Shown piece after piece: positions 1 through 64,000 of a DNA stretch of 64,000 nucleotides. This DNA comes from Venturia oleaginea (Eukaryota; Ascomycota; Dothideomycetes; Venturiales; Venturiaceae), in NCBI GenBank assembly GCA_013176395.1, contig JABMLP010000008.1, positions 1,364,001 to 1,428,000 of the forward strand, given 5' to 3'. Each line of letters begins with the position of its first letter. Position 1 is the first letter of the stretch. Below the pieces are notes generated by a model that was not told where the DNA came from, made no database searches, and saw only the letters and a program-made list of their open reading frames with translations. The position numbers and the translations under genes were made by a program.

Positions 1-1523
1 TGAGGTTGGGACAGAAGACAAAGAAAATGAGCACGAGGGCATAAAGACATGCGCACCGGGAAGATCCAAAGGGACGCGTTTTTATACGAGGAACAAAGAA
101 GAAGGTATCAAGTTTATTCGGCATCGTCATGGTAGCGCGAGGGACACCGTCGACGAGAATAGGCGGCATCATACCCACACTAAGGGCCAAAGGCCGGCAT
201 GACCAAAAGATGCAGAGCAAAGCCAGGTCAAAGGGAAGAGCTGACGCAAGCCGTTGAGCTCATGGAGCTATCTTGCAAGCATATAGGGAGAATAAAGGAA
301 CTCGTATCTAAGTAAGACTAAATTGCAGCTACTTCGTACTAGTATCCAATCCCCACATCAACACCAGTAAATCAAATTCACTCCTTGAAGCATTCAACCT
401 CGCCAACAACCAATCCTCACAATTCATCTCTATCAAGCAGTCAAAATCATCAAGATAACTACGCATTCCACAATCAAACCCATCATAATCCAGTCAACGG
501 TATCCTTCAAAAGATATCGTCGCGAAACTCCCACAACGTTAACCATACCATCTCTCCCCCATAACATAAGACATAGCTTCTTCCATACCCCTTCACCACC
601 AGCACTTCAATCACACATCTCACCTCACCTCCCACAAAAACATGCCTCCCGCGTTCGAATCCAGATCTCGAGGAAAAACCAAATAGCATCCATCAGAATT
701 TCAAAATTGGAAAATAACTCTAGGTAAGAAAGCAACGGAAACCACCTGATATAAACTCCCCGCGTCCTCAACAAACAAGACTATCATACCAAATACGCAG
801 CTCCATCGTTTTTCACAAATCGCATTGTAGCAACATATGGAATCATCGGGGCGGGGAGGGGGCCTATGCGGAGTTTGAAATTTTAGTCAACCTTGTCAAC
901 CGTCAAAAAGGTCGAGAGGGAGTGGGTGGACAGGTGTCAGATGCTGTGACACGCTGTCGGTGCGTAGGACGGCACTCAAACGTCAGCTGAGATCCTGTCG
1001 GTCAATGCCACGAGAAATGGTAGCTGGTGGCCGTTGAATTGTCAGCCGAGTCACAAAATAAAGAAAGTGATTCGAGGGAAGCACAAATATAAGTAAAGGA
1101 AATGAAAACAGTCCGCAAACATCTAAAAAAGTCTACTACCAATCTAGCTAGGAAGACAGCAGGAGGTAGGACGTGGATAAAGGTGACTCTGGGGTGGAAG
1201 TATATCTAGGTTACAACCTCTGCAAACCTATTATAACTTTGAATTTCGCTTCTAAAAGAAAACACCACGCAGCAGATGACAATCCGCTATCGCATTCAAT
1301 AGTTTAGACCTCCCAGCCAGCAACAAAAAACCGTGTGCACTTTTTGACTTTCCCAATAATGTGAATTTGTTTCGAAACTGCGTGTGATCGTGCTTGCACC
1401 GGTCGCAAACAGTTCTTCCGGTGCACCGAGTCCTTGGCTTGTCGTCGTTGTAATCGTAAAGAGAGTCGCTGGCATGGGTATTAGATGGGGCCGAAAAGTC
1501 GTCATTCATTGTAAGCACACACC
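1..1523. other. Non-coding region downstream of actin
   Basis: I see no convincing coding region. Open frames here are short, overlap on both strands and lack recognisable motifs. The part from about 1,200 to 1,523 lies just past the actin stop codon and is probably the actin 3' untranslated region and terminator. Confidence 0.6.
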
Positions 1524-3106
<1,583 letters not shown>

Positions 3107-4160
3107 GGCTGCGGTGATTAGGGTGCGGGGAGAGTGTACGTGTCGGGTGAGGGCGACTCTATGGTGTATATGAAGGTGATGGAAACTGGAGCAGCTCTAG
3201 CTGGTCTCAGTGAACAATGTTTGATGTTGTTGTTGGTTGACGGAGAGGGTCGGGTTGTGGAAAGATGGATGAAGTCTTGGGGATTCTGAGTTGGAGTTGA
3301 GTGCGAGCCAATTTTACGCTAACAACTCGAACACGTCGAACTGGTGGTGGGGATTTCAAAAAGAGAGAGGTTGGCAAGAACAAATAGGCATACAATTCAC
3401 TCGGGACGAAAAGATGGACCGAAGATGTAAAAGTCGGTTCAATTCTGCAGCCTGCTACCATATCCACGACTCTTCTTTGCCTTGTTGTTCCCTCCCTTCA
3501 GTGTGCACGCGCGGCCTGGCACCAAATACCGCCACCGATGCTGGCACAACGATGAGAAAGTGATATACAGCTGCTAGGCACCTGAATAATCCTCTTGGCA
3601 TGACTTTCCTTCTTCTTCTTCCTCTCTCCTGACGACGATCCTCCACAAGTCCCAGCCATCGTACACCGCAACGAGCTTTGTGTTGAGAGCATTGAGGGGC
3701 ACTTTGTATGGCCTGAGCTCCTGAGCTCCAAGGCACGCACCGAGCAGGACTCGGCCGCCCTGGCCCCTCTGGTATATCTCCTAATCGCCGTCGTACAGGC
3801 AGGAACCATGGTTCTTTTGAGTGACTCTGTGAAACCTCACCTCTCTCTATAGAATGCCAAGGCTGAGCATGTCCTACAGTTGGAAGCCATTGGAAGTCTC
3901 GTGAACTTTCGCTGATGTTCCCTCGTCATCAGCGGCAGGCATGTGCAATTATACCTTGGAACTACAATATGGACTGAAAAACATAACCGAGATATTACTT
4001 TGCAAACAATTCGCGACTACAAATATTAGTCTTCTCTTCCATAAACCTCATACGTCCCGAGCTCTCATAGAATATTCGATCCATTCTCAGCCATTCAGAG
4101 TCATCACAAAATCTACTTCGCTGCACGGCCAGGCGCACAACTCCCAGAACAGCCACCACC
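3107..4160. promoter_or_regulatory. Divergent act1/fes1 intergenic promoter region
   Basis: About 1.05 kb separates the divergent act1 and fes1 start codons. No open frame here has protein-like features. It must carry the act1 upstream region, including its 5' untranslated part (pyrimidine-rich on the minus strand near 3,600-3,660), and the fes1 promoter. I did not identify specific factor sites. Confidence 0.6.
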
Positions 4161-4929
4161 ATGGATCCCTCTCTCAACGAGCTCCTCAAATGGAGTATAC
4201 AAAACTCCACAGCCTCGACAGCCGCGCCAGAAGACCCAAACGCATCAGCAGCAGACCCAAGATCAACAGACACGCAACCTTTCAATTCACGCGCCCTCGA
4301 CCCAGCACTCCTGCAACACCTTCTAGGAGGTCCCTCAGACGCAGATCGTATGAAAGATGCCATGTCCGCGATCCAGAACCCGGAAGTAGATCTGGAAAAC
4401 AAGTTGATAGCATTCGACAATTTCGAGCAATTAGTCGAGGGAATAGACAATGCAAACAATCTCGAAACCTTGAAGCTATGGGTACCACTGGTGGAACAGC
4501 TGGACAGTGCAGAGGCTGAGATCCGAAAGTATGCTGCGTGGTGTATTGGAACATCAGTACAGAATAATGTCAAGGCACAAGAGACGGTATGTCACCTATA
4601 TCCCCCATCAAGAAAAGATACTAACATAAACCCAGCTAAATTCCCTCGGCGCAATACCCACGCTCATCAAACTCGCTACTTCAGATTCCTCACAGCAAAC
4701 AAGGAAGAAGTCCATCCTCGCCCTCTCCTCAGCGATACGGAATTACCAGCCAAACCTCGATGTGGCATTGAAATACCTACCAGGCGAGCATCAAGTAGAG
4801 GGAGCTGTGGACGCAACAGATATGGAGGCTGTTGACCCTATCATCTCGAAATTAAGAGAAGCGAGTGCGAAAATGGGCAATGGAGATACGAACGGAGCCA
4901 GCTGTGCGGTAGACGGCGTATGTACCTGA
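4161..4929 (+). CDS. fes1: Hsp70 nucleotide exchange factor Fes1
   Basis: A cytosolic armadillo-type exchange factor that releases ADP from Hsp70. Two exons, 4161-4586 and 4636-4929, are joined across a 49-nt GT...AG intron and give 239 residues. The N-terminus [16 protein letters not shown] is the family signature. It is followed by armadillo-like helices ([33 protein letters not shown]). The second exon continues in frame with [20 protein letters not shown] and [18 protein letters not shown] charged tail ends in CAVDGVCT. Length and order match fungal Fes1. The start is the first ATG and carries the conserved N-terminus. The gene is convergent with ede1. Confidence 0.93.
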
Positions 4930-6312
4930 GCAGCCTCAGAGGATGGGACCCAGGGTAAGAAGGCGTTTAGGACGATGCATCACGATTATGACTGAGATAG
5001 AGAGACATCTGAAGAGTGTGCAATGATACAAGCATACTCCTTTCGAAAAAAAGAAGGACCAATCAGCTTCTCATCAATCGTGCCAGGATCTTCAGTCATC
5101 AACAACTCACTCGAGTCAGGATAGTTCACACAGGAAGATCAGTCTTGTCATTGCTGCTACCCATACCTGCAAACGATGGCTCCCCTCGTACTTTGAATCC
5201 ACGAATCCAACTATGTCACAGCAGTCTCTCAATCTCAGATCACCATCAATAAATTCCCAGAAACCGTGAAAACAAACTGACCCGTCAGAAACTGAACACC
5301 ATTCTTGATGTGAATATCATACGCAACTTCTAATCACGCTGCCAAAACAACATCAAGTATATATAACTGCCAGTGAGACCCCTTACCTCCCAAAAGATAA
5401 ACTTGGAGGATAGATACACGAGAATTAATCACAACCACAATCCCAAAGATCAAAAGGTCAAAGAAGCCCGCCTATACGTCCCAACCCAACATCTAGAGTT
5501 CTGAACCTACATTCTATCCATACAACAGGAAAGGAAAGTCAAAGACATGATTGAAAAATAAAATTATAGATCACAGTCCGCCGCTTCCTGCCCTCTCATA
5601 CAAATCTCCACTCCATCGAAAATAGAAAGGTTAATATCAATACTTCCGTAATGTGCTCAAAATTTCCAAATCTCAATGTCACAGATTATGCAGGGCGTCA
5701 ATATATTCAGTGCAATGGCATCATTGGAGCGACCTACGAGTGAGTAAGTAGGTGTAGAGGACGTGTAGTGAACAAATACATCATTGGACTTTGTGATATA
5801 TATCACGGGCACGGACAGAGAGCATTGCAAATATTAGCACACCATCATAAACTATGAAATTACAATTAGAAGAAATCGAGTCCAAACTATCCCCAAACAT
5901 CAAATTTTCACTGCACAAAGGGGGACAAGGCTGTGATATGGGCGCGTGCGGTGCCAGACAAGGTATTTCCATGCCCTAGTAGAGAAAATCGATGGAGAGA
6001 GATAGTCATGTGCAGTATACAACCATGAAAACCAACCAACATCCATCCATCCATCCATCCATATGCTTTGCTCGCTCGCTCACTCAAAAGGTCGAAGAGA
6101 AAGAGAAAGAAGGGAAACGCACCCGCTAGCTAAGAGAAGAGAGCCCAAACACAAACAAACGCTAAACAGACCCCTAGACAAAAGAAGAGATCATGACAAT
6201 GAGAGTCAAAAGTCAAGAAATGACCAATCTTCCACGACAGCCAGAATCATCAACAAGGCAACCGACGAATCAGTTGTTTGTCAAATCATCGATAGCCTAC
6301 CAAATAAAAAAG
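4930..6312. other. Intergenic region between convergent fes1 and ede1
   Basis: Non-coding. It should contain both 3' ends. A short CATC tetranucleotide microsatellite lies at about 6,040-6,061. Remaining open frames are short and overlap on both strands. Confidence 0.6.
6041..6061. repeat. (CATC)n microsatellite
   Basis: Five to six consecutive CATC units are visible directly. The tract lies between the 3' ends of fes1 and ede1. Confidence 0.9.
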
Positions 6313-9300
6313 TTAGAACTCCGCCTCCGCCCTCGCCTGCTTCGCAGCCAGAACCTCACTCACCTTGCCAAAATCATAATCGTACTTCTCCAATGTCCTC
6401 ACAACAGTGGACCTTGAATAGCCCATCGACACCAATCTCTGCACGCTAGGATCGTCATGCACAGAACTCTCTGTAATGGTCCTACCAAGGCTGGGCTTGG
6501 GAGCCTCCAGAGCCTCTGGTGGAGCAAATCTGCCACTGCCGCTCATTCTTGGTGGCTCAGATGGTCCGAAGACTGGAGGCGTGGGAGCTTCGGGAATACC
6601 TGCTCCGAATGGTGCGTTCTCTTCGAAGCCCTTTCCAAGACTAGATGCCGCGTTGGGAGGTTCGCTGCTGATACTCTTCATCATTGCATCCCAATCATCT
6701 TGTGGAGCCTTCTTTGAGCTTGCCGATGCTTGCAGGGAGTTGAAGTTGGTTTCGAAATCACCAAACGAGTCATCGCCGAAGCCAGATTTGCCAACTGTCG
6801 GTGTGCGCTCAGAAGCCATGGTGCCAGATTTGGACATTGCTGGAGAGTCAAAAGCTGGGTTGAACTCTTCAAAGCCTTCGTGATGCTGGGAGGTGAACAT
6901 GTAGTCATCATCGCCTTGATCGTCATCATCTTCCTTGGCCTCAGCAAGGTCATCGAAATCAGCACCAAAGTCATCATTGAAGGATGGTTTCTGGGAGTGA
7001 TTGCCAGAAGAAGAGCCTTTGTCTGTACCGCTAGCACTTGGGTGCGAAGGCGCGCTGTGGTAAGCGTCAGAAGGCACGGTAGACGAAGCCGGTGTAGTTG
7101 ACATTGGTGGAGGGGAGACTGAGAATGTGCTTGTTGGTGCAGCCGAGCCAGATTTACTGGTCGACGATCCACCAAAGAGTGCATGTCCTTGACCACCTGA
7201 AGCTGGAGTCACGAATGTGGCTGGTGGAGCCTGGGCTGGCGCTTGAGAAGGCGAGGCGATTGGATTGTCACGAGTGGGCAACAAGCCGCCAAACTCAGCA
7301 GGGAATCCACGCGGCTCAGAGGGCGAAGTCGAAGTGTTGTATGAAGGAGGCGACTGGTGAGCTTCTGGCCGAGGTGGCTCAGCTGCTGGCTGTGATGAGA
7401 AGAAACTGGCTGATGACGGCTCTTTACCGCTTATTGCAGGCCGGCTGCGGTCTTCGAAATCGTTCTGGCTTATCTTGCGCTGGTGAGCAGGGGATGCTTG
7501 CGTGAAGTCATCATCGAAACCCGCCTCGCTTTCCGAGTCACTTTCCGACTCTTTGACAGCGATCGGAGGGAATTCGGAATGGAACTTGTTCATAGCTGGA
7601 TCACCAAGAGAACCATTAGTCGACGAACCGGTCATTTGTCGTGCTGCAGGTTGATTACTGGCGCCTACACTTGCGAAGGCAGAGTCGAAGTCGCTCTTGG
7701 TTGTGGCCGTTCGACTTGGTTGGCTGTAAAGACTATCATTATCGGTTTCTTTGGCCAAAGGAGTTGGATCTGGGAAAGCTCCTGGGATGTCTCGGCCAAA
7801 GGACTTGAAGAAGTCAGGCTTGCTCTCTTGCTGCGGTCCTCGTGATTGTTGACTAGTGATGCTTGCGACAGGAGATGCATTGGCATTTCGATCAAAAAGC
7901 GAAGCTCCTGTGCTCTGGTTGGTGTCAGTTCTCATTGGCTCAGGTCTGTCGAAGGCAGAGGGCGAGGACGATGTGGCATTGGTTGGTGTCTCGTTGCCGG
8001 CATAACGGCTCACCGGTGACTCGACTCGTACGGAAGAGGCAGTAGTTTCGTTGCGTCCGCCGGCAAATGGAAGATCACTGGAAGTAATCTGACGAGACGC
8101 AGGTGGTGGCGGAAGATCCGCTGGGCGAGGAGACGCAGATGGAGTTGGCATGCCAACATCGGAGATTGATCGATCCGATGGTGGAGGGAAAGCTGATTGA
8201 CCGTAAGATGGTTGTGTTGCCGGGCTACCAGTTCGTGCTGCAGGGCCCCAGATGTTATCAAATTTGTTCGCACCAGCATTGACATTAGAATCTTTGGATT
8301 CTGGACGAGCAAAGCCACCTGGAGACATGGTGTTGTCTATCGAAGGCTGTGGAGACTTCCTGAAGAATGGATTGGTGCTCTGGCTTGCAGTGGATGGCGC
8401 AGGGCTGACAACAGTGGACTGTGGTAGCCCTCGAGAGTCATCGACTTGCGATCGGCTGAGTTCACTGATCTCGTTCTTCAAACCGTCACGTTCAGTCTCG
8501 CTCTTCTCCAGTTGTTTCTTGTTGATCGACACCATGCCCTTCTCGTGGCGGCTGTCATTCTTCATCTTTTCAAGCTGGGGACGAAGCTGGGCCATTTCAG
8601 CATTGATCTGACGCATGCGTTCCTTCAAGTTTGCGTTCTCTCGTCTCTCATTCTCCAAAGCCCCGCCTGCTTGCTGGTGCTGGGTTTGAAGATCGTGGTA
8701 GTCGGCCTCAAGAAGTGCATGGTCTTGCTGGAGGCGCTTCGTCTCTGCTCTAGACTTTGTAAGCTGTTCCTCGAGAACCTGGACAGCGCTGGCCTCCTGC
8801 TCGAATTGAGTGCGAAATTGACTCAAGCGAAGCTCTAGATCTCGTCGTTGAGAATTTGTGTTGTTAAGCTCGTTCTGGGTCACGACCTTCTTCTGTTGAA
8901 CTTCTTGCATCTGGTTCCTTAACGTTCCAATCTGGCTGGACATATTCGCTAGCTCAGCGGTCTCGTTGGTTAGCTTCTTGCTAATTTCTGGATCGTTGTC
9001 TCCAAGCAGGTCGTCCAAGGCTGATGGTGGAGAAGGTTTCATATCCCGGTTCTGCGCAGCGGACGAAGTGCCCGAGCCACCGGTTGTGTGTGTGGCCAAT
9101 CCTTGCCCAAACGATGAAGATGGGATGAATGGCTTGAAGTGAGAATTAGAAACACCACGAGGAGAGTTGCCGCGTGGAGAACTGTTGCCAAAGGTTTGAG
9201 ATGTTGGAGAACTGGTCTTGTTGTTGAAAGGATCATCAAATGAACGAACACCGCTGGCAGAGCCGCCAGTAATCTGCGATTTCTGTGGAGGCGCAGCAGG

Positions 9301-10819
9301 TGGTGGGTTTGACAGAGCATCCAAGCCGAACAAATCCTCAGCAGCAGAAGGTGGCTTTGGCGCAGGTGCTGGCGCAGCAGGTACAGAAAACCCGGTAGCT
9401 TGTGGCTGCATGCCTGGCTTAGGAATTCCGCGCATGCTTGGAGGGATCAGATTAGGTGGAATGATTGCAGGCAAGTCAGGTGTCGCTTTGCCGCGCTGAT
9501 CTCGAATCAAGTACATTGCAACTGCAAACTCGTCGCGATTCAGTTGATCTAGACCACGAACAGTTGACAAGTCCCAGATCGCTGCGAGCGAATCTTGAGG
9601 CAAACCAGACTCGGAGAAGAAAGAGACAGCCTGGTCACCGCTGATATAACCGTTACGGTGGGTGTCGAGCTTGTCAAACAGCTGGTCAAATCCATTCTTC
9701 TCGACTGGACCAACCAACCAGTCGGTTGGAGGCGCCACTGGAGGTGCTCCAAATGCTTGACGTGCAAGTGGGCTGGCAGTACGTCCTCCGGCACCGCTGA
9801 ATTGGCGAGGCATGGCAGAGGCAACTGGAGGAGCTGCAGCTCTCCTGGATGCTGCTTCAATAAGACCAGCAGGCAGTGTCTGAGGCAGAGCCGTGAGAGC
9901 ACCAACTCTGTACGAAGCGAGCAGGTGCATGGCTATGACGAATTCGGCTAGAGAAAGTGCGCTGCGTTGTTCAGTATCAGCGAGGTTCCAGACATGTGCG
10001 AGGATGTTGTTCGGTAGGCCAGATCGTTGGAAGAAGTCACGAGCTTTATCTCCTGTATTTCTGTTAGTCAATTCGAAAGCCTGATCGATCTACTCAATTT
10101 ACCATCGAGAGTGCCCCCTTTTGGTACTCCGCCACTTTCAAACAACCGAGTATAATCTGCTACTCTGTCCGGAGTAAGTGGAGGAACACGGACTCCACTA
10201 TTTTGCGCCTGCATCGGAGGTGGGAAAGCGGGAGGAGGCGGCAGAGCAGCAGCCTGACTTTCGTCGAAGCTCTGTCCTGGAGGCATATTGACGCCTTCAA
10301 ACTTTGGGAAACCAGGTGGACAAGCTGTATGGAGAGCCGTCAGTCACTATGTGATCTCGTTATAGGCAGCAGACACTACGTACGCTGCAGCGCTAGATCG
10401 AGGCTTATTGGTCGTCCAGGACGAGACTGGAAATGTCCGATGAGTCGCATGGCTTTCGAGAATTCGTCCTTCAGAAGGAACCCGCGGTTCTCAGTGTCTG
10501 CCATTGCCCATATCTACATACCATTAGCCGTCCACAGCTTGATGAGCAGGCGCGCCATAGCCTACCTCGCCCAAGATATTCTCCGAGAGCTTTGTCTTGA
10601 AGAACAACGTAATAGCGACCTCGCCCGTAACGATGCCATCCCCCTTTGTGTCGGCTTGCTTGAACAGAATATCGAAGAGTCGTTCTTCCTCGCGTGTGAG
10701 ATTGGGAATGGCGGATTTGCCTGTTATTTGGCCATGGGTTAGCTACGCGGGTTCTCTACAACTCCTCTTGTAGGTGCAGTTGGCGGTCGCATACCTGGAG
10801 CGCCAGTGGTGTTGGCCAT
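6313..10819 (-). CDS. ede1: EH-domain endocytic scaffold (Ede1/Eps15-like)
   Basis: Early endocytic adaptor scaffold acting at clathrin-coated sites on the plasma membrane. Exons 10795-10819, 10566-10720, 10384-10513, 10103-10324 and 6313-10052 give 1,423 residues. Three EH domains are visible. The first is at about 15-110 (DTKGDGIVTG, IWAMADTENRGFLLKDEF). The second is at about 150-240 (RSGLPNNILAHVWNLAD). The third is at about 295-370 (LDTHRNGYISGDQAVSFF, AIWDLSTVRGLDQLNRDEF). A long heptad-like coiled coil rich in Q, E and K spans about 525-715. A Ser/Pro/Asn-rich disordered region follows. A C-terminal UBA domain lies at about 1380-1423 (RLVSMGYSRSTVVRTLEKYD). This order matches yeast Ede1. 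The start codon is in a 25-nt first exon, MANTTGAP. Confidence 0.95.
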
Positions 10820-12156
10820 GGTGCTACTACCGCTGCTGCTGTAATGCTACAATCATGCACTCTAGTTGTGGAATTGTAGTATTCCGTCTGTGATGATGCT
10901 TGGTGTTTGCTGGCCGGAAGCTGTAGGCTGGGAGCGTTAGCGATCGCGGTTGGCTGTGCCTCCGAACAGCATGCACGATCTGTCGTATCGTGCTCGCGAT
11001 GGGCGATGGCGAGGTGGGCGGTATATGAAGGTTGGATGATGTTATTATGAGGTTGTTGTTGTCTCCTGGTAAATGAGTTCTGAGTGTGCTGACTCGGGTA
11101 TCTCTGAAGCATTCTTCTGCACCGCCAACGAATGAACATCAACGCCACTTCACTCTGCCAATGACCGTCAGTCAGCTGCTTTTCTGCATGAAAGGCTGCC
11201 AGAGAATACCCATCATAAGGCGACTCCGCATTTCAACGCAGCATCCTACACATTTACCAACGAATGAATGTCCATCTCACCTCGGAATATGTACGTGAGA
11301 TAAAGAGCTACCGTCTTGCTCATTCTTTTTCTACTCTGTTCTCAAAACCTTCACAAACTACAGATGGAATTGGCATATTCTATTGAAGGATAATTACAAG
11401 TCTATTCTGTCGGCTCCGATATAGGTCAAGAGCTGGATACCTTATTAGGTCACTTCCCCAATTCAGTACCACCCTATCCCGGTAATCCAAGCTGTAGCTC
11501 CTATTAGCAGAGCCTACGTAGTAAATCCCACGTCAATCTTTTAGGCAGGTAGCACAGCCGTCCTAATCATCGCCAAGAAGACATTCAATTCCGCGCACCA
11601 TTTTCAGGTCGATATCGAGCGTCAGGGATTCCAACCATTCTGAACGAGAAACTGCTCAGAGTGCTCGATTCCGGTCTCCTACTTGAAAGAGACATCTTTA
11701 CAGTTCCAGAAAGACGGCAGCTATAAGGAGGTATTAGGCAAGCAGGTTTCTCCTCACCTACACTTCTCTGCACCACGGGGCTAACGCGGCTCGAGCCGTT
11801 GCTGCGTAACCAATCACAACCGGTATAAACTCGTGCTTCACGTTTCTAAGAAGCATGAGAATTTTTCTGTTGGAATGCGTCAATCTCCAAATGTCCCACA
11901 CAGTAGGAAGTAGAACTTTGAATGCCAACAAGGTCAGATGTTGGAGGTCGACTTGAACATATCGAATATGTATGTCAAAGCAAATTATACAGTAACGTAA
12001 TGTGACTACAATCTCTATATGCTAAGAGGAGAGTCGAGACCACACACAGGAGAGGAGAATGCCGTAACCCATCATGCTGACAATCGAATTGGAGTATCTC
12101 AATCAGAGCTCGCCTGACTCCCAAACGCCCGCAGGATGCAATACATGATGCCATCA
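10820..12156. other. Intergenic region upstream of ede1
   Basis: Holds the ede1 promoter and the 3' flank of the next minus-strand gene. I see no supported gene. A 12-nt palindrome, CGGCTCGAGCCG, lies at about 11,789-11,800. Confidence 0.5.
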
Positions 12157-13108
12157 TCATTTCGTCCCATCTTTGCGCCTCATGTCCTCGTTTCGGCGTT
12201 GTTGCATACCCTCTTCCACTTCGCAGTAGCCCAAGGCCAAACCCGCCTCTGGCTCTTTCTTACGCCACGCTTTTCCGAGTAGCCAATCAGTCACACTTAT
12301 GACCTTTGGCGCACTATTCCAATTGTCTCCCTCTTGTGCATGTTCAATAATATGAGTGAGGATCCTGCCCTTGGCGTCGAATTCGAAGAGAAACAATCCG
12401 CAGAACTCGTTGTCCCCATCCTCATCTTTACTACCTAGCCATTCGGTGATTTTGTCCACTTGAGCTCCTACGCCCCGGCTAGCCTTCGTCTTGCCACATG
12501 TTTTCCAGCGAACTATAAGGCGTTCATCACCAGAGTTCGAAGATGCGCTATTCTTGACCATTCTTTCTGAAGTGATGATCAGCTTTACGTTGCCAACAAC
12601 TGGAACACGGCCCCAAGCAACAGGTGATGTCCATAGAGCAGCTGTATATGCAATTCTCCCCGTGACCGTTGGAAGATGCGGGTGCGTGGAGGGAAAGAGA
12701 CGTAGGGTAATTTGTGGCGACAGAATTTCTTGAGGTAACGGTGATGCAAGGAGGGTTGGAAGACGTTCGTGTAGGATTCGAATAGCTAGAAAGATCAGTC
12801 GATTGTACGACTGGTCTGATGTGGAGTGACATACTCTTGCCCAGCTTCAACTTCCGCTCATCTGGTGGTGGATGATCCAGTCCACTACCTGGACCTTCGG
12901 TAGGTATTTGAAATGCAGGAGAAGTGCCGTTGAACCATACTTCAGAGCATCGAGAGTCCTTGTCGTGTAGATTGGCCAGATTTCGTTGCTGCTGATGCAG
13001 AACAGCTTGATTAAGGTGGACGAGACATGGTCGTTGATGTTGCGGCAGCAGCTGCGCGCGGCGTAAGCTCGTAGGCTTAAATCTGCGCATGAGCCTGCCG
13101 GTTGTCAT
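12157..13108 (-). CDS. Probable mitochondrial NTF2-like protein (DUF2358-like)
   Basis: Two exons, 12835-13108 and 12157-12785, are separated by a 49-nt GT...AG intron and give 300 residues. The first about 35 residues are rich in Arg, Ser and Leu and lack acidic residues (MTTGRLMRRFKPTSLRRAQ), which suggests a mitochondrial presequence. The core runs from LHERLPTLLASPLPQEILS through WGRVPVVGNVKLIITSERM and RWKTCGKTK to GLFLFEFDAKGRILTHIIEH. That alternation of a helix, strands and a final F-x-F/H-x-I strand resembles the NTF2-like DUF2358 group that includes human C6orf136. The family call is my recollection of the pattern, not a search result. The function is unknown. The tail (VEEGMQQRRNEDMRRKDG) is charged. 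Confidence 0.6.
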
Positions 13109-15666
13109 GTATCTGTCAAGACATAGGAGTGATAACTTCGTGGTGGAGTGATGGGGTCGAAAGACTGGATGGAAGTTTACGGAGAGGAGGAAATGTATTG
13201 ATATTCGATGAGGCTTTCACTTGTTCAATGACAATGACATAACGGCCAACCACCTACAACCACCAAGTTGCCGAAGGATATCACCCCATCTTTGCCCATT
13301 CGGACCTCTTTCTCCTACTTCGAGAAGAGCTTCCTTCCCTGAAAAGCACTAGTCTCTTTTCAATAGATACAATATCTGGGTCATCGTGCATTCAATCTGT
13401 TCGATCCCATAACACTATTGCTGAAGGGATACAACAGTAGAGATCTTCGTGCCTTGAAAACCTAGATTTCATGTTCAAGGCAGCAATTCATCCACCAACG
13501 CGCCACGCATGTCACTTACGCGTCCCTCCGATGTATCTTTGTCAGTAACCATGGAACAGACGCCTAACAGCAAAGTGCATGTCAATACTTCGCCTGGCAA
13601 TTCTGGGCGACTCCGAATATCACGAATCAGAGGAGCCTCGCGTTATGGCGAAAGTCGACAGTCAGGGCGCAGATGCTTAGGGCACAGCATAAGTGTGGAG
13701 GCAGCAATCAGAGTATGCGCGCCCAATGTAATCTCTCTATAGAGGCCACAGAACATCGCTGTTGATTACGAGGGTCTTCCCAAACCCCGACCGTGAGCCC
13801 AGATGTGCGAGTCGCACAGTCTCGAATCAAGACGTTTACCAAGGGGTTATCCACTGGTAAATAGCAGCTCACCACTGGCTTGAACAGACACGAACATTGA
13901 TTTCACAGTGGTGCCTTCAGTTGACATCCCTGTCCCTCGCCTCAAATCTACGAGCTCAGTTTCCTGATCGGAGGTAGCAGTATCTACTCCGTACTCATTC
14001 GGGATTTATATCCTTCAGTTTTTGGCAGTTTGTCATTCAAAGTCGACAGAAGAGCAGCATTATTGATCTTGATTCTTGACCTATATTTGGCGCTTCATTG
14101 AAGTGAGACACATTGCAAGCCGGCGGCAATACATAAATCCCTCGTCCGGATTCCAATCCATTTAATCAGGTCCACGAACATCTTGGCGACAAGGGCATTC
14201 CGTACGGAGTAGTTCTGCAGAAACACGCCCTCCTTGTTTTTAGGCTCCACTCCTTCGATATGAGACTTCATATTGGCCAAGACGTTCGATGATTTGCGAA
14301 GCAGCGGAAACACAAGGCCAAGCTCTGAGGATTGACAACTACGGCAGGCGGACCAGACTAGATCTTGGCATCGAGGTTAAATCGAAAACGTTGCCCACTC
14401 AATATTCCGCCTTCGTGGAGACATTCATACCCAGTGCTTCCCTACATGTGCTTTGTTTACTTTTTTTGTTAATGATCTAGTTAGTTGTTAATTGCGAGCG
14501 CTTCGGAATCAATTGAGTGGTCGACGACATTGCTTGGCAACAAAGAAACCACCTGCTGCGGATGAGGCCTTTTCGAACATCGATCAGCCAAAAAACGAGA
14601 AGGAGAAATGAAAATCTCGTTCTCTGTCGACCTATCCTTCCCACTGAAGACGTATGGCAAGTGCGTCGTTACCCGCGCATTTCTTCGCGTCTCGAATTAC
14701 ATTTGGTCAAGACTTTGCCGCGCCCACTACATGAAACGCTTGGTATTTCTTGAAAACATCTTGACCGGGCCTTGCCAATGTTCGTAGCTTCATACCACTT
14801 GTCCTCTATTCACATTTTCTTGTCCGTCTCACATCCGAAACTGAGAAGATTGTTGCAATGCCTCCGTGCCACAAGAATTACTGTCTTGTGAAAACATAAA
14901 TCAGGGTAGTCTTGCTTATTTGTCAGGGCGGACCACAATTACGATACAGGACGCAAACTATTTGCGTTATTAATTTGATATTCTCCAATTTCTATTATAG
15001 CTCGCGTGCTCGATTATCTACTATACGTACGGTATACGTACGGTATACGTACCTTCCAAGACCCGTATCTTATTCCGAAAAAACCGAGGCCACCAATCAT
15101 GGCACGTTTAACTGTGGACGACGATGTCTTGACAGTGGGGGTGGGTCTTGTATGGGGAAGGAAGTAGTTTCTGGGCGCCATTGCTAGACCCTAGAAATGA
15201 AGAGAAGATACCCATGGAGTTGAAGACTTGGAGAAACTTGAGCGGCCAATTTGACAAGGAAAAAGAAATCAACTGCTTCCAATTTGGGATACAAGTACCT
15301 TGGCATATACTACTTTGCCCCATGCCTATCATTGTCTATCATTTATGCAGCCTGCCTATAATAACCTCCTCTTGCCCACATCTACCCAGCGGTCACAAAT
15401 CCTACCAACATTCACAAAACTAATCAAAACTTACCCTCAAAACAACTTCCTGCTCTATCTGTTCTTTCCGCTTTCGGGAACTCATTGACCACTCTGAGCC
15501 CAAAGCAATCCAGTGTTGTATTCGCGGAAATATTCTTTCCGAGACACGCTTACCTCGCACCTCAAATATTACCTCGAGATCCTCCTTCCGTTGCGCCCGT
15601 TCAATTCTCGAAGGCTCATCATCATCCTGAACATCAACATTAGAGACTCCAGCCTCATCTTCCACA
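13109..15666. other. 2.5-kb gene-poor region
   Basis: No supported gene. A 72-codon minus-strand frame at 14,095-14,313 has a balanced composition but no recognisable motif. A short tandem repeat is described separately near 15,022-15,052. The region upstream of 15,667 is pyrimidine-rich and probably holds the promoter and leader of the next plus-strand gene. Confidence 0.5.
15022..15052. repeat. Short tandem repeat of GGTATACGTAC units
   Basis: About three direct copies of an 11-nt unit are visible. Each contains the palindromes GTATAC and TACGTA. No gene overlaps it. Confidence 0.75.
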
Positions 15667-16401
15667 ATGGCATCATCACCCAGACATGCTGAAGCTTCGT
15701 CTTCTCACGCCATGGCTTCATCCCACGAAGACACCCCATCCCACGAAGACAAAATCACAGAACAAGATTTCGCTTCACAATTGCCCCTACACCTCACCCT
15801 CGAAAACCCGGGCATCAAGTCAGTCCGCCAATCGATGTACGAACAACCCAAGCCAAAGCCCCGATGGTTCGAACAAAAACAGAACATGACATTCCAATTT
15901 AAACTCACGCCTCGTGGTCGCACTGCCGGAGGCGCACCAACCGCTTCCAAAGTACCAATGGCAAACGAAGACGGCTCAACAACCGAAGATAAAAATCTCG
16001 ACTCCGGCTCCGCCGCCGAGGAATCTTCTTCCTCTTCTTCCAAACCCCCAGGAGCAGGCGGCCCAACATCAACCCGTAACATCCCCATCCACGAACTCAC
16101 GGAAGATCCAACAGCGTGGCAGCGTCTTCTCACCTCCTCCCTCTTTTTGATGAAAGAAGATCATCTCCCGAAACCGGGACAATCTAAAGTTGTTGATTTG
16201 GGACTTGCGCATTCGAGGGGCACCGGTGGGAAACATTTGGCTATGAAACATCATTCTAGTGGGGAGCATGAGAGCATTGTGCAGAATGATACTAGTGAGG
16301 CGAAGAGGGTTATGTGGAGGGTTGTTGTTCGGCCGGTGGGGAGTGCGGGTGGGCCTGTTAAGACGAAGGTGCCGATGGCGAATGAGGATGGGTCGAGTTG
16401 A
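15667..16401 (+). CDS. Hypothetical disordered protein
   Basis: An uninterrupted frame of 244 residues. I do not recognise the family. The N-terminus is rich in Ser, His and Glu. The middle has a Trp/Phe-containing segment (PKPRWFEQKQNMTFQFKL), a Ser-rich stretch (EESSSSSSKPPGAGG) and an NIPIHELTEDPTAWQRLL segment that could fold. One motif is duplicated: KVPMANEDGS occurs at about 97-106 and again as the last residues, each preceded by a Gly/Thr-rich stretch. The plus-strand upstream region is pyrimidine-rich, consistent with a fungal promoter. No signal peptide or membrane segment is evident. Confidence 0.65.
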   Translation: MASSPRHAEASSSHAMASSHEDTPSHEDKITEQDFASQLPLHLTLENPGIKSVRQSMYEQPKPKPRWFEQKQNMTFQFKLTPRGRTAGGAPTASKVPMANEDGSTTEDKNLDSGSAAEESSSSSSKPPGAGGPTSTRNIPIHELTEDPTAWQRLLTSSLFLMKEDHLPKPGQSKVVDLGLAHSRGTGGKHLAMKHHSSGEHESIVQNDTSEAKRVMWRVVVRPVGSAGGPVKTKVPMANEDGSS

Positions 16402-17012
16402 GGTTGTTGTTGCTCGGGTCTGAGTTTTGGTTGTTGTTAGATACCTTTTGGAGTCTTTCAGGGGATGGAGTATGGAGTTTGTGATGACTTTTTTTGTAAG
16501 ATTTGACCCATTTGAAAACTTACGAGCCACTTCCATTTTTTTTATCGGTGGATTTTTGCAGTATTGTGAGATTGCTCGATAATGTTTGACTGAACCAATT
16601 TCGCAAAAATGGCGATTACTTCAGGAAAAATAAAACTCCTTGGCAGTAGATAGCTCGTAAGTGGTTTTTCGTTCCCATTCGAGCTATCTCGATACTTTCT
16701 CATCACGCCATGGTTTGCATGGTTCTAAGATGAGATGACGCATGAATCGTCAATATCACCACTCCCTCGGTTATGTATCTCGATTCGTACAGACTTGATC
16801 GAACTTGCATGCTACTTTCAATATACGACAAGACGGTATCTCATTCGGTCGGCTGTCCCCCAATTCCAATTCCCCATTTTCATCGGCCATGCGCTCTTCA
16901 AATATGCAAACAATGTTGAACTGTTACATCCCTTTCCCGACCTATGCATCAATGCTATCATTCATTTCATCTTGTCATCACCATACTCCATTTCCTGCAA
17001 AGTCTGTGCAAT
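16402..17012. other. Intergenic region between convergent genes
   Basis: Holds the 3' flanks of the hypothetical protein and the MetE-like gene. I see no other gene. Confidence 0.6.
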
Positions 17013-18469
17013 CTAAGCATCTTTCGGCCATACCTGCTTTGCGATGTCGACTTCCAACCTGACCTTCGCCCATTGCTCCTCCTCGGATAACTCATTACCT
17101 TCTTGTGTCGAACTAAATCCACATTGGTGCGAGAGGCAGAGTTGGTCGAGACCTAGTCTCTCATTAGCAAATCTCGATTTTTGCAAGGCCTCTCGATTCT
17201 CAATCTCCTCTCCCAGCTCTCATCCCACCCCCACCCCTGACCAACAAACAAAATCAATGGGCAGAAACGTACCTTTAGGGCAATATTTCGCCGCCTCATG
17301 CAACCTCTTAATAATCTCCTCCTTATCATCCAACTCACTCTTCTTTGAACTCATCAATCCCAAAACCACAACCTTATCCTCCGGCAAAAACCTCAACGGC
17401 GCAAAATCTCCACTCCTCGCATCATCATACTCCAGGAAATAAGCCGAGACGTTTAGTTTTTGGAAGAGCGTTTCGGCGACGGGTTCGTAACCGCCTGAAG
17501 CGAACCATTGGGAGCGGTAGTTTCCGCGACAGAGGTGAATTCCGATAGTCATATCCGAAGGTACCTTTGAGACGGCGGCGTTGATCAGGTCGGCGTATTT
17601 TTGGGTTAGCTCTGCTGGGTCTTCATTGCGGGCAGCGACATCGGCGCGCATTTTCGGGTCGCAGAGGTAGGCGAGGTTTGTATCGTCTTTGGGGGAGGTT
17701 GTTAGTTTTCTTTTTTAGTTATTTTGGGTGACTGTATCCGAAGTTGATTGAGAAAATGATGTAGATCTCGAATGAAATGAGATAGAAAGTTGTTGGATAA
17801 AGGTGGGTGTAGGATAACCTTTGTGCAATCGAATGGAATTCAGTGGAGAGACTAACCAAGTTGAACGAAGCGACAGCCAGCCTTGTACAGCGAGTCAAGC
17901 TCAGCCTGATACACGGCAGCCAGATCATCAAAGAAATCAGGATCCAAAATCGGGTAAGACGTGATATCAATGCTCGATCTGCCACCACGGAAATGAACCA
18001 TCGTCGGCGACGGGATACAAACCTTCGTCGACGCTTTCTTCTCAGCGCCAGCCTTCTTGATGGCCGACTCTAGGAAATGGAAATCCTCAACTTGAATCGG
18101 TTTGTTATGTTTCAACTTTCCCATGACGACCAATTTTGGCGGTGAGAATCCCTCTGGTCCCTGGTGAGATGAAGCATAGCCGCCTTGGACGTCGACACCA
18201 TCGAGTTGCTTCAGGAAATCGAGGTGGAAGTAGGCGCGGCGGAATTCGCCATCGGTGATGGAGCGGATTCCAGCTTCGAGCTCTTTGGTGACGATGGCTG
18301 AGATCTCAGAGTCTTCGATGGAGCGGAGCTGTTCGGCGGAGATGTTGCCTTGGGCGTTTTCTAGACGGGCTTTTTTGATGGCTGCGGAGCGTAGAAAGGA
18401 ACCGACGTGGTCGGCGCGGTAGACGCCTGTTGGGAGGGTCATGATTGAGCTGCGAGACTGAGTAGGCAA
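17013..18469 (-). CDS. Cobalamin-independent methionine synthase-like methyltransferase
   Basis: A stand-alone MetE C-terminal (barrel) domain protein. Exons 17857-18469, 17273-17686 and 17013-17152 are joined across 170- and 120-nt introns and give 388 residues. The probable zinc ligands are present: His and Cys in GIHLCRGNYRS, Glu in YFLEYDDARSGDF, and the second Cys in LSHQCGFSSTQEGN. Other conserved blocks are YRADHVGSFLR, SITDGEFRRAYFHLDFL and VQLDDTNLAYLCD, the last spanning the first splice junction. It lacks the N-terminal half of full MetE, so it is one of the short MetE-like fungal proteins whose methyl acceptor is not known. Two Met codons (residues 1 and 10) could start it. I used the upstream one. 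Confidence 0.9.
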
Positions 18470-19469
18470 GTAATAATTGGCTCTATTGATAAGATGGGAC
18501 CTTTCAACAGCAGAGAGGGAAGAGACGATTTGGAAGACAGAGACACGGGAAGTTTTTGTCTACCTCCCTATGGTGGCAACATCACCTAGCATTTATCACA
18601 GGGAATAACAGTCATTGGACAGAGCACAGATGATTGTGGAGAGGGGCCATCTCGACACGGCAGGCTCGGCATCCAAATGACTTCCTTACGGAAGAGGTGC
18701 TGTAAGACCGACCGGATCTTGTTAACATTGGGGCTTGATGGAGGTTGTGCTATATAATTGCGAGTTAAACTAGATTGGGATAATTCCTTGGCGAGTTTCG
18801 GCAAATCCTTTCGGTCTGTCTCCTTTCTTCCTCCCCCTCCACCTTCGTCCGGAGTAAAGTCCTTGAAATTTCATCATTATCACGCGGGTGGCATGCGTGA
18901 GATGGTAAGATTACCGGTACTTACTTGGTGTGTAACTGCCGGACCTCGCTTGCTCTCCACCAGAGCCAGGAGACGCTCCACGATGATCCTTGTTCTCGTT
19001 CAAGAGGCTCTTAACCGGAAGTCAATCAGCTGTGTCTTTCTTGCTGCTCCAATTTTGCTTTTTCCCTCACTTGCCCAGAGACTGGAGTTCTTAGCTACAT
19101 CACAACAAACTGGCGATTGGAGAAAGACTGGCTGACAAGAAGCTTTTTATCATTGGCCTGACTTAATGACTATTGGTCATCAAATCCCACCATGTAGAGA
19201 TCTTTTGAGGTGTAAGTTGATATCCCTACTTTTTTTCACCCGCCATAAACATTGATCGCCTTCAACCGTAATCATCCCCTTCACTCCATGTCCGGTGGCT
19301 ATCATCAGTCTCATACATCGACCTACTCGCACCAGTAGCCGTGGACCTCGCCCAGTTGCAAGCGAGGCAAATTGAGCTGATCTTGCCGACTGTTCAGTTG
19401 GATGACTGGATATCCACACCAATCACTTCTGTCGAAAGTGCATCTGGATTCTTTACCTTTATCAGCTAT
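18470..19469. other. Intergenic region
   Basis: One kilobase holding the MetE-like promoter and the 3' flank of the crystallin-module gene. I see no supported gene. Open frames are short and overlap on both strands. Confidence 0.55.
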
Positions 19470-21321
19470 CTATTTTGGCAGGCGATCCATTTTGATTGAG
19501 GCGATGTTGAATATAGGTCTATCAATCCACAGAGGAGCACGTGGGTAGTCGATCCGGCAGCACTTTCCTGGTTCCATCCGGACTCTGAGTGGATCACCTT
19601 GGAAATCGGGCTTAGGATAGAACAACATTCCGTAAGGCGTATTCGGATTCCATTTTGCGGGATGGGGACCTGTACTCTCGGGCTTGGGAGCAGGATTTGG
19701 AACGAAATCGGTTGAGAGGTGTGGAAGATCTCGACGCTGAGATAGCGAGTTCCAAACACAGTATGTGCTCCATATCTTGTCGTTGACATTGTTCTCGGGG
19801 CCTTTGGACAATAATTGAGAGATGTCGTTCAGGTCGGGTGCATTTATGAAATTACCGATTGAGAAAGTCTAACAGACCATGTTAGATACTGACTGGATCA
19901 GGACAGCAGACCTAAACCCATAGATTGGCTTAAAGCCTTGTATCTTTGGATCGGCCACTTACCCAAGTATTTTCCTCGCATTTTTTGCCCTTGTAGAACG
20001 CGCAGTATGCCACCTTGATCTTGCCATTGCTTGTATCGATAGGCGTGTTGATGCGTGTCGAAGAAAGCTCGAAATTATCTTTACTTCCATCCAACTTCGT
20101 GATCAGGGCGCAAGTATCTATCCTGGAAGCCAATCCAATGTAATCACCACGGAACTGGGTCTCCTTGTAGAGGTCTACACCTATGTGATCGGGAGTTGCC
20201 TGTAGTTGGTCCTGGGTAGGTGGAAGAGCAGCGATGACGGGGATATCACGCTTGGGGGGTGCGGTCTGGCCTGGGTCTAACTTGACGCATTTGTGGCTGA
20301 GGATGCAGTCGTTGAAGTCCAGACCAGTGCCAAGATAGCTGCTAAGGTCATTCAGCTCTTCTCCCGACGGCACCCCGAAGCTCGCCTTGGTCTTGCATTC
20401 CGAATCTGTACGGAAATAGCAGTAGGTATATGGAGTGCTTATCTTCAGCGAAGAGACCCCGAAGTTCAACGGAACCAGACTCCTGCAAAGGTTTTGTGTA
20501 TAACATGGGCGAATCATTTTACCCTTGTACTCTGCATCCTTCCACATAGCAACACAGAAGAGATCTGCAGCGGATGTGATCTCAGGTTCAGAGAGTTCTG
20601 TGGGGCCACGGATCTGAAGCTCTTGGACTCCACGAACAACATCGGTAGATTCGGCGGATGTGGAAGTACTGCTATCCTCACTACGGTCGATCTTGTGGTC
20701 ACAAACGTAGCTACTGATGTTGTCGTTCTAGTTGAGGAAGTCCAAGATGGTGGTGTTCTTATTGCTGACGCCTCTGAATTCTCCAGAGCAATCGTTAGAC
20801 GAATAGAATTTGCAGTAGGCGTGGTAGTTGAAATCAGGTCTAACTGACGAGACGCCCTGGAGGGGTGCTATGGTTTTTGGTTAGCTCTAACTGGACATGA
20901 AGGTAATCCTGATGCATCACGCTGAACAGAAACGCCGGTCCTGATTATCTCCAGCCCAAATGCAATCTCATACGAGACCAGGCTTCAAAGCTTCTAACAA
21001 TCTATATTCCCAGAATGTTGAAGCTTTTCAAGCCTCTGGAATCATTTCATGGAAGTATATATTGAGCCAAGGTGTAGAGCTCTGTCATTGTGCAGCGTGG
21101 AGTGGTGCGATCCTACCTGGCCAACAGGTCTTGAACTGGATACACAGGGAAGCCGATGTTCCTTTGAGATGTGTGTCCTCGAAGAAGAAGATGCAGTAAG
21201 GATTCTCCTCGGCCGTGTCGCGCTCAGCGATCTCGTTCAGTTGGTTCTCGATGGGCGCGCCACCAACGAGTGAGGTGACGTCAAAGATGGCTAACGCCTT
21301 CAAGACGAGAGTGAGCTTCAT
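19470..21321 (-). pseudogene. Secreted protein with four crystallin-like modules, interrupted by an in-frame TAG
   Basis: Exons 21117-21321, 19963-20867 and 19470-19868 keep frame for 503 codons. The N-terminus is a signal peptide (KLTLVLKALAIFDVTSLVGGA). Four stretches repeat a Greek-key-like pattern, aromatic-x(4)-aromatic/Leu-K/R/Q-G: FFEDTHLKG, MWKDAEYKG, LYKETQFRG and FYPKPDFQG, each in a cysteine-containing module. This resembles beta/gamma-crystallin motifs. That fold call is inference. A TAG at 20728-20730 lies inside a segment (TILDFLN-stop-NDNISSYVC) that matches coding sequence in the neighbouring paralogue. The gene is therefore either recently inactivated or uses a 42-nt intron (GTCAGC...CTAG) that would keep the frame. 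It lies about 630 nt downstream of its paralogue on the same strand. Confidence 0.7.
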
Positions 21322-21952
21322 CTTGACGGCAGTCAACGGTGGTCTTCTAGAAATGGTCAGTACGTGCTTCGATTGCCTCAAGTTGAAAAGCTGACCAGCT
21401 TGCTAGATCAGGCAGTGAGCGTACCTGGTCAAGGTTGTGGATGTGCGAGCGAAAATACTCTGGTGGACCGGAGTTGGGTTGTTGTTGTAAGGTGCAGAAA
21501 AAAAATGAAGGATGGGAGATGTAGAGGCTGAAGTGGTAGAGAAAGGTTGTAATGAACACACCTTCACTTGATCACGCTTGCTGATAACTCCTTAGCGTGG
21601 ATAGATCATTCGATATCAGCGAGGAACACAGAACCTTGGATGGGTCACCGTGAGTCGGGTCACTGCTTACACCTGGCGATGCTTAGATCCATTAGAACGC
21701 GACAGTGACGGGTTGAAGAATCAGTGTTGTCACCCAAGATAAAGCTCGCACGTTTCCCGGCAATGTTGATCTTAAACATTGCCAGAAATTTATCAATATC
21801 GATCTTTCGTTTGCATTAATATATCGAAATTCTATCTTGCGTAGCACGCTCATAAAATCTGCCAGAATGCCACGCTACGTGCCACCATGACAAGCGAATC
21901 CTTCAGTGCATATCGTCCAGTCCCTCAACAGTACATTGCGATAGCGCAATCA
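21322..21952. other. Intergenic region between the two crystallin-module genes
   Basis: About 630 nt with no supported gene. It should hold the promoter of the downstream paralogue. Confidence 0.6.
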
Positions 21953-22795
21953 TCACCGTTCGTATTGTGGGTGCATGTCGTGATAGCACCTGTAACTTGC
22001 GAAGTGGTCATTGAAGCCCGTCCTCTTTAAGTCACTCATCGGGTAGTCCAAATCTAGCCATTCAAATAAAGTACCACCACCGCTCAAATGGGCTCTGCAT
22101 GTGTCATCGATATAGAGGGAGCACCTCATCCTCGATCCGTCTGGTTGGATGGTCATATCGAAGTCGACCGAAGACAGCCAGAGGTGCACATTGGTTTTGT
22201 GGCATACGTTGGCTGGCAGACACTGAACGCCGTCCCCGGCACGGTAGGAGCCCCACATTTCGTAATTCGCCTTCTCGCAGAGTTTCAAGCACAGAAGATC
22301 ATCTCGCTTGTTGATCGACTCCCTCTTCTTGGACTTGGAGCTGTGTTTTGGGAGTCGATTGCACTTGATGCTTTGCAGCTTGTCATTGAGTTGAGTCTGA
22401 CTCAGATCCTCAATTGGACCTAGAACGTCCAAGACTGGTTCCTTGGTGCCGTCCATCAAAACAAAGCTGCAATCGCTAGTCTCGAATAAGCTGTAGGACA
22501 TGGCGCCCGCTGTGTCGGTCTCGCTGGGGTCAAATCGGATCGACGAGATAGAGGAGTTGAATGCATCCTTGAATGGCCAGCATGTGTTGATGTATTGAGG
22601 CTCCTTCTGGCAGGTGCCCTTATAATGAGCGTCGGTGCAGACCTCGACTTCGTTCTCTGGCCATTGAATAATCTGGCGAGCGAGGATATTTCCGCTGTTG
22701 TCCTTGTTGGCGAGAGCTTTATCTTGAATAGGAACTGCGAGTATGGTGGACGCGAAGAGGACGGCAAAGGCCCAAGCTATGGTACCCGTCCTCAT
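21953..22795 (-). CDS. Secreted cysteine-rich protein with two crystallin-like modules
   Basis: A single-exon frame of 280 residues. It starts with a clear signal peptide (MRTGTIAWAFAVLFASTILA). Basic sites suitable for Kex2-type processing follow (NILARQ, then SKKRES and NKRDD at about 157-168), dividing the protein into two cysteine-rich halves. The first half contains CTDAHYKGTCQKEPQYINTC and YSLFETSDCS. The second contains CEKANYEMWGSYRAGDG, CLPANVCHKTN and a closing FASYRCYHD. The first half repeats the aromatic-x(4)-aromatic-K-G spacing seen in the adjacent paralogue, and both carry an LDVLG/LDFLN strand followed by Cys. It is probably extracellular. Whether it acts on host, matrix or calcium is unknown. 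No intron is needed. Confidence 0.8.
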   Translation of the reverse strand: MRTGTIAWAFAVLFASTILAVPIQDKALANKDNSGNILARQIIQWPENEVEVCTDAHYKGTCQKEPQYINTCWPFKDAFNSSISSIRFDPSETDTAGAMSYSLFETSDCSFVLMDGTKEPVLDVLGPIEDLSQTQLNDKLQSIKCNRLPKHSSKSKKRESINKRDDLLCLKLCEKANYEMWGSYRAGDGVQCLPANVCHKTNVHLWLSSVDFDMTIQPDGSRMRCSLYIDDTCRAHLSGGGTLFEWLDLDYPMSDLKRTGFNDHFASYRCYHDMHPQYER

Positions 22796-23427
22796 CTTGA
22801 TGGTAGAGAGGGTAGGTCTTTGGAGAAGTGAGTATTTAGCTGGTTAAAGGGGGACTGGTACTTAACCTACTTTAGGATATGGATTGTTGTGTTTGCAAGA
22901 AAGGAGCGAAAGATGTTCAGATAAACATTCCCCGGCCATCAGAGATTGTCAGCGTGACCTCTATGTCTGCCACGTGAATCCAACTGATGAACTGCTACTA
23001 GCTATTGGAAAGGAGGTCATGGATTAAACGATCTGCTAGTAAACGATCATATCTGACTGTATCGGGGTGGCTCGACAAGATTGCCGGCTGGTTAACCATA
23101 AGAAAAAAGCTCGTGTTGACCATAGTAGTAAGCCATTCCTCCCGGTACATCATTCCTTTGCAGCCTGATAGGCAATCTTTCTTTCTTCCTCGTCGGGAAT
23201 TACTTCTTGCTCATAATATCCTCGGATGACTAGTCCCTAAATACCTTCATGATAGATTGATTGAGCAAGGTGGTGCTCAACTTCTCCTGCTGGTTAAAGC
23301 CGCGTGTATCTACCCGGACTTCAATACTCACCTAGGATGAAGAGCTCACCTCCATAGCCCCGTAAATCAGGGTTTCTCTCTCTCCCTCTCCTTCTCCCTC
23401 ACACACACACACACACACACACAAACA
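22796..23427. other. Divergent promoter region with CT/CA microsatellite
   Basis: Lies between the divergent start codons of the crystallin-module gene and an F-box-like gene. The last about 55 nt before the plus-strand ATG are a (CT)-rich tract followed by (CA)n. Confidence 0.6.
23374..23423. repeat. CT-rich tract and (CA)n dinucleotide repeat
   Basis: CT-rich sequence from about 23,374 runs into 11-12 CA units at 23,400-23,423. It ends four bases before the ATG at 23,428, so it forms the 5' leader if that gene is transcribed. Confidence 0.9.
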
Positions 23428-23874
23428 ATGGCACCTACCAAGCCCAAATCCAGTCCAAAAGCAAAAGCCACCACTCTCAAGGACATCACCAAAGCAAAGC
23501 CCTCTCTCAAGACAAAACCCAAAACCCCATCCCAAAAAGCCCCAACCAAACGCAAACCCCGAATCTCCAAGACCAATACCTCCAAATCCCGACGCCCCAA
23601 TCCCAACTCTTTCTGGGGCCTCCCAACCGAAATCCACCAACTCATTCTCTCCTACACCTACAAAGACTGAGACATGGAAAAGAGTGTCCTCCGTAGATGG
23701 GGCGAAGCCAGATTCGTGATCGGGCCGGACTATTTCGATACCGATGATCTCAGGGATCGGATACTCTTGTTGATGGATGTGAATCCCAAGGTTAAGAGGG
23801 AGATGGAGTTTGTGCGGAAGAAGTGGTTGACGAGGGGGTGGGAGTTAGCGAATGCGAAGGGTAATGGGAAATGA
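23428..23874 (+). pseudogene. F-box-like protein gene broken by an in-frame TGA
   Basis: One frame runs from ATG 23,428 to 23,874, interrupted by a TGA at 23,668-23,670. Upstream is a Lys/Pro/Thr-rich tail and then WGLPTEIHQLILSYTYKD, an F-box-like start. Downstream the same frame resumes DMEKSVLRRWGEARF and later NPKVKREMEFVRKKWLTRG. Both halves match the order of the gene at 35,893-36,262 (ILHYTVTDEDLEDD, then MCFVMKKWKIRGKELA), so the frame was once continuous. No GT...AG pair can remove the TGA without losing conserved residues. Small F-box-like proteins of this kind are common in Leotiomycete genomes. That statement is from memory. Confidence 0.7.
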
Positions 23875-24590
23875 TGGGTTTGGATGCATGGCGGAAAGTG
23901 CGAAGTGGAGGGGAGTGTCCGAGGGGGGAGCCAGTCCTGACGAACCACCAATGAAATTTAGGATGCCCATCTCGATATTGATGTGAATAGAATTTCTGGC
24001 GATTTGGACTATGAAAGCATCCTGAGAATCCTGGATTTGAAAGTAGTGGGGGGTACTCCAGCCAACGGTTCTTCCTTGGGAGTGAAAACTAGAACATTTG
24101 AATAACTTGGGTAGTTCTGTACGGACTACCTTATTTTGGGTGTGCTACTGCTAGAGAAGATACGAACAGTACCAGCCTAGCAGAGATTGAATGCCTTTAC
24201 CTAGACTTCGAGAAACCTCATCTCTTTGCGCCTTTCAACTACAACCGTCTACCTCTGCGGCCGCCTTAAGAAGAGTCGAGTCCGAAGGGGTAGATGTGCC
24301 GTCCTGAATCCTGCCAGCATTCATACCAGCACGGGCCAAAGCACGTAATATAGACGGCGTCTTTGTGCCATTTCCACCTGTTGCACGAATCTTGACATGT
24401 AGAGCAGTGATACCGGGTTACTTACAGCGGGCCGCTACATGTTAAGCGGCAGGCGTGGCGGCATAGGGGAGGAGGATTCGTCGCGATCGGTTTTACTTAA
24501 CGGAATCAGTATTTCCCACAGCTCCAAGAAGGAATACAGGGGTTCTTACACTTACATGCCACCAGTCACACGGCTTGTTGTTTCGCGGCC

Positions 24591-24660
24591 ACTGGAATCA
24601 CCCAGGATATTAGCCTCTAGATTCTGGCTCACTGGTATCACCCAGAATAGTAGCCCCTAG
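24591..24660. repeat. Pair of 30-nt direct repeats
   Basis: 24,591-24,620 and 24,631-24,660 differ at four positions and are separated by 10 nt. Both contain ATCACCCAG and end in CTAG. Confidence 0.8.
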
Positions 24661-24734
24661 GAACAGCCCGGACGTGATGTCCTTGTATTCGAATTGCCCC
24701 ACTGTTAGTATATTACGTTTAGGCTCATGAGACA

Positions 24735-24917
24735 TCTGTGATCTAGACGAAGGTGTCGTTAAAGCCTTCGGAATGCTAGCAGTTTACTATAGGCTGGCTG
24801 GACGCAATATTTGTTTGCGAAGATGCGAGCAATGCCGAAGACGAGCTCGCCCTCGCGGGCTTAAGTTCCTAGAGAGATGTTTTCTTGGGGGCGTGCAACC
24901 TGCTTTTTGGGAGCCAT
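24735..24917 (-). pseudogene. rps14: Relic of ribosomal protein uS11 (S14) gene
   Basis: From ATG at 24,915-24,917 the minus strand reads MAPKKQVARPQENISLG and then, after a stop, AREGELVFGIARIFA. These match the N-terminal 30-odd residues of eukaryotic uS11. TAA stands where Gln (CAA) is usual. After an interval of about 40 nt that looks like a decayed intron, the frame continues F-N-D-T-F-V-stop-I-T-D-V-S, matching the next uS11 block with two more stops. Because the intron-like gap remains, this is a DNA-level duplicate of the 5' part, not a processed copy. Nothing matching the C-terminal two thirds of the protein was found nearby. It cannot encode a functional ribosomal protein. Confidence 0.82.
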
Positions 24918-25573
24918 GGTTTCGAAGGAGAAATGCTTATTCGTTCGAGTGTAAAGATACGATATTTTGTGTGGAAGATCAAAGGTTGTGGACTCGGGAA
25001 TTGCCGTCTTAAGTCTTGGCAGGACCGGACGCCTACAGAATGAATCGTGGAAACCTTCCATCGATCCTCCATTATGTTGCCTCTAAGACCTTTCTTGGTA
25101 AAACCATGAAAGCGCTTCAACTTCTATCAAACAATATGGTTGTTCAATGTATATCGAAGGCTGATGGTTCAGGAACTTCTATAGACTTCTAATCATCCCG
25201 AGAACAATCACTGACAAAGTAAAATCGTTTCAAACTCAAAAACCGCATTAATCATCAAGATTCTTTCAATGAGCTCATCTATTCCATTGTGCTGTATAAT
25301 GGAAGGTTACAGTATGTAGAAATTGACTGGGTGTATTTGTTTTGAGCGAGACTGAGATGGCGTCAAATTATCATCAGTATGTTCGTCACGGAAGTTCAAA
25401 CGAATTGGTGACTTGATGTGGCGCTGGCCATTTGCGACATCTTCATGCACCAAGACATCTTCCTCTTTCGGTGTAGGCAGTCTACTTTTCACGTTTGAAA
25501 ATTACGTTGGAGCAAGCAAGACCATTTTTACTGAGTCCATTCCATGTGTTACTCTCCGCGGCTCACAGACTAT

Positions 25574-27458
25574 CTATGCATTCATGAGTACATCTGCGAT
25601 GTTTGGCACGATCTCGACCTCATCCAGTGATTTGACGAGGGTATGTGTCTTAAGATCTTCTTCTGTAAGACGTTCATTGCCAGGTCTGTCGACGAGGAGG
25701 GCTTGCATACCTGCCTCTTTGGCTGCCTGGATTTCTGCTCGCCGTTAGTGTGGTCCCTTAATAAGTGAGAATTGGACGACAGCATACCCTTAACGTTGTC
25801 ACTCAGGAACAAGATCTCTCCAACCTTCAAGCTCATGTCTTTGGCAATCAGCTCATAACTCTCCTTCTCCATCTTGGGCCCGGCGGTGACGGTATCATAG
25901 TTGCCTTCGAACAACGTATTCAGATCCTCAGTCTTTTGCCCTGCTACCTCGCCTTCCTTGACACCCTTGCTGATCCCAACATACTTTGAAAACAGCTTTT
26001 GTGCCTCGGCACTTCCAGAGCTGAAGATAGCCAAACGCAACCCAGAATCCTTCCACTGTTTGAGACGAGGCGTGACATCTGGAAACAAAGGCGTGACGAT
26101 GAAGCCACTCTCATAGCCAGTCCGCCAAAGATAACCTTGCAGTTTCTTCAAAGCGGGGTCTTTGACATCAGAAGCGGAAAGTTGGTGGACATGCTCTAGC
26201 AGCGCGGCAGATGAAGCCTGCGCCTCACTTGGAAATACCGATTTGTACGGCGAGAACTCCGACGAATCCCATTGTTGCTCGAGTACCGATGGTAGGGAAT
26301 TCAGCGCATAAGGATACTGTCCGCGTAATCAGTTTCGTGCAATCAATTGTGGCTCTGCTGGGAACTTGAAACGCAATGGTGATGAATGTGCTCGCCATCG
26401 CTGTGAATGATGTAATATTGATGGTTGCTAAGTGTACAATGAGGTGATCTGGGGTGACAGTGGGGTGAGGAGGTAGAACGTTGCTTTGCTTTGTGAGGCC
26501 TATACACAATATGCTGCGAAACGTTTAAGTACATAGATTAAGCTGGTTGTGAAACTTTCACCAGCCTCCACGATCTGTCGGTGGGTCCACAACCGTTTGG
26601 TGGCAATTTACAAGCGCCACAACGTAACGTTCAGCCAAAGAAGAGCTGTAATACCTAGAGCGGAAGCTTGATGTTTGAGGGCGCAAATAATGAGTGAATA
26701 GAGATACAGGTGATTTAGAATATGGCGATTTGACCTACCAAAACGTCTTTGACGAACGAAATCGGACAGATCGTTCCTTCTACAGTGGTCACAGGGACAA
26801 ATGTCAGCGCTTGACTTCAACTCCATGGTTCAACGCTTCTGGGCCAACCCTATGATGATCGCCTCTTTACTATTTTGAAGCGGACAAGTGTGGGGAAGAC
26901 AAAGGGAAATTTAATTGAGCGCCTACGATCAATAGTACCCCGCGGAAATTGTTTTAACAGCTGCGTAACCCGGGTGAGCTATTGATGTAAGCAGGCGTCG
27001 CGACCAGCGCCTCCCCAGGGGTATACTCTGACCACGAGGTCTCGTTATCACAACGTTACACCAGGTTCTTACAGCAAAAGCAAAGCAGAGTATAGAACCT
27101 GGGGTACGTTCGAGTTGACACGAAAAAAATTGGCAAGATGGGGTGCTGACAGGAGAACGCGCGTGCCTAGTTGTCGCTGAGAAGAATTGGTGATCTTAGA
27201 GCGCTTGGTGTTGAGGAGCAGAGGATTGACCAAAGTTTTGGTCACCAGCTCACCATCGATCGGCTCACGATACTGCAGGTCGTGTGGAGGTGGCGGGGAG
27301 TGGAGCAAGTGACTGACTGGATGCGCCGGCCCGATGAGCTGCACACTGTATGCAAGATGGATGAGGTTGAAGAAAAGACGGGATTAAGAAAACAAGAGAC
27401 GGGAGACGGACGCACCTATGTCGAGAACGACTGTCGTAATACCCTTCAGTTCGACCAT
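25574..27458 (-). CDS. utr4: Enolase-phosphatase E1 (methionine salvage)
   Basis: HAD-superfamily enzyme of the methionine salvage pathway that converts 2,3-diketo-5-methylthiopentyl-1-phosphate to the acireductone. Exons 27416-27458 (43 nt), 26739-26779 (41 nt), 25788-26316 and 25574-25734 give 257 residues in perfect frame, the usual family length. HAD motif I is split by intron 1: VVLDI joined to EGTICPISFVKDVL, giving D-x-E-G-T. Motif II is IFSSGS. The Lys block is AGPKMEKESYELI, and FLSDN precedes an intron before VKEIQAAKEAGMQALLVDRP. Introns 1 and 2 are 636 and 422 nt, far longer than others in the window, and intron 3 is 53 nt. A start at Met in exon 1 is the only one that supplies the catalytic Asp. 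Confidence 0.9.
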
Positions 27459-29449
27459 GTCGCTGCAGGACAGAGAAGCGAGAGAAGTATGTAGGTTGTT
27501 TATTGGACGACTGGGAAGGATTTCACCGCTCTACAGTTAGTATCGAAAGGTTTGGTGTTGTCGCGAAGAAAATTTTCAAGAAAAGGTGTGTTGAAGTTGA
27601 TTTCGATTGGCCAAGATGGCTCTTTCACCGTCTTTTGTAAAGTGGCGATTATCTTTGCCAGCGAACACATTTGCTTGCAACCTCACTATCAACTCCATCT
27701 CCACAGCCAATCCACATTCGTACATACAGATTCTGAAACTGCCAATTGTGTTCGCGTTCTTCTTGGTAATACACCACAACGTTTCTGTTCCGGCAGCGGC
27801 AGCTCGTTATGCTCTCACCGCTGTCCGTTACTCTATCCCACAACCAAACTACTGCTGCACCTCTGAAAATTGCACCCTCCACACGATGAACAATCAGAGT
27901 CTCGAACATGGCATTCTTCTCTTCCACCAGGATTTACGAATACGAATTGTGACAGCGCGAGGCTGCCTCGTCTCGACGGAACCCACAAGCTTGCAGGTGA
28001 CCTGCAGTAGCATCGGTCCAATGCTTGCGAGAAACGAGAACGAGAGACTTCTTCTCGAAGAATGATGCATGTTGTTTTGTTGTCCGCATTGTTGCAGAGC
28101 TGCAGACTCGAAGCTGTCCCGCCATCTCGTTTGGCATCGTGTTCTCTGCTAAGCCAAAGGAGTGCCTGTCCAAGAATTGTTGAAATTTTCATCTATCCAA
28201 ATAATTCTCCCATTCGTCGTCTTTCACCGCATTGTTTCGCGAGTGCACGTCAATATCTCAATCTCTTCAGGAAATGTGGGCTTAGGGCACTGTTTGGCAC
28301 AGAAGCGGCCGACGCGACGGGTTTGAATTGAAAACTCGAAGGCTCTCTCGCGCTGGGCCATAACCCCTACGCTCGCAGCGGGTGCGCGCGCATCTCATTC
28401 TCGGGTCTCCGCAAATTGGGGAACGAGGAATGGTGCAAGCTAGTGAACGCCAGAGAGTGTCAAGTGGTGCATGAAGACGGGCCGACCAGACTCGATCAGG
28501 CAGTGTTGAAGGCTTGAAGCGAGAATGTGCCCCTTGCCGGGGCCTGGATCTGCCTCGAACACATGTATTGACTGGCCCAACGTGGACGCCTGACAGCAGT
28601 TGAAGGAACAGTCTACGGCGTTGCGAGGGACAGCGTACAGCAGGCCCGGCAGGATTGTAACCACCCAGCGACGAGAGAAGACCAATAGGCCAATTCTTTC
28701 TACGAGGGTCCGTGTTGGTCGTGGAACTGAGGGTGAGGGCACATCTTTCTGCTTCCACGTCTTTCGGCGCTTGGACTGACAATAAATCACCGCAGCGACC
28801 CACCCTCCCTGACGGCCTGTCTATCGATTGGTGGGCGTGATTAAGTGACGTTTGGAGCGCCTGTCCTTCGGGCGAGTCCGGTCGCGGCTTGGTAGATCAC
28901 GACTGTGCTGCAATTTACTGCTGAAACTCGATTATCGAACGATGGAGACGGGTTTCAAGTAACCCAGAAAATCGTAAGGATACAAACGCTGATAACATTT
29001 GCCACGTCTGCGTTTATTTCTACATCTGGCAGCATCGTTGTGAAGACTGAAGAGCGACGGAGCTTCCAAAGATAGGATCGGTTTTGGCGACTCGGACGCT
29101 TGAAGGTTCTGTCATGTTCCAGCGGCTTTGCTGGGTTTGCTGGCTTGCTGGCTTGCTGGGCTTGCTAAGCTTAAACTTGTTGTGCCAGACTAGACGGGTG
29201 CCTATGCCAATTGCTGCGTGTCTTTTTACGTGCTCGGGTTGCGTGATGCTCGCCTCCCAGCTCCGATCAGTGGGCCTGCATCGCCTGCCATTCCAGCGCA
29301 ATTCCAAGCAATTCTACGGAAGCCGATAACGTGACGGTGGTATTGTATTCAACCGCCCAACGTGGTATGGCCGCATTTCAAGCTGTCGAAATCTTTTCTT
29401 AGCAGGGAGCGCCAAAACAAGGCACACGTCCAGCCCTAGTCTGCATTTG
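27459..29449. other. 2-kb region without a supported gene
   Basis: Contains the utr4 promoter. Open frames of up to about 170 codons occur on both strands but overlap each other, have Arg/Cys/Ser-rich translations and lack motifs. A short degenerate GCTGGCTT-type repeat lies near 29,130-29,165. Confidence 0.5.
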
Positions 29450-30741
29450 CTCTAGCTTTGTCACTGCACTTTTATTGGCTCCTCTGTGCAGCAAGTCACT
29501 CTCGAGCTTGACAGGCCAAATCAGCTAGCTTCCATAATACACCGCCTGAAGACTGGCTCCCACCTTTTCACGAGAAGCCCTAGCTCCGTCTGTTTTCATT
29601 GTATACCTCCACCCTCAAACTCATCTACGTCTTCGTCCTTCCGACTCTACTACCACATCCTCCTGTATATTGTTGTTGCTGCCTCGTCTTCGCAGTTGCT
29701 TCTCCGATCCGTTCCTTCTCCGACCTACCTACGCAATCCCTCGTTACCACCCTCATCACCTTCCCGCTACCTCTCCAGCTCCTGCCGCAACGACGAGCAC
29801 AACTCAGCAACAACAATACCAAACCTCGCCTTCTCCAATCCGAACTACATCAGCTCACCTAGTTACTCCTGTTGTGCCCTATCTCTTCTGCATTGATGTG
29901 AGCAAGCCTCATCATCTGCCACTTCTTGACTCGTCGTCAATGCTGCTGCTCTGAGAACGTTATCTTCAACAACCTGCCACCGCTCGCCATTCGACAATTG
30001 CTTCCAAAGCCTACATCTACCAAGCTGCTGCCTTGGCCTGCTCGAAGCGTCTAAAAGCCTCAACTGGTCATCCGACCATCGTCACTTGTCTCTGCGAGAC
30101 CCGTGCTCAGTCTTGACAGTCATAACCAGCCCCGATCTGCTCGACTTCTCCACTCCACCTGTTCATATTCCACGACTCTCGACCCCTAACCTGCTCGATC
30201 CTCGATACCGTCCTCTGCCTGCCACGACTCTTCCTTCACGAAACCAACACCGGTCGTCGTCCGACAATAACGACTCTTTCCTACCCACCTCTTCACTACG
30301 TTCACACCCTTCGCTGAGTCCACAGCTTCCTTTTGGCCATATATCACGACTTAATTCATCAAATGACCGCCCGCTACACTCTCTAATCTTTCCTTCTGTG
30401 CCTTTCGGCGGCTTTGACGGCTTTCCGCTCGGACTTGTCCATATTTCATCTACACGATAGCGAACTGAGCGACACTGGAGTTTTCCCTTTGGCATTTCGA
30501 AGCAGATCTGCCACTACCTGGTTTCTTTTCATCACTGTACCTGGCGAGCGATTTTTTTTGAACGAACATTTTCTTTCTTCCGTTACCACTGCTTCGTCCA
30601 GAGCCGAACGAACAAGAACACGAAAAGTATATAGACATTCACAGGAGGCTTACTGGATTTTCGCCACTGCTTAGCGTTTGCTGGCTGCCTGCTTCCCTTC
30701 ACACGATCAACCAAGGGACCAGCCCCCATTCACCTGAACCC
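29450..30741 (+). promoter_or_regulatory. Long pyrimidine-rich leader/promoter of the kinase gene
   Basis: About 1.3 kb upstream of the kinase ATG is strongly C/T-rich on the plus strand, with many short CTC, TTC and ACC runs typical of long fungal 5' leaders. Several upstream ATG frames occur (for example 30,414-30,674). None has a recognisable domain, so they are candidates for regulatory uORFs and not separate genes. The transcription start cannot be seen from sequence alone. Confidence 0.5.
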
Positions 30742-32718
30742 ATGGAGTGCATGCGAGACAACTTCCAGGAGGGCGCCCTTCTCGACGGCCGATTCCGCAC
30801 CCTCGCTCCTCTCAATCATGGTTCATTTGGCATGGTGTTCAAGGCGTTGGATACCTGGACCAACATGGAAGTCGCCTTGAAGTGCTCGGCCAAGCCTTCA
30901 GCGACTTTTTCTCACGACCAATGGTTGTCAGTCGACGATAAATCCGAAGAGCTCGTGGTCCATCGTCGCATTGGCGACCATCCCAACATCATCAACCTCC
31001 TCCACAATTTCGAGGACGAGTATCACACATACCTGGTGCTTGAGTTTTGTGCAAATGGCGATCTGTACGAAGCCATCCGTCTTGAACGAGGACCTGGTCA
31101 GACTGAGCATGTTCGAGAGTGCATGCTTCAACTTGTCGATGCTGTTCAGCACATGCATGCGAAGGGAGTCTATCATCGGGACATAAAGCCAGAGAATATC
31201 CTTCTCGACCGCGATGGTTCTCTCAAGCTTGGCGACTTCGGTCTTGCTACCACAGACAGCTGGTCATATGAAGCTGCTGTTGGAAGTGATCGATACATGT
31301 CTCCTGAGCAGTACGATCCTGGTAACCAAGGCTACTCTCCAGCCAGCGCCGACGTTTGGGCCATTGGTATTTGTCTATTGAACATTCTTTTCTCTCGCAA
31401 CCCCTTTGCTGCTCCATGCCTGTCAGATCCTCTCTTCCTCGACTTTTACAACGACCGTCAAAGCTTGTTCGACGTCTTTCCAAACATGTCTCAGGACACA
31501 TACGAAGTGCTTGTTCACTGCTTGGCAATCGACCCCTCGAAGCGGTCTTTGTACGCTGTCCGAGCTGCTCTAGACCGCGCTGTCTGCTTCACCACTGACC
31601 AAGAGACCCTCGATGACTTCTGTGCTGTCGAGAGGGAGAATGTGATTGCTACTGCCAATCGTTCGCCTCTCCGCACCCCATCCATCAGCACTCCTCACCT
31701 GGACCAGGACGGCGGCTTTCAATGGCAACGTGCTTTGGCAATGTCACCCCCTGTTCGTCAGTTGTCTGCCATCCCTGACACTGAGCATGAGCTCATGTTC
31801 CCGTCCTCGGAGAACTCCCATCAAGACTGGTTCTCCAAGCAAGGCACTGCATCGGTCGCATCTTTCGTCGACTCGGGTCTCGGCATGTCTCTTAAGTCCA
31901 CAAACATGGAGCTCAAGCCAGACTCTTTCCGATACAGCCGATCCAAGCCAATGCCCATATCTGGCTCTCTCCCTGTCACCATGGCTCGTCCAATTCCAAG
32001 CATGGCTTCCGTCTTCGGCAAGAAGCGTGAGCATGTCTCCAAGAGCTGGAGCGATCTTTGGGACGAAGAGGAGGAGGAAGAGAATGCCATTCGCATGAGC
32101 ATGGAGAATGACAACACCATGTCAAACCGTGGTCGTGTGATGGATTTGAAAGAAGAGTCAGAATCTGAGGGTCGTGTCACACCACGCCAAGGCCTCACGG
32201 AGATGAAGAATCCTGCCATTGTCAACAACAGCCGCAATCGCACTCCGGACGCTGTTCGTGACCCTCATGTCAGTGAGCACACTGGTTTCATGTTCGAAGA
32301 GGACGAAGTCCACATGCCGGCAACACCTGTGACGCCTAGCAATTCACGCTATTCACCACCACCAAAGCGCTCTGCTGTTGACAAATGGGCAGCTCTGGGT
32401 GAGCGTCGCAAGGGTTATCCCACCCCAAGCAAGACCCCTCAAGACAGCTCGGCACCTCCTCGCAAGCGTAGCCGTGCAAGCAGCTGGCGCGCTCGCACCA
32501 TTGACTGGAGCAACAAACAACAACAAATTTCTTTAATCGGTAACGAACTCGGCGTTTTGGAGCATCATCAACGACTTCATTCTCCCCTAGGAAAGAGCAA
32601 GGAAGTCCCCAAAGTTGGACCTTGGACTTCAAGCAAGGACTGGCGACGTCACGGTTCTCCTCAGCAGGAAGACTTACGTGAGATTGAGTGGGTGTGGAGG
32701 CATGACCTCCACCTGTAG
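30742..32718 (+). CDS. Ran1/Ksp1-like serine/threonine protein kinase
   Basis: An uninterrupted 658-residue frame. The kinase domain spans about residues 15-280. It has the glycine-rich loop LNHGSFGMV, the ATP-binding Lys in EVALKC, a catalytic loop YHRDIKPENILL near 145, DFGLA near 167 and YMSPEQY as the P+1 region. The glycine loop has Asn where the first Gly is usual. The Pro/Ser/Arg-rich C-terminal half is disordered, with an acidic patch (DEEEEEENAIR) and basic clusters (PPRKRSRASSWRARTIDW). This arrangement matches fungal Ran1 (Pat1)/Ksp1 kinases, which link nutrient signalling to development. The exact orthology is inference. The domain order is seen directly. Confidence 0.88.
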   Translation: MECMRDNFQEGALLDGRFRTLAPLNHGSFGMVFKALDTWTNMEVALKCSAKPSATFSHDQWLSVDDKSEELVVHRRIGDHPNIINLLHNFEDEYHTYLVLEFCANGDLYEAIRLERGPGQTEHVRECMLQLVDAVQHMHAKGVYHRDIKPENILLDRDGSLKLGDFGLATTDSWSYEAAVGSDRYMSPEQYDPGNQGYSPASADVWAIGICLLNILFSRNPFAAPCLSDPLFLDFYNDRQSLFDVFPNMSQDTYEVLVHCLAIDPSKRSLYAVRAALDRAVCFTTDQETLDDFCAVERENVIATANRSPLRTPSISTPHLDQDGGFQWQRALAMSPPVRQLSAIPDTEHELMFPSSENSHQDWFSKQGTASVASFVDSGLGMSLKSTNMELKPDSFRYSRSKPMPISGSLPVTMARPIPSMASVFGKKREHVSKSWSDLWDEEEEEENAIRMSMENDNTMSNRGRVMDLKEESESEGRVTPRQGLTEMKNPAIVNNSRNRTPDAVRDPHVSEHTGFMFEEDEVHMPATPVTPSNSRYSPPPKRSAVDKWAALGERRKGYPTPSKTPQDSSAPPRKRSRASSWRARTIDWSNKQQQISLIGNELGVLEHHQRLHSPLGKSKEVPKVGPWTSSKDWRRHGSPQQEDLREIEWVWRHDLHL

Positions 32719-35247
32719 TTTTGTATTTTCTCCTTTTTACTGTCATGATAGCTTCCCAGGGGTGGTTCATTTTGTAAAAACGAGAAGAAAAAATGCGTTT
32801 TCATTTTTTACAAATCGAACAACAATTGTAGTTTTATAAGAAAAAAGACGGAGGAGACATTTTCTACATTACTGAACTTTTTTTTTTTGGCTGGATTACG
32901 GGGATTGGCTATGATGGAGTATGGAAGGAACTGTAGCTGGGAAGCTATCAGGCGAAGGAAGAAAAAAACTCAACTACGCATCTGGAAATTGTATCACGCA
33001 TATGGAACAAAAGGTTTTCTGATAAGGGCGATTAGGATTATCAGACTGGTTCAATTGACAGATTTACCCACTCAAACAACTTGATGCCTGCATTCTTCGT
33101 CCCTGTGACTGTGACCTGTTTGGCTTGGTAGGATACACCGCCCTTTATACACCGCTAACACTTGTATGCACAGGTTCTTCGACGACCAATGGTTCTTGGT
33201 GCCCTCGCACCTCCATTCAATTAAATGGACGATAAATCGACGAGTATGATGTAAGAGTAAATTCTTCTTCTTTTGATTCCTTACGGGGCTGACTCTCTTG
33301 ACAGGACGGTGAATAATCTGCTTGACCAATTGATAAACCCATGAGACTGTTTGTAGAATGTGCTTTTATTCATGGAAGTTTCAGGGGGGTGAGAGTGGGA
33401 GTGGGAGCCTCGTGACCCAATGGAGCGAAATGCGTCAAGCTGAGTTTGACCATGATTGAAATATGAATTACCAAACCGGAATCGCGGAATAGACGAATGG
33501 GGCAAGTGGGGAGATGAGTACTTACTGCATTCATTTGAGAAAAACCCATCAGCTGATTCCCAGATGTTTGGGGTCGGTTAGTGTTGCATCATGGGCAATA
33601 TGATTTTAATATCTGACAGACGGCTTCGACCTTTTTGTTGTTTTTTCTGCAAGGATAGGGTCGATGGTATATTATTGTGCGAGCTTTTGAGCTGGAGGGG
33701 GGGAGCTGGTTAGAGAGGGAGATTACTGTGTAGGGAGGGGTATGTCAAGTAGAGTGTTGGGTTGGAGGGGTGAATTGGGATTTGGGATTAATACCCTTCG
33801 TCGGAGGATTCCGACAGGGAAATGAAGTTGAGGGTCTCGGTGGACACCGTAGCCCTGACGGATAGAGGCTGAAAGAGATGACGGAGGTAAGATCTTGGCG
33901 TGTGGAAGGGCTTATAGTGCTTTCTTGCTGTATGGACGAGTTTGCGGACGGACACACGTTGGAGGTGTTCGTGGGATGGAGTGAATCTATCATCTTTTTT
34001 GATTGACGTGTTCATTTATTTTTGCACTTAGTTCCTTTCGCTGGGATTGAGGACAGAGCTTGGACGAACTTTTCCATCTACTATATTTTGCAGCAGCTCT
34101 TTTGGTGACGGATCTTCCTCGGTACTTTGGCCTATCATTGGGTTTGCTGGATTTCCTTGCTTGGGAGTTGGGGCTGTGGTGGGCTTTTGCGGTTTGTGGG
34201 ATTTTTTGACGGTGTCGTTACTATATTTGAAACGAGGTAGTTACCGCATCCTTTGGTCGCTATGCAAGGAAGAGTGGCTCCCGCGAAGGATGAGGTTGAT
34301 GAAGGGAACTGGTGTTGTGGGATTCTTAGTGGTGGTTGATTGGCTGATAGATTGGGGTTTGGGGTTTGACGTGCGAGGTCGGTGCTCGTTGATGGTTATG
34401 GTTATAGTTATGGTCATGGTCATGGTCTCTGCTTACTAAACTACAGCTGGTTACATTACTCCGGATATGAGCTTTGTGGCAGCTTGAGCATTGGACGTCA
34501 TCAATTGTTGTTGTTGACAGACGAGGAGTTGGTTCCGTACAGAGAGAACTTGTGACGTCGGAAAGTATGAGGTTCAGATTGCTCCAATGCTATCGTGGTC
34601 TTTGATGAATGGGTGATAATTGATGAATGGGTGATATAGATGAATGCTTTCGACAGGTACCTCGTTTATCCGTCTCACGGGCTCGGAGGTCAATTTGCAT
34701 ACTACACTAGATACGGTAACTGCTTATTTTTGCGCCGCAATTAAGGGAGGTCACTCAAAGCAAATGACGCAAAAGAAAGAGTCGCATCAAGACAGGTTGC
34801 ACTCGCAGATTTGCAAACTTGTTGTCAGAGCTTCACGGTGGAGCCACCATCACAATCCACGGCCTTGGGAGTTTAGTCACGATACGATATCGGATCTTTC
34901 TTCAGAAGCAAAATACACGATCAGAGCGATTGGGACCTCCCTTGCTTGTCCTTCAGGACACTGCCGAACGTTCGCCCGTCGCGCGAAAAACCATCGTGTC
35001 CTTTCGAAACATTCTCAATCCCCTAGCCCATCGCGGTGTCCTCTCGACAGGCTACGCCAATTCCTTCCCTGTCCCTCCGCCTCCGTGGTAGTCGATAGTC
35101 GTACCCACCCACCATCAGAAGATCACGTCTCCACTGATCAGAAGATCGCGGGAAAGCCGCCGTCAAAGGAAGATCATCGTCTTTGCTTGCATATCAAATC
35201 TTGAAACAGGCGCATTTGGTATCCACTTTCAAACCGGACTTGGGATA
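32719..35247. other. 2.5-kb gene-poor region
   Basis: Starts with the AT-rich kinase 3' flank, including a tttgtaaaaa/tttttacaaa foldback at about 32,772-32,815. No supported gene follows. Short tandem repeats are visible: a GTTATG/GTCATG hexamer run at about 34,395-34,425 and two copies of a 16-nt unit at 34,602-34,636. A 186-codon plus-strand frame at 34,644-35,204 has no motif and I do not treat it as a gene. Confidence 0.5.
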
Positions 35248-35784
35248 ATGGTGCTGCCTGCTGGAGGATTATTCATCCTATCTGTTTCGCAATCGATTTT
35301 GCTATCTGCGAGTCCGCCTATCTTGCCAAGTTTTCCGCATAATTCGATCGGAGGCGGGCGATGTAGGAATCCTGATGATCCTGGAGATAAGGTGAGCAGT
35401 GGGATTTGTGTCAGGAGTAGTGAGTGTGAGTCTTTGCGTGGAGTCGGCGTTGAGGGGTGGTGTCCTGGGTATGGGACTGGGACTACTTGTTGTGTTAAAA
35501 TGGGATGTTTTCCCAAGGATGAGGCGGGGAGAGGTGGTGTGAGGGTGGGTAGCGCGTGCACTTGGAAGGAGGAATGTGGAAGTGTGTATGGCGGGAGGAT
35601 TGTCAATGAATTGGCTGGAGGTGAGATTGCATTTCCTATGTCTTGATCCATATGTACTGCCGATGGCTGATGCTGATATCCGATGTGTGAAGGTAATTTG
35701 TGCCCCGGTAGAACTGACTTTCGATGCTGTGTTGGTGGTGTCTTTTCCGATATGGTAGAGGGAGAAGAAGAAGAGCAAGACTAG
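35248..35784 (+). CDS. Small secreted cysteine-rich protein with two CPG-CC repeats
   Basis: Exons 35248-35620 and 35693-35784, joined across a 72-nt GT...AG intron, give 154 residues. A hydrophobic N-terminus (LPAGGLFILSVSQSILLSA) is a likely signal peptide. Two modules follow the order C, C-x(4-5)-C, CPG, CC. The first has GICVRSSEC, GWCPGYGTGTTCCV. The second has SACTWKEEC, NLCPGRTDFRCCV and is completed only by splicing, which supports the intron. Comparable C...CPG...CC modules occur in many fungal extracellular proteins, often ahead of lysozyme-type domains. No enzyme domain is present here. An acidic tail (MVEGEEEEQD) ends the protein. It is possibly an effector-like or wall-associated protein. 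That role is inference. Confidence 0.72.
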
Positions 35785-35892
35785 TAGCCACTCACTCCAA
35801 ACCCTATCTGTTATACCTATCGTAGCTTGCCCCAGTTCATCCACCTCTGCTCTCACCATTCCATAGCTCCTTCGCTTCGAGTTGCTCGAGAC

Positions 35893-36262
35893 TCACCAGA
35901 TACCCACCATGGCGATGAATGCCTGCACTTGCGCCTCAAAGAACTCCATCAACTTGACTGTGCTAATGTGCTCATATCCGACTCCAGGCTTCTCATCAGC
36001 AAGCTCCTTACCACGAATCTTCCATTTCTTCATGACGAAACACATGTCATCCTCGACCACCGAGTGTACCGTCTTAAGCATACGGGCCAGAAAATGGTCG
36101 CGCTGCCGTTGAATATGATCACCTTTTAGCAACTTCTCCTGGCTTGCAGGCCAAGTTTATGTCATCTTCGAGGTCCTCGTCGGTAACGGTGTAGTGTAGA
36201 ATTTTCTGGCGGGTTTCCATCGAGAGTCCCAGGTAGCTGCAGTGCTTGGTCTTGGAGGCCAT
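35893..36262 (-). pseudogene. F-box-like protein gene with a frameshift
   Basis: The first part starts at ATG 36,260-36,262 and reads YLGLSMETRQKILHYTVTDE then DLEDDINLACKPGEVAK before stopping at 36,119. A second frame overlapping it continues RQRDHFLARMLKTVHSVVED and MCFVMKKWKIRGKELADEKP to a stop at 35,893. The junction falls at a run of four T (A on the coding strand) at 36,124-36,127. One base fewer there would join both frames. The two parts match, in order, the two halves of the gene at 23,428-23,874. The evidence for one frameshifted gene is good. Sequencing error in the homopolymer remains possible. Confidence 0.65.
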
Positions 36263-36740
36263 GGTGTGAGCTTTTGGTTTGTTGACGATTGTTCTGGCTT
36301 TTTTTTTTTGAGTTGGTTTGAAGCTGGTAAATCGTTTCAAAATCTGCTCACCTTGGTTTTGGTAGCGGACACGTAATTTGTTGTGGAGTCGAACGCGGAA
36401 GTCTCGAGGATAGACTTCTGGTAGCACAGAAAACAAAGTGGACCCTATCATCAGATAGTGCCTAATGCGAGGTCAATGTAAAGACTCGTTGCTGCTCGGG
36501 ATGAGGAGAAGGTTACTCGAAGTCAAGTGAGTCCGATCGTGAGCCGGGTCACTCGATGGGATTTCCGAATGATCTCGTTGAACGCTTAAGACGGGAAAAG
36601 ATTCCTGGCCTGCCTACAAAATCTGCCTCTAACTCCAATGCGATGAAGTATTATGTGTCGTAAACTCATCGTTGTCACATCGAGCCATCTAGTCTAAGAC
36701 CATCGTCTCCCGGATCATTACCAAAGCACAATGTACGCTC
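36263..36740. other. Intergenic region
   Basis: Contains a run of T at about 36,300-36,309 within the 5' flank of the F-box-like gene, and the 3' flank of the WD40 gene. I see no gene. Confidence 0.55.
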
Positions 36741-39700
36741 CTAAAGTGTCGAGGAAGGCTTATCCTCCCAAAGGTCCTGGTAGTAGTCCTCAACCAAGTG
36801 AAGAAGATCCCCCATATCTTCCAATCCACCACCATTACTGTTCTGCTCCAAAGACTCAGGATGAGGCACATCCGTCTTATTCTTCCCAACCTCATTATAG
36901 CCACTAGAAGAACGAATAACCTCATACCCCAGAGCCCCAACACTCCACTCCAACCCACAAACCGCACAATCAATCTTCTCAGCAACCATCCCAACTTTCA
37001 CTCTCCCACCACACCTAAAACAAGAGAATCCGCATCTTTCACAAAGAGGAAATTCCTCTTGTTCTCTATCGCCTATGCGAGGTCGAGCAAGACCATGGCA
37101 ATGCGAACAACGAAGCATACCTGGAACCATCTTTCCCTCTTTCGTCTCATTCCCCGCCAAGGCCCTCGTCGTCGCATCTCTAAGAGCCTGGGGAATGCGA
37201 TCCACCGCTCTTCCGGAATCGCCAGCCTCTTCTTCTGTGGTGAAAAAGTGGCTTGTACATAAGGGTAATTCGCACTGTTCACGGTAGAGTACTTTTCCAT
37301 CTTTACCACGAACAACCTTCCCATTCACATCGAAAATCTCAAGCATCATTGAGTTCTGGAAAGTCATCGCTTTCTCCTTTAATTCATCTGAGCCGGGTGT
37401 GTAATCATATGGCCCATCGTACTTTTTCGCCTGCACTGCCTGTCGTTTTGGAAAACCACCCCATTTTCTTCTCTGGATCTTTCTAGTTTTGACCAAGTCG
37501 GCTGCGATCGCTCGGCCAGATTCCTCTTCGATGATTGGCGCGCCTGAGTCGGCTCTTGTATTTATTGCCGCAGGTTCGAAATGGAATTGTTCCAGTTCTT
37601 TAAGGTAATTCGGTGCATCAACGCCGACCTCGAGTAGGTTGACAGTACCATTTACTTCGCCGATGAGAAGGCTGGAGAAATCATGGTTGAAGGCGCCAGA
37701 CATGATTCCAGTATTGAAGGTTGCGAAATCCCGAATGTGAGCATCACGGGGTGCTCGGTGAATGTCCCATGCCTTAACAACACCATCCGAAGATCCAGTG
37801 ACCAGCCGTTCTCGATTCTCTCCCCAACCGCAGAAACCGACTCCGCAATCCGTATCTTCTTGAGGTCTACCCGGTTCGAGCTCAGCAAGAGGTACTCCGT
37901 GGGAAAAGCGCTGCAGAAGCTTATCTGGCCTACGCAGATCCCAAATATAAACTTTGCTATCTGTGGCGCCGGCTGCGACATAATTCTCATCAAAGGGAGA
38001 GAATATCACATCATTGATGTCTCGCGCCGGACATTCTAGCTCAAGCCCTCGATGGCTCCAACTATCTGCGGTTTGTGGAGAGCAGATCCGGATGACGGAG
38101 CGTATTCCTTTGGTCTTCGAATGGCTGTAAGCTGAGCACGCGGTAGCAAAACGAGCGCTTCGAGGACTCCACGCTACATCGAAGATGTTGCCAGCTGGAG
38201 GGATAACGCCAATGGGAGTATTCCTAGACACATCCCACAAGCAAGTCTCGCCGTGCGTAGTCACGTACGTCTCGTCACCACCTGTCGGAGCGAATCCAGC
38301 GAGCAGATAGTTTCTGACTGAACTATGAATGCCCCACCGGAGAGCAGAGGGAAATACTTTTCTGTCCAAAAAGGTTTGCGCTTTCCCAGAACCGAATCGG
38401 TTCAGTTCCTTTTTCTCTCCAGTAGTGCCATAAATCCGGATGCCCGACTCGATGTCTCGGGAGCCTGTCGCTAGAAGGTCGAGGTGTCGACTTGTGGAGA
38501 GCAAGTCTATTTCGGTGCCGTAGTCCACCATCCACTGTTGCTCGCAGCGACCATCTCCGACTTGGTACGACCTTAAGAAATTATCGTACCCGACCGAGAA
38601 CATGTGTAATCCATCTCTGGAAAAGTCGACCATGCTAACGGTGAAGAAAAGGCGTGGGTCTTGAGAGGCGTGCATGGAATGACTGGCATTCGCACCCTCT
38701 TCGGGCTTCTCCCTTGGGCGGTGGTGCTCAGGAAGCTCATATAAAGTCGAATGTTGCATGTTGCCAAATAGTAGGTTGTTTTGCCGGTTGTACTGCATAC
38801 TAGATGGATCCACGATGCACATTGATCCAGCCGCGAAGTGTCGGCCATCGGGTGACCAAGCTATCGCACCAACATCTCCAGAAGTACCTGTCCATGACTT
38901 TGATGGTCCGAGAGAATCAAATACCGTTCTTCGAATGCTTCGCAAGGCAGTATTTCCTCTACCAAACTCTCGTCGAAGTAGGTGAGTCGAGGTTTTCTTC
39001 TCTGGGGCCAAACTCTGAGCGGGAGCCATGCGCAACCGCAATGGAATATGGTTCAGCTCTATGGTCGATGCGTCCAACAGCATCGCTTGTATGCTTTTCT
39101 GAGTTCGATCTCGAAGTTGAGGCAACAGCTGGGCTCGGCGAGCGATCTCTGCTATCTGAGCATGGCCTGCGGCTCTCACCGCAGCAGTCAGTGAGGTAGC
39201 CGCGCCTAGGTTGTTCTCCAGACGAGAAATCGCACACTGTCGCAGGGCCTCTAATTCGCTTTCTGTAGGATCAAGATGTAGAGACAGCCCCCGCCAATCG
39301 TCATCTTCCTCCCACTTTACGGTTTGGAGAGCGGTCTCTAATTCTCTGCGTTCATTACGACCGAGATAGGGCTTCTTCCGCCGCACAAATGAGCCGTCTG
39401 GATACTCCTTGCGAGCGAGTACATGATACTCCGAATCAAAGCCTGAGTCGTAAGCGGTATCAGTATAAACCGACGCCTCGTCTGACAGAGCCTCGCTCTC
39501 AACGTTGATTTCTCGGGCCATCATGGCCCTCACATTCATCTCGCCTTTGCCAGTTCTGGCTCCTGGACGTAATCTCCCTCGTACAGTAGCAGAGCCGGGG
39601 GTGATCGCATCAAACGTGACTTCCTCGGCAGGCTTTCGTGGCAAATCAGAGCTCTTGTCTTTTCCAGAGAGTTCGGGGATCTGATCCACAGACGATGCAC

Positions 39701-41349
39701 AAAGAATCTCTCTGTACAAAGCAGAGCATCCTTCAGGAATCGAGCCAGATTCCACAAACTCGGAGAGAAGACGCCAAACTGTCACGATCGTGGCATCAGG
39801 TATAGTCCTAAGGATAGCCTTGATCATAGCAGCGCGCTCCCGGTACTTTAGTTGTGTTTTTCGATATTTGACACCAATTACCTTCCTCAAGTATTTGGTC
39901 GCGCAACAATTCGTGGTTCTGCCCATCTTTCGATCCAGCTCCGTCCAATTCATTTCACATTCTTCCTTGAGATAGATGAGCAAAACTAATTCTGCCTCCG
40001 TGAAAGGACTGCCTTGTCGCTTCGGTAGGATACTTGAGTCGAAAGCTCTGTGACCGGCGCGTGTAGCAAGAACACCGGCTAAGGCTTGAGCACTTTGATT
40101 ACGTTCAGAGGCCTGTAAGGTTTGAGGATATCCAGTGGCGACGGCATTGCAAGGCTGGAACGGAACCGAGAGCCTAGCTTCTGTGGATGGTGGTATAGAC
40201 GCGTACTGCAACTGCCATGAAGAGGGACTGGCGTTAAACTCGATAGGTTGAATTTGTGACAAACTCGATTCTGGTGTCTTATGAACAGAAAAAACTGCAT
40301 CATCGAATGGGATGATACGAAAAGATGAACTAAGGCCAGCCTGCTCGAGTGATGGTGGCAAAAAGACTTTTGGCGATGGAGCAGACGGTACGTGAGGTTT
40401 GGACGCGCTCGGAGGAGTTCTGTCTAAGGAGGAAGCGGTTTGAGGCGATTGGAGGGAATGACGGAAGGATCCCGTTGTACTAGACGGGGTGCTCTGTCTA
40501 CCGGTAGGAGCCTGCGATTTGCGCGTCGGAGCAGGTGAAGATGCATGTAAGCTTCTCGGAGGGTCCACCGACGAAGGTTTTGCGCCAGCCGCGAGTGCTT
40601 CAGCAGTGGACAAAAGAGCGCCAAAGTCGGCTCGATCTTTGTCATCTTTTTCCCTGGCAATTTTTGCGATCTTGTAAGGAGACAAGGAGGCCGCTGGCAC
40701 AGAAGAAATTTGCGGGGAGATATTCGTTCGTGGTTCTACACTGAATGCTTGCTCCGCATTTCGCTTTCGTGATTCGATAGGCATCCCTGCCGTACCTGAG
40801 GTTGCACGTGAGGCGCCATTGATACCTGACTGAAGTCTTGATTTCGATTGATGCAAATTGAAGGAGGAGGAAGTACTCGTTGCTTCGCGATCAATAGAGT
40901 TCAGTTGGAGTCCTTCGCTGGACTGAAATGGTGACGCTGATGAAGAGGTTACGGTGAAAGGGCCATTTGTGACAGAAACGTTCCATGAATGGCTTCCATT
41001 TATTTCTGGCGGACCAGCAACAGTGAGGTCTACATGCGCACTGGCTGATTCGGTAGTAGTAGGACGGAAGGCTGGATCCGAGTCTTTCAAGAGCGTACCA
41101 GGTTTCGAGATGGTGTTGGAGCGAGCACTGAATTGCTTCATCATCGTCTTGTGAAAAGGAGAGAAGGATGCCCCGTCAAATTGGATGTCATCGCCATCAT
41201 CATCGCCAGTGAGATCGATTACCTGGTTCCTGAGGCCTTTGTTAGTTTGCGCTGAGAATGTTGGAGGTCAATAGGCGACGCGATACGCGTGCTGGGCAGG
41301 GCATGAACCTCTCCGAAACTTACGGCGTTCGGTTCCATAATTGCGCCAT
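36741..41349 (-). CDS. Large SIM/Myb-like/WD40/zinc-ribbon protein
   Basis: Exons 41324-41349 (26 nt) and 36741-41229 give 1,504 residues. The spliced N-terminus MAQLWNRTPNQVIDLTGDDD contains VIDLT followed by acids, a typical SUMO-interacting motif. A Ser/Pro-rich region leads to a Myb/SANT-like helix bundle at about 410-455 (FTEAELVLLIYLKEECEMNW, ELDRKMGRTTNCCATKYLRK). A WD40 propeller spans about 790-1205 (GAIAWSPDGRHFAAGS, VAWSPRSARFATACS, VYIWDLRRPDKLLQ, VTGSSDGVVKAWDIHR). A cysteine cluster at about 1385-1440 (LRCSHCHGLARP, LCERCGFSCFRCGG, DCAVCGLEWS) is a probable zinc ribbon. It is probably nuclear and chromatin-linked. Resemblance to WD40 substrate receptors of CUL4 complexes such as Raf1/DIM-9 is a hypothesis only. 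Confidence 0.85.
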
Positions 41350-43796
41350 GGCTTACTTCATTCTCCGAGGGGCTGTATAGTGAAGTAATTGGAGTTCAAA
41401 ATCACTTAGAGGGTTGAAGTAGGAGGTAGGTAGTACAAAGTAACAGAAAGTAGGGGCACTCGGTGGTACTTTCCAGGTTCCAGTTTTAAGCGATAGCTTA
41501 GCGTGTCTTGGCGTACAATATATCAGAGTTAATTACTAATACATTAAAGTGAAGTTCTTATAGTAGAATTACGAATAGAGAACTATAACCTCTTGTTCCA
41601 AGACCCTGCTAGACCTTCTCTTCAATTCGTCAAATGAACTTTCGTTACCTTTGCCCCTTTAATCACAATGATCAACATGACCTGTTCCATCTACTTCTGC
41701 TCATATTCACACACGTTGACTAAGTATCAACACCATCAAGATCACCCTCTTCCTCCTCTTCTGCATACCAACACGAATCGAGCATTGCGTGAGCGCCTCA
41801 ACACCACGACAAGGTCATCCTCATGACATACGAAAGCAAACAGCAAACTTGATGTTCAATAAGGTTGGGTTCGTTTGGCTACCAGTACCACTTCTGGAAG
41901 ATTAAGATTAGACTTCGCGCACGGCTCGTTCAACTTGAGTTCAGCATCGCTTAAGATTTGCATCGAGGTTATAGGAACTCATCCATGTCGACCTACAGCC
42001 GAGTATATCCTGAACAAGATTTGGCGAACAAGCTATGCCGGAAGAACTGCCAAAGTACTAAGTTCTTGGTCATCTCGTGCGCCCTAATACCCTTCGATCG
42101 CGGCTTTGGAAGTGTGTCTGAAAACATCGCCTTCGAAGGCCAAGGGCATTCTTCCTCATGCTCGATGCTTTACTTGACACAGTATCCATGCCACCAACTT
42201 ACCAACACGCGTCAGTCTTGTTTCAAAAACCAGGTCCCTAGTAAGGACCAACCAATGAATACCAAAACAAGACTGACGCGCGTTTGTACGTGTTGGCCAT
42301 TACATATCCCTGTTGAACGCGTGTAGTTGTGAAACTGGTCAATTCAGTTTCAGACTTTCGCTCACGAAAACATTTTGGTACCTGATTCGTAATGGGAACT
42401 TACACATGGTCTTGTAGGGCGGATTTGAGGAACATCGATGGCGCACTTCTACTGTTGTTTGGCATTGAATCCATAGAGTAGACATAAGATAAAAGCATCG
42501 TATCATGAAAAGATATTCACGCAAGCTTGGGGTACGTATCGACTCCTGCAGCGTGCCTGTCGCAGTTCAGCATTAGGATCAGACAGGTTGATTCCCTTTT
42601 TGTCATCGAACCTTCCGCCTTGTCAGTTCGGTAGCCTGACCTTTGCCGCTTCCCCGTGCGAGAACAGATCTCATTATCTCAGTCACTCAGTGAATCATCC
42701 GAACTTCTGCACATCTTTCCTCAGGCGTAAACCGGGGAAGTGGAAGAACATCGTTAGCCTTGCATTTGCTGGGCCGGCCTAACCTCACACGGACTCGAGG
42801 GCTATACGAAATCTCCACCCACGCTCTCCCCCTACGCATGAGTCCCGAAGCTGGAAGCATCATTTCCCCTTGCGAAGGACTTGATTCATTATGGCAAGGA
42901 TCCTTCTTATCTTGTCTGGTCACAGAATAACCCTGTCGGACCTCAACACCACACTATTTCTCAAGTCGATATTATTGATCAGCTTCCATTAAGGGATTTT
43001 GTATCCGTCCATGGCTTCAGATTTGATTCGTCCCTTTCCTTGTCTCATGCTCGAGACGGTGGACCCTCGAAACCTCACTCTGGCGACTAGCTATGCATGC
43101 GACTAAAGTTCCCGCCTTTAGACCTTTCAGCAGGTGTGTAATTGTCCTTCAAACACGCTAATTTGTCTGTGAGTCAAGCCATGGCAATCGGAATGGGCGA
43201 TTACTACCACACTTTTATTGGTCGACACGGCGGTAAACATAGGAGAGAATTGGGCATGACCGATCTTCTTGTAACAAAGCTATGAATGAATGGGAAAGTA
43301 AGCGAATGCCCCGAATAACAGGGCGGGAAGTTTTGCATGCCCAGAGGATTACGGGACTTGCTCCGTTCCCAGGAACCACAGCAGCGGCTTCGTCCCTTAG
43401 CTGTTGTGAGGACCTATAATAAGCGTCAACGTTCGAACGTCTAGCCTTTCCACTAAACCTTACCTTTTCCTACATCTTTCCTTACCTGAGCATATCAGCT
43501 TCAGCTTGGTCTTGAACACCAAAACTACAAGTCCCCCAAAGTTACTTTTCACGTCCAAGCCCAAGAGATATTCGACATCTCGTCACATCATCATTCTACC
43601 ATTCACTTTCGCTTCCCACTGTATTCTTCTCCCGTAAGAAAGATATCTGTTCTTCCGTCCACAAGACATCCTTGCTGACAATCGTAGTAATTGCAGCTCT
43701 CCGCAACCCACGCTCCACAAAGCTCATCATCACCCAGAAGAACACGGCATAACAACGTCTATTCAGCAAAGACTAACAAACCAAAAACCACCAAAC
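41350..43796. other. 2.4-kb gene-poor region with an inverted repeat
   Basis: No supported gene. AT-rich sequence lies at about 41,515-41,600. An inverted repeat with a bulged stem lies at 42,202-42,297. The last 300 nt before 43,797 are C/T-rich and form the promoter/leader of the following small gene. Confidence 0.55.
42202..42297. repeat. Inverted repeat forming a bulged hairpin
   Basis: The 16-nt arms CGCGTCAGTCTTGTTT (42,208-42,223) and AAACAAGACTGACGCG (42,265-42,280) are perfectly complementary, with a 41-nt loop. Pairing resumes outside them as CCAACAC (42,202-42,208, overlapping the arm by one base) with GTGTTGG (near 42,290-42,297) after an unpaired insert of about 10 nt on the right side. 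Confidence 0.85.
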
Positions 43797-44105
43797 ATGT
43801 GCAACACTGTAGATTTCATCTATGCCTGCTCCCATCGTCTATCACTCCAAGGTGAGGACATCCCACACTGGATAATGGTTGAGCACCAAAACGGATTCGA
43901 CCTTGAGAACAACAGATGGGTGGGAATGTGGTACGACAACGGAAATATCATAATCGACGATATCTGCTTGGCTTGCAAAGAGGGTATTCAGATTTGGGAA
44001 CAGCAACGGAATGCTGAGCGTGTGTTAGCACATCAGGAACAGATGCGGAAGGAAATCGCTGATGGGGAGAGTTGTCGGAAGGACATTGCTGTGAAGTGTG
44101 GATAG
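43797..44105 (+). CDS. Small cysteine-containing hypothetical protein
   Basis: A single frame of 102 residues. I do not recognise the family. It starts MCNTVDFIYACSHRLSLQG and has DDICLACKEG in the middle, so a C...C-x-H pair and a C-x-x-C pair could bind one zinc ion. The C-terminal third is a charged amphipathic helix (QQRNAERVLAHQEQMRKEIA). No signal peptide. The upstream 300 nt are C/T-rich and contain a TATA-like CTATAATAAG at about 43,413, which supports a real gene. Similar MCxxxxxYxCxHR starts occur in many small fungal proteins of unknown role (from memory). Confidence 0.65.
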   Translation: MCNTVDFIYACSHRLSLQGEDIPHWIMVEHQNGFDLENNRWVGMWYDNGNIIIDDICLACKEGIQIWEQQRNAERVLAHQEQMRKEIADGESCRKDIAVKCG

Positions 44106-46009
44106 CCTTTGATTTTTGTGGTGGGCGTTTGATGGAATAAAAGTTATTCTTGGGTTTGATTGGCCATTTTCAGGTCGATGGTGGTGTTTTGGTTTTTGAT
44201 TTCTGAAAAATTTGATCTTGCAAAGCTGAATACCCACAATGAATGAGGGTCAACTTCATTCATAAAAATTACGAAGAATATTCTCTCTGTTTCTCTACTT
44301 AAAATTTGTCCATCGACGGCGTCAAACTCTACACCCAAACCCACCAAAAACCATTCATTGAATCCTCAGCCTGGCGCGCGCCTCCAGTCCCAACCTCTCA
44401 TACCAAGCGCTCATAGCAAGCAAAACCAACAAAACTCATCACTCGCGGCAATATTGAAACACCTTCACCCTTCATCTTTTGTTTCTTTTCCCAAGCGCTT
44501 CCACCCCCAAAAAAGAATCCAACATATCACATATCTCAAACAACGCCTCACGAGTCACTACCACCCCCATGGAAATCCTGAAAAAAGAAAAAATACTGCG
44601 GTCAGAGGCGGCACATGCACGCTAAACATATCTTGATGACTATCAACGCCTTGCCAATAATGAGGGAGGGTCCGTGAAACCACGATTTCACATGAAGCTA
44701 GGAGAATGGATACCTCGCTTATAAAACACGCCTCCCATCGGCGATGCATCTGTGGATATCTCCTAGGAGTTCACGATGGGCGAGGATATCTTGCATGACG
44801 TCTATAGGAGTGGTCCCAATTGGTGAAACGTATGGGATCCACTTACCTGTACCAAGAGTTGGGAGTTTTATGGTGGTCACTAAGAGGCCGTCTGGCTATC
44901 TGAGACATGATTAGAATCTAGTTTCGTGTATCTATGCCGGCAACAACGCGCACCAATAGGTGTATCATACCAACCTCCGAACTCAAAGGCGACGATGACG
45001 GCTGAGCCTATTGGTGCTTCGAAATGCCCTGAAGAAAGGAGATTATGATGATAGCGGCACATATCTTTCTCAAAACTCAACAATATCGATTGCCTCGTCC
45101 CGAATTATCAATTGACTCCCTTCCCTCCCAAAAAGCAACAAGATCAACACCACCTCACGCCTCAATCTTCAGCCGAAGCCATCGCCACCATCGGCATCAA
45201 CTCCGCGGATTCCACGCCCGAAGACCCGAGGAAACAAAGAGCCGCAGGAAACCGCAGGGACGCGCAGCCCTGAAGGACTGCAGGTGTAAAGCAGCAAGTC
45301 CTACCAGCAGGCGAAGGGGAAGCGGAAAGGTACATACCTATCCCAATCCCCATGCTCGGAAAAACTCTCAAAAAAATGTTGTTGTCGTTGCTCCACCTCT
45401 TTGGTTCCAACGTCGTATAACCCGCCATTCTGGAACCTAGTCTCCCAGCCGTCTCCGCGCCGCTTGCGCTTGGGTGGGTGGTTACTTGGGCTAGGGTCGG
45501 CCCGGGGCATTGGCATTGCATCCACCATAAGGTAGCGTGGGTAGGTACTCTATAGCCTTGCCCTGCTTTTGTCAGGAGATAATTCCCTTCGATCCGCTTT
45601 GTTGGGATGGAGATGATGTATCGAAATATCTCATTGTGCATTGAGAGTGGGCGTAGGAAGCCTGCGGATCTGAATCCGAGTTGTTCAGGTAGTGCGTCAG
45701 AGGGAAGACGGGCCGATGGGAAACATGGTTTGAATTTCAACCTTATGGAGAGTCCCTTACATTATAATTGGAGCCTGCGAAAACTGGAAGATACCCTACA
45801 GTTTTCGCGATTTCCTCAGGAAGTTATTCTGTTCACCGAAAATTGGCGATATCGAAGAAGTATTATTGATACCCATTGAGGTGGAGCATGCAACTCGTGG
45901 TGTCAGATTCGACTACATGATTGGTAAAAAGAAAGACAGTCATAGCCTCCGGAGTCTTTCATATGAAATCGTTCCTTATGCTAATCACTACCACAAACAC
46001 TCAAACCCA
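44106..46009. other. Region with only weak coding signals
   Basis: No confident gene apart from the tentative minus-strand exon at 45,338-45,528. The sequence from 44,106 to 45,160 has short frames only. Confidence 0.45.
45338..45528 (-). CDS. Tentative first exon of a hypothetical protein
   Basis: The minus strand from ATG 45,526-45,528 reads MVDAMPMPRADPSPSNHPPK, then a basic cluster KRKRRGD and an acidic, well-balanced segment (GGLYDVGTKEVEQRQQHFFE). It ends in SEHGDWDR at a strong donor (GTATGT at 45,332-45,337). The composition is protein-like and unlike neighbouring shadow frames. I could not choose the downstream exon: an acceptor near 45,275-45,285 is possible but the frames after it diverge. 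KRKRR could be a nuclear signal. Partial model, function unknown. Confidence 0.35.
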
Positions 46010-46747
46010 CTACCCAGTTCCCCCATTAACCTCAACAACAGCCCCATTAACATACCTCGCCCCCTCCCCCATCAAAAACACAACCACCTCAGCAATTTCC
46101 TCAGGAGTCCCCATCCGCCCCATCGCAATCTCCCTTTCCGTCCTCCCAACAGTCTCCACACCCGCAACAACAGAAGCATTGGTAGGCGTATCAATATACC
46201 CCGGCGCAACAACATTAACCCTCACCCCCTTCGTTCCCAACTCCAGCGCCATGGCTTTGCTAAACCCAACGACGCCATATTTGGTAGCGCAGTAAATCGC
46301 GTTGTTGATCCCTGGGTGCAGACCGAGGATGGAGGAAACGTTTACGAAACTAGAACCCGGGGAAAGGTGTGGGATCGTGGCGCGAGTGATGCTATACATG
46401 CCTTTTAAATTGGTATTCATCAATTTATCCCAGTATTCGTCTGTTGTTTCGATTAGAGGGGAAGGCGTTGGATTGACGCCTGCGCAGTTGAAGATGTGGT
46501 TTATGGTTCCGTAAGTTGAGATGATATGGTTGATATGGGCTGTGCAAGATGTTGAGGAACTAACATCCAACACCTCTTGGAGATGGGTGCCTCCGCATCG
46601 GGAGTTTGTTTCTGAGAGACCTGTTTCGTTGATGTCGGAGAGGGCGAGGGTGGCGCCGAGGTTGGAGAGGGCGATGGATGTGGCGCGGCCGATTCCACTG
46701 GCCGCGCCGGTGATGAGGAAGGTTTTGTTGGTGAAGGGGAGGGTCAT
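46010..46747 (-). CDS. Short-chain dehydrogenase/reductase
   Basis: A single-exon 245-residue classical SDR. The Rossmann glycine motif TGAASGIG is at about 14-21, followed by ALSDIN, where the Asp at the end of beta-2 favours NAD(H). NCAGVNP is the NNAG-type strand. Catalytic residues are Ser in FVNVSSILGLH, then Tyr and Lys in YCATK. VRVNVVAPGYIDTPT follows, and the C-terminus is YVNGAVVEVNGGTG. The length and motif order are complete. The substrate cannot be told. The closest family feel is the 3-oxoacyl reductase/levodione reductase group. A long hairpin lies 60-125 nt upstream of the start codon. Confidence 0.93.
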   Translation of the reverse strand: MTLPFTNKTFLITGAASGIGRATSIALSNLGATLALSDINETGLSETNSRCGGTHLQEVLDVSSSTSCTAHINHIISTYGTINHIFNCAGVNPTPSPLIETTDEYWDKLMNTNLKGMYSITRATIPHLSPGSSFVNVSSILGLHPGINNAIYCATKYGVVGFSKAMALELGTKGVRVNVVAPGYIDTPTNASVVAGVETVGRTEREIAMGRMGTPEEIAEVVVFLMGEGARYVNGAVVEVNGGTG

Positions 46748-47405
46748 TGTTTTGGTCTTTGTTGAAAGGTGCCGAAGATGTAGGCAGGTCTTCTTTGTTA
46801 ACCTGGATGGACAACCTCAAGGAAGACATCTCAAAAGCCCATTTTGAGATGTCTTCCTTGGGGTTGCCCATATCGGAAGATCGTCGCGTCGGATCTGATT
46901 GCCGTCATCTCTTACTTGGATTTTAGCCTATGGCACAGCTATCGATATGAGAAAAAAGCGGCCGATATTGTCGAAACGAAGACCTGGAAATGCTAAGAAT
47001 ATTTAGTTTAGTCTTTCCAAAGGTAACAAGTTTAAGTAGACCAAAATATCTCAACTTCGGCTATTTTTTAATCCTGCCGTGGGGGCGCGGACCTCGTTAA
47101 AGAAAGAGTTTATCCCAAGTAGGGGAAAGGTTTGGTATCTCCCCTTATAGAGATTTTTTTTACCAAACGGGTTCCAATGGTTGCTACACAACCTAGGATT
47201 TGAAGGGATCGTTCTCTATGTCAAGGCAGTTTAACTGCCACTTCATCCCGCGATATTTCCAAACACAGTTCCACACTTGTATGTTAGAGAGAACAGAAAG
47301 AGTAGCTTTCCTCGACCGATTCTTCCAATTCGTCCAGGAACTCGAAAAATTTAGGAGTCGGAGACAATGGTAATAGGCTATTTCCCCTCCACAGGGCTAC
47401 GTCTA
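46748..47405. other. SDR upstream region and intergenic spacer
   Basis: Contains the hairpin at 46,807-46,871 close to the SDR start. The rest, to 47,405, is AT-rich and has no gene. Confidence 0.55.
46807..46871. repeat. Near-perfect 30-bp hairpin with a 5-nt loop
   Basis: Position 46,807 pairs with 46,871 and pairing continues inward to 46,836/46,842, leaving the loop GCCCA. Of 30 positions, 28 are Watson-Crick pairs. The exceptions are one A/C mismatch (46,811/46,867) and one T/G pair (46,817/46,861). The core arm contains AAGGAAGACATCTCAAAA and its complement. Confidence 0.95.
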
Positions 47406-48723
47406 TCAATCGATGCACTCGGTCCGCCACAATACCATTGCGTCCTCATCGTTATTGATTGGAGGCACTCGATCGCACAGTAACCACGCGAACCGTTCCA
47501 ATTTCTTCCCGTCAAGCTCATGAAGTCCAAGTGCCTTCCGCATCTTCAATTGAAACTCCTGCTGCGGCCAGTTCTTCTGCCAAAATGAGCCCTTATCAGA
47601 AAGATTGTACTTGTAAAGAACGTGAACTAGAAGCTCTTCAGGGGATTTGGCGTAGTCTACTTCGAGACCCGCATCTTGTGGTAGTAGTCCCAGCAGTCCA
47701 AAGATTCTGTCCAACGGGTTTTCGCATTGGCTGTCTACAAAATCGCCGCTTGAAAGGATGGCCCAGGAAATTTGGAGAGATAGCTCGCTCAATCTCAATC
47801 GGTTCAAGATTGCTAAGACTACAGCTGGTATCCCGATCTTGATCGGCGATGAAAGCATCGCTTTGCTGGCGGGGCTGACAGGGCCTCTGAAGGACTCAGT
47901 AGAACGAATTTGTCGTCTCTTTCTTCTTTCTCCTTGGTTGGTTAGTTTCGAGTCTCCTTTTAACATTTCATTCTCCTCTTCTGGTGTCAATCTTTGTGTC
48001 CAGGCATGTAGTTCGGCCAAATGTTTCCATTCCAAGCCCCAGAATCCGCACATAATAGTCATTTTCTTCGCCAATATGATTTCTGCAGAATCCAGAGACG
48101 AGTCCAGTAAGACCTCATGAAAATCCCTTGTAGTGTCAGAGTATACATTTGGCGACTGGTCTGTGCCGACGGCAATGCAGGCAGTATCGAGCATTGGGTT
48201 CATTGCTTCGAATTCTCTCCAAGATCTGCAAAGGATCTTGCTGTTGGTTTTTGTTGGAAATGCCCAGTACCCCAACCACCATGTCACACTCCCCCTTTGA
48301 TGGCCCCAGCCAGGCGATGACTTGTCGTGCGTTGCTGAATATAGAGCTCATCATTGTGACCAGGTGATTCCTTTCATATATCTCATCTTGGCGTATACAA
48401 ATCGCATCAATCCAAAGCCACGAGGAGAAACGGTATGCTTCCGCCTCGTCCGATCTAGACATCACTCAGAATATATGAAGTAGTAGGGAGGAACCTCCAA
48501 ATATTTCCTCTCAAGGCGAACGAATGGTCGTCAATGAGGATATCGTGCTCTGGAACGGCTGGGCCCCAGGCATAAGAAATTGCGTCGTAAGCCGGGCACG
48601 TTAGGAAATCGAAGGTTGGCATTCCACTGGCCTGTCCTATGAAGAAGGCAGAACCCGAGTGAGACGGACCTGTGTTTCAGCTTGCTGGAGTGGGATATGA
48701 CGGAAAGGGTACGCGGTGGACAT
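47406..48723 (-). pseudogene. HET-domain (heterokaryon incompatibility) gene, multiply disrupted
   Basis: The minus strand encodes an ordered HET domain split over several frames. From ATG 48,723 it reads YPFRHIPLQQAETQVRLTRV. After a shift near 48,640 it continues TFDFLTCPAYDAISYAWGP. After another near 48,455-48,480 come SDEAEAYRFSSWLWIDAICI and IFSNARQVIAWLGPSKGE. After a third switch at about 48,240-48,280 a long frame begins and runs to 47,406 (NPLDRIFGLLGLLPQDAGLE is typical of the region after HET). The third switch could be a 49- or 63-nt intron. The first two have no suitable splice sites. All HET landmarks (AISYAWG, WIDAICI, WLG) are present, so the decay looks recent. Confidence 0.8.
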
Positions 48724-49065
48724 GGAATGAAATAGAGTTTTGCAATTGAAAACAGAGTGATGTTTGTGGAAGCGAAACATGAACAAGAACAAGGCGATAC
48801 CATTTAGCGGCAGTGCTAATGCCAAGCCCCCTGCAATTTGAAGGGAGGACTCGAAGGTCTTCAGAACTGAACTTTGAAAATCATCATACATTTCTTTCCT
48901 TCTTAAAAGAAAGAATAGTCGCAATCTACAGAATCGCGATGCCCTGAAAGAGCAACGCAGGGTATGTAAGTCTGTCCACCCACCGCCTAAACCAAAATAA
49001 AAAATAAAAAATGCGTATACCATCTATCCAACTGTCAATCGCCGAATCCTCTCCCTCTTTGACAT
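48724..49065. other. Spacer between the HET relic and the Pns1-like gene
   Basis: About 340 nt, AT-rich near 49,000. I see no gene. Upstream frames of the HET gene read through here but lose coding character before 48,723. Confidence 0.55.
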
Positions 49066-51459
49066 TCAAACATATTCCCCATGCAGTCTAACGGGTTTAC
49101 TCAAGAATAACTCCTCTGCTTCACGACAATATCTCCTATCCCCACCTCTGTCTGCTGCCACTTCACTCCCCCAACAAACAATAAGCGCGTCCAAGATTCC
49201 CAAAACAATACCTTCCATAGCTCCGAGAACACCCCACCCAATGGCCGCAGCACCAAGCCCAACAATGTACGCATACAGAGATCCGGAATACGAATCAACC
49301 AGATGCAACATCCGAGCCGTAGAGACCCATCCACCGAAACCAAGGGCAAGCGTCATCATGTACCTCGTAGCGTGAAGAATGAGTTTAGCGGTGCGGTATT
49401 GGACGAGTGTATCTGCTGATGGAGCGTTGACACTATATGGTCCCAGTGTAGTCGATGCTTCGATCGGCGAGACGAAGGACATTTTGCTCAGATTGGTAGC
49501 GGAGGTTGTGAGGGGTTGAGAGTGAATGGCTGCGTAGGTGAGGGTGAGTGGGTTTGTTAGACTTGCAATTGGACTTGGTACGAGGGCGTAGAAGACCCAA
49601 GAGAAGGGTACTATTAGTCTTCTCGGGAGTAGCAAGAGTGGCAGGCGAACTGCGACGGTGAGGAAGGTCGAAAGACAGATTGAGCCAAAAAGTGGACCCG
49701 TTGCGTGTTGAAAGGACATTTGGACAACGGTTCTCGACGATGGCGTTGGTTGCGAGTTGCGGTGGAAATACCACTGACTTGTTGTTGCAGCAGAAGTCGC
49801 CCGCTGAATGCCGGAAATTGTTGACTGCGTCCACAGGAGCATGAGGACGTAGAAGACACCTAGCCACCAGGTGCTCACGTCGATGACATAGAGGCTCTTT
49901 TTGCCAGAGCTCCAGTGTCCTTCAAGGAAGACACGAGTGAATAGCAAAAGCCAGACCCAGAACCAGGTTACTGTGGCAGCGAGGGTGACGAATCCTGCAA
50001 ACAGCAAAGCAGGCGTCTGGGCCAACACTGACGAGGCGAAGTCAAGAATTGCGATAGCTTTGCCAATCGAGAAGCGTGCTTTGTAAGTGACATAGCACCA
50101 CATGAATGCGCCAGCGAGCGGAACGAAGGACAACACCCGCATGGCTTTATCCTGAAATCGTGTCCCGTGCCAGTAACCTTTATAGCTGGAAATGAGAGGA
50201 TATAAACTGAACGATAGAAGAATGATAGGCACTGCGATGAACATGAGATATGCCAAAGGTCGAAGAAAGTTGCGGAGTAATGCCAGCCAAACTGCAGCAA
50301 CGATGACTGCGACCAGGGTATCCACAGCCAGCAGGTGGAAGGACTTGTGCAGGACCGTGTAGACCGTATCTCCCAGGGGTTTCTTCTTACTTGGCTCTTC
50401 AGTATTCAAGTAGACTAGCAATGATGTGGCGAAAAGCGATGCCAAACATATCCAGAACAAGCTCGCCCAGAAGGGATCGTGCTTCATATCAATCTTTGGA
50501 GGCTCGATGTCCTCCTCCGATACTCCAAGGGGCACGCTCTCGCGGTCCGGGCTTGACGGTCGTGGGTTGAGTTGTGATGTCTCGTCGTCTGTCTCATACG
50601 GATTGTACATATGCTGTTTCGATATGCCAGATGTTGGGCGATTTCGGAATTGCTGAAATGGCGGAGGATTATCCTCTTCATGCTCCCGGTCTGCGAAGTC
50701 CTCGGCATCCACTTGATCCATGCTACTGCGTTCAGATGACGATAATTCCACGTCCACAAGTTTGCCCTTCCCTTTGCTTGATGGTGTGCTTTCTGACTCC
50801 GCAGAGCTTGCTTCTCTTTCTGGCTTCTCAGATACCGAGTCCTCCACAATAGTCGGTCGTCCTCGTTTGGGTGCCCGCTCGCCTTTCCACGAGCTTCGGA
50901 TGCCTCTGCTTGTCGTATAGTGCCGGCTCAGCGCATTGTCTCTCTGCTCATCATCTATCCCTGAGTTTGCCTCATCATCGACTTCCGAAGACTCTGATAA
51001 TCGACTTGCTCCAAAATGCCGCCGTGACTTTTGCAAAGCGTAATAATCCGCCACCTCTCGCTCCCTCTCCTCGGCATCGTCCTCTTCCCGAAACTCGTCG
51101 GTAGCACTGAAAAAGAGTGGCGCTGGATTCGTCTGGCCCCGTGAAGCAAAGGGGAACCTGGACATCTGCGAGCTGCTACGTTGATAAGGATCCGGCATGG
51201 GTTGTCGTTGGAGATAACTGCGGGAGCCCAGGCGAGAGTTGTCGCGTCTCTGTCGCTGGTCGGAGGTGTTGAGTTGATCGTCAGCAGGATTCAAGGAGAA
51301 TCTCGATTGAGACTGGGCCAGGAAGCGTGAGGCATCTGTTTGAAGGTGTTTGTTAGTATGAAGTCACGCGAGTGTTGGTAGGCAGGTGTGAGACAAGCGG
51401 TGGTATGGTGACGATGGGAGAGCCGATAAGAGCACTGGCAACGTACATTCGGAGAACAT
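49066..51459 (-). CDS. Pns1/CTL-family (choline transporter-like) membrane protein
   Basis: Exons 51447-51459 (13 nt) and 49066-51335 give 760 residues, starting MFSEYASRFLAQSQSRFSLN. The first about 280 residues are acidic, Ser/Glu-rich and cytosolic (EEDDAEEREREVADYY, IDMKHDPFWASLFW at the membrane entry). About ten hydrophobic helices follow, from LFWICLASLFATSLLVYL to YIVGLGAAAIGWGVLGAMEG. FEGHWSSGKK-like loops and the C-terminal GGWVSTARML...DALIVCWGSEVAADRGG region fit the Pns1/CTL family, the fungal counterpart of choline transporter-like proteins. Transport of choline has not been shown for yeast Pns1, so no substrate is assigned. The micro-exon is supported by a GTACGT donor and a frame-preserving CAG acceptor. 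Confidence 0.87.
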
Positions 51460-52105
51460 GTCTCAGGCCTGATATCGGAGCTTCTTGTTGTGCAGATCGA
51501 GTTGATGCTTGAGGTGTTGATAATATGTCGGGGCGATGCGATAACCGGTGAATCAAGCTCTCGAAGCGGTGAATTGGTAGAACCGGATGGGTACCGTAGA
51601 AATGGCAGCGAGGTGAGGTTGGTAGAGATGAGGATATTCCGGAGGGAGCAAGAGGGATGTTATGGTGTTGTAGGAGTGCTAGCAGGAGCAGGTGTTTGTG
51701 TTGTATTCGGTTGTCACTTATCACTGTCTTGGAGCCTCAACCTCCGACTATCTTCAGCTGCTAGCCACCTGCAGGGATGGATGGATGACATAGTAACGTA
51801 ACGGCGAGTAGTGGTGAAGAAGATTATATCGTGAATTGTACTTGTTTTTGCTTCTTGTCGCAGCTATCGCTTTGAATCCACATATCTCCCCATTCCTTGC
51901 TCCCTCTCCATCTTCTTAGCCGCTTCTTCCTCTTCCTCTTCCTCTTCTCACCTTCACCAACTCAACATCAGCCCAGAGCTATATCCAACACTGCTCTGCC
52001 ACGAACACATACTTCTCCACGCGCTTCCAGTCATCGCAAGACCATCCCCTCACCACCGCGAAACCCCCAGCAACCGATACAAATCACCACCTACACACCC
52101 ACGAA
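51460..52105. promoter_or_regulatory. Divergent promoter region, Pns1-like / Rab4-like genes
   Basis: About 650 nt between divergent start codons. The last 200 nt before 52,106 are C/T- and then A/C-rich, as in fungal 5' leaders. No gene seen. Confidence 0.5.
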
Positions 52106-52906
52106 ATGGCCCAACCCTGGGATTACATAGCCAAAATCGTCTCTCTGGGAGACAGCGGCTGCAGAAAATCTTCCCTAACGATTCGCCTCTGCGAAGGCCG
52201 CTTTGTAAACCACCACGATGTCACAATCGGCGTAGAGTTTGGTTCGCGCATAGTCCCTGTCGGTCCTCCCTTTTCGCATACCCTCAATATCAACAACCCC
52301 GGCCACCGAAAACAAGCCAGTATAGAAGCTGGATCTGGCGCAGGAGGAAAGGGGAAAGCTGGCGTCGTAGACAAGAACCAACGGCATATGAAACTGTCTC
52401 TGTGGGATACGGCAGGACAAGAAACATACAAGAGCATTACGAGGAGTTACTTCAGGGGTGCCAGTGGAGCACTGTTGGTTTTTGATATTACGAGGAGGCA
52501 AACCTTTTTGAGCGCGACCGCCTGGCTTCAAGATCTACGACAAATTGCCGAGGAAAACATTATCGTCGTTTTGGTTGGAAATAAGAGCGATTTAGCACCA
52601 TCGAGCACAGTCACGAAATCAACAGATGCGCCGCAGGAAGGGGAGGATGGGAAGAATCTGAGGGAGGTTACTGTTCAAGAGGCGGAGACGTGGTGTAGAC
52701 AGAATCATGTTTTGCAATATGTGGAGACAAGCGCGAAGAGTGGTGAGGGCGTGGAAAGAGCTTTCCTAGAAGTTGCAGAGCGGATATATCAGAACATCGA
52801 AGCTGGGAAATACGATCTGAAGCGACAGGAGAAGTGGCGTCAAGAGCGCAGCAACAGGAGGCGGCAATGGGAATACAGCAAGGACTGTAAACCTGGGTAT
52901 GAATGA
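52106..52906 (+). pseudogene. Rab4/Ypt4-like GTPase with altered P-loop and C-terminal frameshift
   Basis: The open frame gives 266 residues with G-domain motifs: VTIGVEFGSR (switch I), WDTAGQE at 100-106, GNKSDL and ETSAK. A Gly/Lys-rich insert of roughly 35 residues lies between switch I and WDTAGQE. Two defects are visible. The P-loop reads GDSGCRKSS, with Arg20 (AGA) where the GK[ST] motif requires Gly. After Leu238 the frame turns into a basic tail (KRQEKWRQERSNRRRQ) with no prenylation cysteines, whereas the +1 frame reads SDRRSGVKS and ends in GGKGGGICC at 52,954-52,956, a normal Rab tail. One extra A at 52,820-52,821 explains this. Such proteins act in endosome recycling. This copy probably cannot be prenylated or bind nucleotide normally. 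Confidence 0.8.
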
Positions 52907-53324
52907 TGCGGCCGCGAGTAGAAGAGGTGGGAAAGGAGGTGGAATCTGTTGCTGATCACCATACTCAAGAGCAAGAGCTTTGCACATATTTGTGCTTTCG
53001 AGGTTTGAGATCTTCCCGTCTGTGGAGGCTTATTACATATTTTGGCATTTCAAGCGAGGTGTTTGGGGATCTCTTAGAACTGTCTACTTGGCAACCATGG
53101 TAATACATTGCACAACCCCTATCTCCATATCTGTTCAATTCTGTCAAGCGAACCTGCAGGTTATTAAATTTCAGGCATGGGGCTTCTTGCCCCCCGCAAC
53201 CATCCTTGTCGTTTTATCCAGCGCGAGAGCAGCTCCTACGAATGTCTGGAAGTGATCGGTAACCTGAACCTCTTCCCCAATTCACCTAAATTCACCATTT
53301 CTCTCCTCCTCTTAACCAGCACGC
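52907..53324. other. Spacer containing the out-of-frame Rab tail
   Basis: The first 50 nt encode the displaced Rab C-terminus in the +1 frame. I see no other gene up to 53,324, where the first zinc-module gene ends. Confidence 0.6.
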
Positions 53325-53588
53325 TCAGGACTGATGACTCCTCGCATTCTCAAACTTACGCAAAAACTCCTCCATCCGCTCTTTATCAGTTTTCTTCGGA
53401 CAGGCAGCGCATATGACGTGTCCGCAACTAGGGACGCTACAGATAGCCCCCTCTGCAGTTGCATCTATTGCTTCATGGGGTTCTCCACGGAGGAGGCAGT
53501 GACAGCATTTCCAGGTGTAGGAGCGTGGGGTTTGGGCTTGGGGTTGGGTGGTTTTTGTTGGTGGTGGTTGTGTGGGTTTGGGATCCAT
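53325..53588 (-). CDS. Zinc-module protein 1 of the array
   Basis: A single 87-residue frame. A Pro/Thr/Gln-rich N-terminus (about 1-23) precedes YTWKCCHCLLRGEPHEA, then ICSVPSCGHVICAACPK, and a charged helical tail (DKERMEEFLRKFENAR). Eight cysteines and one histidine are arranged as W-x-C-C-x-C ... C-x(4)-C-G-H-x-x-C-x-x-C, suitable for one or two zinc ions in a treble-clef or ribbon-like fold. No signal peptide. It is the only array member on the minus strand, placed head-to-head with the next one across a region of tandem 118-nt repeats. I do not recognise a named family. A binding role for nucleic acid or protein is speculation. Confidence 0.68.
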   Translation of the reverse strand: MDPKPTQPPPTKTTQPQAQTPRSYTWKCCHCLLRGEPHEAIDATAEGAICSVPSCGHVICAACPKKTDKERMEEFLRKFENARSHQS

Positions 53589-54165
53589 TTGCGAGAGGTG
53601 ATGAGGTGGGTTTTCGGGGTTGTTATGGGGTATGGGGCTAGGTGGTTGTGGAGAATGGTGATGTTGAGAGGAGTGGCCGGAGTTTTATGGTTTGGGAAGA
53701 ACGGGGAGGTTTAGGTTAATCCGTATTTGAGGAGATGGGTCGGAGTGGTTTTTGGCGCGACATGCTCGTGTCAGTGAGAAATGAGAAAATTAAGTCATCG
53801 TGATGTTACTGTGGGTGTGGAATGAGGTGGAATGATAGGCGTTCTTCCCAGAAGGTGCATTTATTAGTCCAAGGCTGTGTCACAAGATTCACATTACTTA
53901 TCTGCCCCTATTGTTAGCTATGATTACCACTCACATTACAAACTATGGAAAGATAGGCGTACTTCTAGGAAGGTGATTTGTTGGTCTAATGCTGTGTAAC
54001 AAGATTCACATTACTCATCTGCCCCTATTATTAGCCATGATTACCCATCACATCACAAGACGACACTCGAATATTTAAGGAAGAACCTGTCGCCCACACT
54101 TATCCTAACCCCATAACTCCATTCCAGTCGAGTATCGAAACCTGTATTACTAAATTGTACCAACC
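53589..54165. promoter_or_regulatory. Divergent promoter of zinc-module genes 1 and 2, with tandem repeats
   Basis: 577 nt between divergent ATGs. It contains two direct repeats of about 109-118 nt (53,834-54,060), described separately. No open frame. Confidence 0.55.
53834..54060. repeat. Two tandem repeats with a 118-nt period
   Basis: Copy 1 starts at 53,834 and copy 2 at 53,952. Shared blocks include GATAGGCGT, AAGATTCACATTACT, CATCTGCCCCTATT (ATC versus CATC at its start), TTAGC-ATGATTACC and CACATTACAA/CACATCACAA. Point differences are scattered, so the duplication is not recent. Confidence 0.9.
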
Positions 54166-54303
54166 ATGACACAAGAAGAATGGCTCTGCTGTCGTTGTTT
54201 ACTCTATTTCGGAGGAGAAATTACGATGTTTGTGACGCTGGATATGTGTGTTGTATGTCAGCATTCGCGGTGTGGGCGTTGTTTAGTGAGACCGGTGGAA
54301 TGA
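54166..54303 (+). CDS. Zinc-module protein 2 of the array (45 residues)
   Basis: A frame of 46 codons from ATG 54,166. It is shorter than usual gene-finding limits but carries the full array pattern: EEWLCCRCLLYFGG, then LDMCVVCQHSRCGRCLV. Cysteines are spaced W-x-C-C-x-C ... C-x-x-C-x-H-x-x-C-x-x-C, the same as its neighbours. The protein is essentially only the module. It lies downstream of the tandem repeats and about 40 nt after an A/C-rich leader (CCAACC before the ATG). Whether it is translated is unknown, but pattern conservation against six other modules argues for selection at some time. Confidence 0.62.
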   Translation: MTQEEWLCCRCLLYFGGEITMFVTLDMCVVCQHSRCGRCLVRPVE

Positions 54304-55308
54304 TGGATGAGGGTGGGTTCTGGTAGGAGTGTGGGGGGAAAGGAAAGAGTTAGGGGTTTGGAGGTGTTGGAGTGTTTGACCTGGGTGCAGGAGCGAAGCG
54401 GGTTTTGTTTCGATAGGAGTAAGTGAGTGAGTTGGAATGATGAGATGTGAAACTGACTTTATGTTGGTGTATGTTTGAAACAACCTCACAGAATCCAGCA
54501 TAAGACATCTCTCATCAACTGCCTATTCCTCCGTCGCCGCCCATACCTCACCTCCTACCTCATTCGGGGCTAAAACACCACGCTTTACCACCAATCCACT
54601 CAATCCCAAATCCAAATCCAAATCCCATATCCATCTCTCCAGATTCAACCCATTCTCCGACCCATTCTCCGAAAACAGTCAGGAATTGAGAAATTTCAAC
54701 TTTGGCCTTGAAATCGCCGGGATTCTTCAAGTAGTATTTCGAGGTGAGAGTCGTTGTATTGGTAGTAGATCTGATGTAATTTGATGTAAGTTAGACTTGC
54801 TAATCTTCAAGGTGAGGAAGCTAGAACTTGTTGAGAATTACTCCCACGCAGCGAAAGTAAAAAAATAGCCCATTGTGAAATCTGGGATCCGCAAGGGGCG
54901 TGTAACAGAGTTAACCAGACGAACAATAAGTTTGATATCAGGACAGCGTGAGATATCAGGCAAGAGCGACCTGACAAAGTAACCTGGCTAAGAAGAACAG
55001 CATAATAGAAGCACCCCGCATCTAATATGTTACCATCACGTCATGTACTAGTAAAACATTTTGATCATACGCACCGTATTAGAAGCTATAAATACCGCTA
55101 CACCTTACTCTAGCCAATCTTCTCTTCTCCAATATCCAGCATCCAATTACCACTCGATCAATCAAACAACCTCAACGATCAATACAATTAACAATACGAA
55201 TATTAATACGAATATTAATACGAATATTAATACCAATACCGACAGCTCGACAGCTCAAACCAAACTAACCCTTCAAACAACCTACGAATTAAGACAATTA
55301 AATTAGCA
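54304..55308. promoter_or_regulatory. Upstream region of zinc-module gene 3
   Basis: About 1 kb without a gene. Short runs of AAATCC and ACCCATTCTCCG repeats occur at about 54,608-54,672. A TATAAATA element is at 55,087-55,094, about 220 nt before the ATG. Three copies of a 12-nt AT-rich unit lie at 55,193-55,235 in the probable leader. Confidence 0.55.
55193..55235. repeat. Tandem 12-nt repeat in the leader of zinc-module gene 3
   Basis: The unit AATACGAATATT is repeated three times, followed by a degenerate AATACCAATACC copy, ending about 70 nt upstream of the start codon. Confidence 0.9.
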
Positions 55309-55602
55309 ATGGAAGCTAAGGCCTGGATCTGCTGCCAGTGCGCAAAGGGCGAAGAGAGGCAATTCCACAGGACGCTGTCTTCGGCGTGTAAGCAGTGTCT
55401 TATCAAAGAGTGCGGACATAATCAGTGCGATGTTTGTACTGAGATACCTCTGGGATATATCGAGAAGGAAGAAACAGCAGCAAACAAGAAGGCGAAAAAG
55501 GAGCCACACGAGAGTAAGAAGTGTTACAGATCACCTCAAGACCGAAGAGCAGGGACAACGGGACTTGCAGAGGATGGTTGGATAACAAGAAGTTGTTGTT
55601 AG
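55309..55602 (+). CDS. Zinc-module protein 3 of the array
   Basis: A single 97-residue frame. The module is N-terminal: AKAWICCQCAKGEERQF, then SACKQCLIKECGHNQCDVCT. It has the W-x-C-C-x-C pair, an extra C-x-x-C, and C-G-H-x-x-C-x-x-C. After the module comes a Lys/Glu-rich tail (EKEETAANKKAKKEPHESKK) and a C-terminal RSCC. The final two cysteines resemble a prenylation-type end but the context is not a known CaaX box. A good promoter arrangement (TATAAATA and an AT-rich leader) supports expression. Function unknown; cytosolic or nuclear by lack of a signal peptide. Confidence 0.7.
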   Translation: MEAKAWICCQCAKGEERQFHRTLSSACKQCLIKECGHNQCDVCTEIPLGYIEKEETAANKKAKKEPHESKKCYRSPQDRRAGTTGLAEDGWITRSCC

Positions 55603-56939
55603 GACTGATGTGGAGTGGAATCCGTTGGGCGCACAAGAGGGGACTGGTGCAACCAGGTCAGTCCTAAGAGAGAATAGTACGTGCAGGAGTCACGTGATAT
55701 TCCACAGTTCCCACAGCACTTGGCATTGCCCACAGTGTGGGAAGTGTGGGAATACACCTTGGCACCCAGAACCAGAAGGGTATATAGGGAGGACGTTGGA
55801 CGGACTTTCCTTTCTCTCTTCGTGGTTATCTCATGTTATGTTTCTCACATAGGAGCTTCTTCAACCTACTACAGTAACGACCTTTTACTTAGATACAATC
55901 AAGCACAAGTCATATGCACACGAAGCAAGCCCACCCCCAACCTTCATACTAACCGACAAGCGTTCAGGATTGATCTGAGGATCAAATCGGTTAGACGACA
56001 ATTGAATTGGGAGATACATCGGACGGCTAGGATCTAGTGAGCCTCCAAAGAACCTGAGCAAGGAAATGTACTTAAGGTAAGTACTTCCAGACTGATATTG
56101 CCCTTACCCCAAACCCGCGGACCAGAACAAGAGAACACAGGTGTCAAGAAGGTCTTGACATAATCAACTGTGTTGAGAAACGAGTTCCCCGTAACAAGAA
56201 GGCGGAGAGTCTAGAGGATGATGCAAAAGATGTTTGGGAGAGAAAATGGACGGCGAGGCAGAAAAGGGCGGGAGAGAAGCTGGTGCAAAAGAGAGCGCCA
56301 TAGAGAAGCTTGAGGCTTACGTGGATTTGCTGAAGAAGGTTGTCGTCGGAGATCCTGTGAAGGATGGTGAGAGGAAGGAAGTGGAGGGGGATAAGGATGT
56401 GGCGAGTAAGGAGTGAAAGGGGAGTACGGTGAAGGTCGTGTTAGATTATTGAGAAGATGAGGTACAGGCATGGTTGGGGCTAGAAACGATATTTAGCTGG
56501 CGCGGAAATCTGGAATCATTGGCTTCGAGGATGAGAGAGGGAGTGTGAATGTGAACATTGGACGGCTTATCTGTAAAGCTTATGTAGCAGTGAAACTTGG
56601 AAGATACTTACATGATTTTGCATATCAAATTCTAACGTGAAAGCTGGTCAGCGTCTGGTAAGGCCCAATAAAGTTGAATGATGGTAGTAATAAATAGGAT
56701 AGCTACCCGAAATATTCAGGCATCACCATGTAGCAAGTAACCGAAAACCCGGCTGCAGGGTAAAGTGCCGTACCAATAGCGTTAGGTAACTGACACATGG
56801 CTGCCCGGCATAAAAGTGTGAAGAAGCATAATCAGTGACAAAGTTAGCCGCAGCTCGCCATAAAGAGGAGCATCTTACCCTTAACCTCCCCATACTCAAC
56901 ACCACCACCATATCCGAAGACAAAACCCAGCACCCGAAG
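55603..56939. other. Array spacer with a possible decayed module
   Basis: Includes a palindromic CCCACAGTGTGGG at about 55,731-55,743 and a possible relic module at 56,130-56,416. Otherwise I see no gene. Confidence 0.5.
56130..56416 (+). pseudogene. Possible decayed zinc-module gene
   Basis: One frame reads TREHRCQEG followed by LDIINCVEKRVPRNKKAESL and a charged stretch, similar to the E-H-R-C end of the modules but without two of the cysteines. The neighbouring frame, from ATG 56,246, gives a Lys/Glu-rich helix (SAIEKLEAYVDLLKKVVV) ending at 56,416, like the charged tails of array members. The assignment rests on weak similarity and position within the array. Confidence 0.3.
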
Positions 56940-57089
56940 ATGATTTACTCATTACGATCGCGCACAATGCGAGCTTGCAAGTGCTGCAAGTGCGATAAAG
57001 GATTCCCGATAACATACGAACATTGCCACAATGGGATTTGCAAGCATCGTTGTTGCCTTGCATGCAGAATTCTGATTGAGTTTATATGA
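56940..57089 (+). CDS. Zinc-module protein 4 of the array (49 residues)
   Basis: A 50-codon frame from ATG 56,940. The sequence is MIYSLRSRTMRACKCCKCDK followed by a short loop, then HCHNGICKHRCCLACRIL. The first cluster is C-K-C-C-K-C, with Cys where the other members have Trp. The second is H-C-H-x(3)-C-K-H-x-C-C-x-x-C, one residue different in spacing from the rest. Nine cysteines and three histidines in 49 residues make it the most metal-ligand-rich member. It is the most divergent intact module and may be losing function or have a shifted ligand set. Confidence 0.55.
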   Translation: MIYSLRSRTMRACKCCKCDKGFPITYEHCHNGICKHRCCLACRILIEFI

Positions 57090-57664
57090 GAAGGAGGTTA
57101 GAGCGTTGACATGCTTTTCGAATATGCGGTACTTACTCCTTCATTGACGACGATAAACCCATGGCGTTCTTGTGGGTTTGCCGTCTCAAAGGTCCGCCGA
57201 AGTCCGAATCGACCGGATGCGCAGATCTCCTGACAGAAACGACTTTCGAATTCCGGCGAGCGACGTATATCGCGGCATCGACAAGCCGAAGAGGTCAGAA
57301 AACGAGCTGGTTTTCGATCCCCAGAAAACGAGATTAGAAATAGTATCGACAACTCGACGAGTGAGGCTGAAGAGCGAAAACATTCATCAGTTTCCAGAAG
57401 TCGAAGCTCATAGCAGAATTGACTGGTCACAGTAGACGGTAGACCATGGTGAAGAAGAACATCCATGGCCGTCACACAAGGAAGGAAACCGCCATTAGCC
57501 TGAAGGTGTTAGGATCCGCAGATGTTACAAAAACAACACATCACATACCCACATCACTCCTATATACATAAGCTCACCTTGCTGCCTATCTCTCCAGCAA
57601 CTCCTCACCATTCCGAGATCATCCAAGGAAGCATACGGACCATTACCAAGTACACAACCTTAGC
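57090..57664. other. Array spacer
   Basis: Both strands carry open frames of 85-125 codons here, each the shadow of the other. One plus-strand translation (57,172-57,435) is Arg/Lys/Glu-rich and could be a lost C-terminal tail. I do not call a gene. Confidence 0.45.
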
Positions 57665-58683
57665 ATGCAAAACACACCCAAAGAACCAACACGGCAAGGT
57701 TGCAAATGCTCTGCCGTAAAATCAATGGCAGAAACCGATTGCCTCACAAGAGCGAAAGGGTACAAAGGGGCCGATCCAGGTCCAGCAATTTGTACTCATG
57801 AACGTTGTAATGAGTGTCTTGCAACTACTCCCACGCCCGCACCTACTCCGATGCTCGCATCTGCGCCGCAGCCAAAGTTAATGTTGAAACCTAGCTTTTA
57901 CCAATCGTTATTAAGGTCGAATACGGTAAAAGCGGCATCAGCAGTCGAAGCTACAGTAAATGATCATGAAGTTACAACGCCGAAAGAGGCGCAAGTATCG
58001 AGAACGGAGCCTTCATACCTAGAAGAAGCTCCGGTACAGAAGAAGAAGCGGGGCGGCCTGTGGAAGAAAGCGGTAGCGAAAGATGGAGCTGTATCAGTGG
58101 CCGAGACACCAGCAGAGGAAGTGGAAGTGGCCGAGACACTTGAGATAGAGGTTCCAGAAATTGAAGTACAGGACGTTGTTACACCAAAGCACCAGACATC
58201 AAAGAAGAACAGGGTATCGCCGAAGCAGGCCCCGAAGCGACAGTACCAGTAGCCAAAGAAAATCCACCGGCCCCTGAAACAGTCACAGTAACGAGAGATC
58301 TTCCAGCAACGAAAAGAAGGTTGGGTAAGTGGTGGCCGAAGTCAGAAACAACATTATCAGCATCCAAACAAATCTCCATGACTGAAGCAACGACAGCAAA
58401 AGAAGAACCAAGGGACGAAGCAACAACAACAACACCGACATTTGGAGACATCCAGCTGTCTCGATATTATACATATACACCTCACGAATCTCCCACGCTA
58501 GACTTACCCGAAGGCCTACACCACGCTTGGCAATGTTGCGCATGTCAGACTGGAAAATTGCACCGTGTATGTCCTGGTGATGAGATTTGCCCATTATTAC
58601 TGCCTAGAAGTGGGGTGAGGTGTACACATAAACAGTGTAAAGACTGTACGAAGAGGATCATGAGGGGGGTGTTTTATGATTGA
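57665..58683 (+). pseudogene. Two-module zinc protein of the array, frames offset in the linker
   Basis: Two abutting frames appear to be one gene. The first (57,665-58,252) starts with a module QGCKCSAVKSMAETDCL ... ICTHERCNECLATT, where the leading Trp and one Cys are lost. It then enters a long Ala/Glu/Val-rich linker with RGGLWKKAVAK. The second frame is open from about 58,175 to 58,683 but has no ATG until 58,378. It continues the linker in the same style (KRRLGKWWPKSE) and ends in a full module, HAWQCCACQTGKLHRVCPGD ... VRCTHKQCKDC. A one-base loss within about 58,165-58,235 would explain the switch. No splice pair fits better. Alternatively these are two genes. The WWKK/KWWPK repeats in the linker suggest internal duplication. 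Confidence 0.6.
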
Positions 58684-59080
58684 GATTATTGATGGATGCT
58701 TGGGAGTGGTTGTGATTGTGGCAGGAGTTGTGGGAGACTCGGAGAGAAGATGGGTTAGCGGAGTGCTTGTAGTTGCGTTATGAGTGTATGGTATGATTAA
58801 GATTTGAAAGTTCGAGGGTCGATGTTTGCTTGTAGGAGTGACAGAGAAAGTGACAGATCTATTGATGACCTGTTTAGAATCAGCGCTAACAGCTATCTTG
58901 TAACAATCAACAAAGGAAAACATACCTTTTGTCACGCGCTCCATCGATGATCATAAATATCCCCTATTGGAGTCTCTTTCTATTCTGCTTTGCACACAAT
59001 TTTTTTTTGACAGAACCGCTTCTAATTTGTTGGCAGCAGCGACTTCATATTTCCTATTACCCATAAACGTAAACGAAAAA
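58684..59080. promoter_or_regulatory. Upstream region of the last intact array gene
   Basis: About 400 nt with no gene. It contains a run of T near 58,990-58,998 and an A-rich leader immediately before ATG 59,081. Confidence 0.5.
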
Positions 59081-59230
59081 ATGAACACGAGAAGCCCCAA
59101 GACACCGATGCCTTACTGGATCTGCCACTTGTGTCATATCTATCGCCAGATCGAGATAAGAAATGCCGTGGGAAGTAAAAACTGCAAAGCAGAAGGATGC
59201 GGATACGCGCGGTGCCTCGATTGCGGCTAG
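59081..59230 (+). CDS. Zinc-module protein 7 of the array (49 residues)
   Basis: A 50-codon frame, MNTRSPKTPMPYWICHLCHI, a short loop, then KNCKAEGCGYARCLDCG and stop. Pattern: W-x-C-H-x-C ... C-x(3)-x-C-G-Y-x-x-C-x-x-C. The usual His of the C-x-H-x-x-C-x-x-C part is Tyr, and the second Cys of W-x-C-C-x-C is His. A ligand swap could keep one metal site. The protein ends directly after the last cysteine pair. The leader is A-rich (AACGAAAAA before the ATG), a good fungal start context. Function unknown. Confidence 0.58.
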   Translation: MNTRSPKTPMPYWICHLCHIYRQIEIRNAVGSKNCKAEGCGYARCLDCG

Positions 59231-59543
59231 GGCGTTGTCACGAAACAGGTGGGGAAGTAGAGAAAGCGCGATATGTTGAGTGGTGGAGGCATCTTTGAGT
59301 CTATTATTCTTGGAAAGATGGAGCGTTGCGGACAGATAGGAGGAGTGGGAAGCAATGATTCATGACTACATGTAAAGTTCATGAGCGAAAAGAGTCTTGC
59401 ATAGCGTGATATTAGTTAGTCATACCGATCGCTGTTCACGCTTGTCTTGTATTGACTAACGTGATTGCGATGATGTCTTACCTTTTTCCTTCATTTACCC
59501 GCGAGAGCTAGCTTTTATCAGATAGTTGCGAGCCAGGCCTCAC

Positions 59544-59699
59544 TACTTCGATCCAGAAAATTTTGCGCCTCCCTTCCCACCATCGTGGTTCTGAGTTTGC
59601 TGCATATGCTATAGCCATCATGATATCAAAACATTCAGGTCTCAGTATATCAGTATATGCCAGTGCGCATGATGCATCTGCTGTGAGCGATATATATGA
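59544..59699 (+). pseudogene. Relic zinc module (R1) with in-frame TGA
   Basis: The frame reads YFDPENFAPPFPPSWF, TGA at 59,592-59,594, then VCCICYSHHDIKTFRSQ, ICQCA, another TGA, CICCERYI and stop. The Pro-rich lead, the Trp, the C-C-x-C pair and the closing C-C-E-R correspond one-to-one to relic R2 some 420 nt downstream. No ATG starts the frame. It is a decayed duplicate of an array member. Confidence 0.7.
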
Positions 59700-59959
59700 T
59701 CAAAGTCGCGAGTGCTCCAGATTCAGGCGCAGGCCACGCACCTATCTTCCGTATTGATACTTTCAAGGGATGATCAAATATACTGAAAAAGTCAGCATCG
59801 ACAGATCGCGAGAAAGGGAAAGGATGATTGCTACTCAGTTCAGTCATACCCACCTTTAAATCGCCATAGACTGCGACATAAAGAATCATCTACTCCTCCA
59901 CAGCAGCACCGCCAGTCTACTACAATCAAACAGCCACTATCGACAACCGGAACAGAACG

Positions 59960-60139
59960 ATGTTCGGTTACTTCGATCCGACCGCAGAATACTACGTTCC
60001 ACCCTTCCAGCCATCTTGGGTCTGAGTCTGCTGCGTATGCCACGCCAGCAGTGGTAGAAAGAAATACATACTATCTAGTCAAGCACGATGCGCGTTGTGC
60101 CTACATAGGCGACGCGAATGTTGTGAGAGATTTATATGA
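59960..60139 (+). pseudogene. Relic zinc module (R2) with the same in-frame TGA
   Basis: From ATG 59,960 the frame reads MFGYFDPTAEYYVPPFQPSW, V, then TGA at 60,023-60,025, then VCCVCHASSGRKK, QARCALCLHRRRECCERFI and a stop at 60,137-60,139. It matches R1 in length, in the FDP start, in PSW-x-stop-VCC-x-C and in CCER-aromatic-I-stop. Nucleotide similarity is clear around TTCTGAGTTTGCTGC / GTCTGAGTCTGCTGC. Apart from the TGA the frame is intact, so either the codon is bypassed or the gene died recently. Confidence 0.72.
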
Positions 60140-61029
60140 GCGAGAATGGTGTAGGAATGATGGGGATTTGAGGGATACGTTCTCGCGCCCAGAAGTGCGC
60201 TTGATTTATTGTGGTACCACAGTAGAATACAGAACGGGGCGCCACACTCTGGATTGGCTCCTGCAAGCAATCTGTCCTTCCTTACTACGGGTCTCTCGAT
60301 GTCATGATCTGGAAATGTTACTCTACACCCAAATGGTGGTGCTGTGTCCCCGCTGTAATGTGAGAAATGTTTTCTTCCGGCCCCACTAACTGATGTCTAG
60401 CAAGGATTATGGGACATTTAGGAAACTAAAGCTGAGCTACCTCAACTTTGGCCTCTATGTAGTCAGTACTCTTGAGAAAGTGCCAACGGCGCGGAAGATA
60501 CGAACCGTTATCTCATGTCTGGGGGCGACAGGGTTCCCGTCAACCTGGCTGATGCTCTCCGAGACATCCGGACTAAGAGAATGTTCCGTTTGTTCTTCGT
60601 CCAGCCGGGAGATATCGCTATCGATTGGTTGGTGAATGCTAGTATCTTGGAGGACCGATGGAAAGGCTAGCCATCAGTGGGTTTATTTCCCGGCCTGTTT
60701 TTGACGGAGAAAGAAGGTAGGATTCGGGGTCGAAAAACCGGACGCTTATTAAGCCACCTGATAGGACGAGCCGATGACTACTGGCCTCAGAGAATGGGTT
60801 AGAATAATCAAGAAGATCACTCGCTGCCCACGTGAGGGAAAGCCTTCTGCACTTGGACCGGCAATTCTACTGCAATCCTTGATTAACAATCTTCGGATTC
60901 CCATCGAAATCCATAAACCTCTCGCGGACGTCGAAGTTGAATTGCCAGATATTCTCAGTATCAATATCGATCTTGATTTGCAAGCGTTGTGCTGCAGTCA
61001 GTTGATTTCTTAAGTATCTAACCCCTATT
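60140..61029. other. Region of coding relics
   Basis: A possible third degenerate module lies at 60,331-60,435 (PKWWCCV..., then CLARIMGH after two stops). Protein-like but unassignable fragments follow in several frames, for example FVQPGDIAIDWLVNASILED near 60,590-60,655 and ADVEVELPDILSINIDLDLQ near 60,925-60,985. I see no intact gene. Confidence 0.4.
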
Positions 61030-61983
61030 CTACTTCAACGTCAGAACTTCGGCAGCGCGCCAATGGAAGAACAACAAAACCGCAGCCACCCCAGCCAGTG
61101 GATGCCATATAATACCGTGTGGTTGAAAGTGACTTGTGGGATTGCACAAAATCTTTCCAGTCTGCGATAGGCCCCAGAACACCGCCGCCACCACTCCAGA
61201 TATGAATGCGCACCACCAAAAGCTTGAGCTTAAGCTACCTGTCCATGGCTTTCCTGCTCTCCAAATTTGCAATTCGAGAAGCAAGTACGCAAGCAAGGGC
61301 GCGATCACCAGCAACATTGAAGTCTCCTTGAACCTAGGTTGCACAAGAGCATGTACGATTGTCAGAGCGGCAACGAGGAAGCAGTATCCAAGCCAGAATA
61401 TCGTAGGTGACGGAACAAAACCCCGGCGCAATGAAAAGACCACCAAAAAAGCCATAAACATATATATTGACACCGCGTCGAGGATTCCACCCCACATCGT
61501 TAGTGATGCGTGAAACCACATACTGCCCAGCCCCAAGAATAACACCACAAAAACGTATAAATCTGCCACCCAGGTGTCCGAGCCTCGTATTAGGTTCTTG
61601 CTTCCAGAATCCCGAGTTTTCCGACGATCCATACACACCACCGCCGCAACGAGGGAAGAGGTGAACAACGCGTACAGATTCGACCATGTATTGACCGCTT
61701 GCCGGACGCCGGGTTCGCCGATATCGGAGGATTCGAACGCTTCGCACCAGCATGTATTTGTTGGTGTTGTAGTGGTGCAGGGATCTGGGGTACCTGGCCA
61801 ACCGTAGTGGACGAATAGGAAAAAGAAAAGGAGGATGGTGAATGAGGTGGATGTCCAGACTATGAGGCTTCTGTACAAAAGGAAGCGGTGTCGACGACTT
61901 GCTGGGTGCGGAGAAGTCTCTGATATTAGATTGGTTTCGACTTCAGAGGGGAGGGTGGATGCGAGGACGTGGAGCTCATGCAT
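61030..61983 (-). CDS. CREST-superfamily membrane hydrolase (ceramidase/PGAP3-like)
   Basis: From Met at 61,983 the single exon gives 317 residues with about seven hydrophobic helices. CREST metal-site motifs are visible: S-x(3)-H in LGSMWFHASL, D-x(3)-S/Y in GILDAVSIYMF and the C-terminal H-x(3)-H-type region HGIIWHPLAGVAA. This superfamily contains alkaline ceramidases, PGAP3/Per1 and adiponectin receptors, all membrane hydrolases with a His/Asp zinc site. A short lumenal segment with cysteines (PDPCTTTTPTNTCWCEAFES) follows the first helix. An upstream in-frame Met at 62,082 would add 33 residues without a membrane or signal character, so I prefer the internal start. Substrate not determinable. 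Confidence 0.75.
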   Translation of the reverse strand: MHELHVLASTLPSEVETNLISETSPHPASRRHRFLLYRSLIVWTSTSFTILLFFFLFVHYGWPGTPDPCTTTTPTNTCWCEAFESSDIGEPGVRQAVNTWSNLYALFTSSLVAAVVCMDRRKTRDSGSKNLIRGSDTWVADLYVFVVLFLGLGSMWFHASLTMWGGILDAVSIYMFMAFLVVFSLRRGFVPSPTIFWLGYCFLVAALTIVHALVQPRFKETSMLLVIAPLLAYLLLELQIWRAGKPWTGSLSSSFWWCAFISGVVAAVFWGLSQTGKILCNPTSHFQPHGIIWHPLAGVAAVLLFFHWRAAEVLTLK

Positions 61984-63920
61984 GGTTAGGTGGATAAGGT
62001 AACGATTGTTGATTGCGTACACACAATCAGTATTGTGGTTCTGGGCAATAAGACAAGTTGACAGGCTGCGGAAGGAAGGCACATTGGAATGTAAGGCCCG
62101 TCGATGCCCCTTGCCGATTAACAGGAGCGTCCAAATTCTGACCGGTATTGATTATTTCCTGGCCTTTGATCAAAGTTATTGTTGCTAGTAGTTCATCGAT
62201 ATTGATCATGAGTTCCAGGGACTTTTATATATTGGGGTTTGTACTTCAACTTGGACAATCCACACGTTTTTGAGTGACTGAGTGGGTGATTCTATGAGCT
62301 CTGCTCCCATAGCAAAGCCTAGCTGAAATACGTAGATTAGTTCATTCCTACCCCTCCAGTAATAAAAACTCTTTTAAAAAGGCTCGGTATATCTTCAAAG
62401 CCTCTGGAGCGGTCCTGTCCGAGTCCTCAGCTGTTAATGCATCCCCTTATCGTATATCAGAATTGCGGGCGTTGCTCTCTCAATATTACTCACTCAGTCA
62501 TTCGAAAACGTGTGGATATTCCACGTTGATGCACAAACCACAATAGACGGTAGATCAATTGTCGAAATAGTGAGAAGGTGAGATGGATCAGTGGATTGAT
62601 TGTGGGGGAACATTGAGGCATGGTACAGCGCTGTGTCTACAATCGATTCCGGAAGTAGCTCAGTGTGTTGCCATTCAGCTAGGTTCCTGGGAAGTTTGGA
62701 TAAGTTCTGTCAATGCAAAATGAAGGCGAAAATAAGCATCTCAGCGTACATCATATCCATGCAAGCGCAGACTAGAGCATATTTAACCGAGCGAGGTAAG
62801 GAACATCAAACCCTCGAGTTTATTCTTAGGCCATTGCTTAAAGTACCTGGGCTATGCCTAGAAGTATCTCCTGGTGCTAGGATGGTTAATAATCTCGACT
62901 CGGCCTTGACTGCGGTAGAGGCCTCAGATTCCGACTTCTGCCGCGGATTCCACGACTTTTTAACACAGACCCTAAAAGAAGACCCTTCCTTACTTTAAAC
63001 CGCTTTGGGCAGCCTAATTTTGAGGAACTGATGTCGAGCCGCGCCGTCGTTTAGGTGATTGGGAATCTCTGATACTTCCCTGTGATTCTTCGGAGGTCGT
63101 ATTGTTGAACATGCTTGCTTTACACTGTGTTCCATTGGAGTGTATAGGTTATGTAATCGAGACGAGAGCTACCGATGTCCTATCTTTATACCATGTGATA
63201 GCAACATGCTAGTGTCGGTCTCCGTATTACTAATATCGTATCGCTATCGCCACATTTCTGGCAACATTCCTTACATCCGAATTATCTCGAGCTTTACGTC
63301 CGAATTACCTCCTACATTCGTGAGATAACTCTCAGCCCTATCTTGTCGAAACGCTCATGTGATTGATAACTTTCACATAGGAGTGTCTTGCTCGCTGCAG
63401 ATCAAATTTAGCTTTTTTGGAGGAACGAAGCAGCGAAAATTAAAATACAAAGAAAGTGAGAAAAAGTCGAAGGCAGAAAGAGATCACAGAGATGAAAGAA
63501 AAGAAAGAGGCGATGTTCGGCCACCAAGCTTTTGATCTGCCGATCTCCAGCTGGAAATCGGGCCTTCTGGGAAAACCCGATACCTATCCAGGAGCAGTCA
63601 AAGCCATCAGCTTCCGATATCAGAGCATCGGCGTGACGCAATTATCGTCGGCCTATCGACCATGTCGGATTCGGCCTATCTGTCGGCATAATGTTATGAT
63701 CTACAGCGGCCTTAATCAATTATCATGACATTTTTACCCCAATATGCTCCATGGGCTAAGTCCACGTATCCCATGGTCTTAGCTGGGGTTGGGTTTTATT
63801 AAATTGCGTCTCCGCATATTGTATGCCTGGGGCAAAACTGGGACCACAAACCTTCGCTTTTCGAGAGGTTGATCAACTATACTCATTATTCGTTTTTATC
63901 AGATACTGCTCGCTGCAATT
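61984..63920. other. 1.9-kb region with a MITE and no supported gene
   Basis: Contains the inverted-repeat element at 62,232-62,543 and the promoter of the terminal transporter gene. A 132-codon frame at 62,600-62,998 has no recognised domain. Confidence 0.5.
62232..62543. mobile_element. MITE-like element with ~59-bp imperfect inverted ends and TA flanks
   Basis: The left end (62,232-62,290) and right end (62,485-62,543) are inverted copies about 83% identical over 59 nt (roughly 10 differences). The ends begin TTGGGG and TTGTGG. Both share TCCACACGTTTT and GACTGAGTG. The element is bordered by TA on each side (62,230-62,231 and 62,544-62,545), the target duplication of Tc1/mariner/Fot-type transposons. 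Total length is 312 nt with no coding capacity, so it would need a transposase supplied in trans. Family assignment beyond TA-target is not possible here. Confidence 0.85.
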
Positions 63921-64000
63921 ATGTTTCAGCCTCGTGGAAATGCGCTTTTGGGGACTGTCACGGCCTTGACCTCTTTGGGTTTCCTTCTTATCGGTTACGA
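63921..64000 (+). CDS. MFS sugar transporter, N-terminal fragment (runs off the window)
   Basis: From ATG 63,921 the frame reads MFQPRGNALLGTVTALTSLG, then FLLIGYD at the window edge. The sequence G-N-A-L...T...S-x-G-F-L-x-x-G-Y-D is the start of the first membrane helix of fungal sugar porters (the usual form is GFLLFGYDQG). Only about 26 residues are visible, so transporter class is a fair inference and substrate is unknown. Confidence 0.65.
   Translation, partial: MFQPRGNALLGTVTALTSLGFLLIGY

Follow-up and report, generated by a model that had tools for sequence, protein, structure and literature searches.

A partly decayed array of tiny cysteine-module genes in a fungal genome and its probable three-module relative, conserved in ascomycetes

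Within the window, that is, the whole 64-kb stretch of DNA that was analysed, the region from 53.3 to 60.1 kb carries six full modules, one half module and two relics of the pattern W-x-C-C/H-x-C ... C ... C-x-H/Y-x-x-C-x-x-C. The units, the relics and an inserted element are arranged as follows:

53325..53588, minus strand: unit 1, an ORF of 87 amino acids with the module WKCCHC...CSVPSCGHVICAAC at 53400-53513
54166..54303, plus strand: unit 2, an ORF of 45 amino acids that is nearly all module (54181-54282)
55309..55602, plus strand: unit 3, an ORF of 97 amino acids with its module at 55324-55437, the codons from 72 on being inserted repeat
55522..56196, no strand assigned: a solo-LTR-like element of 675 bases, TGTTAC...GTAACA, with a 5-base target duplication, agaag
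56940..57089, plus strand: unit 4, an ORF of 49 amino acids with CKCCKC...CKHRCCLAC at 56976-57065, lacking the W
57665..58252, plus strand: unit 5a, an ORF of 195 amino acids with the half module GCKC...CTHERCNEC (57791-57817)
58165..58683, plus strand: unit 5b, an open frame of 172 amino acids from stop to stop, with WQCCAC...CTHKQCKDC at 58528-58647
59081..59230, plus strand: unit 6, an ORF of 49 amino acids with WICHLC...CGYARCLDC at 59117-59224, in which Tyr replaces His
59544..59609, plus strand: relic A, a W-x-stop-V-C-C-x-C remnant
59969..60040, plus strand: relic B, a W-x-stop-V-C-C-x-C remnant preceded by an ATG at 59960

The full-module search pattern, which was composed after the motifs had been seen, matched the window six times and none of 40 second-order Markov windows, and its C-x-H/Y-x-x-C-x-x-C part alone gave eight matches (simulated mean 0.3, maximum 2). 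One of these eight, at 57527-57553 on the minus strand, lies outside every module. The cysteine motifs named in a preliminary description of this DNA are all present, though its list of C-terminal motifs left out CKHRCCLAC, the partner of CKCCKC, and included CTHERCNEC, which ends not a full module but the half module starting GCKC in the ORF at 57665. The length range it gave, 45 to over 300 residues, holds at the lower end; a unit of more than 300 residues is obtained only by joining 57572-58252 and 58165-58683, which lie in different frames.

The window modules share six invariant cysteines, a His or Tyr, and a Cys or His adjoining the first cysteine. This ligand frame is retained, and variation falls on the loop that separates the cysteine pairs. 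Outside the ligands the units are barely alike, and when compared as DNA they displayed no clear similarity to each other. Every invariant cysteine column mixes TGT and TGC (15 and 21 of 36), which suggests that conservation acted on the protein.

Decay of the array is real. The solo-LTR-like element interrupts unit 3, whose charged tail takes its last 26 codons from the repeat. Scoring of 40 out of 491 first-look candidates placed the element in at least 43 other locations of the genome, with identities of 82-100%. Unit 5 is split into 5a, which has a long charged tail, and 5b, the two overlapping in different frames, and a search for an intron joining them yielded no credible candidate. Relics A and B are 74% identical over 72 columns and have their stop in common. 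Genome conflict, proposed earlier as a possible role, was not borne out, the sole pointer to it being this one transposon insertion.

The transposon-cut member, the frame-split member and the two relics with their common stop would also fit an array that is dead as a whole, made of former-gene fragments without functional products today, as would codon usage, which did not mark these ORFs as coding but failed to mark a Ras-family gene as well. However, six units without clear DNA similarity have nevertheless retained all six cysteines in mixed TGT and TGC codons, and neutral decay of that depth would, we infer, have broken the pattern. In addition, a TATA-like 7-mer with no more than one mismatch lies 50-250 bases ahead of all seven units assessed, relic B among them, as against 39% of random non-coding stretches. 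Complete death of the array seems to us unlikely, though not negligible.

In units 1-4, 5a and 6 the first cysteine pair lies at residue 8-28, and no strongly hydrophobic or signal-peptide-like stretch precedes the module in these six ORFs, as judged from the hydrophobicity of the ORFs themselves, ahead of which further exons may lie. Both observations argue against secretion of the units as effectors comparable to the expanded families of small cysteine-rich proteins reported in Venturia. We consider that reading highly improbable even though the units are small, cysteine-rich and clustered with a transposon nearby, large effector-like families are reported in Venturia (PMC4646964), and the named sequences closest to the three-module protein introduced below come from Venturia.

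Elsewhere in the 46-Mb fungal genome, the module occurs in eight scattered small genes, in a second array of three genes and in one three-module protein. The pattern C-x-H-x-[H/K/N/Q/R/S]-C-x-x-C was found in 47 places, compared with 22 for a reversed control; among the 46 of these 47 that were scanned, 18 proved to be family modules, and seven of the 18 lie within 80 kb. The single-module genes (L009, L018, L023, L048, L051, L052, L057, L059 and L065 a-c) are likewise short ORFs and, like the window units, mostly carry W-x-CC-x-C and C-x-H-x-x-C-x-x-C. Their C3-C4 spacer measures one to three residues, without the spacer of four that marks most window modules: C-x4-C is present in four of the six window modules, and all 11 single modules from elsewhere in the genome lack it (Fisher p 0.006). 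The second array lies ~70 kb from the window array and its copies are still alike, L065c being 55-60% identical to its two neighbours, whereas four window units searched singly against the genome (units 1, 2, 3 as module alone, and 5b) each matched only themselves. The genome-wide relatives, the second array with its still-alike copies, the common spacer, the relics and the transposon-cut member together support the birth-and-death reading of the preliminary description.

Kinship between the window units and these genes was assessed with a profile built from ten non-window genome modules. Among the window ORFs it ranked unit 2 first (E 1.3e-6) and unit 5a second (0.0016), and the other five full-module ORFs were not significant in the six-frame scan; with a profile of the three-module protein alone, no full-module ORF reached significance in such a scan (best 0.036). 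For the five remaining full-module ORFs, kinship is argued for by profile-profile comparison and shuffles. The window modules matched the three-module protein with a profile-profile probability of 90% and the genome modules with 71%, as against 4% for five RING halves of the same genome. For unit 4, 13 of 1000 shuffles scored as high with the three-module profile and one of 1000 with the genome-module profile; unit 6 failed with the genome-module profile (105/1000) and passed with the three-module profile (0/1000). A tree of 27 modules contained no well-supported branch and did not place the window modules in one group. A search of the window modules against 5.8 billion proteins found nothing (one candidate, none scored), and neither did a protein search with three genome modules as queries.

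That small cysteine-rich ORFs gained metal binding independently and came to be clustered by chance would accord with the scant match outside the ligands, the unresolved tree, the five of six full-module ORFs that were not significant and the weak results for units 4 and 6. Such convergence is nonetheless quite improbable in our view, given the seven of 18 genome modules within 80 kb, the common C-x4-C spacer and profile-profile matches far above those to RING halves.

The three-module protein (L066 in this genome) has 20 homologues among 283 candidates, those with names coming from Venturia inaequalis (P0008), Tothia fuscella (P0015) and Aspergillus ambiguus (P0019). As the closest named homologues are from Venturia, the Leotiomycete affiliation implied in the preliminary description is probably wrong. 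Its module, C-[H/D/C]-x-C, 9-11 residues and C-x-x-C-x-H-x-x-C-x-x-C, often with a Tyr or Trp two residues ahead of the first cysteine, is similar to that of the window, though a C3-C4 spacing of two is seen in only one of the six window modules, and the array is probably related to this conserved ascomycete protein, judging from the profile comparisons. The protein differs in that it combines three modules with basic linkers that are conserved (IRMRVR, AKYGL). No linker motif was found in the six frames of the window, nor any window protein with three modules, the maximum being one and a half close together in two frames; the window units do not show the architecture of the three-module family.

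The sequence C-x-H-x-x-C-x-x-C forms the middle of the RING finger, and the first-half order of RING and FYVE domains, C-x-x-C ... C-x-H-x-x-C-x-x-C, resembles the window module, with weak PDB sequence matches. This resemblance, together with weak RING matches for single members, might suggest truncated RING fingers derived from E3 ligases. A RING, however, needs eight ligands, with a last C-x-x-C after this motif, and the window modules lack that pair: no cysteine follows the module in units 1, 2, 4, 5a and 6 or in the 5b frame, and the three that follow it in unit 3 all lie inside the inserted repeat. All RING matches with a stated score fell below the curated cut-off; the best Pfam RING match among nine window ORFs, zf-RING_5, reached 13.6 bits against a curated cut-off of 27.9, and no FYVE match was listed for these ORFs (among 15 three-module sequences the best FYVE E was 0.013, under the curated cut-off). 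In view also of the profile-profile probability given above, it is very improbable that the units are such half-RINGs. RanBP2-type or NZF zinc fingers, a two-knuckle fold with four cysteine ligands, have a signature starting W-x-C-x-x-C, which resembles the start of the window module; the latter has an additional H-x-x-C-x-x-C, and no zf-RanBP match was listed up to E 10 among the nine ORFs.

As to the zinc module proposed at the outset, the ligand pattern and a moderate structure model (mean pLDDT 79 for unit 2) are consistent with it, and structure models gave no significant match in the PDB; that the window modules bind zinc is plausible on this basis. A common treble-clef fold was not supported: in Foldseek the model of the three-module relative drew weak matches, at E above 1, that include zinc ribbons and RanBP2-type fingers.

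Taken together, we lean towards reading the array as an old local cluster, by now in partial decay, that belongs to an unnamed fungal family whose tiny members have one module each and would probably act as intracellular binding modules. The pattern, the genome paralogues, the three-module relative and the decay are observed; metal, expression, location and binding role are what we infer. The family is spread through the genome, and each intact unit would most likely yield a short intracellular protein with little beyond one putative metal-stabilised knuckle. Since the ligand frame is kept and the loops vary, we think that the loops form a variable binding surface, which may serve protein (or nucleic acid) partners, perhaps those of the three-module protein. 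A broader scheme, which we hold to be doubtful, is that of an unnamed ascomycete-wide zinc-module superfamily in which a conserved three-module parent repeatedly spawns local bursts of free-standing mini-modules. These would retain nothing but the metal frame, diversify their loops, compete for the parent's partners or serve as adaptors to them, and later decay.

With only 45-50 codons, a gene sits close to or under the usual limits of gene calling, and so a family of this kind can be missed or called in pieces. The link to the conserved three-module protein offers a handle on the function of the tiny genes, and as this larger relative exists, the competition suggested in the preliminary description can be put to the test. 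If the mini-modules do compete with it, they would represent a case of fungal microprotein regulation born by duplication.

The window is C60:1364001-1428000 of a fungal genome with 61 contigs and 46,083,126 bases in total. Within the window, 7 kb contain six complete copies of a presumed zinc-binding module, W-x-C-C/H-x-C ... C ... C-x-H/Y-x-x-C-x-x-C (units 1-4, 5b and 6), together with one half copy (ORF 5a) and two relics (A and B). The array lies between two ORFs:

51920-52903, Ras-family GTPase ORF, flank of the array
61033-62151, minus strand, ceramidase-like ORF, other flank

The full pattern was matched six times in the window and in 0 of 40 simulated windows, a figure that shows only that composition does not yield it, as the pattern was composed after the motifs had been seen. 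A scan of 10 kb to either side of the window (L064, L077) revealed no further full modules. Just upstream of unit 2 lies a tandem duplication (53828-54058; period 117-118 bases, 83-87% identity).

Both halves of the module recur in the genome more often than in a reversed control: C-x-H-x-x-C-x-x-C was matched 206 times versus 70 (RING genes counted in), a narrower form of it 47 times versus 22, and W-x-C-C-x-C 299 times versus 99. Among the 100 listed places of the last, five share an identical 18 bases, TGGGAGTGTTGTGAGTGT (C3:226006, C5:28651, C6:880222, C8:30002 and C8:67973), which may belong to another repeat. We scanned 46 of the 47 narrower matches (all except C56:1389649) by script for an upstream C-x-x-C and found 18 family modules. 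Four of these are in the window, three at locus L065, three in a single protein at locus L066, and one each at L009, L018, L023, L048, L051, L052, L057 and L059. Of the fetched loci, 22 were also inspected by reading; the others were scanned by script only, so members lacking a clear first pair could be overlooked there. The first cysteine motif of the L059 module (1400-1530) appears to be split by an intron, and hence contiguous patterns will miss some members.

Seven of the 18 modules fall within 80 kb of contig 60. Here L065 (5190-6800), ~70 kb beyond the right-hand end of the window, carries another array, whose three module genes remain similar to one another and have similar 5' leaders; L065c shares 60% and 55% identity with its two neighbours, 61% with L052, 53% with L051 and 40% with L009. 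The L023 module shares 61% identity with that of L059, 50% with L018, 43% with L048 and 31% with L065c. Since window units 1, 2, 3 (module only) and 5b, used as single genome queries, each return only themselves, while the L065 copies are alike, we take the window array to be the older.

The L066 protein is a single 277-residue open frame with three modules. Its search gave 20 homologues among 283 candidates, including proteins of Venturia inaequalis (63% identity), Venturia nashicola, Tothia fuscella and Aspergillus ambiguus; 14 of the 20 carry all three modules under a strict pattern, some of the others being partial or having one residue changed, and the basic linkers are conserved. The named homologues suggest that the window comes from a relative of Venturia rather than from a Leotiomycete.

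We scanned all window ORFs of at least 20 residues, in six frames, with profiles built without window sequences. That from ten non-window genome modules ranked unit 2 first (E 1.3e-6) and ORF 5a second (0.0016); none of the five remaining full-module ORFs reached significance. The three-module profile alone gave no significant window ORF (best, unit 2, 0.036). With a joint profile unit 6 also came up, at 0.01, narrowly missing the inclusion line. HMMER's bias correction takes ~7-25 bits off several of these cysteine-rich ORFs, and with it off the window modules mostly outscored their own composition shuffles. As the window modules also outscored many shuffles with a profile of five RING halves from the same genome, this signal is partly common to any similar C/H order.

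Shuffles per 1000 scoring as high as units 1, 2, 3, 4, 5b and 6, respectively
Three-module profile: 1, 0, 0, 13, 2, 0
Genome-module profile: 2, 0, 0, 1, 0, 105
RING-half profile: 3, 12, 1, 60, 8, 328

Profile-profile probabilities, from single comparisons rather than database searches, were 90% for window versus three-module, 71% for window versus genome and 55% for genome versus three-module sets, against 2-8% for each of these versus the RING halves. Four residues separate the third and fourth cysteines in 4 of 6 window modules versus 0 of 11 other single modules (Fisher p 0.006); a module tree did not resolve.

Across the six window modules, all six invariant cysteine columns contain both TGT and TGC. 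Given that no clear DNA similarity was found between the units, we read this mixture as protein-level constraint over a long stretch of their history. Among non-window genes, pairwise dN/dS ranged from 0.50 to 2.70, too noisy to support any claim.

Decay is also evident. Unit 3 is interrupted after codon 71 by a 675-base element whose ends are TGTTAC and GTAACA and which is flanked by a 5-base target duplication:

55522-56196, solo-LTR-like repeat

The element occurs at at least 43 further genome places (42 at 91-100% identity, one at 82%; 40 scored out of 491 first-look candidates), a young-looking family, and all 149 other scored matches of the unit 3 protein pass through the inserted part. 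Unit 5 consists of two overlapping frames; as no good intron joining them was found, we read it as a frame-broken gene or two separate ORFs. Relics A (59544-59609) and B (59969-60040) show 74% identity across 72 columns. They share an in-frame stop that falls after the W and before the cysteines, so copying probably followed breakage of the first copy, unless the stop has another meaning. A 200-aa open frame (59787-60389) overlaps relic B in another frame; it has no Pfam match, and a genome search returned only itself.

In Pfam, the window ORFs, ten genome members and the L066 protein all fell below the shown cut-offs. Small fungal genes are already known to undergo local birth-and-death; we found no published description of this family in the open-access literature searched, where the family and its link to the conserved three-module protein appear to be unnamed.

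The proteins are short, none of six ORFs (units 1-4, 5a and 6) has a signal-peptide-like start, and a TATA-like element lies upstream of each of seven units, relic B included (7/7, versus a background of 39% for one), which suggests, from sequence features, separately expressed intracellular modules. Their variable loops may serve a binding role and, in the boldest reading, such mini-modules would compete with the three-module protein.
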